Shown here piece by piece: positions 1-64,000 of a stretch of 64,000 nt of DNA (within the stretch, counting starts at the first letter, position 1; every line of letters starts with the position of its first letter). The position numbers were made by a program, and so were the translations under genes. The notes under the pieces were generated by a model. That model had not been told where the DNA came from, made no database searches, and saw nothing but the letters and a program-made list of their open reading frames with translations. The stretch is taken from the NCBI GenBank assembly GCA_040878325.1, contig JBBDMM010000016.1, forward strand, positions 132,413 through 196,412, written 5' to 3'. Origin of the DNA: Acidimicrobiia bacterium. Lineage in GTDB: Bacteria > Actinomycetota > Acidimicrobiia > Spongiisociales > UBA11373.

Positions 1-10
1 CAGTGACGGC

Positions 11-38
11 CTTCCGCCTTCCGCCTTCCGCCTTCCGC
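11..38. repeat. Perfect heptamer tandem repeat (CTTCCGC)x4
   Basis: Four exact copies of CTTCCGC lie head to tail in non-coding DNA at the window edge, 80 bases past the end of the CPBP gene. The period of seven is the same as in the GCGAATT and GCGATTG arrays elsewhere in the window, which suggests one type of intergenic repeat. No coding function is apparent. Confidence 0.8.
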
Positions 39-71
39 AAGAAGGCCCGACCGACGCGGCAAGCCGTTTGG

Positions 72-113
72 GCGAATTGCGAATTGCGAATGGCGTATTG
101 CGAATTGCGAACT
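72..113. repeat. Heptamer tandem repeat (GCGAATT)x6, imperfect
   Basis: Six consecutive 7-nt units, GCGAATT with three units diverged, end two bases before the stop codon of the CPBP gene. The unit resembles the GCGATTG arrays at 4905, 16275 and 31274. As a 7-nt array it would change the 3' end of the flanking transcript if it expanded or contracted. Confidence 0.75.
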
Positions 114-114
114 C

Positions 115-891
115 TTAGAACAGAACTCGCCTCAACTCGCTGAAGCCGATCTCGCGGCCGATCACCATGAGGTCCATCGTGATCGCCACGCCCCAGTGGA
201 CGGCAAAGCCCCATAAGACCGACTTCGACTTGAGCGCCAGGTAGCCGAGCACGAACCCGGCGATGATCGCCGAGAAAGTCTCCAGCGCCGGCTTGCCGAA
301 ATGGATCATCGTGTACGGGATCACCATCACCGGGATCGCGTAGTAGCCCAGCCGGGCATACAGACCGAAGAGCAGGAACCCCCGGAAGAACACCTCCAAA
401 CCCAGGAACTGCAGGCCGTAGAAGAGGTGGTAGCCCCAAAAATGCCAGTCCCCTTGTGACGCCAGCTCGTAGAACGGGTACTTCGCCTGGAACGCACCCA
501 GCGCCGAAGCGACGTACACCACCGGCACCATGAACACCAGGGCATACGCATACGGCCGGAGTTGATGCCACTGCCCCCGCACCCGAAATCCCCAGTCTCG
601 GGGGTGCTCCCGCAGCACCAGCGTGATCACCATCACCGGGAGCAGCACCCTGATGACCAGGCTGCTCACCCCCCAGTATTGGTACGGCAGCAGGCCGTAA
701 TATTCGCGATACCCGGGGCCGAGAGCATCGGCAACCGATCGATGCAGGGGCGAAGTCCGGAACCAACCCGGCAGACCCCAATACTCGAACACGACGAGAA
801 GCACGGTCGCCGACAAGAAGACGATGAGGGTCCGCCGATCGACGCCGGCGAGCGCCTGGCGAACCGCCCCGACCCCGTTCTCACTCTCCAC
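115..891 (-). CDS. CPBP-family intramembrane metalloprotease-like protein
   Basis: This 258-residue polytopic membrane protein matches the CPBP/Rce1 (type II CAAX protease) family. Hydrophobic segments lie near residues 20-37, 73-93, 115-132, 155-165, 182-195 and 205-240. The motif-1 region reads LEVFFR at 165-170, followed by MIHFGKP with His197 and VHWG with His232. Family members normally have EExxxR in motif 1. Here the first Glu is Leu165 while Glu166 and Arg170 remain, so proteolytic activity is uncertain. Bacterial members act in bacteriocin immunity or membrane-protein processing; the substrate here is unknown. It stands alone, divergent from ku. Confidence 0.75.
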   Translation of the reverse strand: MESENGVGAVRQALAGVDRRTLIVFLSATVLLVVFEYWGLPGWFRTSPLHRSVADALGPGYREYYGLLPYQYWGVSSLVIRVLLPVMVITLVLREHPRDWGFRVRGQWHQLRPYAYALVFMVPVVYVASALGAFQAKYPFYELASQGDWHFWGYHLFYGLQFLGLEVFFRGFLLFGLYARLGYYAIPVMVIPYTMIHFGKPALETFSAIIAGFVLGYLALKSKSVLWGFAVHWGVAITMDLMVIGREIGFSELRRVLF

Positions 892-967
892 GAGTCGTCA
901 CTCCCCGTTGCGGCCGTTCAAGGTAGTTGCCGGCGTGGAGTCTGACCGCCGCACGGCGCCTCCAGCG

Positions 968-1120
968 AGAGCCAGCCCCGGCTCCGGCCCCCGCCCCAGC
1001 CGGACAGTGGCGAGGCCGGCGAGTGGCCGACGACGCGGATCGCCAGGCTCCTCTGAGGTCAACTAGCCGGGGCTGGCTCTGACTGGCTCTGGCTGAGGCC
1101 GGAGCTGGGGCCAGAGCTGG
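968..1120. repeat. GC-rich inverted-repeat region between the CPBP gene and ku
   Basis: A perfect 15-bp inverted repeat has arms at 968-982 and 1066-1080. The right arm runs into degenerate GGCTCTGG/GGAGCTGG repeats up to 1120, with a further 8-bp pairing between 1086-1093 and 1110-1117. Similar AGCCGG-type material occurs at 5371-5490 and, shorter, near 21240. It lies directly upstream of ku, so a transcript from further upstream would carry a large stem. A TATCAT hexamer at 1126-1131 could be a -10 element for ku. Confidence 0.6.
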
Positions 1121-1155
1121 CTGGGTATCATCGGAGAACGCGAAAACGGAGCCCC

Positions 1156-1944
1156 ATGCGTCCCATCTGGAAAGGCGCCATCTCGTTCGGCCTGGTCACG
1201 ATCCCGGTCGGGCTCTACACCGCCACTGAGGACAAGCGCCCCAGGTTCCGTCAGTTGCGATCGGGCGACCATGCGCGGATCAAGTACAAGCGGGTCGCGG
1301 ATTCCGACGGGGAGGAGGTCCCCTACGAAGACATCGTCAAGGGCTTCGAGTTCGAGAAGGATCGCTATGTCGTGTTCACTGACGACGAACTGGAGGCCGC
1401 CCTCAAGGCAAAGGGCTCGGGCATGGTGGATGTCGTCCAGTTCGTGAAGTCCGAGGAGATCGACCCCATCTATTACCGGGCCTCCTACTACCTCGCTCCT
1501 GAGAAGACCGGCGTCAAGGCATATCGCATCCTCCTTTCTGCCCTGGAGGACAAAGGCATGGTCGGTTTGGCGAAGGTCGCCATCCGCGACCGCGAGTACC
1601 CGGCCACCCTCCGCGCCGACGAGGGGGTGCTGGTGATGGAGACCATGTTCTGGCCCGACGAGATCCGTGAGCCGGCGTTCGAGGCACTCGAAGAGGAGAT
1701 CACGGTCCGGCCAGAGGAGGTCAAGATGGCGCAGATGATCATCGACAACCTCACCGCACCATTCGATCCGAACGACTGGATCGATGTCTCCCGCGAAGCC
1801 GTCGAGGAACTGGCGCAGCGGAAGCTAGACGGCCAGGAGATCGTGAGTTCAGCCGAGGCGAGCCAGCCTGCGGGGGTCGTCGACCTGATGGAAGCCCTCA
1901 AGGCGAGCGTCGAAGCCACCAAGGCCAAACGCAAGGCGGGGTAA
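1156..1944 (+). CDS. ku: Ku DNA end-binding protein for non-homologous end joining
   Basis: The 262-residue protein begins MRPIWKGAISFGLVTIPV, the hallmark start of bacterial Ku. It has the usual single-core length, with the beta-barrel/bridge core at about residues 5-190 and a short basic tail ending in KAKRKAG. Bacterial Ku homodimers ring broken DNA ends and recruit an ATP-dependent ligase. A matching ligase gene lies at 3026-3961 on the opposite strand, separated by an exporter gene, so both halves of a minimal NHEJ system are here. The start is the ATG at 1156, with the weak GGAG-like stretch AACGGAGCCCC upstream. Confidence 0.95.
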   Translation: MRPIWKGAISFGLVTIPVGLYTATEDKRPRFRQLRSGDHARIKYKRVADSDGEEVPYEDIVKGFEFEKDRYVVFTDDELEAALKAKGSGMVDVVQFVKSEEIDPIYYRASYYLAPEKTGVKAYRILLSALEDKGMVGLAKVAIRDREYPATLRADEGVLVMETMFWPDEIREPAFEALEEEITVRPEEVKMAQMIIDNLTAPFDPNDWIDVSREAVEELAQRKLDGQEIVSSAEASQPAGVVDLMEALKASVEATKAKRKAG

Positions 1945-1965
1945 AGAGGGTTCGCTGCGCTCGCC

Positions 1966-1986
1966 GCAATTGGCAATCGGCGATTC
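1966..1986. repeat. Degenerate GCGATTG-type heptamer array after ku
   Basis: Three diverged 7-nt units (GCAATTG, GCAATCG, GCGATTC) follow a short GC-rich stretch with a TGC centre just after the ku stop codon. This looks like a decayed copy of the hairpin-plus-GCGATTG element that is well preserved at 16257-16309 and 31253-31301. Confidence 0.55.
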
Positions 1987-2006
1987 CCATCCCGGTCGAG
2001 GGATCG

Positions 2007-2915
2007 TCAGGTCTCCGCGGGTTGGGGTTTGAGGGTTTCACGCCGTCTGGGTCTCCACAGCACCCCGATCCATACCCCGGCGATGACGATGGCACCGCCG
2101 ACGACGCCGGCAACAGTGATCTCCTCTCCGGCTATCACGGCCCCGGCTACCAGTGCCACCACCGGCATCAGCGGGGTCACATAGGCCACCGCCGATGCCG
2201 TCCACCGACCCAGCGTGAAGAGGAAGAGGGCAAACAAGCCCACCGAGCCGACCACCACCAGGTATCCGAGCGCCACCCGGGTCTGCGCCGACTGGGGGAC
2301 CGCCCAAGCCTCACCGGAGAGCGCCGACAAGCCCAATAACAACGCCGACCCGATGCCCATTGCCGTGGCGTTGGTCGCGACCTGGTGCGTCGGAGGCACC
2401 AGCTTGACGACCACTGACGACTCGGCCGCTGCCGCCGAGGCAAGTAGAACGGCTCCAAGGCGGAGCAACGGCACCGAGTCACTACCGGGATTGGCGAGTA
2501 CCCCGATCCCCACGATGGCGACCAGGGAGCCGAGGAGGCCGCGCCGGGTGACCCGCTCCAGGCCGTGCAGGGCCGCCAGCATGATCGTGATCAGGGGCGT
2601 CGCCCCAAACACCACCGCAGCGACGCCGGCCGATAATTCCTGTAGCGCCCAGTAGGCGGCGGCGTAGGTGACGGTGAACGCCAGCACGCCGTAGATGGCG
2701 GCCACCACCAGCTGTTTGCCGCGCGGTAAACCGATCCTGCGCAAGGCGATGAAGCCCAGAAAAAGCAGTGCTGCCGCCGCGAAACGGAGTCCCGCCCCGA
2801 ATAGCGGTTCGAGCTCGCGGTTGGAGTACCGGACTGCGACGAAGTTGACCCCACCGATCAAGACGGTAGCTGAGAATGCTGCGAGGGTGAGACGGTTGGG
2901 CGCATCTGTCGGCAC
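2007..2915 (-). CDS. DMT/EamA-family transporter
   Basis: This 302-residue protein has about ten hydrophobic segments arranged as two EamA repeats (roughly residues 9-145 and 150-290), the drug/metabolite transporter fold. It starts with ATG at 2915. Such proteins usually export amino acids, small metabolites or drugs; the substrate cannot be read from sequence. The C-terminus is short and basic. It separates ku from the ligase gene and is transcribed in the ligase direction, about 110 bases past the ligase stop, so it could be co-transcribed with it. Confidence 0.85.
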   Translation of the reverse strand: MPTDAPNRLTLAAFSATVLIGGVNFVAVRYSNRELEPLFGAGLRFAAAALLFLGFIALRRIGLPRGKQLVVAAIYGVLAFTVTYAAAYWALQELSAGVAAVVFGATPLITIMLAALHGLERVTRRGLLGSLVAIVGIGVLANPGSDSVPLLRLGAVLLASAAAAESSVVVKLVPPTHQVATNATAMGIGSALLLGLSALSGEAWAVPQSAQTRVALGYLVVVGSVGLFALFLFTLGRWTASAVAYVTPLMPVVALVAGAVIAGEEITVAGVVGGAIVIAGVWIGVLWRPRRRETLKPQPAET

Positions 2916-3025
2916 GGTTTTCCCCTGAGAGGCAGCGAGATGCTAGCCCCCGGCCCTCGGGTGCGAGGGGACGGCGAGGATCACGCGCACGGCCATGGCA
3001 CCAGCGTGCGGCAGCCGGGTGAATT

Positions 3026-3961
3026 TCACAACGGCCGCTCGCCGTCCCAGGTGATCTCCTCCGGGTCGTCATCCGTGAATCCCTTGAAGACCGGATGGCG
3101 GAGCCTTCCGGCGGCGGTCCAGTTCCGGTAACCGACGGCGGCCACCAGATTCGGTTCCACCCAGGTTGCTGCGGGGATCTCGGGATCGGGGTGGAACGGC
3201 GACCGCTCAGACCGCATCTCGTCGAGGGCAGTCCGAATCACGCTCAGCGCCTCGTCGGAGAACCCGGAGCCGACGGCACCCACCCACCGCAGCGCTCCCT
3301 CGGCCGGCAGCCCCAGCAGCAAGGCACCGAACGTCGGGGCCCGACCACCGTCTCCAGCGGTGAACCCGCCGACGACAACGCGGGCGGTGTGAAGGTTGTG
3401 GATCTTGCGCCAGTCGGGAGAGCGAGTGCCGGGCCGATAGCGGCTTCCCAGCCGTTTGGCCACCATCCCTTCCAGATCGCGCTCGGCCACGACGGTCCAG
3501 AGGCTGAGGCCGTCTCCCTCGGTCGGCTCGATCCGTGCGTAGGGAGCAGGCAGCGCGAGCGAAGCGAGCCGCTCGATCCGTGCTTCCAGCGGCTCGGTTG
3601 TCAGCGGGCCACCGTCGAAATGGAGAAGGTCGAATGCGATGAACGAGACCGGATGCGCCGTTGCCCTGGGGCCGAGCCGGTTCATCCGCTGTTGGAGCCT
3701 CTCGAACGAGGGGACCCCGGCATCGCCCAGAACGACGATTTCACCATCGAGAACACAAGGCGGCAGACCTTCCAGCCGGGTTAGCTCCGGATAGCGAGAG
3801 GAGACTTCGGTACCGCGGCGAGTGTGAATCTCGGCAGATTCGGTATCCCAAGTGACCACTCCCCGGATCCCGTCCCATTTTGGCTCGAACAGCCACCCGT
3901 CATCAGAGAAGGCCTTCGGCCACGGGGTGGCCAGCATCGGCGCGTAGGGAGGGGGCCTCAC
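3026..3961 (-). CDS. ATP-dependent DNA ligase, stand-alone LigD/LigC-type
   Basis: The 311-residue protein has a complete adenylation domain followed by an OB-fold. Motif I is EPKWDGIR with the AMP-accepting Lys28; motif III is LDGEIVVL near 72; motif IV is FIAFDLLHFDG near 120; motif V is EGMVAKRLGSRY near 190, followed by WRKI. It has no polymerase or phosphoesterase domains, so it matches the ligase module of LigD or a LigC-type enzyme. It would seal Ku-bound breaks. The GTG start at 3961 overlaps the stop of the upstream yqeY-like gene by four bases; the ATG of APML nine codons in is an alternative. Confidence 0.9.
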   Translation of the reverse strand: MRPPPYAPMLATPWPKAFSDDGWLFEPKWDGIRGVVTWDTESAEIHTRRGTEVSSRYPELTRLEGLPPCVLDGEIVVLGDAGVPSFERLQQRMNRLGPRATAHPVSFIAFDLLHFDGGPLTTEPLEARIERLASLALPAPYARIEPTEGDGLSLWTVVAERDLEGMVAKRLGSRYRPGTRSPDWRKIHNLHTARVVVGGFTAGDGGRAPTFGALLLGLPAEGALRWVGAVGSGFSDEALSVIRTALDEMRSERSPFHPDPEIPAATWVEPNLVAAVGYRNWTAAGRLRHPVFKGFTDDDPEEITWDGERPL

Positions 3962-4419
3962 CCCTGCTCCAGGGCCTCCCGAACGAGGCGGCTCACCAGC
4001 GAGCCATCCATCCCGAGCGGGCCGTTCTTCATGATGTGGCCGATCACCTGGCCTGCTTGCTTGGCGTCGCTGGCTCGGAGCTCCTTGATGGCGATGTCGA
4101 CGACCTTGCGGGTCGCTGCCTCGTCAAGGGTCGTCGGGAGCCATCGGGCCAGGTATTCGATCTCGAACGTGAGCTTCTCGACGGTGCTCTGACCCCTCTC
4201 GCCGACGGCGCGGAACTCGTCGCGAGCCTTGTCCATCTTCTTGATATACGCCGCGATCACCGATCGATAGAGCGCATCGTCGGCCTCGCCCTTGAATCCG
4301 GGCTCACTGCGCGCCTTGGAGACCTCCGTCTCGATCTGCCTGATCACATCGAGGCGATTGCGGTCTCGAGCACGCATCGCGTCCCTGAGTTCGGCGGTGA
4401 GTTCTTCGTGGATCGACAT
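3958..4419 (-). CDS. GatB/YqeY domain-containing protein
   Basis: The start at 4419 (MSIHEELTAELRDAMRARD) gives 153 residues, the normal YqeY length. It has the family's helical N-terminal region (conserved LRDAMRARDR...LDVIRQI) and the C-terminal tail-like domain ending VREALEQG. YqeY resembles the tRNA-binding tail of GatB; its precise role is unsettled. The reading frame stays open upstream to 4518 but that part has no family similarity. The GTGA overlap with the ligase gene indicates translational coupling. Confidence 0.88.
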   Translation of the reverse strand: MSIHEELTAELRDAMRARDRNRLDVIRQIETEVSKARSEPGFKGEADDALYRSVIAAYIKKMDKARDEFRAVGERGQSTVEKLTFEIEYLARWLPTTLDEAATRKVVDIAIKELRASDAKQAGQVIGHIMKNGPLGMDGSLVSRLVREALEQG

Positions 4420-4524
4420 GGCCGCCGCAGGGTAATGCCGGAAGCAGCCAACTTTCGCCGAAATTGCGCCAAGTCGGGGGTTTAGACCCCGCCGGCGCGG
4501 GGCAACAACTGCCGCCAAAACCCC

Positions 4525-4553
4525 TTGACCAACTGGCAGATCGCGCCTAGTTT
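4525..4553 (+). promoter_or_regulatory. Candidate sigma-A promoter for whiB
   Basis: TTGACC at 4525-4530 and TAGTTT at 4548-4553 are 17 bases apart, good housekeeping spacing. They predict transcription from about 4560, just before the TGTGA-N6-TCACA palindrome. A second TTGACA at 4553-4558 could serve as an alternative -35 element. Confidence 0.45.
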
Positions 4554-4564
4554 TGACACTGCCT

Positions 4565-4580
4565 TGTGAATGATTTCACA
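4565..4580. promoter_or_regulatory. Perfect CRP-type palindrome TGTGA-N6-TCACA upstream of whiB
   Basis: TGTGAATGATTTCACA matches the consensus of classical CRP/GlxR-type operators exactly, with TGTGAA and TTCACA arms. It ends 36 bases before the whiB ATG. If transcription starts near 4560 it would lie over the start site (repression); with the TTGACA at 4553 it would overlap the -10 region. Mycobacterial whiB1 is a known CRP target, which makes this plausible. The binding protein is probably encoded elsewhere (see 57416). Confidence 0.6.
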
Positions 4581-4616
4581 TTCGCCGGGCGTGTGGAGGA
4601 GGAACAGAGAAATCCC

Positions 4617-4883
4617 ATGCTGACCATTACCGATTGGAGAGAGCTCTCCGCGTGTCGAGATTCCGACCCGAGCCTCTTCTTCCCGATCGGCACCACCGGA
4701 CCCGCCATCGACCAGATCGAAGCCGCCAAGGCCATCTGCGCCCAGTGTCCCGTCCAGGAAGAGTGCCTGAATTACGCCCTGGAGACCAACCAGGAAGCTG
4801 GCGTCTGGGGTGGCTATGCCGAAGACGAGCGGCGACGGCTGCGCAAGCGCTGGCTCGCCGAACGCCGGAAGCGGGCCTCCTAA
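4617..4883 (+). CDS. WhiB-family iron-sulfur transcriptional regulator
   Basis: Starting at the ATG at 4617, behind GGAGGAGGA at 4595-4603, the protein has 88 residues. It shows the full WhiB signature: Cys13, then CAQCPVQEEC (CxxC-x5-C) giving four [4Fe-4S] ligands, a GVWGG turn, and a basic tail RRRLRKRWLAERRKR for DNA contact. WhiB proteins are confined to actinobacteria and their phages and act with the primary sigma factor. An upstream in-frame GTG at 4566 would lie inside the palindrome and is not favoured. DUF3107 lies downstream on the other strand. Confidence 0.93.
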   Translation: MLTITDWRELSACRDSDPSLFFPIGTTGPAIDQIEAAKAICAQCPVQEECLNYALETNQEAGVWGGYAEDERRRLRKRWLAERRKRAS

Positions 4884-4925
4884 GGGCCTCGCTTCGCTCG
4901 GCCCGCGATTGGCGATTGGCAATTG
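4884..4925. repeat. Hairpin plus (GCGATTG)x3 intergenic element
   Basis: GGGCC at 4884-4888 pairs with GGCCC at 4900-4904 around a TCGCTTCGCTC loop. Three heptamers follow directly at 4905-4925 (GCGATTG twice, then GCAATTG). The stem sits immediately after the whiB stop codon and may double as a weak terminator. This is one copy of the dispersed element described in the findings. Confidence 0.65.
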
Positions 4926-5109
4926 GGACAATTCGAAGGACAGCCTCAAGGCGCCTCCAGAGCCCAAGCCCGATCTTGCGGACCGGCGGAACCGAGCGTC
5001 GGTCGACTGCTGACGCCTCCCTGACGGCGGCAGACCATTGCTCACCAGCCGGAGTCATCAGGACCGCCGTTCGAAACCCCGCCCACCTTGCCTTGCGAGG
5101 CTGTGAGCC

Positions 5110-5352
5110 TTAGCTACCGAACCCCACGAGGCGTTCGCGCGGGGCTTCGACATCGACGTAGGCGACCTTGTCGACCACGATTCCGTGGCGGTGGCCCTCC
5201 TGATCGTCGATCCACCACACCTTGTCCGGGCCGTTGATCACCCGTTCGAATTCGGCCATGAACGCATCCCCGTCGGCAACGTCGATGTCGATCTCGCGAG
5301 GTGCGTAGGTGATCCCGATCTTGACGCGCGTCTTATTCGAGGTGTTGGCCAT
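5110..5352 (-). CDS. DUF3107 family protein
   Basis: From the ATG at 5352 (MANTSNKTRVKIGITYAPRE) this is an 80-residue protein. It has the DUF3107 pattern: a KIGITYAPREIDID opening, a central acidic helix, WWIDDQEG, DKVAYVDVEAP, and an RLVGFG ending. The family is small, actinobacterial and of unknown function. The frame extends upstream to 5403 through a GWGWGWG stretch encoded by intergenic repeat sequence, which I do not take as coding. Confidence 0.85.
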   Translation of the reverse strand: MANTSNKTRVKIGITYAPREIDIDVADGDAFMAEFERVINGPDKVWWIDDQEGHRHGIVVDKVAYVDVEAPRERLVGFGS

Positions 5353-5370
5353 CTTGAAGATGGTACCCCA

Positions 5371-5490
5371 GCCCCAGCCCCAGCCACGGCCAGAGACGGC
5401 CAACGCGGAGAGTCAAAGCACCTTCCGGCCGTGGCTGAAGCCGGAGCCGGGGCTGTCTCTGGCTGGAGCCGGAGCCGGAGCGGAGGCCGG
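5371..5490. repeat. GC-rich inverted repeat between DUF3107 and mrp
   Basis: CCCCAGCCCCAGCCACGGCC-type sequence on the left is mirrored by GGCCGTGGCTG and GGAGCCGGAGCC repeats on the right. The perfect core is 11 bp, with arms at 5381-5391 and 5427-5437. The sequence type matches 968-1120. On the minus strand it lies between the mrp stop codon and the DUF3107 start, so a read-through transcript would fold here. Confidence 0.6.
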
Positions 5491-6573
5491 CTAGCGAATG
5501 ATCAACTCAGGGTGCGTTCTTACGCGGGGCCGCAGTTCGACGATCTTCAGCGCGATCGCGTCGAAGGCTTGGGCGGCTTCCGATTCGGGGGCGGCGATGG
5601 CCACCGGCTCGCCGCGGTCGGCACCGGCGCGCATGGCCGGGAGAAGCGGGATCTTGCCCAGCAGCGGGACCCCTAGCTCCGCGGCGAGCGATTCGGCGCC
5701 CCCGGAACCGAATATCTCATATCGGGTCCCGTCGTCACCGGTGAACCATGACATGTTCTCGATGACTCCCAGGACCTCCTGGTTCACCTTCTCCGCCATC
5801 CCCGCCGCCCTCTTGGCGACCCGCTGTGCGGTGATCTGTGGGGTCGTGACCACGACCGTCTGCGACCGGGGAAGGAACTGCGAGATCGAGATGGCCACAT
5901 CCCCGGTTCCCGGCGGCATGTCGATCAGCAGAAACTCGGGCTCGTCCCAATACACGTCGTTGAGGAACTGCTCGAGCGCCTTGTGGAGCATCGGCCCCCG
6001 CCAGACCACGGCCTGATCGGCGGGGACGAAGAAGTCCATCGATATCGCCCGAACGCCGTTGGCGCCTGAAGGGATGATCAGACCGGCGACGGCTTGGGGT
6101 GGGGTCTCGATGCCCAGCATCCGCGGGATCGAGTACCCCCAGACGTCGGCATCGATCACCGCTACGTCGTGCCCCGACCGGGCAAGGGCGACGGCGGTGT
6201 TGGTGGTGACGGATGACTTGCCCACCCCACCCTTACCGGATGCCACCGCGATCACCCGGGTTCGAGAGCCCGCACCACCCACGGTGCGCTCCCCCTTCAG
6301 CCTCGCCGCCAACACCTCCTGCTCCGCGCCATCGAGGAAGGCAACGTCGACCTGGACTTCCTCGACGCCTTCCTGCTCCTTCGCCACTTCGGCAATCAGG
6401 CGCCCCAGGGGCTCGGCGTTCCAGTTGGGGGTCGGGACGGCGATCCCCACGGCGACGACGCCGGACGGGCCGACGGTGACCTCCCGTATCAGGCCGAGGT
6501 CGCCGATTGGCCGCCGCAGGTCAGGATCGACGACGCCAGAAAGCGCGCCGAACAGCTCTGAGTCCCTTGCCAT
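5491..6573 (-). CDS. mrp: Mrp/NBP35-family iron-sulfur carrier P-loop ATPase
   Basis: The ATG at 6573 (MARDSELFGALSGVVDPDL) gives 360 residues: an N-terminal MIP18/DUF59 domain (about 5-80) and a deviant Walker A ATPase with GKGGVGKS at 113-120, then FLLIDMPPGTGD. Mrp proteins carry or scaffold [Fe-S] clusters. The CxxC motif often found after the ENMSWF segment is absent, so cluster binding would need other ligands. The frame is open upstream to 7014 but that part overlaps DUF2207 and is not family-like. Confidence 0.93.
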   Translation of the reverse strand: MARDSELFGALSGVVDPDLRRPIGDLGLIREVTVGPSGVVAVGIAVPTPNWNAEPLGRLIAEVAKEQEGVEEVQVDVAFLDGAEQEVLAARLKGERTVGGAGSRTRVIAVASGKGGVGKSSVTTNTAVALARSGHDVAVIDADVWGYSIPRMLGIETPPQAVAGLIIPSGANGVRAISMDFFVPADQAVVWRGPMLHKALEQFLNDVYWDEPEFLLIDMPPGTGDVAISISQFLPRSQTVVVTTPQITAQRVAKRAAGMAEKVNQEVLGVIENMSWFTGDDGTRYEIFGSGGAESLAAELGVPLLGKIPLLPAMRAGADRGEPVAIAAPESEAAQAFDAIALKIVELRPRVRTHPELIIR

Positions 6574-6626
6574 GGGCTGATCGTAGGCCAGAAGGCAGCC
6601 GGCCCCAGCGGCCGAAGGCCGCCCGC

Positions 6627-8528
6627 CTACCACGCCCCGCCGCCGCCACCGCCGCCACCGCCACCACCACCGCCCCAGAACCCCCCGCCTCCCCCACCAG
6701 ACGAAGACGGCGGGGTGAATGCACCGTTGAGCGCAGAGGCGATCCCGGTGATCGCGTTCGACGAATGACCGCCGTACCCATGGCTGCCGTACCAGTAGAG
6801 GTTGCTGTCGTTCAGTTCCGGCGGTGCTTGCAGCCGGGCGGCTTCCAGGACGTCGTCGGCGACCCCGAGGGCGATGGCATAGACGAGGTACTCCTCCCAG
6901 AGGGCCAACGACATCGGCGGCGCCTCGTCCATTCGGCTGAAGTCCTCGAGGTAGTCCCGGAACGCCCGCCAGCGGGCATTCATCAGGGCACCAGCCTTCG
7001 ACCTCCGAACCCACAGGGTGTGCCTAAAGGCCAACGCGAGGGCGACCAGGATGGCGAAGACCGTCACGACGACGATTCCGACTCGCATGATCTCGACGTC
7101 TATGAGGTCGAAGAACGCGGCGAGCATTGGGCCGAGCACGAAGTACCCGAACACGCCGATGATCGCGAAGGTTGCGGCCAGGATGAGCGGACCCGTGTAG
7201 CGCGCCTTGTCGTTGATGAGCCCGGCGGAAACGAGGGCCTGGCTGACCTTCTCCCGGAACGACCGATAGGTGGTGGCGTTGGCGGCGGCATCCTCGCGGA
7301 TGCGCTTGCGAAATGCAGTCAGCGGCTGGGGCCCATCCTCGAGAACTCGCTGCACGACGGTCACCACCGACCGCTCGTATGCCCTCAACTCCCGGTCGGC
7401 GTCGCCCATCGCAATCTCGAGGTCGGAGATCTCCTCACGCCTGAGGCCCGCCCAGGTCTTGCGATCCACCGACACGGGCCGGGCAACCAAGACCCCCTGG
7501 CGGATGAGATCGAACAGGGTCGCGGTGAACTCGGCCTCGTCAGAAGTCCCCTGGGCGACGAGGGCCCCCACCTCGGCTGGCGGGTCGTCGGACGGCGGAG
7601 CCTGCTCGTACTCCCGGTCATAGGCGACCCTGGGCTCCGAGCCATACCGCCGGAATGCCCAGATGACCCCGACCGGGATCGGGATCAAGAAGAATGCCAA
7701 AGCCCCCAGCGTGACCTTGAGCCGGCGGCCCTCCTGGAGGCGGCGATCGGCGTTGAGCCCCAGGTCACGGGCGAAGTGTTCCTCTTCGGCGAGGATGCCC
7801 TCGAGAGCGTCCCCGGCCTCGACCCTGGCCCCCCCTGTCGACGACAGCAGCTCCCGCGGAAACACCACGCGAATCTCCACCCATTCGTGATCTGGCACGT
7901 TGGTCGCCTCCAGGGTCGGAGACAGGCCATCCGGGCCGAGCGAGGTCGACCCGCCAGCCGAAGCAGCGTGCCCCCAAACGAGCACCTCACCCGGCCGGGC
8001 GCCCGCCGGGATCACCACCTCGGCTGTGAGATTGTCGAGGTCGAAGTCCCACTCCTGGCCCCAGACCTTGAAGTTGACGTCGACGACGTCGGCGTAAGCG
8101 ACCGCCAGGCCGTCCATTCGATAGGTCACCGAGAACGTCCGCCGCTCGTCGCTCGCCCGGTAATGCCAGACCACCCGGACGATGGACCCGAGATCCACGA
8201 CTCCATAGCTGCCGGGATCGCCCGACGAGCCGAGCGCCGTCGGGGCCCCGGGGTCGTACCCCACGCCGTCTTCCGAGACGACCACATCGGTGATCGATTC
8301 ACCCGCCCGCAGCGGAATGTCTCGATATGCGCCCTGGAACGACCCGTCGAACGAGAAGGTGAGATCCTCGCGGACCGTCAGCGAACCATCGGGGTTCACG
8401 GTGATCGCGACGTGCGCCTCGACGACGCGATACGACAGAGCCTGGGCCACCGGCATCGCCAGCGCTAGAAACGCCAACGACAGCAGCCCGATGACGGCGA
8501 GACGGCGGACGGGCGAAGGATCGATCAT
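6627..8528 (-). CDS. DUF2207 membrane protein with a Gly-rich tail
   Basis: The 633-residue protein has a signal peptide (about 1-30) and a large extracytoplasmic DUF2207 beta domain (about 30-260) with the family-typical GSFQGAYRDIPL. A membrane segment lies near 268-288 and two more lie near 425-480. The C-terminal 30 residues are almost all glycine, ending in AW, as often seen in DUF2207 proteins. lemA is 58 bases upstream on the same strand, a common pairing whose role in the envelope is unproven. Confidence 0.88.
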   Translation of the reverse strand: MIDPSPVRRLAVIGLLSLAFLALAMPVAQALSYRVVEAHVAITVNPDGSLTVREDLTFSFDGSFQGAYRDIPLRAGESITDVVVSEDGVGYDPGAPTALGSSGDPGSYGVVDLGSIVRVVWHYRASDERRTFSVTYRMDGLAVAYADVVDVNFKVWGQEWDFDLDNLTAEVVIPAGARPGEVLVWGHAASAGGSTSLGPDGLSPTLEATNVPDHEWVEIRVVFPRELLSSTGGARVEAGDALEGILAEEEHFARDLGLNADRRLQEGRRLKVTLGALAFFLIPIPVGVIWAFRRYGSEPRVAYDREYEQAPPSDDPPAEVGALVAQGTSDEAEFTATLFDLIRQGVLVARPVSVDRKTWAGLRREEISDLEIAMGDADRELRAYERSVVTVVQRVLEDGPQPLTAFRKRIREDAAANATTYRSFREKVSQALVSAGLINDKARYTGPLILAATFAIIGVFGYFVLGPMLAAFFDLIDVEIMRVGIVVVTVFAILVALALAFRHTLWVRRSKAGALMNARWRAFRDYLEDFSRMDEAPPMSLALWEEYLVYAIALGVADDVLEAARLQAPPELNDSNLYWYGSHGYGGHSSNAITGIASALNGAFTPPSSSGGGGGGFWGGGGGGGGGGGGGAW

Positions 8529-8586
8529 CGGACTCGCCGCTCATCGGCTGTCGGTCGCATGGGGATTCGTCGCAGGGTCGACGGGG

Positions 8587-9135
8587 TCAGAAGCTCACCT
8601 CGGGAGCGCTGCGGGCATCGTCCTCGATCTCGAAGTAGGCCCTCTTTGCGAAGTTGAACATGCTGGCGATGATGTTCGACGGCACCGTCTGGACCGCGTT
8701 GTTGTAGGTGAGCGTCGAGTCGTTGTAGATCTGACGCGACACCGAGATTCGGTTCTCGGTCTCGGCGAGCTCCTCTTGCAGGCGGCGGAAGTTCTCGCTC
8801 GCCCGCAGCTCGGGGTACGCCTCGGCGAGCGCAAACAGCTTGCGGAGCGCTCCGGTCAGCATGTTCTCGGCCACCGCCTGCTCCTCGACAGTCGAGGCAT
8901 CTTGGGCGGCCGTGCGTGCCCGCACTACTTCCTCGAAGGTCTCCCGCTCGTGGGCCGCGTATCCCTTCACCGTCTCAACGATGTTGGGAATGAGGTCGTA
9001 GCGGCGCTTCAGTTGCACATCCACCTGAGACCAGGCGTTGTCGGTGCGGTTGCGGAGGCGAACCAGCCGGTTGTAGATGGCGATGACGGCCAGCACCAGC
9101 AGGCCGATTACAGCGAGTCCGATGATCAGTGGCAT
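8587..9135 (-). CDS. lemA: LemA family protein
   Basis: This 182-residue protein has one N-terminal membrane helix (residues 3-22) and a long helical domain. It carries the LemA signatures [19 protein letters not shown] and [10 protein letters not shown]. LemA proteins are membrane-anchored helical bundles with unclear function. It is probably the first gene of a two-gene operon with the DUF2207 protein. Confidence 0.93.
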
Positions 9136-9242
9136 GCCCTAAGAGTACCGGGGAGGGAGGCGGTTGGCGGAGCTGGCGGGCAACCCGGCACGGACCGCCG
9201 TAACCGTCTCGCCGCGATCTGACCGAAGGGTGGCGGCTCTTG

Positions 9243-9334
9243 AAGGGGTGACCGAATACGTCGCTCGCTTCATCAGGTTCGGCTTGTGGCAAGCCGAACC
9301 CTGACCCCGGGGCGAGCCATTTCGCTCACCCCTT
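9243..9334 (+). promoter_or_regulatory. 92-nt elongated hairpin leader in front of acnA
   Basis: Three nested stems form one long imperfect hairpin. The outer stem, 9243-9256 with 9321-9334, has 13 pairs and one C-C mismatch. The middle stem, 9263-9268 with 9312-9317, has 6 perfect pairs. The inner stem, 9276-9286 with 9290-9300, has 11 perfect pairs and a TGG loop. It ends 11 bases before the acnA ATG, leaving CGGAG as the exposed ribosome site. It could be a regulatory leader or a small palindromic repeat; the loop is not an IRE-type CAGUGN. Confidence 0.6.
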
Positions 9335-9345
9335 AAACTCGGAGC

Positions 9346-12090
<2,745 letters not shown>

Positions 12091-12100
12091 TATTTTCGCG

Positions 12101-13141
12101 ATGATCGAACGACTCCACCTCCACGAGGTCGAACTGGGGTTCGCCGAACCGCTGGTCACCCCCGATGGGGTCTACCCGAGCAGACGGTCGATCCTGGTAG
12201 GCGCCGAGGCCGGCGGAGTCGTTGGCTGGGGCGAAGCCCCGGCGTTCCCGTCGAGGCGCTGGGGCACCGCCGAGGCGGCGTGGGCCGCTCTCGAATCGGC
12301 CGATGTCATCCGGGGCGAGGCCCCGCTCCCCCCCATCGCCAGCGCGGCGCTGCAGGCCGCCACTGCCGACCTTCAGGCTCGCATGGCGGGTCTGCCGTTC
12401 CACCGGTTCCTCGGAGCAGGTACCCGCCGGGTCGTCGCCAGGCACACTCTGGGACTCGCCACCGAGCCGGGCGATCTGGTGGAACGGTTGGGCCGGCTGA
12501 CGGCAGGGGGCCTCAAAGCGATCAAAGTGAAGATCGCTCCCGGGCGGGATGCCGAAACCGTCGGGGCGATTCGCGACTCGTTTCCGCTCATCGACCTCGC
12601 CGTCGACGCGAACGCCACCTACCGGAGCCCCGCCGACCCGATCTTCGAACGCCTCGCCGAAGCCCGCGTCTCACTCATCGAGCAGCCGTTCCCGGCCCAC
12701 GACCTGGCGGCGCATGCCGAACTGAGGCGTAGAGGGCTGATCCCAGTAGCGGTCGACGAAGCGATCCACTCCATCGGCGACGTCCGCCAGATCCTCCGTG
12801 CCGATGCCGCCGACCTCCTGTCCGTGAAGGTGAACCGGCTCGGACTCGAAGCGGCGAAGGCAATCCTCGCCCTCGCCGTCGGCGAGGGCATCAGGGTGAA
12901 GGTCGGAGGAACTTTCGACACCGCGATCGGCCGGCGGCTGTTGCTCGCCTTCGCCATGCTCGACGGAGTGGCCGACGCCGAGATCGCGCCACCCCTGGGC
13001 TACCTCCAGGCCGACGTGGCCGACTACCCGCCGCTCATCGAGGGGGAAGCGGCGCCCGACGAAACACCCGGCATCGGAGCCTCACCCGATCGGGAGCGGC
13101 TGGCCCGACTAGAGATCCGCAGGACGGTGGTGGTCGCCTAG
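12101..13141 (+). CDS. menC: o-Succinylbenzoate synthase-like enolase-superfamily enzyme
   Basis: The ATG at 12101 (MIERLHLHEVELGF) gives 346 residues with the MLE/OSBS barrel layout. General-base lysines are in IKVKIAP (Lys142, Lys144), metal ligands are Asp169 (DANATY), Glu194 (IEQPF) and Asp219 (VDEAI), and a late lysine is Lys243 in VKVNR. Best reading is o-succinylbenzoate synthase of menaquinone synthesis. N-succinylamino-acid racemase activity is common in this subfamily and cannot be excluded. No other men gene is adjacent. Confidence 0.7.
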   Translation: MIERLHLHEVELGFAEPLVTPDGVYPSRRSILVGAEAGGVVGWGEAPAFPSRRWGTAEAAWAALESADVIRGEAPLPPIASAALQAATADLQARMAGLPFHRFLGAGTRRVVARHTLGLATEPGDLVERLGRLTAGGLKAIKVKIAPGRDAETVGAIRDSFPLIDLAVDANATYRSPADPIFERLAEARVSLIEQPFPAHDLAAHAELRRRGLIPVAVDEAIHSIGDVRQILRADAADLLSVKVNRLGLEAAKAILALAVGEGIRVKVGGTFDTAIGRRLLLAFAMLDGVADAEIAPPLGYLQADVADYPPLIEGEAAPDETPGIGASPDRERLARLEIRRTVVVA

Positions 13142-13167
13142 GAGTGAGAGTCGCCACCGGGACCTGG

Positions 13168-13782
13168 TCAATCGCCCCAGTACCGTTGCTCCTTGAACGG
13201 GTCGCCGTACATGTGATACCCGTTGCGCTCCCAGAACCCCGGCTCGTCGTGGTCGAGCAGGTCGATCCCGCGCACCCACTTCACCGACTTCCAGAAATAG
13301 AGGTGCGGAACCACCAGCCGCAGAGGCCATCCGTGATCCGGTTCGAGTTCCTCGCCTCCGAACCGCCAGGCGAAGAGGTTTCCCTCCCGGGCGAAATCGG
13401 CCAAAGGGAGGTTGGCGGTGAAGCCGTGCTCGGCGCGGATGACGACGTGCGTGGCGGACTGCTGTGACCCTGCCTGCTCCAGCACCGTCGTCGTGGGCAC
13501 CCCCTCCCACTCGGTGTCGAATTTCGACCACTTCGTGACGCAGTGGATGTCGGCGGTGATGGTATTGGTGGGCAGCGAACGGAACTCGTCGAAACCCAGC
13601 CGCAGCGGAACGTCGACCAGCCCCCCGACCGTGAAGTCCCAGGTGGCCGGATCGGTCTCGGGGACGATTCCCGCGTGAAGGACCGGGAACCGGTCGGTGT
13701 TGTACTGGCCGGGCGGAAGACGGGAGGGGTCGATCCCCTGGGCCGCCAGCTCACTCCGATTCCGCTCGAAGAATGACGTCAC
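13168..13782 (-). CDS. Sulfite oxidase-like molybdopterin oxidoreductase
   Basis: The GTG at 13782 (VTSFFERNRSELAAQGIDPSR) gives 204 residues of the compact YuiH/sulfite-oxidase-like family. The Mo-ligating cysteine is Cys81 in ADIHCVTKWS, followed by HGFTANLPL, GGEELEPDHGWPLRLVVPH and a YFWKSVKWVRG ending typical of the fold. There is no signal peptide and no heme or dimerisation domain. The physiological substrate is unknown. It is divergent from the TlpA gene, with overlapping 5' regions. The frame open to 13947 is an antisense extension into tlpA. Confidence 0.85.
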   Translation of the reverse strand: MTSFFERNRSELAAQGIDPSRLPPGQYNTDRFPVLHAGIVPETDPATWDFTVGGLVDVPLRLGFDEFRSLPTNTITADIHCVTKWSKFDTEWEGVPTTTVLEQAGSQQSATHVVIRAEHGFTANLPLADFAREGNLFAWRFGGEELEPDHGWPLRLVVPHLYFWKSVKWVRGIDLLDHDEPGFWERNGYHMYGDPFKEQRYWGD

Positions 13783-13847
13783 CGGCGGGATGGTACAGGC
13801 CGAATAGCAGGGGTTTCTAGGCGGCGGCGGGCGGTACGCTCCCGAGC

Positions 13848-14462
13848 GTGATCGATTCTCCCCAGCCTGCCGGCCCCGACCCGCTCGCACCCCACGAACC
13901 CGCTCCCGAGCCGCGGCGGCGAGGGCCGCGCTGGCCGCTGGGGGCACTCACGCTGGTGGCTGCGGCGTTCGTCGTGATCGGCATCGCCTTCTTCGGGGGC
14001 GACGATCAGTCCGGTCCGACGATCCCGACGATCGGGGGCGCTCCCACCGGAGACGAAGCACCGGATTTCGCCGTCGATCTGATCGCCGGCGGCCGCTTCC
14101 GGCTCAGCGACCACCTGGAGAGCGACGGGCGCCCGGTGATCCTCAACCTGTGGGCATCGTGGTGCGGTCCGTGCCGCGAGGAGATGCCCGCGCTCGACGC
14201 GGTGGCCGCCGCCAATCCAGAGGTGTTCCTGATCGGGGTCGCGGTGGACGACGACCCCACCGCCGCCCGCAACTTTGCCGCCGAGATCGGCGTGTCGTAC
14301 GCACTGGCGGTCGACGAAGATGACGCGGTCGGGGCCCGCTACCCCTCTCCGGGGCTTCCTGCCACCTTCTTCGTCGACGGGGACGGCCAATTGGTCCGCA
14401 TCGTGTACGGCGGGGTGACGCAGGATCAGGTTCAGGACCTGATCGACTCGTTGTTCGGATAG
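13848..14462 (+). CDS. TlpA/ResA-like membrane-anchored thioredoxin
   Basis: This 204-residue protein has a Pro-rich cytoplasmic N-terminus, a membrane anchor at about 31-50, and an extracytoplasmic thioredoxin fold with the WCGPC active site at 105-109. TlpA/ResA proteins keep cysteines reduced for cytochrome c or other extracytoplasmic proteins. The start is the GTG at 13848. No cytochrome maturation gene is adjacent; the neighbour facing it is the sulfite-oxidase-like enzyme. Confidence 0.88.
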   Translation: MIDSPQPAGPDPLAPHEPAPEPRRRGPRWPLGALTLVAAAFVVIGIAFFGGDDQSGPTIPTIGGAPTGDEAPDFAVDLIAGGRFRLSDHLESDGRPVILNLWASWCGPCREEMPALDAVAAANPEVFLIGVAVDDDPTAARNFAAEIGVSYALAVDEDDAVGARYPSPGLPATFFVDGDGQLVRIVYGGVTQDQVQDLIDSLFG

Positions 14463-14475
14463 CCCTGGCCGAACC

Positions 14476-16242
14476 TCAGATGACCCAGAACACCGGAGCC
14501 AGCACCGCCACCATGGCAAGGGCGTAGATCGTCAGCGGGGTGCCCAGCCTGGCGTAGTCGCCGAAGCGGTACCCGCCCGGGCCCCACACCATGGTGTTCG
14601 TTTGATAACCGATCGGGGTGAGGAACGACGCTGAGGCCATGAGGGCCACCACGATGGCGAAGGCGCGCGGGTCGGCGCCTGCGTCGTTGGCTGCGGCCAC
14701 TGCCACCGGGAACATCAGCACGGCCGCCGCGTTGTTGGTGATGGCCTCGGTCAACGCCAGCGTCGCCAGGGAGACCGCCAGGACCAGCGCGGCCGGGCCC
14801 AAGCTCTCTGCCGGAGCCACCAGACCGTCGGCGATTCGCTGAGCCAGGCCGGTGATGCCGATGGCCTCCCCCAGCCCGAAGGCAGCGGCGATCACGACGA
14901 TCACGTCCAGGTCGACCGCGGTCCGCGCTTCGTTGGGGCTGAGCACCCCGAACACCACCATCGCGATCGCTCCGAGCAGCGACGCCTCCAGGATCGGGAG
15001 AAGCCCGGACCCGGCAGCCACCACGACCGCCAGGCCCACGAGGCTCGCCGGCACGATCTTCTTGGGCCGAGCGGGCTCGGGACCGCCGAATCGTGAAACA
15101 AGCAGGAAGTCGTTGCTCCCGTGCCAACGATCCTGAAATGCCGGCGATGCCAGCACCAGCAGCGTGTCTCCAGTCTTGAGCCGCACCTCTCCCAGCTTCC
15201 CCTCCACCCGCTGGCCCGCCCGATGGATGGCAAGAACGGCTGCCTGGTATCGCTGGCGGAATCCGATTCCCTTGAGTGATGCCCCGACGAGCGGAGAGGC
15301 GTCACCGATCACTGCTTCGAAGAAGGCGTGCTGGCCGGTGGGGATGGCCACCGCATGCTCCTGGGCTTCCGGGGTGATCCCGGCGCGGTCGTGCACGTCG
15401 GCGACCTCGCGGGCGTTGCCCACGAACCGGAGCCGGTCACCGCCGCGCAGAACCGTGCTCGGCGTAACCGGGGCGATCGTCTCGCCGGCACGCTCTACCT
15501 GAGCGAGGAACACTCCCGCCAGGTGGCGCAGGTCGGCGGCGGCCACCGAGAGCCCGTCGAGCGGACCACCGGTATCGACGGTCATCTCGACGACGAACTC
15601 CCGCACATCCTCGATGTCCTGGCGCGCCGGACGCCGGTCGGGGAGGATGCTCGGCGCCAGGAGAACCAGAAGGGCGACCCCTCCGATTGCCACCGGGAGC
15701 CCGATCTTCGAGATCTCGAAGAATCCCATCGGATCCATCCCCGCCGACTCGAGGAGGCCCGACACCACGACATTGGTCGAGGTCCCGATCAGAGTGACCA
15801 TTCCGCCGAGCATGGCCGCATACGAAAGGGGCATCAGGAACCGGGAGACCGACCGGCCCATCCGCTGGGTCCACCGGCTCACCGGTGGCACCATCATCGC
15901 CACGATCGGCGTGTTGTTCAAGAACGCCGAGGCGGCCGCCGTGGGAACCAGCAGACGGGTGAGGGTCCGCCGATCACCGCCACCAGAACCCAAGACGAGG
16001 TCGACGATCCGGTTGAGGATTCCGGTGCGTTCGATCCCGGCGGCCACCACGTACAACGCGGCGACCGTTATCGGGGCGGGGTTCCCGAACCCGCCGAAGG
16101 CCTCGTGGGGCTCCAGCACACCCGCTACCAGCAACGCAACGACGGCGCCGAAGACGATCGCCGATGGCGCGGTGAAGTCACGGGCCAGAAGGATGATTGT
16201 CAGCACCACCACTGCCAGCGTGAACCAGGCTTCCCAGGTCAT
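14476..16242 (-). CDS. SLC13-family permease with RCK-C (TrkA-C) domains
   Basis: The ATG at 16242 (MTWEAWFTLAVVVLTIILLA) gives 588 residues. The divalent anion:Na+ symporter membrane region is split into two halves by about 200 cytosolic residues (roughly 200-395) holding two TrkA-C-like domains (VEMTVDTGGPLDGLSV and IPTGQHAFFEAVIGDAS). The hairpin motif AAASAFLNNTPIVAMMVP near 125-142 is diagnostic. Members move sulfate, dicarboxylates or similar anions; the substrate is not evident. It converges with tlpA, 13 bases apart. Confidence 0.88.
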   Translation of the reverse strand: MTWEAWFTLAVVVLTIILLARDFTAPSAIVFGAVVALLVAGVLEPHEAFGGFGNPAPITVAALYVVAAGIERTGILNRIVDLVLGSGGGDRRTLTRLLVPTAAASAFLNNTPIVAMMVPPVSRWTQRMGRSVSRFLMPLSYAAMLGGMVTLIGTSTNVVVSGLLESAGMDPMGFFEISKIGLPVAIGGVALLVLLAPSILPDRRPARQDIEDVREFVVEMTVDTGGPLDGLSVAAADLRHLAGVFLAQVERAGETIAPVTPSTVLRGGDRLRFVGNAREVADVHDRAGITPEAQEHAVAIPTGQHAFFEAVIGDASPLVGASLKGIGFRQRYQAAVLAIHRAGQRVEGKLGEVRLKTGDTLLVLASPAFQDRWHGSNDFLLVSRFGGPEPARPKKIVPASLVGLAVVVAAGSGLLPILEASLLGAIAMVVFGVLSPNEARTAVDLDVIVVIAAAFGLGEAIGITGLAQRIADGLVAPAESLGPAALVLAVSLATLALTEAITNNAAAVLMFPVAVAAANDAGADPRAFAIVVALMASASFLTPIGYQTNTMVWGPGGYRFGDYARLGTPLTIYALAMVAVLAPVFWVI

Positions 16243-16256
16243 GGGCCGCTCCTGGG

Positions 16257-16309
16257 CCGCTCCTGCGGAGCGGCGCGATTGGCGATTGGCGATTGGCGAT
16301 TGGCGACTT
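16257..16309. repeat. Hairpin (TGC loop) plus (GCGATTG)x4 element
   Basis: A perfect 7-bp hairpin, CCGCTCC-TGC-GGAGCGG, spans 16257-16273. One base later come four exact GCGATTG units (16275-16302) and a fifth diverged unit to 16309. The layout is almost the same as at 31253-31301. It lies between the SLC13 permease start and the NUDIX gene. Confidence 0.75.
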
Positions 16310-16357
16310 GCCAGGTCGCGCAGCCGTGCCACTTGACTTGCCGCTGGGTGAACCGGC

Positions 16358-16840
16358 TCAATCCACGTCTCCCAGGTACACCGGCCCGGGCTGCCCGCCG
16401 CGCAGGAACCCCGCCACGGACGCCGCCAGCGCACGCGGGAAGAACACCCGGTCGGCGATGTCCTCGGGCGACAGCCAGGCCGTCCCGACCTGATCGGTGT
16501 CGACGGCGGTGGCCACCCCCCGATCGTCGATGAGCCGGGACTCGAACATGAACTCGATGGCGTGATCCGCCGGGTCGAATGGCAGCTCGGGCCGCAAGGC
16601 GACGATCAGCTCACGCACCCACAGCAGGCGGATCGGCTCCACCACGCACCCGGTCTCCTCGGCGACCTCGCGGCGGAGGGCGTCTGCCAACGTCTCACCG
16701 GGCCGCTGGCCGCCTCCGGGAAACCCGAACCACTCGGACTGCCCACCGACAGGCCGATGGTGGTTGGCCAGCACCCGCCCGTCCTTGACGACAACTGCCT
16801 TGGCCGAAGGGCGCAGCCGGCTCGGGACGATTGAGCTCAC
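16358..16840 (-). CDS. NUDIX hydrolase
   Basis: The 160-residue protein carries a complete Nudix box at 43-65 (G-x5-E-x7-RE-x2-EE-x-G), with REVAEETG holding the metal-binding glutamates. NUDIX enzymes hydrolyse nucleoside diphosphates linked to another moiety; the substrate cannot be assigned. Its start overlaps the stop of the upstream enoyl-CoA hydratase gene by four bases, so the two are translationally coupled. Confidence 0.9.
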   Translation of the reverse strand: MSSIVPSRLRPSAKAVVVKDGRVLANHHRPVGGQSEWFGFPGGGQRPGETLADALRREVAEETGCVVEPIRLLWVRELIVALRPELPFDPADHAIEFMFESRLIDDRGVATAVDTDQVGTAWLSPEDIADRVFFPRALAASVAGFLRGGQPGPVYLGDVD

Positions 16841-17604
16841 CGACCGCGCCAGTTCGGTCGCCGCTTCTCGAGGAACGCCGCAACACCTTCCGCAGCGTCC
16901 TCGGTCGCCGCCACCGAAGTCAGCCCGATATGGAGTTGAGCCACCGCCGAATCGAAGTCCAGATCTTCGACCGCAAAGAACGAGTCGCGCCCCAGCCGGA
17001 GAACCGCCGGGCTGGCGGCAGCGAGTCCCGACACAACCAGATCGACCGCCTCATCGAGCTCGGATCGCCGCACCACCCGGGAGACCACTCCGAGGCGCTG
17101 GGCCTCCTCGGCCGTGATCGACCGCCCGGTCATCATGAGCTCCAACACCGCCTTGTGCGGCATCACCCGCTGCAGCACTGCCGTGATCATCATCGGCCAC
17201 AGACCCACCTTGATCTCGGGGGTGCCGAAAGTCGCTTCCTTCACGGCCACGACGATGTCGCACGCAGCCGCCAATCCGAAGCCGCCGGCGAGTGCATGCC
17301 CGTTGACCCTGGCCACTGTTGGCTTTCCGCAAGTCCGCAGGGAACGCAGCAAGCGGCCGAGCGCCCCCCGTTCGTCATGGTCGGCGATCGGGTTCTCCAC
17401 GAAACCCCCGCTCAGGTCACCGCCGGCGGAGAACGCCTGGTTGCCGGCGCCGGTGATGACGACCACCCGCACCGACGGGTCGGCGGCGGCGCGGTCGATC
17501 AGATCGGCGATCTCGCCCATGGCCGCATTCGACAGCGGGTTGCGACGCTCCGGGTCGTCGATCGTGATCGTGGCTCGCGGCGGTTCGACCTCGTAACGGA
17601 GCAC
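16837..17604 (-). CDS. Enoyl-CoA hydratase/isomerase family protein
   Basis: This 255-residue crotonase-fold protein has the oxyanion-hole segments AFSAGGDLSG near 65 and NGHALAGGFGLAAACDIVV near 110. It carries the usual C-terminal helices, with KRRPNWRGR close to the end, as in fatty-acid oxidation hydratases. The substrate is likely a short or medium acyl-CoA thioester. It is coupled to the NUDIX gene, which might act on CoA derivatives, though that is only suggested by position. Confidence 0.88.
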   Translation of the reverse strand: MLRYEVEPPRATITIDDPERRNPLSNAAMGEIADLIDRAAADPSVRVVVITGAGNQAFSAGGDLSGGFVENPIADHDERGALGRLLRSLRTCGKPTVARVNGHALAGGFGLAAACDIVVAVKEATFGTPEIKVGLWPMMITAVLQRVMPHKAVLELMMTGRSITAEEAQRLGVVSRVVRRSELDEAVDLVVSGLAAASPAVLRLGRDSFFAVEDLDFDSAVAQLHIGLTSVAATEDAAEGVAAFLEKRRPNWRGR

Positions 17605-17646
17605 ACGGCGATTCTACGGGTCGGGATCGGATCCCCCATGCCAGCC

Positions 17647-18849
17647 TCAGGCGGCGATGGCTGCCCGACGCTCGAGGACCCGTCGGAGGGCGGTGACCAC
17701 TTCAGGGTCGTAGTCGTACGCCGCGCCTCGATGCAGAGTCTCGATCGCCTCGATCGGCGACAGCCCGTTGTTCATCTCACCGTCGTATGCGGCGGCGACG
17801 CGCAGGATCTTCGACGCCAGGGGGTGGTCCGGGTCGCGCTCCTCGCCGGGTCGGCGGTAGGGATGGTGCTGGGCGGCGACGACCTCCGCCACATTCTCGA
17901 GATATCTCGCTTCGGAGACGATCGCGGCACTCCACCCTGAGACATCCGACAGCGTGTACGACCCCGCCGCCACCGTCGGATTGGCCAGCACCACCCGGCC
18001 GAGGTCGTGGAGGAGAGCGGCGTATTCCAGACGCTGCAATACGCCCGCCGACAGGCCCATCTCGGCCCCGACGCCCACCGCAATGTCGGCAACGCGAGCG
18101 GCGTGACCCACGGCCACCAGACCGCCGGCCTCCGGGATCGCACCCAGGGCCTGAATCGTCTGCCGGTAGGTGCTCCGGGTGGTCTGCACCCGGTGTAATG
18201 AGACATGGCTGAATGCGTACGGCAATCCGGCCAGTGGAAGCGCCCACCACCCCATCGCGGGCGCAGTGAGCCCGTAGAGCGCCCCACTCGAGAAGAGTGC
18301 GAGGTAGGCGGGCCAGTCTTCGAGGGCCCGGACCAGGGCCAACCGCCGCGGAGCAAGGCGCGCCTGACGGGAGTAGAACGCCCGCACCACCACCACGGTG
18401 AGAAACCACATGACGGCGGCGACCCCAAAGGCCGCCATACCGAGTGCCGCGCTATATGTCCCGGTGGGGATCAACATCGCGGCGGCGGCCATCACCCCGA
18501 CGAAGACGACGAGCCCGGCCGGCTCGGCGGGGAACATCTGGTCGGACACGCGGCGACCGTGTACCAACTGCACTACGAACCAGCCAAGGGGAAGGGCGAC
18601 CGCGGCCGCCCCGAGCACCAGCACCGTGGATCCCTGCGATTCGAGGGCGAAGCCGGCGGCGACGGCGACCAACAGAGGGGCACCCCGGCCCGACGGATTG
18701 GGAATCAGCAAGAGGTGGCCGACGACAAAGATCGCAGCGACCACGACAAACTTCCAGCCGGCCGCCCAATGGACTGCTGCGGCAGCACCCAGGCCGGGGG
18801 CTACCAGCAGGGCGAAGCGGCGGAGGAAGGTGTCAGGCACGGATCGCAC
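17647..18849 (-). CDS. Membrane HD-domain protein, HD-GYP-like without GYP
   Basis: This 400-residue protein has six or more hydrophobic segments (residues 10-215), then a cytosolic HD domain with LLHDLGRVV (His281-Asp282) and later AAQHHPYRRPGEE and ILRVAAAYDGEM. HD-GYP phosphodiesterases hydrolyse cyclic di-GMP, but the GYP part of the HHExxDGxGYP motif is replaced by YRRPGEE here. Activity on c-di-GMP is therefore doubtful. It overlaps the next HD gene by 17 bases, so the pair forms an operon. Confidence 0.75.
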   Translation of the reverse strand: MRSVPDTFLRRFALLVAPGLGAAAAVHWAAGWKFVVVAAIFVVGHLLLIPNPSGRGAPLLVAVAAGFALESQGSTVLVLGAAAVALPLGWFVVQLVHGRRVSDQMFPAEPAGLVVFVGVMAAAAMLIPTGTYSAALGMAAFGVAAVMWFLTVVVVRAFYSRQARLAPRRLALVRALEDWPAYLALFSSGALYGLTAPAMGWWALPLAGLPYAFSHVSLHRVQTTRSTYRQTIQALGAIPEAGGLVAVGHAARVADIAVGVGAEMGLSAGVLQRLEYAALLHDLGRVVLANPTVAAGSYTLSDVSGWSAAIVSEARYLENVAEVVAAQHHPYRRPGEERDPDHPLASKILRVAAAYDGEMNNGLSPIEAIETLHRGAAYDYDPEVVTALRRVLERRAAIAA

Positions 18850-20143
18850 GCTCCCTCACCAGTCGCTCCACCTCAGCGGCGCTCTCCTCGTCGGGCGAGC
18901 CGTACACCTCTCCGGCCGCCTCGATCGCGGCGATCAGGGCGGCGACCACCTCGGGTCCATACACATCGTCGCGGCGGCGCAGCTGGTCGAAGGCGGTTGC
19001 CTGATTGACCGCCGACCGGTATGACCGGGTGCTGGTCATCGCGTCAAAGGCATCTGCCGCTGCCAGGATCCGGCTCTCCAACGGCACCTCGGCCTTGCTC
19101 CCGTCGTCGAGCAGCGCGTGCTGGCCGGCGACGATGGCCACCATCGGACGAAGGAAGTCGACCCGACTGAGCACCTCCTCGACGACCTGCATGTGGCGCA
19201 CCGTCTGGCGGTACTCGTCATCGGTGAGCAACCCCGGCTTGTGCAGCAGGCTCGCCGGCACCGCCACCTTGCCGACGTCGTGGATCAGCGCCGCCCAGCG
19301 GAGCGTCTCGAGCCGCTCGGGCCCGAGGCCCAATTCCTCGCCGGTAATCCGGACGAACCTCGCAACCCGCTCGGTGTGCCCTCTGGTGTATGGGTCCAGC
19401 GCTTCGACGGCCTTGACGAACCCCCGGATGGTGTCCTCGTGCGCCTCCCGGAGCTTGCTGTAGGAGGCGAAGCCGACATGGCCCACCACGAAGGTCAGGA
19501 ACATCAGCGGAAGGATCAATGGCCCCACCAGCACGTACGCCGCCCCGAGAATCCCGCCGAAGGCACCCAGTACCGAAAGGGCAAAGTGATTGGCGAGCAT
19601 CTTCGACCACGGCCGCAGGTCGCGGTCGGGATAGGCGACACGCACATAGAGGGCGACCAAACGGAAGTTGACCCAGTCGTAGACCACCGCGGCGAGGGCG
19701 GCCCCAACGGCGAGCAACGGGAGGTCGCGACCGGTGACCGGGCCGTCGGGGAGGAACGGCAGGAACACGGCGATACCGACCGCGGCCGAGATGACCAGTT
19801 GCCCGAAGTTCCCGGCGGGCTGCCGCCACCGCCGCTCCCGCAAGTCGTCGGGATGCAACGCCGACACCGCCGCCATGAGGGCCACGGCCAGAACGGCGCT
19901 CTCCCGACCAAAGACGACCGCGGCCGTGAACGCCACCATCATCGCCGAAGACACGAACAGCCGATCGTTGACTTCGACCGCGCTGATCTGGAGAAAGAAG
20001 AAGGAGGCGGCCAAAACGAACCAGACGCCCAATGGCTGCGGGTCCGACTGGACCACGAAGAGGAGGGCGAGGACCACCGCTCCCGCCGCGGCAAAGGAGC
20101 CGGCGAGGATGGCGGTCTTGCGATCGTGTGAGGTGCTTGTCAT
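18833..20143 (-). CDS. Membrane HD-domain phosphohydrolase, second of a tandem pair
   Basis: Read from the ATG at 20143 (MTSTSHDRK), this 436-residue protein has an N-terminal membrane region (about 10-225). A cytosolic HD-GYP-like domain follows with TRGHTERVARF, IHDVGKVAVP (His288-Asp289), HKPGLLTDDEY and AAADAFDAMTSTRSYR. The segment that should read HHExxDGxGYP is AGQHALLDDGSKAEVPL, so GYP is missing. It is probably a signalling phosphodiesterase or a descendant. It precedes and overlaps the 17647-18849 gene. Confidence 0.8.
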   Translation of the reverse strand: MTSTSHDRKTAILAGSFAAAGAVVLALLFVVQSDPQPLGVWFVLAASFFFLQISAVEVNDRLFVSSAMMVAFTAAVVFGRESAVLAVALMAAVSALHPDDLRERRWRQPAGNFGQLVISAAVGIAVFLPFLPDGPVTGRDLPLLAVGAALAAVVYDWVNFRLVALYVRVAYPDRDLRPWSKMLANHFALSVLGAFGGILGAAYVLVGPLILPLMFLTFVVGHVGFASYSKLREAHEDTIRGFVKAVEALDPYTRGHTERVARFVRITGEELGLGPERLETLRWAALIHDVGKVAVPASLLHKPGLLTDDEYRQTVRHMQVVEEVLSRVDFLRPMVAIVAGQHALLDDGSKAEVPLESRILAAADAFDAMTSTRSYRSAVNQATAFDQLRRRDDVYGPEVVAALIAAIEAAGEVYGSPDEESAAEVERLVRERAIRA

Positions 20144-20623
20144 ATGGGGTAGCGGGGAAGCCCGGGTCATTCAGTTATCCGATACGCCAAGTCATTTGGC
20201 TTTCGTATCGGCAGGATCTTTCGGCCAATTTCCCACGGTCGACCACATGTCACCTACCGCTTCCCTTCGTCGGAGGCTCGCCGCCGGTTCTAATCCGGTG
20301 GCGGCTGAATCCGCTTCGCTCGTTGTCGAGGGCTAGCCATACGATGACCCGGGCAACCCCGGTGTCGCCGATCGTGTCCGACTCTCATCGGCACGATCTG
20401 CGCGCACCTTCACCTGTCAAGTGACCGCTACCCGCCGCCAGGAAATGAGCCCTGGCGCGCAAGAACGGACGCCCCCGCAATCGGGGAGACGTCCGCCCAA
20501 TCAGGACACTAACCGGTCTTCGGCCCCTGCCAAGCGATTTTCGCGTTCTCATGACAATGGGTGACCAAACTGACTACCCTTCGTGGTGGAACGGTGGGCG
20601 TGGGAATTCGGGGAGTGGAACGG
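20144..20623. other. 480-base hairpin-dense gap between divergent genes
   Basis: No coding sequence is convincing here. Perfect or near-perfect stems occur at 20279-20304 (GCCG/CGGC around TTCTAAT), 20351-20364 (CCGGG-CAAC-CCCGG), 20370-20398 (GATCGTG with CACGATC, inner CCGA/TCGG), 20436-20457 (CGCCAGG/CCTGGCG) and 20466-20495 (CGGACG/CGTCCG with inner CCCC/GGGG). Five stems in about 220 bases suggest a structured transcript or an operator-rich region for the HD operon. I could not match it to a known RNA family. Confidence 0.4.
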
Positions 20624-21238
20624 GTGGACATCCAAGAGCTCGAAGAAACTCTCTCCCGTCTGCCCTCGATCAACGCCGTGCGGGTGGTCGGCGGTAGGGA
20701 CGGAATTCGCGAGGTGCATGTGCTCGCCGCCCCCGACAAGGCCCCCAAGCAGGTCGTGCGCGACGTCCAGTCACTGGCCCTCGCCCGGTTTGGTATCACC
20801 GTCGACCGGCGGGCGATCTCGGTGGTGCAGATTGGCCCCGAGCGCCTCGATGCAGGCGACGATCGGCCCGCCATCAAGGGGGTGCACGAGATCCCCGAAG
20901 GGGCGCGCACCACCGTGGCGGTCACCCTCGGATGGCACGGCGAAGAATACGTCGGCACCGCCACCGGCCCGGCGGCGCCGACGGCACGCCACCGCCTCGT
21001 CGGCGAAGCGGCCATCCGCGCCATCGAGGACCTACTCCCCGGCGAGGCGCTGGCCCTCGACGCGGTAGGCGCGCCGATGATCGGGATGCGGACGGTGATC
21101 GTCGTCGTGATCGTCTCCACCGGCGAGCGCGGCGAAGAGATCTCGATCGGCTCGGCCCTCAGCCACGGCGACGACAGCGAGACGGTGGTACGGGCGGTCC
21201 TCGACGCCCTCAACCGGCGGATCACCCGCCCGGAGTAG
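20624..21238 (+). CDS. Conserved two-part protein of unknown function
   Basis: I do not recognise a named family. From the GTG at 20624 (VDIQELEETLSRLPSINAVRV), preceded by GGGGAG, it has 204 residues; an in-frame GTG at 20561 would add 21 more. The N-terminal half (about 1-70) alternates short strands and helices (EVHVLAAPDKAPKQVVRDVQ, then ALARFGITVDRRAISVVQI) like a small alpha/beta regulatory domain. The second half (about 85-204) is separate, with ARTTVAVTLGWHGEEYVG. No membrane segment or catalytic motif is visible. It stands alone upstream of the gamma-glutamyltransferase gene. Confidence 0.75.
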   Translation: MDIQELEETLSRLPSINAVRVVGGRDGIREVHVLAAPDKAPKQVVRDVQSLALARFGITVDRRAISVVQIGPERLDAGDDRPAIKGVHEIPEGARTTVAVTLGWHGEEYVGTATGPAAPTARHRLVGEAAIRAIEDLLPGEALALDAVGAPMIGMRTVIVVVIVSTGERGEEISIGSALSHGDDSETVVRAVLDALNRRITRPE

Positions 21239-21289
21239 GAGGAGGGCTGGAGCCGTAGCTGGAGCTTTGCCGCGTTATCGTCGGGCCGC

Positions 21290-22870
21290 ATGACCCGAGC
21301 CGTTTCGACGCACCGCGGTACCGGTGCCGTTGCTGTCACTCCCCACCATCTCGCCACTCAGGCGGCGGTCGATGTCATGGCGGCGGGGGGCAACGCCGTC
21401 GACGGGATCGTTGCCGCCAACGCCGTGCTCGGGATGGTGCTGCCCACCACCTGCGGCATCGGGGGCGACCTGTTCGCCATCGTCCACCGACCCGGCACCG
21501 ACCGACCCGAAGTCCTGAATGCGTCGGGACGAGGCGGAGCGGGTTTGGATGCCGGACGGCTTCGCCGGGAAGGGCATACCACGATCCCGCTGCGTCGACC
21601 CGACTCGATCACGGTGCCGGGTTGCGTCGATGGATGGGAAGCACTGCTGGCCCGGCATGGCACCCGCCCTCTCGCCGATCTGCTGGCGCCGGCCATCGGG
21701 CTCGGTCGAGAGGGATGCCCTGTATCGACGGAGCTGGCGAGCGATCTCACCCGCATCGAGCCCATGATCGGCGGACAACCTTCCGCTCTGGCACTGTACC
21801 CCGGCGGCTCGCCCCCCGTCCCTGGCGCCACCCTCTTTCGCCCCGATCTCGCCGCCACCCTCGAAGCGATCGCCGCCGGCGGCCGGGACGCCTTCTACCG
21901 GGGACGGGTCGCCGCGGCCATCACCGAGGCGACCTCAGGGATCCTGGAACCGGATGACCTCGCCGGCAACTCCGCAGACTGGGTCGAAGCGATCGGCACC
22001 GAGGTCTTCGGGCTGCAGGGATGGACCGTCCCCCCCAACAGCCAGGGTTATCTGACGCTCGCCGCGGCGATGCTCATCGAGGCGCTCGACCCACCCGCCG
22101 ATCCCGACGACCCGGCATTTCACCATGCCGTGATCGAGGCCTACCGCGCCGTCGCCTGGGAGCGAGACGACCTGGTCGCCGACCCCCGGCATGCTCCGCT
22201 GCCCCCCGAGCGCCTGCTCGACCGCGAGCGGATTCTGGACCGACTCGAGTCGATCGATCCCGAAATGGTCGCCCTGTGGCCGGAGCCGGGGGAGGCACCC
22301 GGCGGCACCGCCTATTTCTGCGCCATCGACGGAGACGGGCTGGCAGTCTCCATGATCCAGTCGAACTTCACCGGCATCGGCAGCGGCATTTCGGCTGGCG
22401 ATACCGGAGTGTTCCTCCACAACCGGGGCGGTGGCTTCAGCCTGGTCGCCGGGCATCCGAATGAGGCGGCTCCGGGCAAGCGCCCGATGCACACCCTCTC
22501 CCCCACGCTCTGGACCCGCGGTGACCGCACCGCCCTGATCCTCGGCACCCGGGGCGGGCACCAGCAGCCCCAGTACCTCGCCCAGATCGCCGCGCTGCTC
22601 CTCCACGCGCGCCTGGCGCCCGGCGATGCCCAGGCCGCTCCGCGGTGGCATGCCGAAGGACCCGGGCCGCGCGGGTCGGTGGTTGCTGTCGAACGCCGCA
22701 TGTCCGACCGGGTCGTCACCGGGCTCGGCGACCGTGGCCATACCGTCGAAGTCGGACCCGACTACCCGCAGGGGTGGGGTCCGGTCTCGATGATCGCGAT
22801 CGACGAGAGCGGCACCCGCATCGGAGCAGCGGACCCCAGGGTGACGTCGGCCACCGCCGCCGGCGACTGA
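21290..22870 (+). CDS. Gamma-glutamyltransferase family protein
   Basis: The 526-residue protein follows the GGT fold: ATPHHLATQAAVDVMAAGGNAVDG-like opening, TTCGIGGDLFAIV, and autocleavage threonine Thr340 in PGGTAYFCAIDGDG, followed by MIQSN and GKRPMHTLSPTL. GGTs are Ntn hydrolases that transfer or hydrolyse gamma-glutamyl groups of glutathione-like compounds. There is no obvious signal peptide, so it may be cytoplasmic. The TGA shares a base with the ATG of the next gene. Confidence 0.88.
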   Translation: MTRAVSTHRGTGAVAVTPHHLATQAAVDVMAAGGNAVDGIVAANAVLGMVLPTTCGIGGDLFAIVHRPGTDRPEVLNASGRGGAGLDAGRLRREGHTTIPLRRPDSITVPGCVDGWEALLARHGTRPLADLLAPAIGLGREGCPVSTELASDLTRIEPMIGGQPSALALYPGGSPPVPGATLFRPDLAATLEAIAAGGRDAFYRGRVAAAITEATSGILEPDDLAGNSADWVEAIGTEVFGLQGWTVPPNSQGYLTLAAAMLIEALDPPADPDDPAFHHAVIEAYRAVAWERDDLVADPRHAPLPPERLLDRERILDRLESIDPEMVALWPEPGEAPGGTAYFCAIDGDGLAVSMIQSNFTGIGSGISAGDTGVFLHNRGGGFSLVAGHPNEAAPGKRPMHTLSPTLWTRGDRTALILGTRGGHQQPQYLAQIAALLLHARLAPGDAQAAPRWHAEGPGPRGSVVAVERRMSDRVVTGLGDRGHTVEVGPDYPQGWGPVSMIAIDESGTRIGAADPRVTSATAAGD

Positions 22871-23880
22871 TGCGCCTCGACCACTACCTGGCCGCCGACA
22901 GGATCGGAACCGTCGCGGACGAAGCGCATCGGGCGCGATCCCTCGGGTTCGACGGGGTGATGGCGGCGGAGACCAGCCACGACCCGTTCCTGGCCCTGAC
23001 GGTGACCGCCACCGCCGAGCCGGAACTCGACCTGGGCACCGCGGTGGCGGTGGCGTTCGCTCGTTCGCCGATGACGATCGCTCACTCGGCCTGGGACCTC
23101 GCCGATCTCTCGCAGGGCAGGTTTCTGCTGGGACTCGGAACCCAGATCCGCCCCCACATCGTCGGCCGGTTCTCGATGCCCTGGGGCGAGCCCGTCCCGC
23201 GGATGCGCGAATTCATCGCGGCGTTGCGGGCGATTTGGCACTCATGGCAACACGGCGACCCGCTGCGGTTCAAGGGGGAGCACTACCGCTTCTCACTCAT
23301 GACCCCTTTCTTCAACCCCGGGCCGATCGCACACCCGGAGGTGCCGATCTATCTGGCCGCGGTGGGGCCTGCCATGTGCCGCCTGGTCGGCGAAGCCGCG
23401 GACGGGATCCATATCCACCCCTTCCACACCCGCCGATACCTGGAGGAGACGGTCGGTCCCGCCATCGCGGTCGGCGCCGCCCGCCGCGGGCGGGATGCGG
23501 CCGCGGTCACCCGGGTAGCCACCCTGTTCGTGGTGACCGGGCGCGACGCCGGGGAAATGGAGCGATCGGCAGCAGCCGTGAGGAACCGAATCGCGTTCTA
23601 CGCCAGCACTCCCGCCTACCGGGCGGTGCTCGACCTCCATGGCTGGGCGATGGGCGACGAGTTGACCGCGATGAGCAAGCGAGGTGAATGGTCGATGATG
23701 GGCGACCTGGTCGACGACGAAGTGCTCGAGACCGTCGCGGTGGTGGCTCCGATCGACCGCGTCGCCCGCGCAATCGAAGAGCGTTGCGATGGAACCGTCG
23801 ACCGGCTCGGGCTGGTCTTCGGAGAGGAACCCGCCGACGAGACCCTCGGGGGGCTGGTGGCCCAACTGAGTAATCGGTGA
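22870..23880 (+). CDS. LLM-class F420-dependent oxidoreductase
   Basis: Starting at the ATG at 22870 (MRLDHYLAADRIGTVADEA), it has 336 residues. It shows the luciferase-like TIM barrel features SLGFDGVMAAETSHDPF, LGTAVAVAFARSPM, LADLSQGRFLLGLGTQ and EVPIYLAAVGPAM. The subfamily resembles actinobacterial F420-dependent enzymes of the TIGR03617 type; the substrate is unknown. One-base overlap (TGATG) with the gamma-glutamyltransferase gene shows translational coupling. The frame is open upstream to 22645 inside that gene, but no family similarity supports it. Confidence 0.87.
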   Translation: MRLDHYLAADRIGTVADEAHRARSLGFDGVMAAETSHDPFLALTVTATAEPELDLGTAVAVAFARSPMTIAHSAWDLADLSQGRFLLGLGTQIRPHIVGRFSMPWGEPVPRMREFIAALRAIWHSWQHGDPLRFKGEHYRFSLMTPFFNPGPIAHPEVPIYLAAVGPAMCRLVGEAADGIHIHPFHTRRYLEETVGPAIAVGAARRGRDAAAVTRVATLFVVTGRDAGEMERSAAAVRNRIAFYASTPAYRAVLDLHGWAMGDELTAMSKRGEWSMMGDLVDDEVLETVAVVAPIDRVARAIEERCDGTVDRLGLVFGEEPADETLGGLVAQLSNR

Positions 23881-23944
23881 GGGGGTAAGCCTCCCCTCTT
23901 GAGGTGCCGGACCGGACAATCCTCAGCAGCCGTACAATCGCGGT

Positions 23945-24304
23945 ATGCAGCGCGCAACCCGAATCGGAGGAGTCGTCGTCGGCGTCGCCGCCGCCGGGGT
24001 GGCGATGGTCTGGCTCCTCAAGGACCGGATCCTCGGCCCGGAGACCACTCCGGTGACCCGTGAGCAGGCGCCCCGGTTCCGAGTCGTCCCTTCGCCCAAG
24101 CCGGGGCGATCGAGTCACGACGCCGACGACCTCTCCGAGATCAAGGGAATCGGACCTGTCTATATGGCGCGACTGATCGATGGCGGCGTCACCACATTCG
24201 CCGCGGTCTCCACCACCGCCCCCGCCAAGCTGGCGGAGATCGCCGAGGTCGGGGAGGAGACCGCAGCCGCCTGGGTGAAGCAGGCGTCTACGCTCGCCCG
24301 GTGA
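23945..24304 (+). CDS. Membrane-anchored helix-hairpin-helix protein
   Basis: This 119-residue protein has an N-terminal membrane helix (about 8-25), a basic/Pro linker, then a helix-hairpin-helix region with DLSEIKGIGPVYMARLIDGG and LAEIAEVGEETAAAWVKQA. Similar small HhH domains bind nucleic acids or act as protein modules, often in actinobacterial membrane proteins. The stop overlaps the rlmN GTG start by four bases, making it the first gene of an HhH-rlmN-bcp operon. Confidence 0.75.
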   Translation: MQRATRIGGVVVGVAAAGVAMVWLLKDRILGPETTPVTREQAPRFRVVPSPKPGRSSHDADDLSEIKGIGPVYMARLIDGGVTTFAAVSTTAPAKLAEIAEVGEETAAAWVKQASTLAR

Positions 24305-25380
24305 TCGTCGATCCTGAACCGGGCGACGCCGATTCCGGTTCGCCCTACCTCACCGCTCCCGAAGAACTCGGAGGTCTCCTCCCCGACGAGCCTTCATATC
24401 GGATCGATCAGCTGAGGGAATGGCTATACCGCCACCCCGTCCTGTCGTCCGACGCGATGACGAACCTCCCCCGCAACGTGCGGGAGCAGGTGGGCCACCC
24501 GCTCTGGCCGTTCCAAGTCGAGCGGGAGAGCTCGGGTGATGGCGGACGAACGGTCAAGTGGCTGTTCCGCTGCTCCGACGGAGCCGCCATCGAGGCCGTG
24601 CTCATGGGCTATCCCCGGCGCACCACGCTCTGCATCAGCAGTCAGGCGGGGTGCGCGATGGCATGCACCTTCTGCGCCACGGGGCAGTTCGGGTTCGAGC
24701 GCCACCTCAACGCCGGCGAGATCTACGCCCAGGTGGCGTACGCCAATGCTCACCTCAAGAGCCGCCCGATGCCGCGCTCGCCCGACCGGGTCACCAACGT
24801 GGTGTTCATGGGGATGGGTGAGCCACTCGCCAACTACTCGAACGTGCGCGAGTCGATTCGGCGGATGATCGAGGTCGGCGGAATGTCGGGCCGTTCGATC
24901 ACCGTGTCGACGGTTGGTGTGGTTCCGGGGATTCTGCGCCTGATCGACGAGCCGTGGCCGGTGACCCTCGCAGTGAGCCTCCACGCGGCCGACGATCATC
25001 TCAGGGAGCAACTCGTCCCGCTCAACCGGCGCTATCCGATCGCAGACCTGATCGACGCTGCCCGGCGGTACCGGGAGAAAAAGGGTCGGCGGGTATCGCT
25101 CGAGTGGACCCTCATGGACGGCGTAAACGACAGCGCTCACCAGGCGCGGGCGCTGGCGGCCATCGCCAAGGACCTCGACGCCCATGTCAACATCATTCCC
25201 ATGAACCCCACCCCGCTGGCGCCCCAGCGGCGCCCTCCTGCCCATCGCATCAAGGCCTTCGTCGAGGAGGTCGCCAGGCACGGGGCGACCGTGACTCTCC
25301 GCGACACCCGTGGTGTCGAAATCGATGCGGCCTGCGGGCAGCTTCGGGTCAGGGCAGAAACCGAGAGGACCCCTCAATGA
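24301..25380 (+). CDS. rlmN: 23S rRNA (adenine-2503-C2)-methyltransferase RlmN
   Basis: The 359-residue radical SAM enzyme has the cluster motif CxxxCxxC at Cys118, Cys122 and Cys125 (AGCAMACTFCATG). It also has the GMGEPLANY substrate/SAM segment and the C-terminal catalytic cysteine in DAACGQLR. It methylates C2 of A2503 in 23S rRNA and A37 of some tRNAs. It starts with GTG at 24301 overlapping the HhH gene, and its stop overlaps the bcp ATG (ATGA). Confidence 0.96.
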   Translation: MIVDPEPGDADSGSPYLTAPEELGGLLPDEPSYRIDQLREWLYRHPVLSSDAMTNLPRNVREQVGHPLWPFQVERESSGDGGRTVKWLFRCSDGAAIEAVLMGYPRRTTLCISSQAGCAMACTFCATGQFGFERHLNAGEIYAQVAYANAHLKSRPMPRSPDRVTNVVFMGMGEPLANYSNVRESIRRMIEVGGMSGRSITVSTVGVVPGILRLIDEPWPVTLAVSLHAADDHLREQLVPLNRRYPIADLIDAARRYREKKGRRVSLEWTLMDGVNDSAHQARALAAIAKDLDAHVNIIPMNPTPLAPQRRPPAHRIKAFVEEVARHGATVTLRDTRGVEIDAACGQLRVRAETERTPQ

Positions 25381-25835
25381 TCGAGCCGGGCGATCCCGCT
25401 CCATCCTTCCAGTTGCCCGACCAGGACGGCAGACCGGTGCGGCTTGCCGACTATTCCGGGGAGCGGCTGATCATCTACTTCTATCCCAAGGCGTTCACGC
25501 CGGGATGCACCACCCAGGCCTGCGACTTCAGGGACAATCACCAGGCCTTTGCGAAGGCCGGCTACCAGATCGTCGGCATCAGCCCCGACCCGGTCGATCG
25601 GCTGGGGCGATTCCGTGATGAGCACCAACTGCCGTTCCCGGTGCTATCCGATCCGAACCACGCCACCGCTCGTGACTACGGGGCCTGGGGCAAGAAGGTG
25701 AACTACGGGCGCGAGTACGAGGGGATCATCCGCTCGACCTTCGTCATCGGGCCGGACGGGTCCATCGAGAAGGCATGGCGCAACGTCAAAGCGAAGGGCC
25801 ACGGGGAAAGGATCCTGCGCGAAGTCACCGCTTGA
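25377..25835 (+). CDS. bcp: Thioredoxin-dependent peroxiredoxin (BCP type)
   Basis: The ATG at 25377 gives 152 residues. Peroxidatic Cys44 lies in FTPGCTTQAC, with the second cysteine Cys49 five residues on, the classical BCP arrangement. NDGS-type C-terminal features (STFVIGPDGSIEKAWRNVKAKGH) fit. It reduces peroxides using thioredoxin. It overlaps the rlmN stop by four bases. A GCGGC-AAGT-GCCGC stem at 25848-25861 follows the gene and may be a weak terminator. Confidence 0.95.
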   Translation: MIEPGDPAPSFQLPDQDGRPVRLADYSGERLIIYFYPKAFTPGCTTQACDFRDNHQAFAKAGYQIVGISPDPVDRLGRFRDEHQLPFPVLSDPNHATARDYGAWGKKVNYGREYEGIIRSTFVIGPDGSIEKAWRNVKAKGHGERILREVTA

Positions 25836-25870
25836 GGCTGGCGGCAAGTGCCGCTGGCGAAGATGCGCGC

Positions 25871-25897
25871 TTGATTAACCGCCCCCCCGTTTACACT
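25871..25897 (+). promoter_or_regulatory. Candidate promoter of the VanW gene
   Basis: TTGATT at 25871-25876 and TACACT at 25892-25897 are 15 bases apart, slightly short of optimal. They are followed 13 bases later by the VanW ATG at 25911, a very short leader. The stretch between them is C-rich. Confidence 0.4.
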
Positions 25898-25910
25898 CGG
25901 CCCCTCCCCT

Positions 25911-27731
25911 ATGGATCACCTTCCCCGCCCGCTCCAGTTGTCGCTTTTCGTCGCCGCTTCGGCGCTGACGCTCATCGCCGTCGTCTTCGGCGTGGACCGC
26001 CTCACCAACGCCGGCGAGATCCTCGGCGACGTCGAGGTCGTGGGAGTGAATCTCGGCGGGCTCGACGAACGGGCCGCCCGCTCCCGCCTCGAAGACCTGG
26101 AGGCGGACCTTCTCGCCTCGCCCGTTCAAGTCGAGGTCGACGGTCATGAGTTCTTCCTGGATCCCGCCGAAGTGAGCTTCGACATCAGGGAGCGGGATCT
26201 GGTCGACATCGCGATGTCCAATGGCCGGTCGGGAAATGTCGCCAACCAGTTCGGCTGGTGGCTCGGCCGATTCACCGGCGACGACGCCGACCTGACGCTT
26301 GCCTACGACTTCGATCGATCGGCCCTCGTCGACATCATCTCGACATGGGAGGTCGAAGGCATCGACGACCCGGCCGATCAGGGCGAGGTGCGGGTGGTCA
26401 ATGGAAACGTCGAGTACACCTACCCATCGCCGGGAACCGGCATCGAAATCGCCACCGCGGTCGACCTGCTCACCGCCGCCCTCGCCGATCCTGATCGCGC
26501 GGTGGTCACCCTGCCCACCCGATTCCTCCAACCGAAGGTCACCGACGACGACGTCGACGAAGCGGTGATCGAGGCTCAACAGATCATCGCCGACGAGGTC
26601 ACTTTCACCAACGCCGAGTTGGGGACCTCGGTGGTCATTCCCCCCCGGGTGCTCGCGGCGGCACTCCAGGTGACCCTCGACGAGGAGGCCGACGACCCCG
26701 AGTTCGAGTTCTCCTTCGACCGCAACCCGATCGCCACCTTCCTCAGCGCGCTGGGACCCGCCGTCGAGACCGAGCCCGTCGATGCCGAGATCCTGATCGA
26801 TGTCGAGACGGATGAAGTGACGGTCGTTCCCAGCATTCCGGTCAGAGAACCCGACCCCGACCTGCTGACGGTGGCCCTGGAGACGGCGATCGCGGATGGC
26901 ACCCGGGCGGGAGTGCTCCCTTACCGGGAGGGGCGCGAGGCCGAATTCTCCACTGAGGATGCGGACGCACTCGGAATCAAGGAACTCATCGGCGAGTTCA
27001 CCACCTACCACGCCTGCTGCGCGAACCGGGTCGTGAACATCCAATTGATCGCCGACGCGGTCGACGGGGTCGTGATCATGCCGGGCGAGGAGTTCAACCT
27101 CAACGAGATCGTCGGCCAGCGCACCACCGAAAAGGGCTATCGATGCGCCGGGGCCATCGTCGGGGGCGAGTTGGTGGAGGAGGGAGCCGTCTGCATCGGG
27201 GGCGGCAGCAGCCAGTTCACGACCACGATGTACAACGCCGCCTTCTTCGCCGGCCTCGAGGACGTGGCCCATACCCCGCACTCGATCTGGTTCAGCCGGT
27301 ACCCGGAAGGACGAGAGGCCACACTCGGATGGCAGAACCCCAACTTGATTTTCCGCAACAACACCGAGAACGCCATCATCGTCCGCACCACCCACACCCC
27401 CACCGAGATCACTGCCAAGATCTACGGTGACAACGGTGGGCTGGTGGTCGAAGCAGGGCTGTCCAACCGCTACAACCACACGAGCGCCCGTGGCCCCGTC
27501 ATCCGCAAGAATTCCTCTTTGGTGCCGAGCGGGCCGGCAGGTTGCAGCCCTTCCACCGCCGTCACGGTCCAGAGCGGTACCGGTGGATGGTCGGTGGACG
27601 TGTATCGCTACATCACGCATCCGGACGGCACCAAGACCACCGAGACATGGTCCTGGCACTACACCGGCTACTACACCATCAGGGAGTGGAACGACAACCA
27701 CCCCAACTGCGACCCGCCCGACGACCCGTGA
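25911..27731 (+). CDS. VanW family protein with peptidoglycan-binding-type repeats
   Basis: This 606-residue protein has an N-terminal membrane helix (about 8-30), two acidic extracytoplasmic repeats of the type preceding VanW domains (about 40-170 and 170-330), then the VanW domain (about 355-510) with ACCANRVVNIQLIADAVDG, PGEEFNLNEIVGQRTTEKGY, GGGSSQFTTTMYNAAF and ENAIIVRT. The last 80 residues are rich in Thr, Trp and Tyr. VanW proteins associate with the cell wall; the biochemical role is unknown. It stands alone between bcp and the convergent MarC-like gene. Confidence 0.9.
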   Translation: MDHLPRPLQLSLFVAASALTLIAVVFGVDRLTNAGEILGDVEVVGVNLGGLDERAARSRLEDLEADLLASPVQVEVDGHEFFLDPAEVSFDIRERDLVDIAMSNGRSGNVANQFGWWLGRFTGDDADLTLAYDFDRSALVDIISTWEVEGIDDPADQGEVRVVNGNVEYTYPSPGTGIEIATAVDLLTAALADPDRAVVTLPTRFLQPKVTDDDVDEAVIEAQQIIADEVTFTNAELGTSVVIPPRVLAAALQVTLDEEADDPEFEFSFDRNPIATFLSALGPAVETEPVDAEILIDVETDEVTVVPSIPVREPDPDLLTVALETAIADGTRAGVLPYREGREAEFSTEDADALGIKELIGEFTTYHACCANRVVNIQLIADAVDGVVIMPGEEFNLNEIVGQRTTEKGYRCAGAIVGGELVEEGAVCIGGGSSQFTTTMYNAAFFAGLEDVAHTPHSIWFSRYPEGREATLGWQNPNLIFRNNTENAIIVRTTHTPTEITAKIYGDNGGLVVEAGLSNRYNHTSARGPVIRKNSSLVPSGPAGCSPSTAVTVQSGTGGWSVDVYRYITHPDGTKTTETWSWHYTGYYTIREWNDNHPNCDPPDDP

Positions 27732-27791
27732 TCCTCCAGCAGTGCTGAGGGTTGCCGCGCCGTTGGACGGGTCCCGATAAAGGCGATCGCC

Positions 27792-28346
27792 TCAGACATC
27801 ACGGATCCCGTCGATCATCAAGAAGATCCCGACGAGCACCAGCAACACCGCCAGCACGCGACCCGCGGCGGCGAAGACCCGACTTGTCCGGCCTCCGCTA
27901 GGCACGGCGCCGAGGAGACCGAAAGCCGCCAGCGCAGCGGCGGCTGCGCCGGCCGTCGCAGCCACGCCATTCTGGGTCGCCCCTGCCAACGCCAGCATCA
28001 GCACCTCGGGAGCCAGCAGGCGCGGGAAGGCGACCGGCCACAGCCCATCGCGCCATCCGCCCGACTCCGGCTCGGCCGCCGGTGTCGGGACGACGAAGGC
28101 CCACGCCCCAGCGAGGATTGCCACCAGACCGGCGGCGATCCGGAATGTCTCGGGAGTGACCTCGAGCGTCCGCAGGATCGGCGCCGACCACCAACCCAGG
28201 AGCGCGACCGCTCCGAGCGATACGGCGAACGCGACCGCGATCACGGACGGGCGCACCCGGCCGCGCCCGTCCTCGGGCAGCGCGATGCGCGACCGAAGGG
28301 GATTGACTGCCGCCATCAGCGCCACCACCAGCAACACATCGCTCAT
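27792..28346 (-). CDS. MarC-like six-helix membrane protein
   Basis: Starting at the ATG at 28346 (MSDVLLVVALMAAVNPLRSR), this 184-residue protein is almost entirely hydrophobic, with about six membrane helices. The PEDGR turn after helix one and the overall length resemble MarC/LysE-type small transporters, but I see no decisive motif. A transport or membrane-protection role is only a guess. Its start overlaps the stop of the toroid-domain gene by four bases, so the two are coupled. Confidence 0.6.
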   Translation of the reverse strand: MSDVLLVVALMAAVNPLRSRIALPEDGRGRVRPSVIAVAFAVSLGAVALLGWWSAPILRTLEVTPETFRIAAGLVAILAGAWAFVVPTPAAEPESGGWRDGLWPVAFPRLLAPEVLMLALAGATQNGVAATAGAAAAALAAFGLLGAVPSGGRTSRVFAAAGRVLAVLLVLVGIFLMIDGIRDV

Positions 28347-29515
28347 CGTCCATCCTCCCTCGACTCGATCAGGGTCAGTGCGTAGAGCAGCGACGAGAGC
28401 ACGTGCTGCTGGTCGTCCATCTGGGTGTAGCCGCGGTAGAACCAGGCGCCTCGCTGGAGGTCGGGCCGAAGCGCGTCCGCCGCCTCCGACGCAGTGACCT
28501 GCCGCTGTGCCATGAATCCGGCCGTGCAGAGCATGCGCTCTTCGATGTTGGGCTGCAGGTCGGCCAGCCGGGGATCGTCCCCGATGGTCCACAGCGCACC
28601 GATGCCCTCGCCGGCGGTACCGACGCCGGCGGGAGGCCCGGGGAACCAACGCAATGCCAGGTTGATCCCGTCGCCCCGCCGCTGCGCCTCGAAGCGGAGG
28701 CGCATTCCGAAGTAGCCGGCCAGCTGCCGGGCGTAGTCCACCCGCTCCTCGGTGAGCAGATCCGGCCGCAGCTCGGAGATCGTGTAGGCCGCCCAGTGAT
28801 CGGGCAGACGGGTCAGCCGCCCTTCGCGGCGGTCCCGGTCCGTCGCCATGTAGTCGACCGTCCGGGCGGCGGCTTCGCCCCAACCCTCGCCGGGGAAGGC
28901 GTGATCGAGCAGGGCCAGCGCCCACGAGGCCTCCCCGGTCGAATAGGTGCCGAAGGTCGGATCAGAAGTGCCGGTCGAACGGTGCCAATAGCCACTCACA
29001 CTGCCATCGGGGTACTGCTGTACGAGGAGGAAGCGGCCGATGCCCCGCATCAACTCATCATGGCGCGGGTCGCCGGTGGCCTCACGACGGATCGCCAGGG
29101 CGGCGAGAAGCAACCCATTTGCGCCGGTGTTCACCTCACCGAGCACGTCCCACGCCACGAAGTCCCCGTGCGTGAACATCCCCTGGAGTGCGAACTCGAG
29201 CGCCCGGTCCGCTCCGGCCAGCGCCTCACTCGAACCGGTGAAGGCATGAGCCTGATAGAGCGACATCGTCACGCCGGCGTGGCGCGGACCGTTGTAGCCA
29301 GGGTTCACCTGGTCCTCGCCACGGTGATAGCCGTAGGTGTACCGCCCCTCTGGGCCCATGCCGGTGACGATCCAGCGCACCGCATCGTCAATGGCCCTCG
29401 AGGCAGTGGCACCGTCGATCGGCGGGCACACCTCAGCCGGAATCACCCCGACCCGTATCACCGCAGCACCGACGATCAATACGGAGAAGTGGAGTGCCAG
29501 GCGTCTGCGAAACAC
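28343..29515 (-). CDS. Exported helical-toroid (six-hairpin-like) protein
   Basis: This 390-residue protein begins with a signal sequence or anchor (residues 6-27). It continues with repeated paired helices of the alpha/alpha-toroid kind: GYNGPRHAGVTMSLYQAHAF, GANGLLLAALAIRREATGD, YSTGEASWALALLDHAFPGEG. These repeats resemble glycosidase, lyase or terpene-cyclase-like toroids. A catalytic residue cannot be named. It sits between a DUF3105 gene (three bases upstream) and the MarC-like gene, giving a tight three-gene run on the minus strand. Confidence 0.7.
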   Translation of the reverse strand: MFRRRLALHFSVLIVGAAVIRVGVIPAEVCPPIDGATASRAIDDAVRWIVTGMGPEGRYTYGYHRGEDQVNPGYNGPRHAGVTMSLYQAHAFTGSSEALAGADRALEFALQGMFTHGDFVAWDVLGEVNTGANGLLLAALAIRREATGDPRHDELMRGIGRFLLVQQYPDGSVSGYWHRSTGTSDPTFGTYSTGEASWALALLDHAFPGEGWGEAAARTVDYMATDRDRREGRLTRLPDHWAAYTISELRPDLLTEERVDYARQLAGYFGMRLRFEAQRRGDGINLALRWFPGPPAGVGTAGEGIGALWTIGDDPRLADLQPNIEERMLCTAGFMAQRQVTASEAADALRPDLQRGAWFYRGYTQMDDQQHVLSSLLYALTLIESREDGR

Positions 29516-29518
29516 AGA

Positions 29519-30109
29519 TCAGCAGCTGGCTGCGGTCTCCGGGGCGGTCCGATCCTGGAACGCCCGATAGAACTGGTCGATCAGATCCGTATCCACGCTG
29601 TCGAGCTTGAGCTGTCTCCCCCAGGCCGACACCGCCACCGCGGAGTCCATTCCCGGATAGGGGCTCACGATCACCTCGCGTCGGCGACCGAAACCCTCGA
29701 GATCGTCGATGTCGCCCTCGTCGAGGTCCGGGTCGTAGGCGATCCATATCGCCCCGTGCTCCATAGCGTGAACCGCGTTCTCGTTCCTCACCGGGGCGGT
29801 ATACACCCGACACGCCAACCACTCGGGGTGGTGAGGCCCGCCAACGGGGGGGTTCTGGGCGTAGGTGACCGGCTCGACCGTGTGGGCGAACTCCTCGATC
29901 ACGAAAACCTCGGTACCGGGAGGCGGCTCGGCGACCCCCTGGGGATTCCCGGAAACATCGGCAGAGATGTAGATCACGATGCCAACGAGAATCGCCACGA
30001 TCCCCACGCCCATGATGTACTTGAGCCAGGGCCTGCCACCCGACGCTTGGGTCGAGGACGCGACGCGGCGTTCCTGCACGTTGCGGCGTGGTTTCGGTGC
30101 GTTGCCCAT
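29519..30109 (-). CDS. DUF3105 membrane-anchored protein
   Basis: From the ATG at 30109 (MGNAPKPRRNVQERR), 196 residues: a basic N-terminus, one membrane helix (about 31-50), and a DUF3105 domain marked by GGPHHPEWLACRVYTAPVRN, ENAVHAMEHGAIWIAYDP and the acidic DLDEGDIDDLEGF. DUF3105 is common in actinobacteria and of unknown function; the paired His and Cys residues could bind metal. The gene probably heads the operon with the toroid and MarC-like genes. Confidence 0.88.
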   Translation of the reverse strand: MGNAPKPRRNVQERRVASSTQASGGRPWLKYIMGVGIVAILVGIVIYISADVSGNPQGVAEPPPGTEVFVIEEFAHTVEPVTYAQNPPVGGPHHPEWLACRVYTAPVRNENAVHAMEHGAIWIAYDPDLDEGDIDDLEGFGRRREVIVSPYPGMDSAVAVSAWGRQLKLDSVDTDLIDQFYRAFQDRTAPETAASC

Positions 30110-30212
30110 GGTCCTCCGGTCCTGAACGGGTGCCAATCTACGACATCCCGGCGCAAATGCGTATCCCTCCCCACCGGGTCGGGACGCAGGACCGATCTGC
30201 GAGTATCACGAG

Positions 30213-31181
30213 ATGCCATCGACCATCGACGTGCTGCTGCTCCTGGCGCTGCCCGCCTCGGGAAAGTCGGAGCTCCGCCGCTACATCGAGCACCTCGGCC
30301 CCCGCCGGGACCAGATACATCTTGGCCCGACGATCCAGCTCGACGACTACCCCTATGTGCACCTCATGCGCCGGATCTCCGAGGGGCAGCGCCGCCTTGG
30401 CCTGGCACCGGCCTTCTTCGAATCAGACCAGACACCATTCACCGACCCGCGAGATTGGCTGACTTTGATCCACCTGATCAACCAGGACTTCGCCGCCTTG
30501 GATTCCACGAACCCTCGACGCGACGACCCGGGCCACTTGCTCGATCGTTTTCAGGCCGCCCGCCGCCTCGCCGGGATCGCCTCTCCCTTTGCTCGCAGCG
30601 AGGACCTCGAGCGGGCCACCGCCGACGATGCCGCCGCACTCGCCGATGCACTACCCGGACTCGCGGCGGAATCGATGCGAAATTCGACGATCCTCATCGA
30701 GTTCGCCCGAGGCGGACCGGAGGGATCCCACCCACCGCTGCCGTTCCCCTTCGGCTACGAGCACTCGCTCGCGGCGCTGTCCCCGGAGATCCTGCGGCGG
30801 GCGTCGATCCTCTATGTATGGGTCACCCCGGAAGAGAGCCGCCGGCGCAACCGGGAGCGCGCCCTCCCCGGGCCCGAGGGCGATGCCTCCATCCTCCACC
30901 ACGGCGTACCCGAGCGGGTGATGCGCGGCGATTACGGCGTGGATGACATCGACTGGCTCGCCGCCTCCTCGCCCGAGCCAGGGACGATCGCGGTGGCGGG
31001 CGGCGGGGATACCCACTTGTTGCCGTTCTCCCGCTTCGACAACCGGGACGACCACACCTCGTTCCTGCGGGGAGAGCCCGCAACCTGGTCCGCCGACTCG
31101 ATCGACCCCCTCCACGCCGAACTCTCCCGCGCTCTGGACGAGATCGTGTTCGGAGGGGTAGATTCCCCCACAGCGGAGTAA
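30213..31181 (+). CDS. P-loop NTPase-like protein of unknown function
   Basis: The 322-residue protein has a kinase-like Walker A, LALPASGKSE, at about 10-19. It is followed by LDDYPYVHLMRRI, SMRNSTILIEFARGG (possible Walker B-like strand), RRASILYVWVTPEESRRRNRE and HHGVPERVMRGDYG. The layout recalls nucleotide kinases or zeta-toxin-type P-loop enzymes, but no family can be named. It stands alone and ends in a strong terminator at 31209-31244. Confidence 0.75.
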   Translation: MPSTIDVLLLLALPASGKSELRRYIEHLGPRRDQIHLGPTIQLDDYPYVHLMRRISEGQRRLGLAPAFFESDQTPFTDPRDWLTLIHLINQDFAALDSTNPRRDDPGHLLDRFQAARRLAGIASPFARSEDLERATADDAAALADALPGLAAESMRNSTILIEFARGGPEGSHPPLPFPFGYEHSLAALSPEILRRASILYVWVTPEESRRRNRERALPGPEGDASILHHGVPERVMRGDYGVDDIDWLAASSPEPGTIAVAGGGDTHLLPFSRFDNRDDHTSFLRGEPATWSADSIDPLHAELSRALDEIVFGGVDSPTAE

Positions 31182-31208
31182 GGGGCCGCCCACGCGGCCA
31201 CCAACTCG

Positions 31209-31244
31209 AGACACGCCCCCGGGCCAGAGACCGGGGGCGTGTCT
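31209..31244 (+). terminator. Strong intrinsic terminator after the P-loop gene
   Basis: A perfect 14-bp stem (AGACACGCCCCCGG with CCGGGGGCGTGTCT) and an 8-base loop are followed by GTTTGG. It starts 28 bases after the stop codon at 31181. The T-run is short but the stem is very stable. Confidence 0.75.
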
Positions 31245-31252
31245 GTTTGGTC

Positions 31253-31301
31253 GGCTGCCTGCGGCAGCCTCCGGCGATTGGCGATTGGCGATTGGCGATT
31301 G
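31253..31301. repeat. Hairpin (TGC loop) plus (GCGATTG)x4 element
   Basis: A perfect 7-bp hairpin, GGCTGCC-TGC-GGCAGCC at 31253-31269, is followed after four bases by four exact GCGATTG units at 31274-31301. A second GGGCC/GGCCC stem (31321-31341) and an AATCGCGGA remnant follow. The stem sequence differs from the 16257 copy but the loop, stem length and heptamer count are the same. Confidence 0.75.
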
Positions 31302-31378
31302 GCCGGGTTTCGCCCATCGCGGGCCGAGCGGAGCGAGGCCCAATCGCGGAGGAAGCGAAGCTGGCCTCCTATCGCAAA

Positions 31379-31395
31379 GCCGGGCGAAGCCCGGC
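31379..31395 (-). terminator. GAA-loop hairpin after the LCP gene
   Basis: GCCGGGC-GAA-GCCCGGC is a perfect 7-bp stem one base past the LCP stop codon on the minus strand. No T-run follows, so termination strength is uncertain. It might also belong to the repeat region next to it. Confidence 0.4.
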
Positions 31396-31396
31396 C

Positions 31397-33106
31397 CTAC
31401 CCACACTCCTCGGTACTCAGGGGTGAGGATCCGGTTTCCAGGCCGGCGAACACCTGGCGGATGTAGGCGCGCGCCCGGTCGGGGTCGATGACGGGCAGGA
31501 ACCGGTAGTTGCGCTTGGGGGCGAGGTTGCCCTGTTCGATGGCCCCGGTGGTGATGTCGTCGGTGTCGAGGGCGGCCACGAGCGTGATCAGGTCGGGCAA
31601 CACTCGCAGGGGGATGTTGGTGGTCACATGGCGCTCGATCGTGGTGGCCAGGCGAGGGAATTCCCGCAGGATTCGATACGCGTCGGCCTGGGCCGCCACC
31701 TCACGGATGAGACAGCGCTGACGTCGGGTCCGCACGATGTCGTTGGAATCGCTGCGGTTGCGGGCGTAGGCGAGGGCGGTCCGGCCGTCCATGCGCTGTC
31801 GCCCCGGACTCAGTTCGAGCATGAACTCCTCGTCACCGGGTTTGGCCGGCGAGAAGAGAACGTTCATCGATGAACGCACGGTCACCGTCACGCCACCGAT
31901 CGCGTCGATCACGTCGACGAAGCCGGCAAAGTCGACCAACACGTAGTAGTCGATCGGGATCGCCAGGGTCGCCTCGATGACGTCGATCAGGGCCTCCATT
32001 CCCGGGCTGACCCCGTTGGGGTACCGATTGGTGAATGAGGTCGACGATGGATACACCGCATTGATGCGATCGAGCCAGATCTGGCGGGGCCGTTCTTCGG
32101 GCTCCGGGTCCGTCGCCTGGGTCGAGCCGTTCTCCTCGGCAAGCTTTGCGAGGTTGAAGAGGTAGTCCTGCTTGGACTGGTACTCGCCCTGCAGCGACGT
32201 GGGCAGCAGCCAGCCAACGGTTTCCCGGCTGATGCTGATGATCGATGCCTGGTTGGTCGCGAGGTCGAGTGAGGCGAGCATCATCACGTCGGTCCGCAGA
32301 CCGGTTCGCCCCGGCCCGGCGTCTCCACCAGCGAGCAGCACCGTGACTCGGGTGTTGGCGGTAGGTGACAGCGTCGGGTCCGGGAGTTCTCCAAATTCGA
32401 CTCCCCCGGTGGGAATCGTCCCCCGCGGGAGGGTCGTCGTCGTCGACGGCGGAACGGTGGTGGTGGTGGCCGAAACCGAACCACCGAATCGAGCGGCATC
32501 GGCGGCGACCCTCACCCGGATCTCCGCGGCGGCCGCCTGGGCGTCGTCGACGAACACCCGGTCCAGCAAGGTGAGCAGGGCGCTGGCCCGCTCACCCACG
32601 AAGACGTGCGGCACCACCAGGAACAGCACCAGGACGGTGGCGATTCCGCCGCGAACGAGGACAGCCCAGTTCTGGGAACGCGTCTCGAACGCAGGTGCCA
32701 GCCGATATGCGTCCACCGCGGCAACGACCCGTAGCGCCGCGATGACCAGGTTGGCGATCACCAGGCCCCAGACCCATTTCGGCTGCACCAGGAGGCCGAG
32801 GAGCCCGATCGTGCCCCTGCCGTAGAAGTAGAAGGCGGTCAGCAACACGACCAGGCTGCCCGCGAGGAACGGTGCGGCCCGGCGCCACTTCCGAAGGAAC
32901 AGGTGACCCGACCCGGGAACGATCAGCGACAGCGCCGCCGCGGCGACCCCCCGCCACCGATCCGGAATCCACGTGCGCGACAACGAGTTGTCGGCCGGCG
33001 GTGCATCGTCGGCGGCCTCAGCCTCGACCAGAGGCGCCTCCTCGGCGCCGGACGCCTCGTCGGGTTGGTCGTCCGTGGGTTTGGCCACTGCCCCTCCAAG
33101 GCTCAT
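31397..33106 (-). CDS. LytR-CpsA-Psr (LCP) family cell-wall glycopolymer ligase
   Basis: From the ATG at 33106 (MSLGGAVAKPTDDQPDEASG), 569 residues: an acidic cytosolic N-terminus, three or four membrane helices (about 45-165), a Thr-rich linker, then the LCP domain. Key segments are LASLDLATNQASIISISRET with the Arg of the phosphate pocket, AVYPSSTSF, ALIDVIEATLAIPIDYYVLVDF, VDVIDAIGGVTV and DGRTALAYARNRSDSNDIVRTRRQ. LCP enzymes attach teichoic-acid-like polymers or arabinogalactan to peptidoglycan. Multiple membrane helices are more than the usual one. A GTG/ATG further upstream is possible. Confidence 0.92.
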   Translation of the reverse strand: MSLGGAVAKPTDDQPDEASGAEEAPLVEAEAADDAPPADNSLSRTWIPDRWRGVAAAALSLIVPGSGHLFLRKWRRAAPFLAGSLVVLLTAFYFYGRGTIGLLGLLVQPKWVWGLVIANLVIAALRVVAAVDAYRLAPAFETRSQNWAVLVRGGIATVLVLFLVVPHVFVGERASALLTLLDRVFVDDAQAAAAEIRVRVAADAARFGGSVSATTTTVPPSTTTTLPRGTIPTGGVEFGELPDPTLSPTANTRVTVLLAGGDAGPGRTGLRTDVMMLASLDLATNQASIISISRETVGWLLPTSLQGEYQSKQDYLFNLAKLAEENGSTQATDPEPEERPRQIWLDRINAVYPSSTSFTNRYPNGVSPGMEALIDVIEATLAIPIDYYVLVDFAGFVDVIDAIGGVTVTVRSSMNVLFSPAKPGDEEFMLELSPGRQRMDGRTALAYARNRSDSNDIVRTRRQRCLIREVAAQADAYRILREFPRLATTIERHVTTNIPLRVLPDLITLVAALDTDDITTGAIEQGNLAPKRNYRFLPVIDPDRARAYIRQVFAGLETGSSPLSTEECG

Positions 33107-33262
33107 CGAGTCTTCGAAGACGATCCCGCAACGATTACGACGCTCTGCCGGGCCGTTCGAGTTCCCGCCAGAACATGCCAACGATACGACGGTTCTAGGT
33201 CTACGACCCCCGAGCCCCGGTGGCAGCGCCCGATGCGTCAGGAACCGTTACCGTCGCACTCG

Positions 33263-34192
33263 GTGACCGAACCATCTCCTTCTCGCGACCTGACGCGACG
33301 CGTCCTCGTGACCGGAGCCGGGACCCGCACCGAGGCCTATGGCGCAGTCGATTGGGTCCTGTTGGCCGGGACCTCTCTCATCTGGGGAGCATCGTTCCTG
33401 TTCATCGCCGAGGGGCTCGAGACCATCGCCCCGGGCACGATCGCCTGGGCTCGCCTCGTGCTTGGGGTGGCGGCCCTCGGACTGCTGCCGGCGGCCCGGC
33501 GCCCGATTCCTCGCGGCGACTGGCCCCGGATCGCCGCGGTGGCATTCGCAGGCGTCGGCATGCCGGCCCTCCTCTTTGCCCTGGCGGAGCAATGGGTGTC
33601 GTCAGCCGTCGCCGGGATGCTGGTGAGCGCCACTCCGCTGGCCACGGTATTGATCGGAGTGGGCATCGACCGGGCGCTGCCGTCTCGCCCGCAGCGTTGG
33701 GGAGTACTCATCGGCCTCCTCGGGGTCGTGATGCTCTCCATACCTGACGTCACCGGGGCCGGCGCCTCGGTCCTGGGGATCCTCCTGGTGTTGGTGGCGG
33801 TATTCGGATACGGGTTCGCCAATCAGTTGTACCCGCCCCTCACCCAGCGCCACGGCGCCCTCGCCACGATGTTCTGGGCACAGGTGGCAGCCGCCGCCGT
33901 CCTCACTCCGCTCGGGGTCGCCGGCCTCGCTCGTTCCTCGTTCTCGTGGGTGCCGGTACTCTCCGTCGTCGCGCTGGGTGTCCTCGGGACCGGTTGGGCG
34001 CGCGTGATGCACCTGACACTGGTCGGTAGGGTCGGGGCCAACAGAGGGACCATTGCCGGGTACCTGATCCCGGTGGTCGCACTGGGGCTCGGAGTGATGG
34101 TGAGAGGCGAGGCGGTCGAGCCGGTGCAGCTACTCGGTGTCGCGGTGGCAGTGTCCGGTGGATGGCTCTTGAGCAGGAGGGAACCAGGGTGA
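33263..34192 (+). CDS. DMT/EamA-family transporter
   Basis: About ten hydrophobic segments in two EamA halves follow a short hydrophilic N-terminus. DWVLLAGTSLIWGASFLFIAE is typical of the first helix and the last helix ends GGWLLSRREPG. I use the GTG at 33263 (309 residues); an ATG at 33233 or later starts are possible. The stop overlaps the GTG of the PQQ-type dehydrogenase gene (GTGA), so the two are coupled. Substrate unknown. Confidence 0.83.
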   Translation: MTEPSPSRDLTRRVLVTGAGTRTEAYGAVDWVLLAGTSLIWGASFLFIAEGLETIAPGTIAWARLVLGVAALGLLPAARRPIPRGDWPRIAAVAFAGVGMPALLFALAEQWVSSAVAGMLVSATPLATVLIGVGIDRALPSRPQRWGVLIGLLGVVMLSIPDVTGAGASVLGILLVLVAVFGYGFANQLYPPLTQRHGALATMFWAQVAAAAVLTPLGVAGLARSSFSWVPVLSVVALGVLGTGWARVMHLTLVGRVGANRGTIAGYLIPVVALGLGVMVRGEAVEPVQLLGVAVAVSGGWLLSRREPG

Positions 34193-35505
34193 GCACGCCA
34201 TTGGGCCGCGCGAATGTCCTCTACCTCGCCCTCATCGCGCTGGCGACCGCGGCGATCGTCTGGTCCCTGATGTTCCAAGATCCCTTCGCCGGAAAAGGTC
34301 CATCGGTAGCCGCCACCACCTCGACCGCGGGCGACCCGTCGGGTACGACCCTTCCCGACGGGACCGCAACCACCCTCCCCGACGGTGGGGCCACCACCCT
34401 CCCCGGCGCCTCGACCACGCTGCCCGCCTCGCCACTCACCGGCATCGGCCTCCAGACGATCGCCGAAGGGTTCGCCCAGCCCGTGTTTCCGATCGCGATG
34501 CCCGGCGAGGACATCCTGCTCGTCGTCGAGCGGGGTGGCCGTATCAAACGGGTCGATCCGGGCACGGGTCAGGTCGATTCGACCCTCTTTCTCGACGTGG
34601 TGAACAAGACCCACGCCAATGCCGGGATCGAGGTGGGCCTGCTGGGGTTGGCGTTCCATCCCGACTTCGAGACCAACCGCCGCGCATTCATCTACTACAC
34701 CGACCTCGACTTCGATGCCGTGCTGATCGAGTACCGGGTGAACGCCAACGGCGTCGCCGATCCAACCAGCGAGAAGCTTGTCCTCAAGGTGGACCGCCTC
34801 GCCGCGGGCGAGCACCGCCACAACGCCGGCATGATGCAATTCGGACCGGATGGATACCTCTACATCGCGTCGGGCGACAACGGCGAGTTCTCGATCAACC
34901 CGCAGAATCCCGACACGCTGAAGGGGGCAATCCTCCGAATCGATGTCGACTCTGCCTCGCCCTATGGCACCCCCGGTGACAACCCGTGGGCGGACGGGTC
35001 AGGCGCGCCCGAGACCTGGGCGATCGGGCTGCGTAACCCGTGGCGGTTCGCCATCGACCCGGTCGACCAACTCATGTACATCGGCGATGTCGGCCAGTCG
35101 ACCTGGGAAGAAGTGAACGTGGTCCCACTCGCGCCGGCCGGTTACAACTTTGGGTGGCCCGAGATGGAAGGGACGATGTGCTGGTCGCCCGCGTCGGACT
35201 GCCAAATGGACGGCATGGAGATGCCGGTCATCCAGGTCAATCACGACGGCGGCCACTGCTCGATGACGGCGGGGTACGTGTATCGGGGTGCAGCCATGCC
35301 CGAGCTGAGCGGCCACTTCTTCTTCAGCGATTGGTGTTCCGGTTTCATCCGGTCGTTCCGCTACGAGAACGGCGAGGCGGGCGAGGTCACCGACTGGGGA
35401 TTGGAGGATGTCGGCCAGGTCACCTCATTCGGAGTCGACTCCGACGGCGAGCTGCTCGTCACCACCTGGACCGGCTCGCTTATGAGGCTGGTGCCCGAGC
35501 GCTGA
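34189..35505 (+). CDS. PQQ-dependent sugar dehydrogenase (GDH-B/sorbosone type)
   Basis: Starting at the GTG at 34189, behind AGGAGGGA, it has 438 residues: a membrane anchor (about 10-28), a Thr/Pro-rich TTLPDG-repeat linker (45-85), then a six-bladed propeller. Diagnostic parts are EVGLLGLAFHPDFETN, EHRHNAGMMQFGPDGYLYIASGDNGE (containing the catalytic-site His), IGLRNPWRFAID, GDVGQSTWEEVN and YNFGWPEMEG. These oxidise aldoses or similar compounds at the outer membrane face using PQQ. No PQQ biosynthesis gene is in the window. Confidence 0.9.
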   Translation: MSTPLGRANVLYLALIALATAAIVWSLMFQDPFAGKGPSVAATTSTAGDPSGTTLPDGTATTLPDGGATTLPGASTTLPASPLTGIGLQTIAEGFAQPVFPIAMPGEDILLVVERGGRIKRVDPGTGQVDSTLFLDVVNKTHANAGIEVGLLGLAFHPDFETNRRAFIYYTDLDFDAVLIEYRVNANGVADPTSEKLVLKVDRLAAGEHRHNAGMMQFGPDGYLYIASGDNGEFSINPQNPDTLKGAILRIDVDSASPYGTPGDNPWADGSGAPETWAIGLRNPWRFAIDPVDQLMYIGDVGQSTWEEVNVVPLAPAGYNFGWPEMEGTMCWSPASDCQMDGMEMPVIQVNHDGGHCSMTAGYVYRGAAMPELSGHFFFSDWCSGFIRSFRYENGEAGEVTDWGLEDVGQVTSFGVDSDGELLVTTWTGSLMRLVPER

Positions 35506-35521
35506 GCGACGCGCCGTTCGG

Positions 35522-36574
35522 TCATCCCCCCTGCGACTGCCACTCCCACCAGGCGGCTTTGGGGCGGAGGGCGCGATCGACCAGGCCCATCGAGGCGAAC
35601 GGCCCCTGCACTTGCTGGTCGTAGAGGAACGACCAGATGTAGAAGGCGACGTCGGCGTCTTCGATCAACTCGTGGAACCGGGTGACGAACGCCAACTGCT
35701 TCTCCTCGGAGCCCGAGTACGCGCCATATTCACCGGCCGATTGCCAGCCCATCTCGGTGAAGGCGATCCGGCGCCCACCGGCGTAGTCGTTGAGTCGGCT
35801 GTAGTAATCCTCGGGAATCTCGGCCGGGTCGCTGAAGACCAGCCCGGGATAGGTGGTGAAGGCGATGATGTCGGCATCCGGGAAGCGATCGATCAGGGTC
35901 CATAAGGCGAGTTCGGGGTCGTTGACCCCGCCGAACAGCCCACCGAGCATGCCCGAGATCCTCTCGAGCTGGAACGAGGTGAACATCTCCGTGTCGGGTG
36001 ACACTTCGTCGACGGCGACCGCCACCGCCGCGAACAGCTCGGCGAATCGGTCGAAGTCCTGGGGGCGAAGCCGCCATTGGCTGTCGATCTCGACCCCCAA
36101 CCCCAGATACGGCGGCCGGCAATTGGCCGCATACGAGCGCGCGGCCGTGACATAGCGATCGAAGGTCTCATCGTCGATCAGACGGAGCAGCACGCCGTCG
36201 TCGACATTGAAGACCCCGGTGATGCTGAGGGGAAAGTACCCGTATTTCGCAGCGAGTCCGTCGACCACCGCCAGGCCCGAGCTGGGTGGCTCCTCCCACT
36301 CGAGGATGTCGCCGACCCGTTCGATGGCTTCGCCGTTGGCGGCCGCCGTTTCGAGGAACTCGACAAGGCTGTTCCCCTCGTAGTCGACCGGCGACAGGGA
36401 GAAGCCCCGGAACGGTTCCTCCGGCGCGGGCACGGGCCCAACGGTGGGGTCGCACCCGGTGGTGATCGGTACCGACGAGGTGGTGGTGCTCGACGCGCTC
36501 TCATCCGCGCATGCGGTCGCCACCAGGGCGAACAGCAAGCCGATGATCGCGCCACCCGGGCGCATGGATGACAT
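35522..36574 (-). CDS. Lipoprotein with a glycosidase-like TIM-barrel domain
   Basis: From the ATG at 36574 (MSSMRPGGAIIGLLF) it has 350 residues. A lipobox ends at Cys22 (LVATAC), followed by a short Ser/Thr stalk. The rest alternates strands and helices: RGFSLSPVDY, YLGLGVEIDSQW, TEMFTSFQLERI, DIIAFTTYPGLVFSDP, RIAFTEMGWQSAGEYGAYSG, DVAFYIWSFLYD. The glutamate in FTEMGW and the preceding EID resemble a retaining glycosidase acid/nucleophile pair, but the substrate is not known. It lies two bases past the double-HTH gene. Confidence 0.75.
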   Translation of the reverse strand: MSSMRPGGAIIGLLFALVATACADESASSTTTSSVPITTGCDPTVGPVPAPEEPFRGFSLSPVDYEGNSLVEFLETAAANGEAIERVGDILEWEEPPSSGLAVVDGLAAKYGYFPLSITGVFNVDDGVLLRLIDDETFDRYVTAARSYAANCRPPYLGLGVEIDSQWRLRPQDFDRFAELFAAVAVAVDEVSPDTEMFTSFQLERISGMLGGLFGGVNDPELALWTLIDRFPDADIIAFTTYPGLVFSDPAEIPEDYYSRLNDYAGGRRIAFTEMGWQSAGEYGAYSGSEEKQLAFVTRFHELIEDADVAFYIWSFLYDQQVQGPFASMGLVDRALRPKAAWWEWQSQGG

Positions 36575-36576
36575 GG

Positions 36577-36894
36577 TCAGGGAGTGAGCAGTTCCAGGGC
36601 CCTCCGAAAGTGAGCCAGCCCCTCGACTTGCTTGATGAACGCCGGAGTCTTGTTGAACCGATCGGCAATCTCGGCGTGGCTCGCACCCGAGCCGCGGAAG
36701 GAGAGCACCCGGTTCTCGAGCGCCCGCGACTTGAGGTTTGGTGGCGGCCCGCTGCGAGGAATTGCCGACCATTCGATGATCCGACCGATATGGTCCGGGC
36801 TCCGCCGGAAGGCCGCCCCGATGTCTTCGAGACTATGGCCGTCGGCCCGCATCGCGAGCACCCGCCGCTCGACTGGCCGCAAGTGATCGTGCAT
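36577..36894 (-). CDS. Small protein with two helix-turn-helix motifs
   Basis: From the ATG at 36894 (MHDHLRPVERRVLAMRADGH), with GGAGGCACGAA just upstream, it has 105 residues. The first half, RRVLAMRADGHSLEDIGAAF then RRSPDHIGRIIEW, resembles sigma region 4/LuxR-type HTH. The second, ENRVLSFRGSGASHAEIADR then FNKTPAFIKQVEG, looks like a second copy. It may be a DNA-binding regulator. The reading frame is open far upstream but the part beyond 36894 overlaps other genes. It is followed two bases later by the lipoprotein gene. Confidence 0.7.
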   Translation of the reverse strand: MHDHLRPVERRVLAMRADGHSLEDIGAAFRRSPDHIGRIIEWSAIPRSGPPPNLKSRALENRVLSFRGSGASHAEIADRFNKTPAFIKQVEGLAHFRRALELLTP

Positions 36895-36950
36895 TTCGTG
36901 CCTCCCCTCCGTCTCAACCGTAGCGGCCCCGGCGGCCTCCGGGGGTCGGC

Positions 36951-37385
36951 TCAGAGAAGCAGCGCCGCAACCAATGCGTCGACGTCGTCGGTTCCCACCC
37001 GGAACACCCTTTCCGACCGGAGTTGTAGCTCGGCCGCGTCGCGCCCCCAGACGTTCCATAGAGCCCCGCGGCGGATCCACCGGATGCCGAGCCCGTGCCA
37101 CCACTCGTTCCGCACCGGCCGAACCGAGACGATGTCGGCCCGGGAAATGGTCTTGCGGGGCCAGCCGCGCCCGAAGTACACCCGGATCTGCTCGACGTCC
37201 ACCAGCACCGTGAGCATCGAGAAGGTGACCGTCACCCATGACAGGGCCACGAGGTAGACCGCGATCAGCAGCCACGCCCACAGCGGCGCCCCCTCCAGAA
37301 CAACACCCCCCAAGACGACCACCAACAGCGGGACCATGATCCAGTGCAGCAGGAAGGACCGCTGAGTGTGCTCGTAACGGTTCAC
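36951..37385 (-). CDS. Membrane protein with a bacterial PH-like domain
   Basis: The GTG at 37385 (VNRYEHTQRSFLLHW) overlaps the stop of the Rieske gene (GTGA). The 144 residues contain two adjacent membrane helices (about 11-50), then a beta-rich cytosolic part (LTVLVDVEQIRVYFGRGWP, ADIVSVRPVRNEWWHGLGIR, VFRVGTDDVDALVAALL). This matches small bPH-domain membrane proteins of unknown function. Coupling to the Rieske oxygenase is clear from the overlap, but the link in function is not. Confidence 0.7.
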   Translation of the reverse strand: MNRYEHTQRSFLLHWIMVPLLVVVLGGVVLEGAPLWAWLLIAVYLVALSWVTVTFSMLTVLVDVEQIRVYFGRGWPRKTISRADIVSVRPVRNEWWHGLGIRWIRRGALWNVWGRDAAELQLRSERVFRVGTDDVDALVAALLL

Positions 37386-38383
37386 TCCACGGCCTCTTGT
37401 AGCCGCGCCTGGAACCAACCGAGCGCCCCCTCGTGCTTGACACTCAGCGGGCCGGATTGGTAGATCCCGGCGTCGAGGTTCCGCTGCACCGCCTCGCAGA
37501 TCGCCTGATCCTGATCGAGGGTGACTCCCGAGATCTTCACCGCCTCCTCATTGGCGGGGTCGTCGGGATCGCGGAAGAAGTACTCGTAGACCACCCGGGT
37601 GCGGTGAGGGCCGTCGGGGAGGATCCGCTCGACGTTCATGCCGTCGGCATAGACGTTGAGGGCGAGGTTTGGGTAGCGGAACAACCAGCGACCGGCGTTC
37701 ACCGCCCCGTCTCGTGCCGGAGCCGAATGGAGGCAATACCCGCCATCGGCGAATACCTCCACCGAGTAGCGCCGCAGGTCGATTTCCCGGCTGAGCTCGG
37801 GATGCACGATGGGGATGTGATAGCCCTCGAGGTAGTTGTCGACATACGTCTTCCAGTTGCAGGCGAGGACCCGCGTCTGCTCGTGGGTGAATTCGAACTC
37901 CTCCATCGGGAACTCGGCGCATTGATCGGCGAAACCGCCGAGTGCCTCGCTCAGGGGCGGGGCGCCCGGGTCGAGACAGACCCAGATGAGATTCCGCCAC
38001 TGTTCCACCCGGATCGGCGGTAGGCCCAGCCCGGCGGGGGGCGGCTCATCCCCGAAGTCCCGGGGGTTGCGCAACGAGCCGTCCCAGTCGTAGGCCCACC
38101 CGTGATATCGGCACACCAGGTTCCCCGCCGACCCGTGACCGTCGGGCACGATGGGTCCCGCGCGGTGGGCGCATACGTTGTGAAATCCTCGCAACGACCC
38201 GTCCGGGGCGACGACGACGAAGATCGGCCAGCCGGCGATCGTGGATGCCACGAAGCGGCCCGGCGCAGAAAGCCGGGCGGACGGGGCGAACACCAACCAC
38301 TCCCGCGCCCATACGGCGAGACGCTCACGTTCATGGACCCCGGCATCCCCGTACCACGACGCCGGAAGGGCATAAACCGTCAC
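37382..38383 (-). CDS. Rieske non-heme iron oxygenase, alpha subunit
   Basis: This 333-residue protein has a Rieske [2Fe-2S] domain with Cys71/His73 (NVCAHRAG) and Cys91/His94 (CRYHGW). The catalytic domain's mononuclear iron site includes VDNYLEGYHIPIVHPEL (His189, His194). The closest types by layout are choline/carnitine/betaine monooxygenases and similar demethylases. A reductase partner is not in the window. The start is the ATG at 38383. Confidence 0.92.
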   Translation of the reverse strand: MTVYALPASWYGDAGVHERERLAVWAREWLVFAPSARLSAPGRFVASTIAGWPIFVVVAPDGSLRGFHNVCAHRAGPIVPDGHGSAGNLVCRYHGWAYDWDGSLRNPRDFGDEPPPAGLGLPPIRVEQWRNLIWVCLDPGAPPLSEALGGFADQCAEFPMEEFEFTHEQTRVLACNWKTYVDNYLEGYHIPIVHPELSREIDLRRYSVEVFADGGYCLHSAPARDGAVNAGRWLFRYPNLALNVYADGMNVERILPDGPHRTRVVYEYFFRDPDDPANEEAVKISGVTLDQDQAICEAVQRNLDAGIYQSGPLSVKHEGALGWFQARLQEAVE

Positions 38384-38434
38384 ATTTCTCCTTCGGGTGA
38401 TGTCATTCTGCCCATTTCGCGGAGGCGGAGCCCC

Positions 38435-39610
38435 TCAGTGCTCCCCGACCGACCGCGGGCCTGGCCGGGATACCGACCGGCTGTCGACGATCTTGGCGGC
38501 GACGGGGCCGACCACCGCCGTGACCAGCACGTACCCGACGGCCAGCAGGCCGAGGCGTTCATCGACCCCGGCGGCCAGTCCGAGGCCCGCGATCACGATC
38601 GAGAACTCGCCGCGCGCCACCAGCAGCACCCCGGCACGGAGTCGCGCCGACCGGCCCGCGCCGACCCGGGCAGCCGCCCACCAACCCACGAGGAGCTTGG
38701 TCACGGACGATGCCACCGCGAGCGCGAGTACCGCGAAGGCAATCGGCGGGAGAGCGCGCGGGTCCGTCTGGATGCCGAAGAACACGAAGAAGACCGCAGC
38801 GAACAGGTCACGGAGGGGGGCCAACAGGGTCCGGGCGCGCCCGACGGCCTCGCCGGAGACCCCGATCCCAACCAGAAATGCCCCGACTGCTGCCGAGACA
38901 CTGAGGCGCTCGGCCGCTCCGGCGACAAGCAGGGTGATGCCGAGCAGGGTGAGCAGGTTCACCTCATCGGAAGACGAGAACATTGCCCGGCTGATCCGAT
39001 CGCCGTGACGAGCGCCGATCGCCAGGATCAGCGCGACGGCCACCAGGGCAGCCGTCGCCGCCAGGACGACGCCGCTGAACTCACCGCCGATGGCGATGGC
39101 ACCGAGCACGGGCAGTAGCACGGCCATCGCCAGGTCTTCGAAGACAAGCAACGAGAGCACAGCCGGCGTTTCGCGGTTGGCAAGCCACCCGAGATCGGAG
39201 ATCAACTTGGCGATGACGCCCGATGATGAGATGTAGGTGACCCCGCCGAGGAACAACGCACCAGTGGGCCCGAGGCCCAGCACCAACCCGCCGATGAGAC
39301 CGGGGGCGGCATTGATCGCGAGGTCGGTGAACCCGACCGGGGCGGTCGACCTAACGCTCGACACCAGCTCGCGGCCGGTGAATTCGAGCCCGAGCATCAG
39401 GAGGAGCAGCACCACCCCGATCTCGGCGCCGATCTCGATGAAGTCCTCAGAGATGACGATCGGGGCAATCCCCCCATCGCCGATGGCGAGGCCGCCGATC
39501 AGGTAGAGCGGGATCGGGGAGAATCCGAACCGGGCGGCGAGTCGGCCCAGCAACCCGAGGCCGAGGACGATTCCCCCCAGCTCGAGTAAGAGGAGTGCCC
39601 CCTCGTGCAC
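38435..39610 (-). CDS. CPA2-family K+/H+ antiporter membrane subunit
   Basis: The 391-residue protein has about 11-12 membrane helices in KefB/KhtU fashion: LLELGGIVLGLGLLGRLA, then FLGGVTYISSSGVIAKLISDL and LLSLLVFEDLAMAVLLPVLG (the functional acidic helix). It has no cytosolic RCK domain of its own. The regulatory subunit gene ends three bases upstream of its start, which matches KhtT-KhtU pairs that export K+ under alkaline or stress conditions. Confidence 0.9.
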   Translation of the reverse strand: MHEGALLLLELGGIVLGLGLLGRLAARFGFSPIPLYLIGGLAIGDGGIAPIVISEDFIEIGAEIGVVLLLLMLGLEFTGRELVSSVRSTAPVGFTDLAINAAPGLIGGLVLGLGPTGALFLGGVTYISSSGVIAKLISDLGWLANRETPAVLSLLVFEDLAMAVLLPVLGAIAIGGEFSGVVLAATAALVAVALILAIGARHGDRISRAMFSSSDEVNLLTLLGITLLVAGAAERLSVSAAVGAFLVGIGVSGEAVGRARTLLAPLRDLFAAVFFVFFGIQTDPRALPPIAFAVLALAVASSVTKLLVGWWAAARVGAGRSARLRAGVLLVARGEFSIVIAGLGLAAGVDERLGLLAVGYVLVTAVVGPVAAKIVDSRSVSRPGPRSVGEH

Positions 39611-39612
39611 CT

Positions 39613-40098
39613 TCAGCCCGACCGAAGAATCTCGCGGACGCCGGAGATGCCCTCGGAGGTGCCGACCACGACGAGCACATCGTCGGCCTCCATCCGGAAC
39701 TCGGGTCCGGGGGCCGGATGAGGGTCCTCACCGCGGAGCACCGCAACGACGGAGACACCGGTGCGAGTTCGGATGCGAGCATCGCCGATGGTTCGCCCCA
39801 CGTACTTGGCGTGCGGGTCGATGGTCAGCCAGTCGATCGCCAACCCCTCGATCTGATGCTGCAGTTGGGAGAGGTTCTCCACCACACGAGACCCACCGAG
39901 GAGGTCGACGAGGTCATGGGCCTCGTCGTCGGAGAGATCCAGTGTCACGATCGGGGTGTCGGGATCGTGTTCTGGGCACACGAACACCTCGCGCCGCCCG
40001 GAGCGATGATGGATGACTCCGATCCGCCTGCCGTCCCCGGTGGTGAACTCGAACCGGGTTCCGACCCCGGGCAGGTTGGTTCTCTCGATTTCCGTCAA
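39613..40098 (-). CDS. KhtT-like TrkA-C regulatory subunit of the K+/H+ antiporter
   Basis: This 161-residue soluble protein has an N-terminal KhtT-type domain (TEIERTNLPGVGTRFEFTTGDGRR) and a C-terminal TrkA-C domain (about 78-160: EGLAIDWLTIDPHAKYVGRT, GVSVVAVLRGED, ADDVLVVVGTSEGISGV). TrkA-C domains bind small ligands such as c-di-AMP or nucleotides to gate transport. It lies just upstream of the antiporter gene in the same operon. Confidence 0.9.
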   Translation of the reverse strand: MTEIERTNLPGVGTRFEFTTGDGRRIGVIHHRSGRREVFVCPEHDPDTPIVTLDLSDDEAHDLVDLLGGSRVVENLSQLQHQIEGLAIDWLTIDPHAKYVGRTIGDARIRTRTGVSVVAVLRGEDPHPAPGPEFRMEADDVLVVVGTSEGISGVREILRSG

Positions 40099-40164
40099 GG
40101 GGGACCTCCGGCGTCGCCTGGCTGCCCGATTATGGCGACTCGGCGATGTCCCCGTGGCCGCCGT

Positions 40165-40635
40165 TCAGGCCAATGAGCCTCGGACCTCGGCTCCACCTTC
40201 ATCGAGATCCGCAATGACCCGGTCAACGAAGTCCTTGACGCTGCTCTCGGCGAAGCGATGGAGCAGCGTCCGGTCGAGCACCTGGCCGACGATTCCGAGG
40301 GGAGGCTTGTAGGTGCCCTGGAACGTCACCTGGGTGAGGTCGGGCCCCATCGCGGCGACGGACAACTCGGCCTCCATCGTCGGAAAGAGGGCTGGGGAGC
40401 CGGTAGCCCACCATGAGAGCGGCACGGTGGTCGAGTCCGACCGATGGATCGGTTCGCCCATCTCGAGGGTCACGGTCTTGGCGACCATGCCGGGGCCGCT
40501 GAGGGTGGCCATCAGGGCTTCGCCGTGGCGATACGCGACGCCAGCCGACCGGGAGAGACCACTCCTCAGCGCCATTAGGTCGTGTGACACATCGGTGAAC
40601 GGTCGAGCGACGAGGCCGAAGTACTGGACGAACAT
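40165..40635 (-). CDS. SRPBCC-like protein
   Basis: From the ATG at 40635 (MFVQYFGLVARPFTDVSHDLM), 156 residues show the START/SRPBCC-like pattern of long strands with a final helix: MVAKTVTLEMGEPIHRSDST, VPLSWWATGSPALFP, LTQVTFQGTYKPPLG and a helix FAESSVKDFVDRVIADLDEG. Such proteins bind lipids or small hydrophobic ligands; no specific role can be read. It is divergent from the ferritin-like gene. Part of the frame upstream to 40677 is not used. Confidence 0.72.
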   Translation of the reverse strand: MFVQYFGLVARPFTDVSHDLMALRSGLSRSAGVAYRHGEALMATLSGPGMVAKTVTLEMGEPIHRSDSTTVPLSWWATGSPALFPTMEAELSVAAMGPDLTQVTFQGTYKPPLGIVGQVLDRTLLHRFAESSVKDFVDRVIADLDEGGAEVRGSLA

Positions 40636-40761
40636 GTGGCAAGTCCAGCGGTTGTCACCCCGCCTCGATAGGGCCATAGGTCAGCACGCCGGTCCCAACA
40701 TGTTTCCCTGCGAAGCGGCCATGGGTACGTAACCGCACCCGACCGAAAAGGAGCGAGGCGT

Positions 40762-41352
40762 ATGAACCGGCAACATTTGGATGAGCTTTTGTATCAGGCG
40801 ATCGAGACCGAGCTGGGAGGCGAGAAGCTGTATCGAGCCGCCATCGCCAGTGCGGTGAATACTGATCTGGCCAAAGAGTGGAAGACGTATCTGGAAGAGA
40901 CCCTGCAACACCAGGAGATTCTCCGCAGCATCTTCAAAGTGGCCGGACTCGACGTCGACACCGAGACGATCGGAAGACTGGCCGTGCGAGCCAAGGGTAC
41001 GGCGCTGGTGGCCGCGGTCAAGGCCGCCCGATTGGCCGATCCCCGCATCGGTGAGCTGGTTGCCGCGGAGTCGGTGGTGGAAGCCGAGTCGAAGGACCAC
41101 CAGAACTGGGAGCTTCTCGGCAGGATGGCCGAACATGTCGACGGCGCGCTCGGTGATGCGTTGCGCGAGGCCTACGACGAGGTCGGCGAACAGGAGGCCG
41201 AGCACCTCTTTCACACGATGGGTTGGGCGCGCGAGCTATGGCTCGACTATCTCGGCGTGCCGGCCGTGCTCCCGCCACCGGAAGAGCAGAAGAGCGTCAA
41301 GACCCAGATCGGCGCCGGCCGCGCCGAGAAGGCCCGCGAGGACTACCTCTGA
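40762..41352 (+). CDS. Ferritin-like four-helix protein
   Basis: This 196-residue all-helical protein has a strong ribosome site (AAAAGGAGCGAGG). Helices contain ExxH-type pairs: LYQAIETELGGEKLYRAAI, LEETLQHQEILRSI, VVEAESKDHQNWELL and EVGEQEAEHLFHTM. These give the E...ExxH / E...ExxH pattern of ferritin-like di-iron or vestigial sites. It could store iron, protect DNA or be a rubrerythrin relative. The C-terminus KSVKTQIGAGRAEKAREDYL is basic and disordered-looking. Confidence 0.75.
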   Translation: MNRQHLDELLYQAIETELGGEKLYRAAIASAVNTDLAKEWKTYLEETLQHQEILRSIFKVAGLDVDTETIGRLAVRAKGTALVAAVKAARLADPRIGELVAAESVVEAESKDHQNWELLGRMAEHVDGALGDALREAYDEVGEQEAEHLFHTMGWARELWLDYLGVPAVLPPPEEQKSVKTQIGAGRAEKAREDYL

Positions 41353-41370
41353 CACGGCCCCGACCTTGCA

Positions 41371-42843
41371 TCACACCCTGGTCATTTGGGCGAGAAGACT
41401 GTCGACCGACACCGAAGCGAAGCTGGAGGATGTGTCGGATGCCCCGTAGGCGATGATGAGCCGGTCGCCGTGGATCAGCGACCCGCACGAATAGACCACG
41501 TTGGGCACGTATCCGTCGCGTTCCGCTTCTTCGGGCTCCAACAGGGGCTCATCGAGGCTTCCAATCACCCGGCTCGGATCGTCGAGGTCGAGCAGGATCG
41601 CCCCGAGGGTGTATCGACGCATCGGGCCCACGCCGTGGGTGATCGTCAGCCAACCAGCCTCGGTCTCCAGGGGCGATCCGGCATTGCCGATCTGCATCAA
41701 ATCCCATGGATGAGTGGGCACCTGGATCTGTTTCGACTCATTCCACACCCGGATGTCGTCGGACCGCATCAGGTAGTTGCTCTCGCCGTCTGATCGGCCC
41801 AGGGCGGCATATTTCCCACCGATGCGACGGGGAAAGATCGCCATCCCCTTGTTGCGCGCCTCCTTGCCGCCGATCGTGGCGATCCGGAAGGTCCGAAAGT
41901 CGGTCGTCTCGATCAGTTGCGGGAGAATCCGCAATCCATCGAAGGCGGTGTAGGTCGCGAAATATCGCATCGATTGGTCGGCTTCGACGAACGGCACAAA
42001 TCGAGCATCCTCCATACCCTGGCTCTCGGTCGGCCCGCTCGGAAACAGGACCCGCTCCGAGACGGTCGACTCCGCCGGGAAAGTGGTCTCGTAGTTCGAA
42101 GAAGCGAGCCAATGGAGCGAGTGGATGGCGGCGTCGGCCGCCTCTGGTTGGTGGGCTCCGCCGCGGAGATCGGCGCAAGCCCGGTCGAGGTCTTCGAGAG
42201 TGAACCAATCGTCGACCGAGTCGAGGATGCGCCCGACCAGACCCCCCAGCACCCCCATCTCGTCGAGCTTGGCCGCAAACGCTGCTCTTTGGAACGTGGG
42301 GGGCCGGCGGTCTCCAATGATCGGCGGCCCCGCAACATCCAGGTCGATAGCGCCGTCGGCGCCGACCGACCCGGTGCGGAACTCGATCGCCGATATGTGA
42401 CCCTCCCCGACCGCCCGGAGGCTGACGATCACCTCGAGGGACCCATCCGCAACGCTCCCCTGGTCGGGAGCCGGAACGATTGATGGATTGGTGAGGGCAG
42501 CACCCTCGAGGGAGTACTCGTGGACAAAGTACGCCCCGATGAGCATCCGAAACTCCTCCGGCACCCGAGCGACCTCCGGGACCGACGCGACCGCCGCCGC
42601 AAAACCCTGCATGAACACCTGGTCGAGGTCGGCGTGGCGCTCGGTGAAGCGGATCCTCAGGCGGTCGAGGGTGTCCCGCACCTCGGATGGGGAGAGGGCC
42701 GTGATGCGATCGATCATCCGTTCGGCACGGCTCTTCCCGGTGAATGGTGCCTGGTCGGAGATCAGGTACGGCTTGGCGATCAGTCGATGAGGATCGGGCC
42801 TGAGGGTCAGGGGCGATCTGACGACCGTGATGGCGGTCTTCAC
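41371..42843 (-). CDS. Glycoside hydrolase family 130-like glycosidase/phosphorylase
   Basis: The 490-residue protein has a five-bladed propeller pattern with GH130 features: MEDARFVPFVEADQSMRYFA, FPRRIGGKYAALGRSDGESN, GSPLETEAGWLTITHGVGPM, SLDEPLLEPEEAERDGYVPN and VVYSCGSLIHGDRLIIAYGA. GH130 enzymes are mannoside phosphorylases or hydrolases. The GTG start at 42843 overlaps the upstream gene's stop (GTGA), so it is in an operon with the toroid and glycosyltransferase genes. Confidence 0.87.
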   Translation of the reverse strand: MKTAITVVRSPLTLRPDPHRLIAKPYLISDQAPFTGKSRAERMIDRITALSPSEVRDTLDRLRIRFTERHADLDQVFMQGFAAAVASVPEVARVPEEFRMLIGAYFVHEYSLEGAALTNPSIVPAPDQGSVADGSLEVIVSLRAVGEGHISAIEFRTGSVGADGAIDLDVAGPPIIGDRRPPTFQRAAFAAKLDEMGVLGGLVGRILDSVDDWFTLEDLDRACADLRGGAHQPEAADAAIHSLHWLASSNYETTFPAESTVSERVLFPSGPTESQGMEDARFVPFVEADQSMRYFATYTAFDGLRILPQLIETTDFRTFRIATIGGKEARNKGMAIFPRRIGGKYAALGRSDGESNYLMRSDDIRVWNESKQIQVPTHPWDLMQIGNAGSPLETEAGWLTITHGVGPMRRYTLGAILLDLDDPSRVIGSLDEPLLEPEEAERDGYVPNVVYSCGSLIHGDRLIIAYGASDTSSSFASVSVDSLLAQMTRV

Positions 42844-43928
42844 CGAGCCGGCGCCCCCATCCCCCCCTGGGCCAATCGCGCCGCCACCTGAAGGATGGCT
42901 ATTCCAGCGAGTGTCGACTCGGCCCCGCGATTCTGGTTGACCCCGTACTCCATCAGGCCGTCACTGGTTGCCCCGGTGCCCGCATCGTAGAGGGCGAGGC
43001 CCAGGTCGTTGCGTCCGAGCAGCCAGTGAGCCGCACCGAGGGCTGGGAACTTCCACATTGGATCGCGAGTGATGCGCCAGGCGCGGAAGGAAGCATCGGC
43101 CAACGCCGCCGCCTCGATCGGCTGTTGGTCAAAGCCCGGTCGTGGCTCGCCGGGTGCCCACCCGGAGTGCGGGGTGAAGCTGAGATGCTCACCGTTGGTC
43201 TCGACACTCACCAGCCATTCGAGCAGCCGAAGGCCGGCCGCGATCAGGTGACCGCGACCGAGCGTCGCCCCCGCCGCGAGGAGCGCCTCAGGCAGACGCC
43301 CATTGTCGTAGGTGAGGCGGTCCTCGGGCCAGGGGATCCTCCTGCCGGCGGCATCCGCGATGACGCCCACCGTGCGCTCCAGCATCGCGGCGGCGACCGG
43401 GTGACCGGGCTGCGCGGCGATCATCTCGACCGCACCGAGGGCGGCGTAAGCGTTGGACCGCAGGTGCGGCGACTCGAAGAGATGACTGGATGCAAACGCG
43501 TCGGCCGCCGCCCGGCGGAGGGCGGGAGTGGGGCCCGAGCGGGCCGCCCTCCCCAGCGCCCACCAGGCTCTGCCTTGACTGTCGTCGCTACCGACGGTGT
43601 CGATCCAGACCCCATCGGCGTGCCGGCGATTGTGGAATCGGCCGAAGTCGATTCGGGAGTCGAGCACGAATCCGAGGTAGGTGGAGGCGAGATCGATCAG
43701 CTCGGTCGACCCGGACGCCTCCCGCAACACCACCAGCAACGCACGAGCGTTGTCGTCGGTGCAGAAGCCGTGCTCGGTGCGAGGGGACGACCCGAGGGCA
43801 TGCTCCCAAAGGCCGAGGTCAGTGGTGAGACGCCCTAGGTGGGCAAACGACGGCGCCGGCATTGCTGCCTGACCCGAGGAATCCCGCGATGGGACCCATG
43901 CCGCAATCCGGCCGGGGTCATCCGGCAT
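42840..43928 (-). CDS. Helical-toroid glycosidase-like protein of a sugar operon
   Basis: This 362-residue protein of unknown activity has an alpha/alpha toroid with repeated helix pairs: SPRTEHGFCTDDNARALLVV, DSQGRAWWALGRAARSG, HLRSNAYAALGAVEMIAA, YDNGRLPEALLAAGATLG and MEYGVNQNRGAESTLAGIAI. The CTDDNAR and YGVNQNRGAES motifs are conserved-looking active-site candidates. It overlaps the GT4 stop by 11 bases and the GH130 start by four, so all three are coupled. No signal peptide is visible. Confidence 0.75.
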   Translation of the reverse strand: MPDDPGRIAAWVPSRDSSGQAAMPAPSFAHLGRLTTDLGLWEHALGSSPRTEHGFCTDDNARALLVVLREASGSTELIDLASTYLGFVLDSRIDFGRFHNRRHADGVWIDTVGSDDSQGRAWWALGRAARSGPTPALRRAAADAFASSHLFESPHLRSNAYAALGAVEMIAAQPGHPVAAAMLERTVGVIADAAGRRIPWPEDRLTYDNGRLPEALLAAGATLGRGHLIAAGLRLLEWLVSVETNGEHLSFTPHSGWAPGEPRPGFDQQPIEAAALADASFRAWRITRDPMWKFPALGAAHWLLGRNDLGLALYDAGTGATSDGLMEYGVNQNRGAESTLAGIAILQVAARLAQGGMGAPAR

Positions 43929-45102
43929 GCGGCACCGCCGACGAATCGGAGATCGTGCCGGCCTTCCTCGTCGCGATAGTCCCCATCATCGCTCCGAACC
44001 GACGGCCGATCTCGGGCCAGTACCACCGGGCGGCGAGACGCTGGGCCTCCCGGGCCATCGCGGACCGCAGGGAGCGATCCGTGGCGAGTCTCCGAATGGC
44101 TGCGGCCAATGCCGCGACGTCCTGGTGCGGCACGACGATCCCGGCGCCGTCCGTGAGCAGGTCGACGGCATGAGGAAAGGCGGTGGCGATGACGGGCTTC
44201 GAAGCGGCAACTGCCTCGACCAGTACGCCTGACGTCAACTGCTCCACAGATTCGTAGGGAAGAACCACGAAGTCGGCCCGGCGGACGAGACGGGCGAGCG
44301 TATCGCGGTCGAGGTAGCGATCGTCGAACTCGACCACATCCTCGAGCCCATTCGCCTTCACCAGTTCGATGAGGGACTCGCGATAGGTCTCACCGGCCGA
44401 CTCCCGAACCCGGGGGTGGGTGGCGCCCACGATCAGATAGCGGGGCCGCGGCTCGAGGTCGACCAGACCCGCGAAAGCGGCGATTGCAGACTCCAAACCC
44501 TTTCCGGGACCGATGAGGCCCCAGGTGAGGACCAGGGGGCGATTCCCCTCCACCAGGGAAGGGCCGCCAAACCGCGGGTGTACCCCGTGGGGGATGGTCT
44601 CGACCCGCGATGCGTCGATCCCGTAGCGGTTGGTGAGCCGTTCGGCGGCGATGGGGCTCATGACGATGAGCCGATCGGCGGCAACGCCAAGATGTTCGAC
44701 GATCCGCTGCTGCGCAGCCGTCGGGCGGTCGAGCACGGTGTGGAAGGTCACGGCCGTGGGCACGGTGAGGCCGTCGATGAGTTCGACCACCTCATCGCCA
44801 TCGGGGCCCCCGAAGATCCCGAATTCGTGTTGGATCGAAACCGTGTCGAACCCGTTGAGCACCCGCAGCGCCTGATCCAGCGAATGCCGGTCGCCGACCC
44901 GGTGGTGGTAGGCGACGTCGGCCGACGTGGAGATTGCGGCGGCTGAGGCGAGGTCGACCACGCCGAGACCCTCCCGCGAGGAGCGGTCGCTGGCGATGCC
45001 GTCGAGCAGTGCGGCCGTATAGCTGGCGATTCCGCAAGCGGTCGGCGGGTAGGTGCTGACGAACCCGATGGATACGGGGGTGCTTATGACGACTCCAATC
45101 AA
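43918..45102 (-). CDS. Glycosyltransferase family 4
   Basis: This 394-residue GT-B enzyme opens with the nucleotide-free domain TYPPTACGIASYTAALLDGI and has a C-terminal donor-binding half (LVLTWGLIGPGKGLESAIAA, YLIVGATHPRV, ADFVVLPYESVEQLTSGVLV, EAVAASKPVIAT). GT4 enzymes transfer sugars from nucleotide or lipid donors, with retention. The frame needs a TTG start at 45102, so the true start is uncertain. It is the first gene of the GT4-toroid-GH130 operon. Confidence 0.85.
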   Translation of the reverse strand: MIGVVISTPVSIGFVSTYPPTACGIASYTAALLDGIASDRSSREGLGVVDLASAAAISTSADVAYHHRVGDRHSLDQALRVLNGFDTVSIQHEFGIFGGPDGDEVVELIDGLTVPTAVTFHTVLDRPTAAQQRIVEHLGVAADRLIVMSPIAAERLTNRYGIDASRVETIPHGVHPRFGGPSLVEGNRPLVLTWGLIGPGKGLESAIAAFAGLVDLEPRPRYLIVGATHPRVRESAGETYRESLIELVKANGLEDVVEFDDRYLDRDTLARLVRRADFVVLPYESVEQLTSGVLVEAVAASKPVIATAFPHAVDLLTDGAGIVVPHQDVAALAAAIRRLATDRSLRSAMAREAQRLAARWYWPEIGRRFGAMMGTIATRKAGTISDSSAVPHAG

Positions 45103-45503
45103 GAATGGCTCGGGTTACCAACCATCGACGATGACGGGCACGAGTGTCTGATCGGAAGAACTCCCCCGCAGGACCGATCGGCAAACCCGGCCGCCGGTTC
45201 CCTCATTGTACCGGTGCCGGCCGGACTGTCCGCCGGCCACGGGGCCACGGGGGGATGGGCGCCCACAGAAATGCCCATCGCAATCGGGATTCGGGTTTGC
45301 GGACGGGGGCGGCTATGCTCTCCTTCAACAGTGCACGCCTGATGCGTGCTGCGCCTCCCTTCTCCTTTCCTACCGTCGGGTGAAGCGGCCATTGGGCCCA
45401 GCAAAGATGCTCACCCGGTTTCGGTCGGTTGTGACCTCCGGCTTCGCACCACATGGGGCGCAACGACGATCGACGGTTCAACGCTTCAAGAGGAGCAAAG
45501 ACA
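45103..45503 (+). other. 400-base gap and structured leader of the RRM gene
   Basis: No coding sequence is convincing. A hairpin at 45216-45237 (GCCGG/CCGGC with inner CGGA/TCCG) and a second at 45377-45417 (CGGGTGA with TCACCCG, enclosing GGCC-ATTG-GGCC) lie in what is probably the shared upstream region of the GT4 gene (minus strand) and the long leader of the RRM gene. TATGCT near 45313 is a possible -10 element for the latter. Long leaders are common on cold-responsive RNA-binding protein genes; here that is only suggested. Confidence 0.35.
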
Positions 45504-45755
45504 ATGACCACCAACATCTACGTGGGGAATCTCACGTTCGACACCGATTCCGCTCAGCTGGAGTCCCTGTTCTCCCAGCACGGTCAGGTGACCAAGGCCC
45601 AGGTCGTGATGGATCGCGACACCGGCCGCTCGCGCGGTTTCGGGTTCGTCGAGATGGCCTCGTCCGACGAGGCTCAGAAGGCGATCGATTCCCTCAACGG
45701 CAAGGACGTCGGCGGGCGTGCGCTCACCGTCAACCTGGCCAAAGAACGCCGTTAG
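45504..45755 (+). CDS. Single-RRM RNA-binding protein
   Basis: Starting at ATG 45504 behind AAGAGGAGCAAAG, it has 83 residues and one RNA-recognition motif: RNP2 is IYVGNL and RNP1 is RGFGFVEM. The length and closing AKERR match bacterial Rbp proteins, which are abundant RNA chaperones often induced by cold. A long non-coding leader precedes it and a strong terminator follows. Confidence 0.95.
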   Translation: MTTNIYVGNLTFDTDSAQLESLFSQHGQVTKAQVVMDRDTGRSRGFGFVEMASSDEAQKAIDSLNGKDVGGRALTVNLAKERR

Positions 45756-45830
45756 GCGATAACACTCCCGAGCACGGGATTCGCGGGGCGAAGGCCCGAC
45801 GCCAACCCCGTTGCTCGGTCAGAAATGAGG

Positions 45831-45857
45831 AAGGACCGGCCACAGGGCCGGTCCTTT
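45831..45857 (+). terminator. Intrinsic terminator after the RRM gene
   Basis: AAGGACCGGCC and GGCCGGTCCTT form a perfect 11-bp stem around ACAG, followed by TCTTCATT. It starts 76 bases after the stop codon. The A-rich and T-rich flanks make it a good rho-independent terminator. Confidence 0.85.
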
Positions 45858-45922
45858 CTTCATTCGAAAGCTGGGCTTCATCGATGTGAGCCCCATTATC
45901 TGCCAAAAGGAGAGAGCTTCAC

Positions 45923-45995
45923 ATAAGGGCCGGAGAGGTGTATCTTTCCTTCGCTACCACTAGTTGGTAGCCCGCCCAGACCCCGCGGCCCTTAT
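45923..45995 (+). promoter_or_regulatory. Candidate three-way-junction RNA leader of the GAF-GGDEF-EAL gene
   Basis: The closing stem is perfect over 10 bp (ATAAGGGCCG at 45923-45932 with CGGCCCTTAT at 45986-45995). Inside are hairpin A (45933-45937 with 45944-45948) and hairpin B, a perfect 7-bp stem (GCTACCA at 45953-45959 with TGGTAGC at 45965-45971). The structure ends 18 bases before the GTG start and just before GGAGGTG. It lacks the conserved bases of the GEMM-I c-di-GMP riboswitch, so the ligand, if any, is unknown. Confidence 0.5.
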
Positions 45996-46013
45996 TCGGC
46001 GCGGAGGTGCACG

Positions 46014-47954
46014 GTGGTTTCGGACCGGCGACTCTCTGAGCTTCTGGGCGAGTTCGCCCGGACTCTGATGACGGACTATCCGATTCAGTCGATCCTCGAT
46101 CACCTCGTGCGTCGCATCGTCGAAGTGCTGCCGATCGGCTCTGCCAGCGTGACGCTGATCTCGGAGACAGGGGAAACCAGGCATGTGGCCGCCTCCGACG
46201 AGTCGGCGCTGCGCTTCGTGGAACTCCAGACCGAGAACGGGCAGGGGCCTTGCATCGCGGCCTTCCGGACCGGTGAGACCGTCGCCATCCCCGACCTCCG
46301 CCACGACACTCGGTTCCCCGAATTTTCGACGCGGGCAATCGAAGAGGGGCTCGCCGCGGTTTTCAGCTTTCCTCTCCGGGACTACGACCACAGGCTCGGG
46401 GCTCTCGACCTGTACCGGACGACGGCCGGCACGATGGACGCCGAGGCGATGGCGGCAGCCCAGACGCTTGCGGATGTGACCACCGCCTACCTCCTCAACG
46501 CGCAGGCGCGGGCGGATCTGGAGGAGGCGTCGGAGCGCGATCGCCACCGATCACTCCATGACCCGCTGACTGGCCTGCCAAACCGCACCCTCCTCGTCGA
46601 GCGCCTCGACCACGCGATGCTCCGCTGCCGGCGTTCGAAAAAGATGGTTGCCGTGTTCTACACCGACCTCGACGGGTTCAAGTCGATAAACGACTCTTAC
46701 GGGCACCAGATCGGGGACCAGTTGCTGGTTGCAGTCGCCGAACGGCTGACGAATCTGCTCCGACCCGGAGATACGGTCGCGCGCTTGTCGGGAGACGAGT
46801 TCGTCATCCTCTGCGAGGATCTCGACGAGGCCGTGCAGGCGGAACCGCTCGCCGAACGCATCGGTGCGGCGATGCGCGAGCCCTTCGTAGTGTCCGGCAC
46901 CCAGTTGCATGTCAGCGCCAGCGTCGGTATCGCCTTTGCCGGCCTCGCCGACGACATCCCCCACTCGGTTCTGGATCAGGCGGACGCCGCGATGTACGAG
47001 GCGAAGCGGCAAGGGGGAGGACGTCACGCCATCATCGACCTGCGTGACCACCGCGTAGTCAGTCACCGGGCGCGCCTGAATCAAGACCTCCGCGGCGCGG
47101 TAAGGCGGGGTGAGATGGAGGTCCACTACCAGCCGATCGTGGCCACCGGGAGCGGACAAGTCACCGGGGCCGAAGCCCTGCTCCGCTGGCACCATCCGGC
47201 TTTCGGGATGGTGCATCCCGACGTGATGATCCCATTGGCGGAACAGTCGGGCCTCATCGGCGACATCGGTCGGTGGGTAATGGAGCAGGCGTGCCGCGAC
47301 CGCAAGCGTTGGGTGGGCCAAACCTCCCGGGAGGATCTTGGAGTATCGGTGAACATCTCGATCCACCAGCTGATGGCGCCGGGCTTCGCCAGCTTGGTGT
47401 CGACCGTATTGTCCGACACCGAGACACAGCCAAATCTGATGACACTCGAGGTGACCGAGAGCGTCCTCGTCTCCGACCGGGAGCGCGCCCTGACCGCCCT
47501 CGTCGGCCTCAAGAACATCGGCGTGGCTCTGGCACTCGACGACTTTGGGACCGGCCAATCGTCGCTCAGCCACCTGAAGCACTTCCCGATGGACACGGTG
47601 AAGATCGACCGGGGGTTCATCGGCGACCTGGAGACAAGCCTTGCGAGTCGCCTGATCGTCAGGGCCGTAGTGGGTTTGGCTCATGGCCTGAACATGGCCG
47701 TCGTGGCCGAAGGAGTGGAGACGGCGGGGCAGCGGATGAGGGTCGCCGAGATGAGCTGTGACTTCAGCCAGGGCTACCTGTTCGCCCGTCCCCGGAGCGC
47801 CGAAGACCTCAGCGCCCTCCTCGGCGATCGGCAGACGCTCCCATTGCGACGCACGGCACCAGCGTTTTCCCAACTGGCGGCAGCAAGCCCGGGTACACCC
47901 GGCCACACGGAGCACTGGAAGGGAGCCCGAACCGAGGGGCGCGGTGACCAATGA
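46014..47954 (+). CDS. GAF-GGDEF-EAL cyclic di-GMP signalling protein
   Basis: This 646-residue protein has a GAF domain (about 20-165, with NGQGPCIAAFRTGE), a GGDEF domain (about 180-340) whose signature is SGDEF at 259-263, and an EAL domain (about 355-605). The EAL domain has an intact EALLR at 387-391, NISIHQ, EVTES, DDFGTG and the catalytic lysine in VKIDRGF. The EAL phosphodiesterase site looks functional. The first G of GGDEF is Ser, so diguanylate cyclase activity is uncertain. The GTG start is at 46014 after GGAGGTGCACG. It overlaps the next gene by 11 bases. Confidence 0.92.
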   Translation: MVSDRRLSELLGEFARTLMTDYPIQSILDHLVRRIVEVLPIGSASVTLISETGETRHVAASDESALRFVELQTENGQGPCIAAFRTGETVAIPDLRHDTRFPEFSTRAIEEGLAAVFSFPLRDYDHRLGALDLYRTTAGTMDAEAMAAAQTLADVTTAYLLNAQARADLEEASERDRHRSLHDPLTGLPNRTLLVERLDHAMLRCRRSKKMVAVFYTDLDGFKSINDSYGHQIGDQLLVAVAERLTNLLRPGDTVARLSGDEFVILCEDLDEAVQAEPLAERIGAAMREPFVVSGTQLHVSASVGIAFAGLADDIPHSVLDQADAAMYEAKRQGGGRHAIIDLRDHRVVSHRARLNQDLRGAVRRGEMEVHYQPIVATGSGQVTGAEALLRWHHPAFGMVHPDVMIPLAEQSGLIGDIGRWVMEQACRDRKRWVGQTSREDLGVSVNISIHQLMAPGFASLVSTVLSDTETQPNLMTLEVTESVLVSDRERALTALVGLKNIGVALALDDFGTGQSSLSHLKHFPMDTVKIDRGFIGDLETSLASRLIVRAVVGLAHGLNMAVVAEGVETAGQRMRVAEMSCDFSQGYLFARPRSAEDLSALLGDRQTLPLRRTAPAFSQLAAASPGTPGHTEHWKGARTEGRGDQ

Positions 47955-48672
47955 CGCTCGCGACCGGGCGGCGCGCGTCGCCGTGGCGTTCGAACAACAT
48001 CGCACCGCGAACCCGCCTGGCAGCGTATGCGTGGCAACCGCCGAGGTGATGCAGGTTTCATCTGCCGGCGTCACGCTGATGAGCGGCCGACACAGCGGCC
48101 CGGTGTGCTTCTCCGATCGACGAGCCGGCGCCCTCGACGAGTTGCAGTTCTCGCTCGGCGAGGGGCCGTGCCAGGACGCCTATGCCAGCCGTGCGCCTGT
48201 GTTCGAACCCGACCTCTACTCGGCAGGCCAGAGTCGATGGCCCAACTTTGCACCCCTCGCCATCGAGCTGGGGACTCGAGGCGTGTTTGCGTTCCCTCTC
48301 CACAGCGGCCGGAGGTGCATTGGGGTACTCACCCTCTACCAGAACGCCGCAGGCGACCTTTCCCGCGACCAGATCGCCGACAGCCTGTGGGTGGTAGACG
48401 CCCTCACCGAGTCGATCCTCACCCCCCACACGACCGAGCAGCCAACTCTCTCCACCCACGAACGCCCTGCTTCGATCGCGCACCGGGCCGAGTTTCACCA
48501 GGCGACGGGAATGGTGGCAGTACAACTCGATATCTCCGTCGCCGACGCTTCCGTGCGCATCCGGGCGCACGCCTACGCAACATCCCGATCGCTCGCCGCG
48601 GTGGCCCAGGACATCGTGGCACGGCGCCTCCGCCTCGGCGATGACACGCCACCCGGGGGATCGAATGACTAG
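47944..48672 (+). CDS. GAF-ANTAR regulator
   Basis: The GTG at 47944 (VTNDARDRAARVAVAFEQH) overlaps the GGDEF-EAL gene. The 242 residues contain a GAF domain (about 10-165, with GEGPCQDAYASRAPVFEPDL) and a C-terminal ANTAR-type three-helix segment (RAEFHQATGMVAVQLDISVADASVRIRAH broken as helix-loop-helix) expected to bind hairpin RNA for antitermination. It is co-transcribed with the c-di-GMP protein and is followed by a similar gene. Confidence 0.85.
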   Translation: MTNDARDRAARVAVAFEQHRTANPPGSVCVATAEVMQVSSAGVTLMSGRHSGPVCFSDRRAGALDELQFSLGEGPCQDAYASRAPVFEPDLYSAGQSRWPNFAPLAIELGTRGVFAFPLHSGRRCIGVLTLYQNAAGDLSRDQIADSLWVVDALTESILTPHTTEQPTLSTHERPASIAHRAEFHQATGMVAVQLDISVADASVRIRAHAYATSRSLAAVAQDIVARRLRLGDDTPPGGSND

Positions 48673-48702
48673 TCTTGGGTCGCCTGGAAGAGGCAGGGAG
48701 GA

Positions 48703-49458
48703 ATGAAGCGAGAGCAACTCGTCGTCGATGTCTTTGTTCAACTCGCCGACTCGCTGGTTGACGACTTCGACATCATCGACCTGCTCACCGTGCTCTCGGA
48801 CGGATGCGTCCGGCTCGACCCCGCCGACGCGGCCGGGATTCTCCTCGCCGACGAGGACAGCAATCTGCGAGTCATGGCCGCCTCCAGCGAGCGAGCCCGT
48901 CTACTCGAGCTGTTCCAGTTACAGAACCACGAGGGACCCTGCCTGGAGGCGTATTCGACCGGCCAACCCGTGACGCACACCGACCTCGCCAACTCGGTGG
49001 ACCGATGGCCGCACTTCGGCCCCGAGGCTGTGTCCGCCGGGTTCGGCTCGGTTCATGCGATCCCCCTGCGGCTCCGGACCATCGTCATCGGGGCGCTCAA
49101 TCTGTTCGCTGCCGAAGCCAGACCGCTGGACGAACCGAATGCACACCTTGCGCGCGCCCTGGCCGATGTCGCCAGCATCGCCATCCTCCAGGACCAAGCC
49201 GCTCGAGAGGCGGTGCTGCGGGCCGGCCAACTCCAGTACGCCCTCGACAGCAGGGTGGCCATCGAACAGGCCAAGGGGATGGTGGCCGAACGGACCAAGA
49301 CCGACATGGACGAGGCGTTCCGGATCCTTCGCAAGTACGCCCGCGACTCTCGCCGCCACCTCAGCGCGGTCGCGACGGATATCGCCGCAGGAACCGTGCC
49401 GCTCGACGAGGTCATATCAGCGACCGTGCTGTCGGAATCCGACCACAAGAACGGTTAG
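48703..49458 (+). CDS. GAF-ANTAR regulator, second copy
   Basis: This 251-residue protein starts at ATG 48703 behind AGGGAGGA. A GAF domain covers about 5-165 (NHEGPCLEAYSTGQPVTHTD) and the ANTAR domain about 175-235 (LDSRVAIEQAKGMVAERTKT, then DMDEAFRILRKYARDSRRHL). ANTAR domains bind paired RNA hairpins and prevent termination. The GAF ligand is unknown. It is the stronger ANTAR match of the two and lies 30 bases after the first. Confidence 0.92.
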   Translation: MKREQLVVDVFVQLADSLVDDFDIIDLLTVLSDGCVRLDPADAAGILLADEDSNLRVMAASSERARLLELFQLQNHEGPCLEAYSTGQPVTHTDLANSVDRWPHFGPEAVSAGFGSVHAIPLRLRTIVIGALNLFAAEARPLDEPNAHLARALADVASIAILQDQAAREAVLRAGQLQYALDSRVAIEQAKGMVAERTKTDMDEAFRILRKYARDSRRHLSAVATDIAAGTVPLDEVISATVLSESDHKNG

Positions 49459-49534
49459 GCACGACCACGGAGTTGCCCGCGCTCATAGATGAGCGCACTG
49501 CGAACTGACCGAACCGTCGTCAGTGTCTAACCAT

Positions 49535-49559
49535 CGGGGCTTTTGGCCCTAACGCCCCG
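49535..49559 (+). other. Short hairpin between the ANTAR gene and the oxidase gene
   Basis: CGGGGC at 49535-49540 and GCCCCG at 49554-49559 pair around TTTTGGCCCTAAC. There is no T-run after the stem. It could be a weak terminator or an antitermination target, but it is a single hairpin and the case is thin. Confidence 0.3.
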
Positions 49560-49606
49560 CTGAGCCTCTCCGTACCTTCCCCCAGTAACCACAGATGGAG
49601 GGGGCC

Positions 49607-50983
49607 GTGTCTCGAGAGTCCACCGCGTCCGATCGGAACTTGTTTCTCGCCGGCATCGGCGTGCTGGTGATCGTTGCGCTGATCATGTCGATCCTCGCGC
49701 TGGGGAAGGCCCTGGCGGGCCCCGGGACGGCGTCGTCACCAGCCGCGTCTTCCACGACGGCGCCGCCGACCACCCCCGCGGCGACGCCGGCTGAGGTGAG
49801 CATCACCCTCTCTGAGTTTTCGATCACCCCCGGGGAGATCGTGATCGCCGCCGGCGGGTCCCTCGTCGTCGAGAACGAAGGGTCGATCGAGCACGATCTG
49901 CGGATCGAGGGGACCGATCTGATCACTCCCCTGATCGCCGTGGGTGGCTCGGAGCGCCTCGACCTCACCGGCCTCGAGCCGGGGACCTACCGGGTCCTGT
50001 GCACGGTGGCCGGTCACGAGCCGGCGGGGATGAGCGCCACCCTCGTGGTGGGTGGTGCCACCGGCGAACCGGGCGGACACGAGGGCCATGGCTCTACCGA
50101 GATCACCTGGGAGCAGATGGAGGAGAACATGCGAGCCTCGGTGGCCGCCTTTCCGGCCGAGACCGAAGGCGTCGGCGCCCTGCCCATGGAGCCGACGATC
50201 CTCCCCGACGGAACCAAGGAGTTCGTCCTGGTCGTCGATGAACTGCAGTGGGAGGTCGAGCCGGGGCGGGTGGTCGAAGCAGTCGCCTACAACGGCCAGA
50301 TCCCCGGACCGACCATCAGAGTCGATGTCGGCGACCGGGTGCGCATCGTCGTCGAGAACCGCCTCGACGAGATCACCTCGTGGCACCCCCATGGGGTTCG
50401 GCGTCACCCCAACGCCGCCGACGGAGTGGGGTTCATCACCCAGGACCCGATCCGGCCGGGCGAGAGCTGGACCGTGGAGTTCGTCGCCGAGGAGCTTTCG
50501 GTGGGGATGTACCACGGGCACGACATGGGCATCCACCAGGTCCCCAATGGACTCGCTGGAGCGTTCCTGGTGGGCGAAGTGCCACTGCCCGAAGGCTGGG
50601 AAATCGTGTCGGAGGAAGTGATGTTCCTCAACGACGCCGGCAACATCGGCTTCAGCCTCAACGGCAAGTCATTCCCGGCCACCACCCCTTACGTTCTCGC
50701 TCAGGGCGAAGCGATGATGGTGCACTACATGAACGAGGGGCTCATGTCCCACCCGATGCACCTCCACAACAACCGGCAGTTGGTGATCGCCAAGGACGGA
50801 TTCCCGCTCGAGTCACCGTATTACGCCGACACGCTGAACGTCGCCCCCGGGGAGCGATACACCGTGCTCGTCCTCGCCGAACTGCCCGGCGTCTGGGTAT
50901 GGCACTGCCACATCTTCACCCATGTGGAGCGCAGCGACGGCACCATGTTCGGGATGCTCACCGCCCTGATCGTGGAGGAGTAG
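49607..50983 (+). CDS. Membrane-anchored multicopper oxidase with extra N-terminal cupredoxin
   Basis: I prefer the GTG at 49607 (VSRESTASDRN), eight bases after GGAGGGGG; ATG 49595 is in frame. The 458 residues comprise a membrane anchor (about 10-32), a Thr/Pro linker, a plastocyanin-like domain (about 55-140; Cys in VLCTVAGHEPAGM with the second His and Met), then two oxidase cupredoxins. Copper motifs are SWHPHGV, YHGHDMG, HPMHLHNN and WHCHIFTHVERSDGTM. Overall it is a two-domain laccase-like core with a type-1 copper domain added in front. Likely roles are copper or metal oxidation or nitrite reduction outside the cell. Confidence 0.9.
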   Translation: MSRESTASDRNLFLAGIGVLVIVALIMSILALGKALAGPGTASSPAASSTTAPPTTPAATPAEVSITLSEFSITPGEIVIAAGGSLVVENEGSIEHDLRIEGTDLITPLIAVGGSERLDLTGLEPGTYRVLCTVAGHEPAGMSATLVVGGATGEPGGHEGHGSTEITWEQMEENMRASVAAFPAETEGVGALPMEPTILPDGTKEFVLVVDELQWEVEPGRVVEAVAYNGQIPGPTIRVDVGDRVRIVVENRLDEITSWHPHGVRRHPNAADGVGFITQDPIRPGESWTVEFVAEELSVGMYHGHDMGIHQVPNGLAGAFLVGEVPLPEGWEIVSEEVMFLNDAGNIGFSLNGKSFPATTPYVLAQGEAMMVHYMNEGLMSHPMHLHNNRQLVIAKDGFPLESPYYADTLNVAPGERYTVLVLAELPGVWVWHCHIFTHVERSDGTMFGMLTALIVEE

Positions 50984-51182
50984 CCAGAGAGAACCCAACT
51001 TGCGGGGTGCTTACACGAGAGAGCACCAACCCGGCCAGGGTGGTGACTTCGGGTGAGCGACCTCCAAGAGGACGGCTACGCCAGACCGAACTCCAGCCCC
51101 GGCCGGGTGAGTTCGCGGCGTGAGGGCCCGCCGCCGACGCCATGGATCCGGCTCCAGGACTCCGATTCGGCCACCTCGAGGC

Positions 51183-52061
51183 TCAGCTCACGTAGTCCTC
51201 GAGGACGATGCCGATCGACATCGATTCGACGATCTCTCGATCTCCCAAAGGCTCAGGCAGCTCGACCGTATAGGCGGTCTCGGGATTGCCCGGACACGAT
51301 TGGGCACTGTGTTGACTCTCGGCGGCAAAGGCAAGCCTCACCTCGGTTTCCGTCATCACCACCTGATGACCGACGAACCGATCACCCATCGGCAGGCCGC
51401 TCGCACACGCCGCCTCGGTCAACAACACAACTAACTCTGTGGTATCCGGTCCTGGCTCGGGAGCCGACGGATCAAGGCGCCACCTGACCACGTTCAAGCC
51501 TTCCGGCAAGGCGTATTGAAGGTCGCAGCGGCTTCCGCTGATGGACGAGCCGCCCCACTTCCACACGCCGCTCTCCCGGGAGAGACGCATGTATGCCAGG
51601 GTTCCGTTCGCTCGCGCCACAAGGGTCGCCCGATCCTCGGCCTGATAGAGCAACTGCCAACCGTCCTGGGGCCAATGCCCCATCAAACCCTCCTCGCTGC
51701 TCAAGAAGGGCTCGATCGCAGCCAGCATCCCGTCCGGGTCGTCTGGGGCGATCAGCTCTATCTCGTAGATGGCACCAAGCGGAAACACGGATGCGCCCTG
51801 ACACCCGACCATGAGGTCGGGCGGGTACCCGCCGTTCTCATCCGGCGGGACGATCACGTCGAGGTCTCCCATCGAGATGAAGCTCGGGGAACTGGTGGTG
51901 GTAGTGCTCGCCGCCGTTGAGGTCGTGGGCGTGCTGGTCGAGGCGTCCAATGCCAGAGTGTCTGCCGTCGTGGTGTCCACACCCCCGTCCGGGAAACCGG
52001 CACAGGCGACAACGATCAAGGACGATGCGGTGAGCACCATCCAACGTCCTCGCATTTGCAT
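51183..52061 (-). CDS. Lipoprotein of unknown function
   Basis: This 292-residue lipoprotein has a lipobox ending at Cys20 (LIVVAC) and a Thr/Ser-rich stalk (about 28-60) typical of actinobacterial surface proteins. The rest is soluble with a few cysteines, for example LMVGCQGASVFP and GSRCDLQYALPEG. I do not recognise a family. It is convergent with the multicopper oxidase gene, 199 bases apart, and no regulatory site stands out between them. Confidence 0.7.
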   Translation of the reverse strand: MQMRGRWMVLTASSLIVVACAGFPDGGVDTTTADTLALDASTSTPTTSTAASTTTTSSPSFISMGDLDVIVPPDENGGYPPDLMVGCQGASVFPLGAIYEIELIAPDDPDGMLAAIEPFLSSEEGLMGHWPQDGWQLLYQAEDRATLVARANGTLAYMRLSRESGVWKWGGSSISGSRCDLQYALPEGLNVVRWRLDPSAPEPGPDTTELVVLLTEAACASGLPMGDRFVGHQVVMTETEVRLAFAAESQHSAQSCPGNPETAYTVELPEPLGDREIVESMSIGIVLEDYVS

Positions 52062-52248
52062 GGTGCTGTGACGCTACCTCAGATGGGGTTCTACGACCGA
52101 TGAGGCTCGATGCCCAGCGACCCACCCCGACTCGGGATCGTCTCTCGGCATGCGTACCGTGGGAGGGATTAAGCGACAGCACCACCTAGCCCTCCTCCGC
52201 GGGGTGGGGGCGGCGCGGCCATGAGTCGTTCGCTATTGTCCCGATCTC

Positions 52249-52263
52249 GCGCACCTCGTGCGC
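52249..52263 (+). other. Hairpin upstream of potA
   Basis: GCGCAC-CTC-GTGCGC is a perfect 6-bp stem with a 3-base loop, 47 bases upstream of the potA ATG. A TATTGT just before it (52234-52239) could be a -10 element, which would place the stem in the leader. Confidence 0.35.
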
Positions 52264-52310
52264 CCGGAGGGGTGGGTCTTGGAACCTGGCTGGCGCAGCG
52301 CGGCGGTCGC

Positions 52311-53372
52311 ATGACCACCTCAGCGGTCTCCCTCGAAGAACTCAGCAAGCGCTTCGGCGATGTCGTCGCCGTGGATGGCGTGTCTCTCGAGATCGAAGAT
52401 GGCGAGTTCTTCTCGCTGCTCGGCCCGTCCGGATCGGGCAAGACCACCTGCCTGCGCATGATCGCCGGGTTCGAAGAGCCCACCTCGGGCAGGGTGCTGC
52501 TTCACGGTTCCGACGTCACGGGGCTGGCCCCCTACCAGCGAGACGTGAACACGGTGTTCCAGGACTACGCCCTGTTCCCCCACATGACGGTGGCCGCGAA
52601 TGTCGGTTATGGCCTGATGGTGCGCGGCGTCGACAGAATGGAGCGGGCCGCCAAGGTGGCCGAAGCCCTGGACTTGGTTCACCTCGGAGCACTCGGTGAG
52701 CGCAAGCCGGGCCAGCTCTCCGGGGGCCAACGGCAGCGGGTGGCCCTGGCTCGGGCGCTGATCAACCGACCCAGGGTGATCCTGCTCGACGAGCCCCTGG
52801 GTGCCCTCGACCTCAAGCTGCGCCACGCCATGCAGATCGAGTTGAAGTCGATCCAGCGCGACGTCGGCATCACCTTCATCTACGTGACCCACGATCAGGA
52901 GGAGGCGCTGAACATGAGCGACCGCCTCGCGGTCTTCAACCACGGCCGCATCGAACAGGTAGGACCACCGCAGCAGGTGTACGAGACACCCCGAACCGCC
53001 TTCGTTGCCGGGTTCGTCGGCGTCTCCAATGTCGTTCCCGCCCACCTCGCCATGGCGCTCACCGGGCGCGCCGGGGCTTTCACCATCCGCCCGGAGAAGA
53101 TCTCGCTACACGTTGCCGCGGCGCCCCCAGCAGATGCCGCAACCTGCGACGTGAGCGGAACAGTGGTCGACGTGATCTACCTCGGCATGTTCACAAGATA
53201 TGCCGTCGAGGTCGATCATGCCACCACCCTCGAGGTGGTTCGGCAGAACCTCGATGCGGCCCACCGGGAACGGGGGCTCCTCGGAGCCACCGTCCACCTG
53301 CAGTGGGCGCGCGAGTCCTGTCGGTACCTCTCCGAGGGATCAACGGAGGAAGACGAAGGAGGAACGAAATGA
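52311..53372 (+). CDS. potA: Spermidine/putrescine ABC transporter ATPase PotA
   Basis: The ATG at 52311 ([20 protein letters not shown]) gives 353 residues: Walker [10 protein letters not shown] at 38-46, signature LSGGQ at 136-140, Walker B VILLDEP at 156-162, and a C-terminal OB/TOBE regulatory domain (about 270-345). It powers polyamine uptake with the following SBP and permease genes. The frame upstream to 52221 is repeat-free but not family-like. The stop overlaps the potD start (ATGA). Confidence 0.94.
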
Positions 53373-54547
53373 CCAAGCGCCGAATTCTGGCGCTGGTGAC
53401 GGTCATCGCCATGATGGCGGCGGCCTGCGGCGACGACGATGCCGGACCCGGTGGTCCGCTCACCGAAATCGGTGACGGTGAAGGTGCCGTGTCGATCATC
53501 GCCTGGGCGGGCTACATCGAGCGCGGCGACACGGATCCCAGCTTCGACTGGGTAACCCAGTTCGAGGCGGACACCGGTTGCATGGTGACCGTGAAGACCG
53601 CGGCTACCTCGGACGAGATGGTCGCCCTGATGCAGGGCTCCAACGACTTCGACCTGGTCACGGCTTCGGGCGACGCCAGCCTCCGGCTCATTGCCGGCGG
53701 CACCGTTCAGGAAGTGAACACCGACCTCATCGAGTCGTGGGGCGACGTCGACCCGCGCCTCCAGGAGGCCCCGTGGCACTTCGTCGACGGCGCCCACTAC
53801 GGCGTGCCGTACCAGTGGGGCTCGAATGTGCTCATGTACAACACTGAGGTGTTCGGGGACACGCCCCCGACCTCGTGGAACGTGGTGTTCGAGGAAGTGA
53901 CCTTGCCCGACGGGGCGAGCAACGCGGGACGGGTCGAAGCCTACGACGGGCCGATCTACATCGCAGACGCTGCGCTCTACCTGATGCATCACCAGCCCGA
54001 GCTGGGGATCACCGATCCCTACGCGCTGAACCGTGCCCAGTTCAAAGCAGCGCTCGACCTGATGCGCCAGCAGCGGGAGTTGGTGTTCCGGTACTGGCAT
54101 GACGCGTTCGTACAGATGGACGACTTCACCACTGAGGGTGTGGTCGCGTCCAGTTCGTGGCCGTTCCAGGTGAACATCCTGGCAGCGGGCGGTGCCCCCA
54201 TTTCGAGCGTGATCCCAGTGGAGGGGGCCACCGGATGGGCCGACACCACGATGATGCACGCGAACGCCCCGCACCCGAACTGCGCCTACATGTGGATGGA
54301 GTGGTCACTGAACCCCCAGGTCCAGGGTGACCTGGCCGCCTGGTTCGGTTCGGTGCCAGCCAACCTCAGCGCCTGCACGGGCAATGCGCTACTCGGCGAC
54401 ACGGGTTGTGCGACCAACGGCGAGGGGAACTTCGACCAGATCCATTTCTGGAAGACGCCTCAGGCCGACTGCTTTGGTTTGGGAGGCGAGTGCGTCCCCT
54501 ACCACGAGTGGGTTACCCAATCGGTCGCCGTCATCGGCGGCCGGTAA
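53369..54547 (+). CDS. potD: Polyamine ABC transporter substrate-binding lipoprotein
   Basis: From ATG 53369, behind AGGAGGAACGAA, 392 residues: a lipoprotein signal with lipobox cysteine in MMAAACGDD, then a PotD-type two-lobe binding protein. VSIIAWAGYIE begins lobe one, followed by GSNDFDLVTASGDASLRLIA and YGVPYQWGSNVLMYNTEV. PotD-type proteins bind spermidine or putrescine; a related ligand is possible. The C-terminal part carries several Cys. It lies between potA and potB, separated from potB by a strong hairpin. Confidence 0.88.
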   Translation: MTKRRILALVTVIAMMAAACGDDDAGPGGPLTEIGDGEGAVSIIAWAGYIERGDTDPSFDWVTQFEADTGCMVTVKTAATSDEMVALMQGSNDFDLVTASGDASLRLIAGGTVQEVNTDLIESWGDVDPRLQEAPWHFVDGAHYGVPYQWGSNVLMYNTEVFGDTPPTSWNVVFEEVTLPDGASNAGRVEAYDGPIYIADAALYLMHHQPELGITDPYALNRAQFKAALDLMRQQRELVFRYWHDAFVQMDDFTTEGVVASSSWPFQVNILAAGGAPISSVIPVEGATGWADTTMMHANAPHPNCAYMWMEWSLNPQVQGDLAAWFGSVPANLSACTGNALLGDTGCATNGEGNFDQIHFWKTPQADCFGLGGECVPYHEWVTQSVAVIGGR

Positions 54548-54561
54548 CCCGGTCACAAGGG

Positions 54562-54593
54562 GGAGAGGGGGGCCCTGTGGGCCCCCCCTCTCC
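54562..54593 (+). terminator. Strong internal hairpin between potD and potB
   Basis: GGAGAGGGGGGCCC and GGGCCCCCCCTCTCC pair over 14 bases with one bulged C around a TGT loop. It ends nine bases before the potB ATG. No T-run follows, so it is more likely a processing or attenuation stem that lowers permease expression relative to the binding protein than a full terminator. Confidence 0.55.
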
Positions 54594-54601
54594 ACTCCCC
54601 A

Positions 54602-55534
54602 ATGGTCATCGAATCCACCAACGTCGGACGCATCGGCCGGATCTCGGGAGCGCTGCATCGCCGCCCGGGCCTTCGGCTGCTGCTCCTGCTGGGATTGCCC
54701 GCGCTATGGCTGGTCGGCGTGTACGGAGGATCGTTGCTCGCTCTCCTGTGGCAGTCCTTCTTCAGCCTCGACGAGTTCTCCGGCAATGTGAACCGCGACC
54801 TGACTCTGGAGACCTGGGGCGACCTATTCACCGATTCCAACATTTCGATCGCGATACGGACGTTGAGCATGGCGACCGCGGTCACCATCGGCGCTGCCGT
54901 CATCGCCTTCCCCATCGCCTACTACACGGTCCGCTACGCCGGCCCGAGGCTACGCGCCGCGTTCTTCGTCCTAATCCTGATCCCGCTGTGGTCGTCCTAT
55001 CTGGTCCGGGTCTACGCGTGGAAGCTGATCCTTGCCCGTGAGGGCATTCTGTTCTGGTTCGTCGACACGCTCGGACTCAACTTCCTGCTAGACGCGGCCC
55101 TATCCGCCCCGGGGATCGGGGGCCCGTCGCTGAGCGCCTCGGCACTCGGTCAATTCTTCGTGTTCACTTACATCTGGCTGCCCTACATGATCCTGCCGGT
55201 TTACACCGCGCTCGAGCGAGTGCCACGCTCCTACCTGGAGGCCTCCGCCGACCTCGGAGCCCGACCAGCGCAGACGTTCCGCACCGTGATCTGGCCGCTC
55301 GCCATCCCCGGTATCGCCGCCGGATCGATCTTCACCTTCTCCCTCACCCTGGGCGACTACATCATTCCCACGATCATCGGGGACTCCTCGCCGTTCATCG
55401 GGTTGGCCATCTATTCATATCAGGGCGTGGCCGGGAACCTGCCGCTAGCGGCGGCCTTCTCGTTCGTCCCGATCGTGATCATGGTGATCTACCTGATCCT
55501 GGCCCGCCGGGCCGGAGCATTCGACGCGCTATGA
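54602..55534 (+). CDS. potB: Polyamine ABC transporter permease PotB
   Basis: This 310-residue protein has about six membrane helices, plus an EAA loop at [20 protein letters not shown] that docks on PotA. The N-terminal cytosolic stretch with LHRRPGLRL precedes helix one. Start is the ATG at 54602. The stop overlaps the potC ATG by four bases. Confidence 0.9.
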
Positions 55535-56334
55535 GTACCCGCAGACCGCGCATCCGCAGGCACTTCGGGCTCCGCCTCTCCACCTGGGCGGTCCTGGCGT
55601 TTCTCCACTTCCCGATCCTGATCGTCGCGCTCTATGCGTTCACCACCGAGGACGCCGCCTTCAGCTTCCCACCGCCGGGCCTGACCCTCGAGTGGTTCGG
55701 CGTGGCGTGGAGCAACGGCGCGGTTCGTGACGCCCTGTACCTGTCCCTCCGGGTCGCCACGACGGCTACCGCGATCGCCCTCGTGTTGGGGACGATGGCG
55801 GCGGCTGCGGTGTGGCGGCGACCGTTCTTCGGCCGGGAGGCGGTGTCTCTCTTCATCGTCCTGCCGATCGCCCTTCCCGGAATCATCACCGGCATCTCGC
55901 TGCGATCGGCGATCGCGTTGGGCAACATCCCATTTTCGTTCTGGACGATCGTGATCGGTCACGCCACCTTCTGCGTGGCAATCGCCTACAACAACGTCGT
56001 CGCCCGGATGCGCCGCACCTCACCGTCGCTGCTCGAGGCGTCTGCCGACCTCGGTGCCAACGGTTGGCAGACCTTCCGCCATGTGCTGCTCCCCCAGATC
56101 CGCCCGGCATTGATTGCCGGAGGCATGCTCGCCTTCGCCCTCTCTTTCGACGAGATCATCGTGACCACCTTCACCGCCGGGAACCAGCAGACCCTGCCGA
56201 TCTGGATGTTCTCGTCGTTGGTACGGCCCAGGCAACGCCCGATGACCAACGTGGTGGCGCTGCTCATCGTGGCGCTCACCTTCATCCCCATCCTCCTGGC
56301 GACCCGGATGACCAGGAACACCGAGGGGAGCTGA
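55531..56334 (+). CDS. potC: Polyamine ABC transporter permease PotC
   Basis: This 267-residue permease has about six membrane helices, an EAA loop at [20 protein letters not shown], and [21 protein letters not shown], a segment common to PotC/PotI. It is the last gene of the potADBC operon and is followed by a terminator at 56366-56397. Confidence 0.92.
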
Positions 56335-56365
56335 GGCCCGGGGTCGGCAGGGGTGAGTCCGACAA

Positions 56366-56397
56366 ACAAGACCCGGCCGGAAACGGTCGGGTCTTGT
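56366..56397. terminator. Bidirectional terminator between potC and the tRNA-like gene
   Basis: ACAAGACCCGGCCG and CGGTCGGGTCTTGT form a 14-bp stem (one G-T pair) closed by a GAAA tetraloop. The plus side is followed by CGATTCG; on the minus strand it is followed by TTGTTTGTC, so it also suits the tRNA-like gene on that strand. Confidence 0.85.
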
Positions 56398-56404
56398 CGA
56401 TTCG

Positions 56405-56474
56405 TAGCGGGGGCGGGATTTGAACCCGCGACCTTCGGGTCATGAGTTATGACTCATCGACCGTGCCCTCCGCC
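56405..56474 (-). pseudogene. Degenerate tRNA gene with intact 3' half (CAT-type)
   Basis: The 3' half is a normal Met-type tRNA: CTCATGA loop, CCCGA stem strand, AGGTC variable region, a perfect T-arm (GCGGG-TTCAAAT-CCCGC), acceptor strand CCCCGCT and discriminator A. The 5' half is degenerate. GGCGGAG pairs with the acceptor strand at six of seven positions, but the D-arm is shortened and the anticodon stem 5' strand reads CATAA rather than TCGGG. An ATGAGT-CATA-ACTCAT inverted repeat occupies that place. It is probably a pseudogene or an attachment-site remnant. No CCA is encoded. Confidence 0.6.
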
Positions 56475-56548
56475 GGGACCATACGTTCCGCTCACCCATC
56501 AAAAGGCTCTGGTCCCTACGACTGTGGTGACTGAGTTCTCTGTCGTGG

Positions 56549-57277
56549 CTAGGGCGATGTTCGACTCAGGTGCACGATGGATCCGCCCTCGAAAATCCGG
56601 GGTGAGGGTTCGACTCCCACTCGTCTGAAGACCCCCGCTGGTACGCCGAGGTCGGCCAGCCAGACGTCACCGACGTCGGATCCTTCCAGACCTTGTTTGG
56701 GCAGGGCGAGTGTGAGTGTCTCGGTGGGAGCAACGACCACACCTGGTGCCTGACCAGTGTCTGCGTCGCGACCGGAAGGCACGTCCAACGAGATGACGGG
56801 CACGCCGGCTTCGTTGATGGCGGAGATCATCTCGGCGACCAACCCCTGCGGCGCCTCGTTCAGTCCATATCCGATCAGGGCGTCGAGGATAAGCCCCGGC
56901 TGATCCTCGGGCATCGCGCCAAGGCGACCCGGCGTCTCCGAGTAAATCTCGAGCTGCTGGTCGAGGATCGTCCCTGGCGTGGGCTCACGGGCGAGGATCA
57001 ATGTGACGTCGCCACCACGGTTGGCCAGATGCCGGGCCGCAGCCGTTCCGCCGCCACCGTTGCCGCCCGGACCGCCGAAGACTGTGATGGGTATACCCGT
57101 CCAGCCCTCCCCGATCACAGCGGTCGCCGCCGCGGCCAAGGCCCGACCGGCATTCTCCATCATCTGATAGATGTTCGGGGTCCGGCGCTCGACGGCGATA
57201 CGGTCGACCTCCCTCATCTGCTCGACGGTCACGGTCGGTACGACCACTCCCCGATCTGTTGTGAAAGACCAACTCAT
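56549..57277 (-). CDS. nnrE: NAD(P)H-hydrate epimerase
   Basis: The 242-residue protein has the NnrE/YjeF-N fold: TVEQMREVDRIAVERRTPN, MMENAGRALA, VFGGPGGNGGGGTAAARHL (phosphate loop), ILDALIGYGLNEAP and VISLDVPSGRDADTGQAPG with the catalytic Asp. It epimerises damaged (hydrated) NAD(P)H. The usual dehydratase (NnrD) is not fused or adjacent. The end VHLSRTSP is a normal C-terminus, so the tRNA-like fragment starts beyond it. Start is the ATG at 57277. Confidence 0.9.
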   Translation of the reverse strand: MSWSFTTDRGVVVPTVTVEQMREVDRIAVERRTPNIYQMMENAGRALAAAATAVIGEGWTGIPITVFGGPGGNGGGGTAAARHLANRGGDVTLILAREPTPGTILDQQLEIYSETPGRLGAMPEDQPGLILDALIGYGLNEAPQGLVAEMISAINEAGVPVISLDVPSGRDADTGQAPGVVVAPTETLTLALPKQGLEGSDVGDVWLADLGVPAGVFRRVGVEPSPRIFEGGSIVHLSRTSP

Positions 57278-57415
57278 CGGCGGGGTTGTCCCAGCCTGGC
57301 CTCTCGCCCGGGCCCCGCATCCGTTGGTGATTGGGCCGATGGCTCACGACCCAGAGCCCAACCGACTACGAGAGCGCCGACCCCGACCGACTCCAGATCG
57401 GTAGCCGCGCGGCGT

Positions 57416-58105
57416 TCAGCCGACATGACCGGCCGCGACCTCGTTGAGCTTCTCGGAGTCGACGACGCTGATCATCCGATACCCGGTGTTGATCGCACCC
57501 ATGTCGCGCAGCGTTCTCACGGCCTCGTTGACGGTCTGCCTGCTCGAGCCGAGCAATGTCGCAACCGCGGCCTGGGACAGCTGCAAGTCGGGGCCGGTCT
57601 TGGAGGCTTCCTCGACGAGGAGATCTGCGACCTTGGCGAGCACCGTCTTGTGCAAGAGGTGAACGATTCGCCGTTGGGTGTTCTGCAGCTGGCGCAGCGC
57701 TGACACCAGCCAACGAAGGCAGAGCGCCGGGTGTTTCGCCAGCTCCGGGATCAGCACGTCTCGGTCGAATCGAAAGGCCTTGACCTGATTGACGGCCTGG
57801 GCCGAAGACATATAGGTGCCCTCACCGAACATGGCGATATCTCCGATCACCGAACCAGGCCCGACGCGAGCTACCACGCGACGTCGTCCGCTGTGCATTC
57901 GAAATAGGTCTACCTCACCCGACCTGATCACGTATGCGGCGATTGCCGGTTCTCCCTCTTTGAACAGGTGCGAGCCGGTGAACCGGGAGATCGGCTCGGC
58001 CACGTTCTTGAGGGTGTCGATGTCGCCGGGGGTGAGAGGCAAATAGTCGGGTCGCCCGAAGGAGCGTGCCAGCCACGCCAGGTGCTGGTCCTCGGCGTTC
58101 TTCAT
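57416..58105 (-). CDS. CRP/FNR-family transcriptional regulator
   Basis: From the ATG at 58105 (MKNAEDQHLAWLARSF), 229 residues: a cyclic-nucleotide-binding-type beta roll (about 30-145), a long dimerisation helix, and a winged HTH with recognition helix SSRQTVNEAVRTL. Compared with E. coli CRP, Arg180 is kept (Arg189), Glu181 is Gln190 and Arg185 is Glu194. In the pocket, Glu72 is Asp89 and the Arg82 place is Met99, so cAMP binding is unlikely; the effector is unknown. No Fe-S cysteine set is present. It is divergent from the DUF3179 gene, whose promoter holds a TGTCG-N6-CGACA site. Confidence 0.9.
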   Translation of the reverse strand: MKNAEDQHLAWLARSFGRPDYLPLTPGDIDTLKNVAEPISRFTGSHLFKEGEPAIAAYVIRSGEVDLFRMHSGRRRVVARVGPGSVIGDIAMFGEGTYMSSAQAVNQVKAFRFDRDVLIPELAKHPALCLRWLVSALRQLQNTQRRIVHLLHKTVLAKVADLLVEEASKTGPDLQLSQAAVATLLGSSRQTVNEAVRTLRDMGAINTGYRMISVVDSEKLNEVAAGHVG

Positions 58106-58286
58106 GCTGGCGGGGTCACCTGATCCAAGAGGCAAGATCGCGTAGAGCCTATACCGGGGGGAATGCTCTCTCAGGCTCAGCCAGCGGAAATGGCCATCCC
58201 CATCAGTTCGACCTCAGTGGCTACCGGATCGTCCGCGAAGACATCCCGGCACGGACCTGCTCGAGGGCCCCAGTCAGAGCGAAGAA

Positions 58287-58304
58287 GTGTCGCTCCTCCG
58301 ACAC
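58287..58304. promoter_or_regulatory. GTGTCG-N6-CGACAC palindrome upstream of DUF3179
   Basis: Perfect 6-bp arms flank a six-base spacer, the same spacing as CRP operators (TGTGA-N6-TCACA) but with TGTCG half-sites. It ends 41 bases before the DUF3179 ATG. A nearly identical site lies exactly as far upstream of the DUF547 gene. The likely binder is the CRP-family protein encoded at 57416-58105. Confidence 0.65.
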
Positions 58305-58344
58305 TCTCCCGAAAAGGGGTATCGCGAGCAGAGTTGACCTAGTC

Positions 58345-59556
58345 ATGCAAATGCGCACCCTCGGCCTCATGACTGGGACCGCACTTCTCGTCGTCGCCTG
58401 CGGGAACGGTGACAAGACGGGAACCAATGAGGGGGACCCGACCCCCGAACCAGAGTCGACGACCACCGCTCCGCCGGCCACCAATGGACCAGGCGGGGAA
58501 CTTCCTTCGGCGCTGGACAATATGGAGAACGCCTCCTTCCCCGAGCCCCTGATCGATCCTTCCGAGATCATCAGCGGCGGTCCCCCACCCGACGGTATTC
58601 CCCCAATCGACAATCCCCAGTTCGTCTCCGTCGAGAAGGCGGACGAGTGGATCGGTGCGAACGAGCCCGTGATCTATCTGGAGATGAATGGGGAGGTTCA
58701 CGCCTATCCGGTTCAAATCCTCATCTGGCACGAAATCGTGAATGACACCGTGGGAGGGGTTCCGGTTGCGGTGACCTACTGCCCGTTGTGCAACAGTGCG
58801 GTCAGTTACCTGCGAGAGGTGGCTGGTCAAGTCACCTCATTCGGGACCTCAGGGCGGCTGTATGCGTCCGCCCTGGTCATGTACGACCGAGCCACCGAAT
58901 CGCTCTGGACCCACTTTGACGGCCGTGCGGTGGTGGGCGCGCTCACCGGGCAGAGGCTCGAGCCGATCTCGTCGCCCTTGCTCGGCTGGTCGGACCTCAA
59001 GGAGTCGTTCCCCGAGGCGAAGGTTCTCGACCGTCATTCGACCGGATACAGCCGACCATATGGCACGAACCCCTATGCCGGCTACGACGATCCGGACACC
59101 CAACCCTTCCTCTTCCGAGGCACAGTCGACGACCGGGCGGCAGCCAAACAACGCGTCGTCGGCGTCGCCATCGACGGTGCTGCCCGCGCCTGGGCTCTCG
59201 ATGGTCTGGCGGACGGAGATGCGTCGGCCACCAACAGTCAAGTAGGGGAAACACCCGTCGTCCTCTTCTGGAAGTCGGGCCAGGCGTCCGCGCTCGACAC
59301 CGACCTCATCGTCAGCGGGCGGGAAGTCGGCTCGGCGGCGGTGTTCTCCCCGGTCGTCAACAGTCAGACCCTCACATTCGGAGTCGATGGGGATGAGTTC
59401 GTTGACGACCAAACCGGCAGCCGGTGGGACATCACTGGAATCGCCGTCTCGGGCGAGCTCGCCGGCAGGTCGCTTGAGCAGATCCACCACCTCGACACTT
59501 TCTGGTTTGCGTGGGCCACCTACCAGCCGACGACCGATTTGATCGAAGGCCGCTAG
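58345..59556 (+). CDS. DUF3179 lipoprotein
   Basis: The ATG at 58345 (MQMRTLGLMTGTALLVVAC) gives 403 residues with a lipobox ending at Cys19 and a Thr/Pro-rich stalk. The DUF3179 domain has EPVIYLEMNGEVHAYPVQIL, WHEIVNDTVGGVPVAVTYCP, LCNSAVSYLR, SLWTHFDGRAVVG and PVVLFWKSGQASALD. The YCPLCNSA cysteines (CxxC) look metal- or redox-linked. DUF3179 is of unknown function. The start is supported by the 15-base match GTTGACCTAGTCATG shared with DUF547 at 62240. Confidence 0.9.
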   Translation: MQMRTLGLMTGTALLVVACGNGDKTGTNEGDPTPEPESTTTAPPATNGPGGELPSALDNMENASFPEPLIDPSEIISGGPPPDGIPPIDNPQFVSVEKADEWIGANEPVIYLEMNGEVHAYPVQILIWHEIVNDTVGGVPVAVTYCPLCNSAVSYLREVAGQVTSFGTSGRLYASALVMYDRATESLWTHFDGRAVVGALTGQRLEPISSPLLGWSDLKESFPEAKVLDRHSTGYSRPYGTNPYAGYDDPDTQPFLFRGTVDDRAAAKQRVVGVAIDGAARAWALDGLADGDASATNSQVGETPVVLFWKSGQASALDTDLIVSGREVGSAAVFSPVVNSQTLTFGVDGDEFVDDQTGSRWDITGIAVSGELAGRSLEQIHHLDTFWFAWATYQPTTDLIEGR

Positions 59557-59634
59557 CGGCAGCCGAGCCGGGTCAGGGCCCCCCAGCCGGCGACCCTCCG
59601 GTCGAAGGCGAGAAACGAAGGAGCGTTGAGACAA

Positions 59635-61092
59635 ATGAGCCCCCGGCTAAATGGAGATGCACCGCCGGACTCGAGATACGACGTCCTGGTCATCGGCGGC
59701 GGCCCGGCAGGCGAGAACGCAGCTGACATCGCCGCCAGGGCCGGACTCCGCGTAGCCCTGATCGAGCACGAGCTGCTCGGAGGCGAGTGCACCTACTGGG
59801 CGTGCATGCCGTCCAAGGCTCTGCTCCGCCCAGGGGAGGCGCTGGAGGCGTTGCGTCGGGTACCGGGGGCCCAGAGCGCGGCATTGGGGGAAATCGACGT
59901 CGATGAGGCCCTCGCCCGCCGCGATTCGCTGGCCAGCCACTGGGACGACGCCGGTCAGGTGTCGTGGCTCGAAGATGCCGGAGTCGACCTGATACGTGGT
60001 CGCGGCCGGATCGGTGGCGAGCGACAGGTGACCGTGCAAGCTAGGGACGGATCGATTCATCTGTTTGAAGCTAGAAAGGCCGTGGTGGTAGCCACCGGAT
60101 CCTCGGCGGCTAAGCCGCCAATCGAAGGGCTCGACAGCGCCGGGGTCTGGGACTCCCGAGACGTTACGACTGCGAAGCAGGTGCCCCGCAGACTCTTGGT
60201 CATCGGAGGAGGAGTCGTCGGCAGCGAGATGGCACAGGCCTGGAAGTGGCTCGGTGCAGAAGAAGTCACCCTGGTCGAGTTGACCGGCCACCTTCTACCC
60301 CGCGAGGAAACCTTCGCTGGAGAGGAGTTGGAGGCTGCGCTATCCCGCATGGGGGTCGTCGTCCACACATCCGCGTCCACACGTTCGGTAACTCGCGTCA
60401 GCCCGGGCGGTCCCGCCACCGCCGAGATCGAATTGGCAGATGGTGAGGTCGTGAAAGTGGAGGCCGACGAGATACTCGTGGCCACGGGACGCAGACCAAA
60501 CACAGGCGACCTCGGGCTGGAGACCGTCGGTCTGGAGGCGGGTGGCATCATCGAGGTCGATGACCACCTGCAGGCCACGGCTGTGCCCGGTGGATGGCTG
60601 TACGCCGTGGGTGACGTGAACGGCAGATCGCTGCTCACCCATACCGGAAAGTATCAGGCTCGAATCGCCGGGCGTCATATCGCAGGCGCGGCCACACACG
60701 CCTGGGGCGACACCAAAGCGACCCCGCGCGTGGTCTTCACCAGTCCAGAGATCGCCGCAGTGGGGCTCACCGAGCGGCAAGCGAGAGAACGCGGGGTCGA
60801 CGTGCGCACCGTCACCTACGACATCGGACGGGTGGCCGCCGCGGCTGTGCTCGGACGTGGCTACCGCGGAACGTCGAAACTCGTCATCGACGCCGCGCGT
60901 GAAGTGATCGTCGGGGCTACCTTCGTCGGCCCGCGGACCGGAGAACTGCTTCACGCCGCCACCATCGCGATCGTTGCCGAGACACCGCTCGAGACGCTCT
61001 GGCATGCCGTCCCCGCCTTTCCGACTCTCAGTGAAGTGTGGCTGCGTCTGTTGGAGACTTATCGTGACGAGTACGAGAGGGAGTTCGTCTGA
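59635..61092 (+). CDS. Class I pyridine nucleotide-disulfide oxidoreductase (MerA/Lpd-like)
   Basis: The ATG at 59635, behind GAAGGAGCG, gives 485 residues. VLVIGGGPAGENAADIAARA is the FAD-binding start and Cys52-x4-Cys57 (GGECTYWACMPSK) the redox-active pair. RLLVIGGGVVGSEMAQAWKW binds NAD(P)H; PGGWLYAVGDVNGRSLLTHT is the second FAD site, and AIVAETPLETLWHAVPAFPT lies near the C-terminal active-site His. There is no HMA domain and no C-terminal vicinal cysteines, so it is not a classical mercuric reductase. Substrate unknown. Confidence 0.9.
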   Translation: MSPRLNGDAPPDSRYDVLVIGGGPAGENAADIAARAGLRVALIEHELLGGECTYWACMPSKALLRPGEALEALRRVPGAQSAALGEIDVDEALARRDSLASHWDDAGQVSWLEDAGVDLIRGRGRIGGERQVTVQARDGSIHLFEARKAVVVATGSSAAKPPIEGLDSAGVWDSRDVTTAKQVPRRLLVIGGGVVGSEMAQAWKWLGAEEVTLVELTGHLLPREETFAGEELEAALSRMGVVVHTSASTRSVTRVSPGGPATAEIELADGEVVKVEADEILVATGRRPNTGDLGLETVGLEAGGIIEVDDHLQATAVPGGWLYAVGDVNGRSLLTHTGKYQARIAGRHIAGAATHAWGDTKATPRVVFTSPEIAAVGLTERQARERGVDVRTVTYDIGRVAAAAVLGRGYRGTSKLVIDAAREVIVGATFVGPRTGELLHAATIAIVAETPLETLWHAVPAFPTLSEVWLRLLETYRDEYEREFV

Positions 61093-61142
61093 CCCCGTCT
61101 CCAGGCGTCGAGGTCGCCCTTGCCCGTGCCCTCCGCTGGACC

Positions 61143-61725
61143 TTGGTTGGAGCCTCGGTCAGCCTGCCGCTGCTCTTCGTTCCGGACGCGACGCCCGCGA
61201 CATTGCTGCCGTACACGATGGTGCATCTCAGCGCCCTCGTCGCCTTCGGACTGATCGTGGTCGCCCACCTGGCCCGCCTCATCGACGATTCCTGGTTCGC
61301 CTCACTCGGCGCCACCGGCCGGCTCATATCCTCGGGAGCGGCGGTGGTGGCGCTCACAGTTCGGGGTGGTCGCCCTGGTCACCCTTCCGACGTCGGCCGC
61401 GCTCCGCTTCGACCCTTCTCTGCAGTTCCTCCAACTGCTCTCCGCACTGGACATCGCATGGGCAGCCGGGGCAACTCTCCTGGGTGTGGGGTGGATGACC
61501 ACGAGGCGTTGGGATCATGCCGCGGGTGCGGTGGTAGGTGTGGTTTGTGTCTGGTCGATCTGGACCTACCTTTCTGCAATCGGCTTCGCCCCCGACGGTG
61601 GGTGGCAAGTCAACGGAGCCGCCCTGATGCGCTACGTGCTCCCCTACGACATGGCTGCGGCCATGGTCGCGGTGATCACCCTGTCGTTGGGGGCTCGACG
61701 TGACGGACGGACAACAAAGGCCTGA
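61143..61725 (+). pseudogene. Frameshifted small membrane protein
   Basis: Two overlapping frames together encode one four-helix membrane protein. Frame A (from about 61092) gives LVGASVSLPLLFVPDATPA, YTMVHLSALVAFGLIVVA and ATGRLISSGAAVVALT. Frame B continues from about 61357 with QFGVVALVTLPTSAALRFDP, LDIAWAAGATLLGVGWMTT, VVCVWSIWTYLSAIGFAP and YDMAAAMVAVITLSLG. The change of frame is near CTCACAGTTCGG at 61351-61362. Neither frame has an ATG; TTG 61143 is the earliest plausible start in frame A. It is either a broken gene or a sequencing error. Confidence 0.6.
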
Positions 61726-61820
61726 GCCACATACAGCGACCCCGGCAGATTGCCATTAGCGAAAGGGCTCGGGGACCCGTCGGACTCAGTTGGTCAGTGC
61801 TGAGGTGGACGGCAGTCTTC

Positions 61821-62096
61821 TCAGGCCTTGGACACCTTGACACCACGCCAAAACGCGATGTGATCCTTGATGTGGGCGGCGGCCCGGGATGGGTCGGTAT
61901 AGGTCCACGCTGCAGCCGGGTAGCGGGTTCCGTCGGCAACTACGTCGTAGTAGGTGGCCAAACCCTTCCACGGGCACACTGAAGTCTCTGATGAGGGTTC
62001 AAGCATGTCCCAGTTGACGGCGTCCGGGGCGAAGTAGTCGTTGCCCTCGACCTTTACGGTCTGCTCGGCGGATGCAACCACCACGCTGCCAGCCAT
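61821..62096 (-). CDS. DUF427 family protein
   Basis: From the ATG at 62096 (MAGSVVVASAEQTVKVEGND), 91 residues have the DUF427 pattern: YFAPDAVNWDMLEPS, SVCPWKGLATYYDVV, PAAAWTYTDPSRAAAHIKDH and IAFWRGVKV. This beta-rich domain is widespread and of unknown function; the CPWKG and IKDHIAFW motifs are its core. Starts at 62162 or 62153 would add an N-terminal stretch. It is divergent from the DUF547 gene. Confidence 0.87.
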   Translation of the reverse strand: MAGSVVVASAEQTVKVEGNDYFAPDAVNWDMLEPSSETSVCPWKGLATYYDVVADGTRYPAAAWTYTDPSRAAAHIKDHIAFWRGVKVSKA

Positions 62097-62170
62097 AGCC
62101 TGTGTGACCGATGAGTGATCGGACTTCTTGAATCGACGCAATATGTCTGTCATGACCAGCACAACACGAC

Positions 62171-62190
62171 ATGCCGTACAGGTATGGCAT
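62171..62190. promoter_or_regulatory. 20-bp palindrome between DUF427 and DUF547
   Basis: ATGCCGTACAGGTATGGCAT has 9-bp arms with a single mismatch around AG. It lies four bases before the TGTCG-N6-CGACG site. It could be a second operator in the shared promoter region; its binder is unknown. Confidence 0.45.
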
Positions 62191-62193
62191 GGA

Positions 62194-62211
62194 CTGTCGG
62201 ACCTGCGACGA
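62194..62211. promoter_or_regulatory. TGTCG-N6-CGACG operator upstream of DUF547
   Basis: TGTCGGACCTGCGACG (62195-62210) matches the 58287 site in nine of ten arm positions with the same N6 spacing. It ends 41 bases before the DUF547 ATG at 62252. The 15 bases GTTAACCCAGTCATG at that start also match those at DUF3179, with two differences. It lies 98 bases upstream of the divergent DUF427 start and could serve both genes. Confidence 0.6.
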
Positions 62212-62251
62212 TGTGCAGCTGCAATGAGGCTCGGGCACCGTTAACCCAGTC

Positions 62252-63034
62252 ATGGCCTCAGGCCCCAATCCCCTTTCGGTTGGACTGTCGGTGGTTCGAT
62301 CTCTGGTCTCCGTCCGGCGACCGGGACCGTTTGGAACCTCCACGGCCGACCACTCGCTTCTCACCACACCGCTGAGACGTCTTAAGAGCACGGGGCCTGG
62401 ATTCCTGTCGGACCTGGAGGTCGACCTTGGTCGCTACCTGGACCACGCCACAGGTCTGAGCCCGGATTCGCTGAGCAGGGCGGAAGCCCTGGCGTATTGG
62501 ATCAACGTCTACAACGCCGGGGCACTGCTGCTCGCCGGCCAGGCACAAAAGGCCGGCCTCGGATCGGTGATGGGCATACCCGGCGGGTTCAACCAGGAAG
62601 TGATCCGCGTGGACGGAGAGAGCCTCTCGTTGGACGATATCGAGCACGGCAAGCTGCGCCGGTTTCGTGACCCGGGGATTCATGCGGCACTCGTCTGCGG
62701 CGCGGTCTCCTGCCCTACTCTTCGCAGCGAGCCGTATCGGGGGGAAACGCTGGGTGACCAGCTCGACGACCAGCTACGCAATTTCCTCATGGCCGGGGCC
62801 CTCGAAATCGACGAAGACCGGAAGGTCGTCTACCTCTCTCGCCTATTTCTGTGGTTCGGCGGCGACTTCACCCGGCCAAATCGCATGCCGACCTTTCTCC
62901 CAGCACGACGGTCGAGGGTCCTCAGCGCATTACGACCCTGGATGGATCCCGCCGTCGCCCGATGGATAAATGAGGCCGATCCCGCAGTGGAATTTCAGGG
63001 GTACGACTGGGGCCTTCGCTGCACCGTCCGCTGA
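62252..63034 (+). CDS. DUF547 domain-containing protein
   Basis: This 260-residue protein carries the DUF547 fold: EALAYWINVYNAGALLLAG, VDGESLSLDDIEHGKLRRF, HAALVCGAVSCPTLRSEPY, GETLGDQLDDQLRNFL and YLSRLFLWFGGDF. The WINVYNA and GAVSCP segments hold the conserved Asn and Cys of a possible cysteine-hydrolase-like site; the function is unknown. There is no clear signal peptide. The start is fixed by the shared upstream sequence. Confidence 0.88.
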   Translation: MASGPNPLSVGLSVVRSLVSVRRPGPFGTSTADHSLLTTPLRRLKSTGPGFLSDLEVDLGRYLDHATGLSPDSLSRAEALAYWINVYNAGALLLAGQAQKAGLGSVMGIPGGFNQEVIRVDGESLSLDDIEHGKLRRFRDPGIHAALVCGAVSCPTLRSEPYRGETLGDQLDDQLRNFLMAGALEIDEDRKVVYLSRLFLWFGGDFTRPNRMPTFLPARRSRVLSALRPWMDPAVARWINEADPAVEFQGYDWGLRCTVR

Positions 63035-63083
63035 CCATGCGTTCCCGGTGCCGCTAGTCACCTACGACGACCCCCAGGAAAGA

Positions 63084-64000
63084 TCACGCCGCGAACGGCA
63101 CGGTGAACTCGAACCCGGACATGGACCCGTCGGCCACTTGTCGTATCTCCCCACTGTGAGCCGCCACCAACTCGCGCGCGATGGGCAGCCCCAGACCAAG
63201 TCCGGGGGCGGACATGGTCGGGTCGTCGACAAGACGCGCGTAGGGCACGAACGCCCTTTCCAGGTCACTCGACTCGATGCCCCGTCCAGCGTCGAGCACG
63301 CTGCAGCGAACCAATGCGTCATGGTTTGATGCGGTTACCACGATCGGCGGCTCACCGTACTTGAGCGCATTGTCGACCAGGTTTCGCAACACCTGACGGA
63401 TGCGGGGCGGGTCCGCCAGGATCATCGTCCGCGGCGGCACCCGGTTGGAGACATCTCCGGCCCGAGCGCCGAATTCCAAGAGCACCGCTGCGGTCAGCTC
63501 ATGGAGATCGACCCGGGCCGGGGTAACGGTCACTCCTCCTGCGCTCATCTGGCCGAAGGTGATCACATCCTCGATGAGCGCGTGTAGCTCGTCGGCCTGG
63601 TCCGCCATGATCGTGAGAAACTCCCGCCGCTCCGTAGGGCTCACATCGTCGTCGAGCAGGGTCTGGGTGAAGCCCTTGAGTGTCGTCAGAGGGGTGCGCA
63701 GCTCGTGGCTGACGGTGGCCACGAACCGGTCCTTGAGCGAGTTGAGCTCACGCTCCCGGCCGAGGTCCGCAGCCAGGGCGCGCTGACCCCTTCGCACCAT
63801 GCCGGCAATGCCCACCATCAGAATCCCGATGCCGAGCAGCAACGCGGCCTTGATGCCCTCTCCGGTGAGGAATTCCGAGGTCGGCACCGGGCCCGGGGGG
63901 TGAAAGAGCGGGAGCGACACCTCACCGGCGACGAAGTGGAGAGCCACCTCGACCGGTACGGTGAACAAGGCGGCGCCCACGATCACGCGAGTATCCCGGA
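63084..64000 (-). CDS. Sensor histidine kinase, 5' end cut off by the window
   Basis: The last 300 residues and a little more are visible; the frame stays open to base 64000, so the N-terminus is missing. It has one or two membrane helices (about 3-18 and 45-65 from the in-frame GTG at 63986), a HisKA domain with the phospho-acceptor His in FVATVSHELRTPLTTLKG, and an ATPase with NLVDNALKYG, DAGRGIESSDLERAF and GLGLGLPIARELV. The input domain and response regulator lie outside. It converges with DUF547, 49 bases apart. Confidence 0.93.
   Translation of the reverse strand, partial: RDTRVIVGAALFTVPVEVALHFVAGEVSLPLFHPPGPVPTSEFLTGEGIKAALLLGIGILMVGIAGMVRRGQRALAADLGRERELNSLKDRFVATVSHELRTPLTTLKGFTQTLLDDDVSPTERREFLTIMADQADELHALIEDVITFGQMSAGGVTVTPARVDLHELTAAVLLEFGARAGDVSNRVPPRTMILADPPRIRQVLRNLVDNALKYGEPPIVVTASNHDALVRCSVLDAGRGIESSDLERAFVPYARLVDDPTMSAPGLGLGLPIARELVAAHSGEIRQVADGSMSGFEFTVPFAA

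Follow-up and report, generated by a model that had tools for sequence, protein, structure and literature searches.

Does the leader of the GAF-GGDEF-EAL gene at this locus contain a structured RNA, and which part of it is conserved? The gene lies at 46014..47954 on the forward strand of the window, the 64,000-nucleotide stretch of DNA that we analyzed. It starts with GTG and encodes 646 aa with Pfam GAF, GGDEF and EAL domains above cut-offs. For the region in front of it, the first-pass annotation had proposed a riboswitch-like or protein-bound leader folded as a three-way junction, in which a perfect 10-bp closing stem encloses two hairpins. The arms of this stem, ATAAGGGCCG at 45923-45932 and CGGCCCTTAT at 45986-45995, are indeed exact, and 18 bases separate 45995 from the GTG at 46014. 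The enclosed span is 53 nt rather than 54 nt. One of the two hairpins is present as a perfect 7-bp stem, GCTACCA-CTAGT-TGGTAGC at 45953-45971, and the second is a weak stem containing G-U.

Stems of this size are frequent in the window, which contains 63 perfect inverted repeats of at least 9 bp (spacers 3-100), of which 26 are at least 10 bp. The 10-bp stem taken alone is no more than chance expectation. The two longest inverted repeats of the window are a 14-bp hairpin with an 8-nt loop at 31209-31244 and a 16-bp repeat with its arms 81 nt apart at 968-1080. The folding energy of the region has a z of -1.45, with 17 of 200 shuffles folding equally well, and the fold around the flagged stretch is predicted to be only mildly stable. 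The 10-bp stem is absent from the predicted fold of 45900-46020, and its pair probability is 0.001-0.004 when the RNA is assumed to start at 45923. The energy of the junction is -23.7 kcal/mol (45923-45995); the minimum for 45923-46030 is -46.7, with the stem absent.

We then compared 32 upstream regions of the GAF-GGDEF-EAL gene, with the window among them. L163 and L165 were left out, having failed the filter of 48% identity plus a start by residue 12; L165 has a 10-nt-loop variant and L163 has nothing. Matches G422:C77 and G542:C117 were excluded because they begin at contig edges. In 16 rows selected on motif score, the anchored columns gave a sharp-edged conserved block of 17 nt with flat flanks and the consensus CCGY-CYRGACCNY-GCGG. 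In the window this core hairpin lies at 45972..45988 on the forward strand, where CCGC (45972-45975) and GCGG (45985-45988) flank the loop CCAGACCCC (45976-45984). It was called from conservation, covariation and RNAalifold. A second conserved signal, about 26 nt upstream of the block in the same 16 rows, matches the end of a -10 box.

To avoid circularity, rows for the further tests were selected by the loop pattern C-Y-N-G-W-C-C alone. The 9-nt loop has the consensus C-Y-N-G-W-C-C-N-N, mostly CCAGACC. It was present in 23 of the 32 leaders, where the matches concentrate 34-48 nt ahead of the start, and its presence was scattered over the gene tree. The nine leaders without it are L170, L235, L238, L242, L244, L245, L260, L261 and L312; L235, scored in this way, has the stem and a single loop change. 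Five fresh orthologs were added once the motif had been fixed; four of them carry the loop, and two of these four have the re-paired stems CTAT/GTAG and CTAC/GTGG. Within the final 100 nt of the 32 rows, the loop pattern matched four times in reverse orientation, never with the full stem. By these alignments, the orientation and position of the core are fixed relative to the gene start.

Pairs were first counted on 15 rows selected by the entire motif, and this count yielded no usable covariation. Usable covariation came with the loop-only selection plus the fresh rows. The flanking 4+4 nt, unused in row selection, paired in 87 of 92 cells compared with 72.3±2.4 when the 3' arms were permuted. 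When distinct stems were counted (n=12), 43 of 48 cells paired, compared with 31.4±2.8 in the permutations (p = 5e-5). Against shuffled alignments, stem cells were paired at 94.6% versus 78.8±2.2%, double-change cells numbered 11 versus 1.7±1.2, and the covariation score was 0.549 versus 0.226±0.039, each with 0 of 500 shuffles reaching the observed value. Slid registers scored at most 0.169. The shuffles leave relatedness in, the register slides keep relatedness unchanged, and the tree of the gene is close to a star. RNAalifold, with no structure supplied, returned the same four pairs of the core from a 19-row leader alignment. These comparisons give good support to a small RNA hairpin that is conserved in this leader, and we consider its existence very probable.

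A candidate promoter was found upstream of the core. The candidate -35 box TTCACA (45918..45923) and the candidate -10 box TATCTT (45941..45946), both on the forward strand and separated by a 17-nt spacer, form a sigma-70-type match at 9/12 positions. This is the only such match in 45760-46100, where shuffles expect 0.1. Of 23 orthologous leaders, 19 have the pattern TANNNT beginning 14-36 nt upstream of the core. Its density before the core is 22 matches in 529 positions, versus 1 in 2469 farther upstream. We infer a transcription start at about 45953. With a start near this position, the 5' arm of the 10-bp stem would be left untranscribed and the core would be transcribed; the arm, which lies within the promoter and is unconserved in orthologs, probably belongs to the promoter. 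The core fits what a translational cis-regulatory leader should contain, a conserved RNA structure with covariation in the untranslated 5' region, and 19 of 23 rows have a promoter box ahead of it.

The same leaders bear on the three-way junction. We found no excess of stems between -62 to -25 and the 3' arm zone in 18 of 19 motif rows, leader L166 being omitted from this test because its upstream sequence is missing. With the window included, p was 0.30 and 0.10; without it, p was 0.67 and 0.59. The exact 10-bp and 7-bp stems speak for the junction, and ortholog L246 shows a 6-bp match in the corresponding zone. Set against these are the lack of stem excess in the orthologs, the pair probability of about 0.004, the promoter across the 5' arm, and the conserved core, which competes for the 3' arm. 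As this 3' arm overlaps the 3' arm of the core hairpin, the two structures cannot form together. The junction was rejected: the orthologous upstream regions lose the pairing, so it is refuted as a conserved structure, and that it is a structured leader in its own right is extremely improbable. Of the original proposal, a conserved covarying sense-strand RNA element near the ribosome-binding site stands, whereas the three-way junction does not. The case illustrates that a striking long stem can be chance while a small neighbouring element is functional.

The 7-bp hairpin (45953..45971, forward strand, 5-nt loop CTAGT) would sit at the very 5' end of the mRNA and is specific to the genome of the window. 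It is unusually stable for its composition, with 0.007 of shuffles equally low in energy. In the orthologs it was not common to any leader, either as a sequence or as a position-fixed stem. An additional 5' hairpin as a common feature was likewise rejected as weak, since only 4 of 23 rows gave p < 0.05.

The block could also act as DNA. A near-dyad of 17 bp (CCGC-N9-GCGG) close behind the predicted promoter would suit a transcription factor bound just past the transcription start, and a DNA palindrome may likewise be kept by paired changes. However, departures from Watson-Crick pairing in the 23 rows comprised nine G·U cells and no A·C cell (the rows are related, so the cells are not independent). 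DNA symmetry does not predict this asymmetry, which favours a sense-strand RNA over a symmetric DNA site. The conserved centre is also non-palindromic, orientation and distance to the gene start are fixed, there are almost no other sites in the 11 genomes searched with the pattern, and no regulator gene recurs nearby. We regard the operator as an unlikely reading. Small-RNA target sites are typically short, invariant, accessible and close to a Shine-Dalgarno sequence, and the block resembles such a site. Pairing of a small RNA with the exposed loop would, however, have no need of a covarying stem, and recurrence before one gene only would be unusual, which makes a small-RNA target very unlikely.

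As an RNA, the core may act through the Shine-Dalgarno sequence GGAGG at 46003..46007 on the forward strand. In minimum-energy folds, a competing hairpin on the same strand (45980..46008) pairs 45980-45987 with 46000-46008 and covers the Shine-Dalgarno. The minimum fold of the window has a further helix between 45972-45976 and 46013-46017, which covers the GTG. Most rows have a closed default fold; L315, L173 and L313 show little or no Shine-Dalgarno pairing. We exchanged the 3' parts between orthologs and compared the summed pairing of the core with the ribosome-binding region, which was 7.26 in the own leaders versus 5.37±0.51 in the swapped ones. The p value was printed as 0.0, yet the maximum of 20000 permutations lies above 7.26. 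On 17 clean rows p was 0.001, with a 5'-part control at p = 0.90. Simpler measures of loop or core against Shine-Dalgarno gave p = 0.01-0.13, and about a dozen such tests were tried altogether. Support for predicted pairing of the core with its own Shine-Dalgarno region is therefore good but not conclusive.

The core hairpin itself is weak in the folding model, and no row has it as the predicted default. Its probability was 0.00-0.03 in all 23 folds, and it lay 1.7-13.3 kcal/mol above the minimum. Since it is not the default, a stabilising factor or co-transcriptional folding must be assumed. We propose that the leader would be transcribed from a start just upstream of the core, about 45953 in the window. 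In the naked leader, the core would be paired to the Shine-Dalgarno (in the window to the GTG as well), and translation would stay low. A putative factor, for which a protein is likelier than a small molecule, would recognise the loop and hold the core as its own hairpin, which would open the ribosome-binding site. The hairpin probably helps to control when the gene is translated. That the leader is a short cis-acting translational RNA element in which the core switches the ribosome-binding site has, on these folds, about an even chance of being correct.

The pairing above the swapped controls and the closed default fold of most rows would equally suit a core that is a mere anti-Shine-Dalgarno strand, damping translation constitutively or with temperature and needing no trans factor. 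The Shine-Dalgarno regions vary, however, and pairing with them would not account for the near-invariant loop; the covarying stem, which is incompatible with simultaneous Shine-Dalgarno pairing, would stay unexplained. We judge such a damper improbable.

We searched for the element at other genes. The exact core pattern gave 11 matches in 11 genomes, seven of them before the GAF-GGDEF-EAL gene. The off-gene matches L224 (by the ORF list), L218 and L228 (both by eye) read as coding. One further exact core match, L226 1501-1516 (G201:C93:3619-3634) in a genome that has an ortholog, is unexplained; no forward-strand ORF of at least 90 aa follows it. The covariance model R1 matched 208 of 397 genomes at E up to 1, and matches at this level are weak. 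Among the 30 listed R1 loci, four show a -10 box and a start codon, all of them at the GAF-GGDEF-EAL gene. A regulon was rejected, as these 30 loci include no additional site that has both promoter and start. Judged by these searches, the element is one that goes with the GAF-GGDEF-EAL gene only. Upstream coding, such as a uORF, was rejected because the distances from core to start are not multiples of three.

We compared the element with known systems. Rfam gave no match at gathering level for the window or for this leader in 20 ortholog loci, and a search of 45780-46100 at E up to 5 was also negative. Two tRNAs were hit in the ortholog loci, both outside the leader. Like the c-di-GMP-I and -II riboswitches (GEMM), the element lies in the leader of a c-di-GMP turnover gene; the core is far smaller and GEMM identity was rejected, since the Rfam covariance models are unmatched here. 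In translational riboswitches of the preQ1-I type, a small hairpin has a C-rich loop able to pair with a downstream Shine-Dalgarno. The core resembles these and differs in sequence, in gene context and in having alternative rather than simultaneous pairing, with no Rfam match. The actinobacterial ANTAR-target RNAs, as described in PMC8164766, are also short leader hairpins, which may overlap the ribosome-binding site and influence translation, and GAF-ANTAR genes lie downstream of the element here. According to that source, the ANTAR targets have two stem-loops joined by a 2-25 nt linker, with hexanucleotide loops carrying A1 and G4. In contrast, the core is a single conserved stem-loop, the 7-bp hairpin is absent from orthologs, and the loops are the 9-nt CCAGACCCC and the 5-nt CTAGT. 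Identity with ANTAR targets was rejected, as both stem-loop number and loop size disagree. The suggestion that the downstream ANTAR proteins are binders found no support, the 9-nt loop being no ANTAR hexaloop and no neighbour family besides the gene's own recurring in at least three of 21 neighbourhoods. The Pseudomon-GGDEF motif, a candidate RNA, likewise takes its name from GGDEF genes; PMC2864571 lists it for Pseudomonas only and marks it as ambiguous as RNA, which sets it apart from the core by description. Most subscription papers aside, no such motif was found described in the literature.

A new gene-specific class of regulatory RNA, in which an aptamer-like hairpin of minimal size (4 bp, 9-nt loop) would govern how a c-di-GMP enzyme is translated in several orders of one class, is possible, if rather doubtful. 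If real, it would be either among the smallest metabolite riboswitches or a site for an RNA-binding protein. In the latter case, the binder could be the GAF-GGDEF-EAL enzyme itself, acting on its own mRNA. Little is known of post-transcriptional control of c-di-GMP enzymes outside well-studied proteobacteria, and a clearly covarying short element offers a testable handle, with four base pairs and one loop to mutate and a binder to seek.

Within the order of the window's genome (138 genomes), the GAF-GGDEF-EAL ortholog occurs in that genome only, and other matches have 27-40% identity. Orthologs at about 55-65% identity over the GAF part were found in two further orders within the class. A scan of genome contigs for orthologs found distant GGDEF-EAL proteins only. 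A GAF-ANTAR gene pair lies directly downstream of the GAF-GGDEF-EAL gene (window 46014-49458), and the same-family genomes G007 and G009 retain this pair without the GAF-GGDEF-EAL gene. The pair without the gene in these two genomes, together with the gene in one of 138 genomes of the order, suggests that the gene arrived by transfer together with its leader.

No family besides the gene's own recurred in at least three of 21 neighbourhoods, and a local regulator was rejected on this ground. A gene for a small RRM-type RNA-binding protein lies just upstream (45504-45755); an RRM gene was absent from the 13 ortholog loci searched. The RRM gene of the window is followed on the forward strand by a terminator-like perfect 11-bp stem with a 4-nt loop (45831..45856), which scored as terminator-like on the reverse strand.
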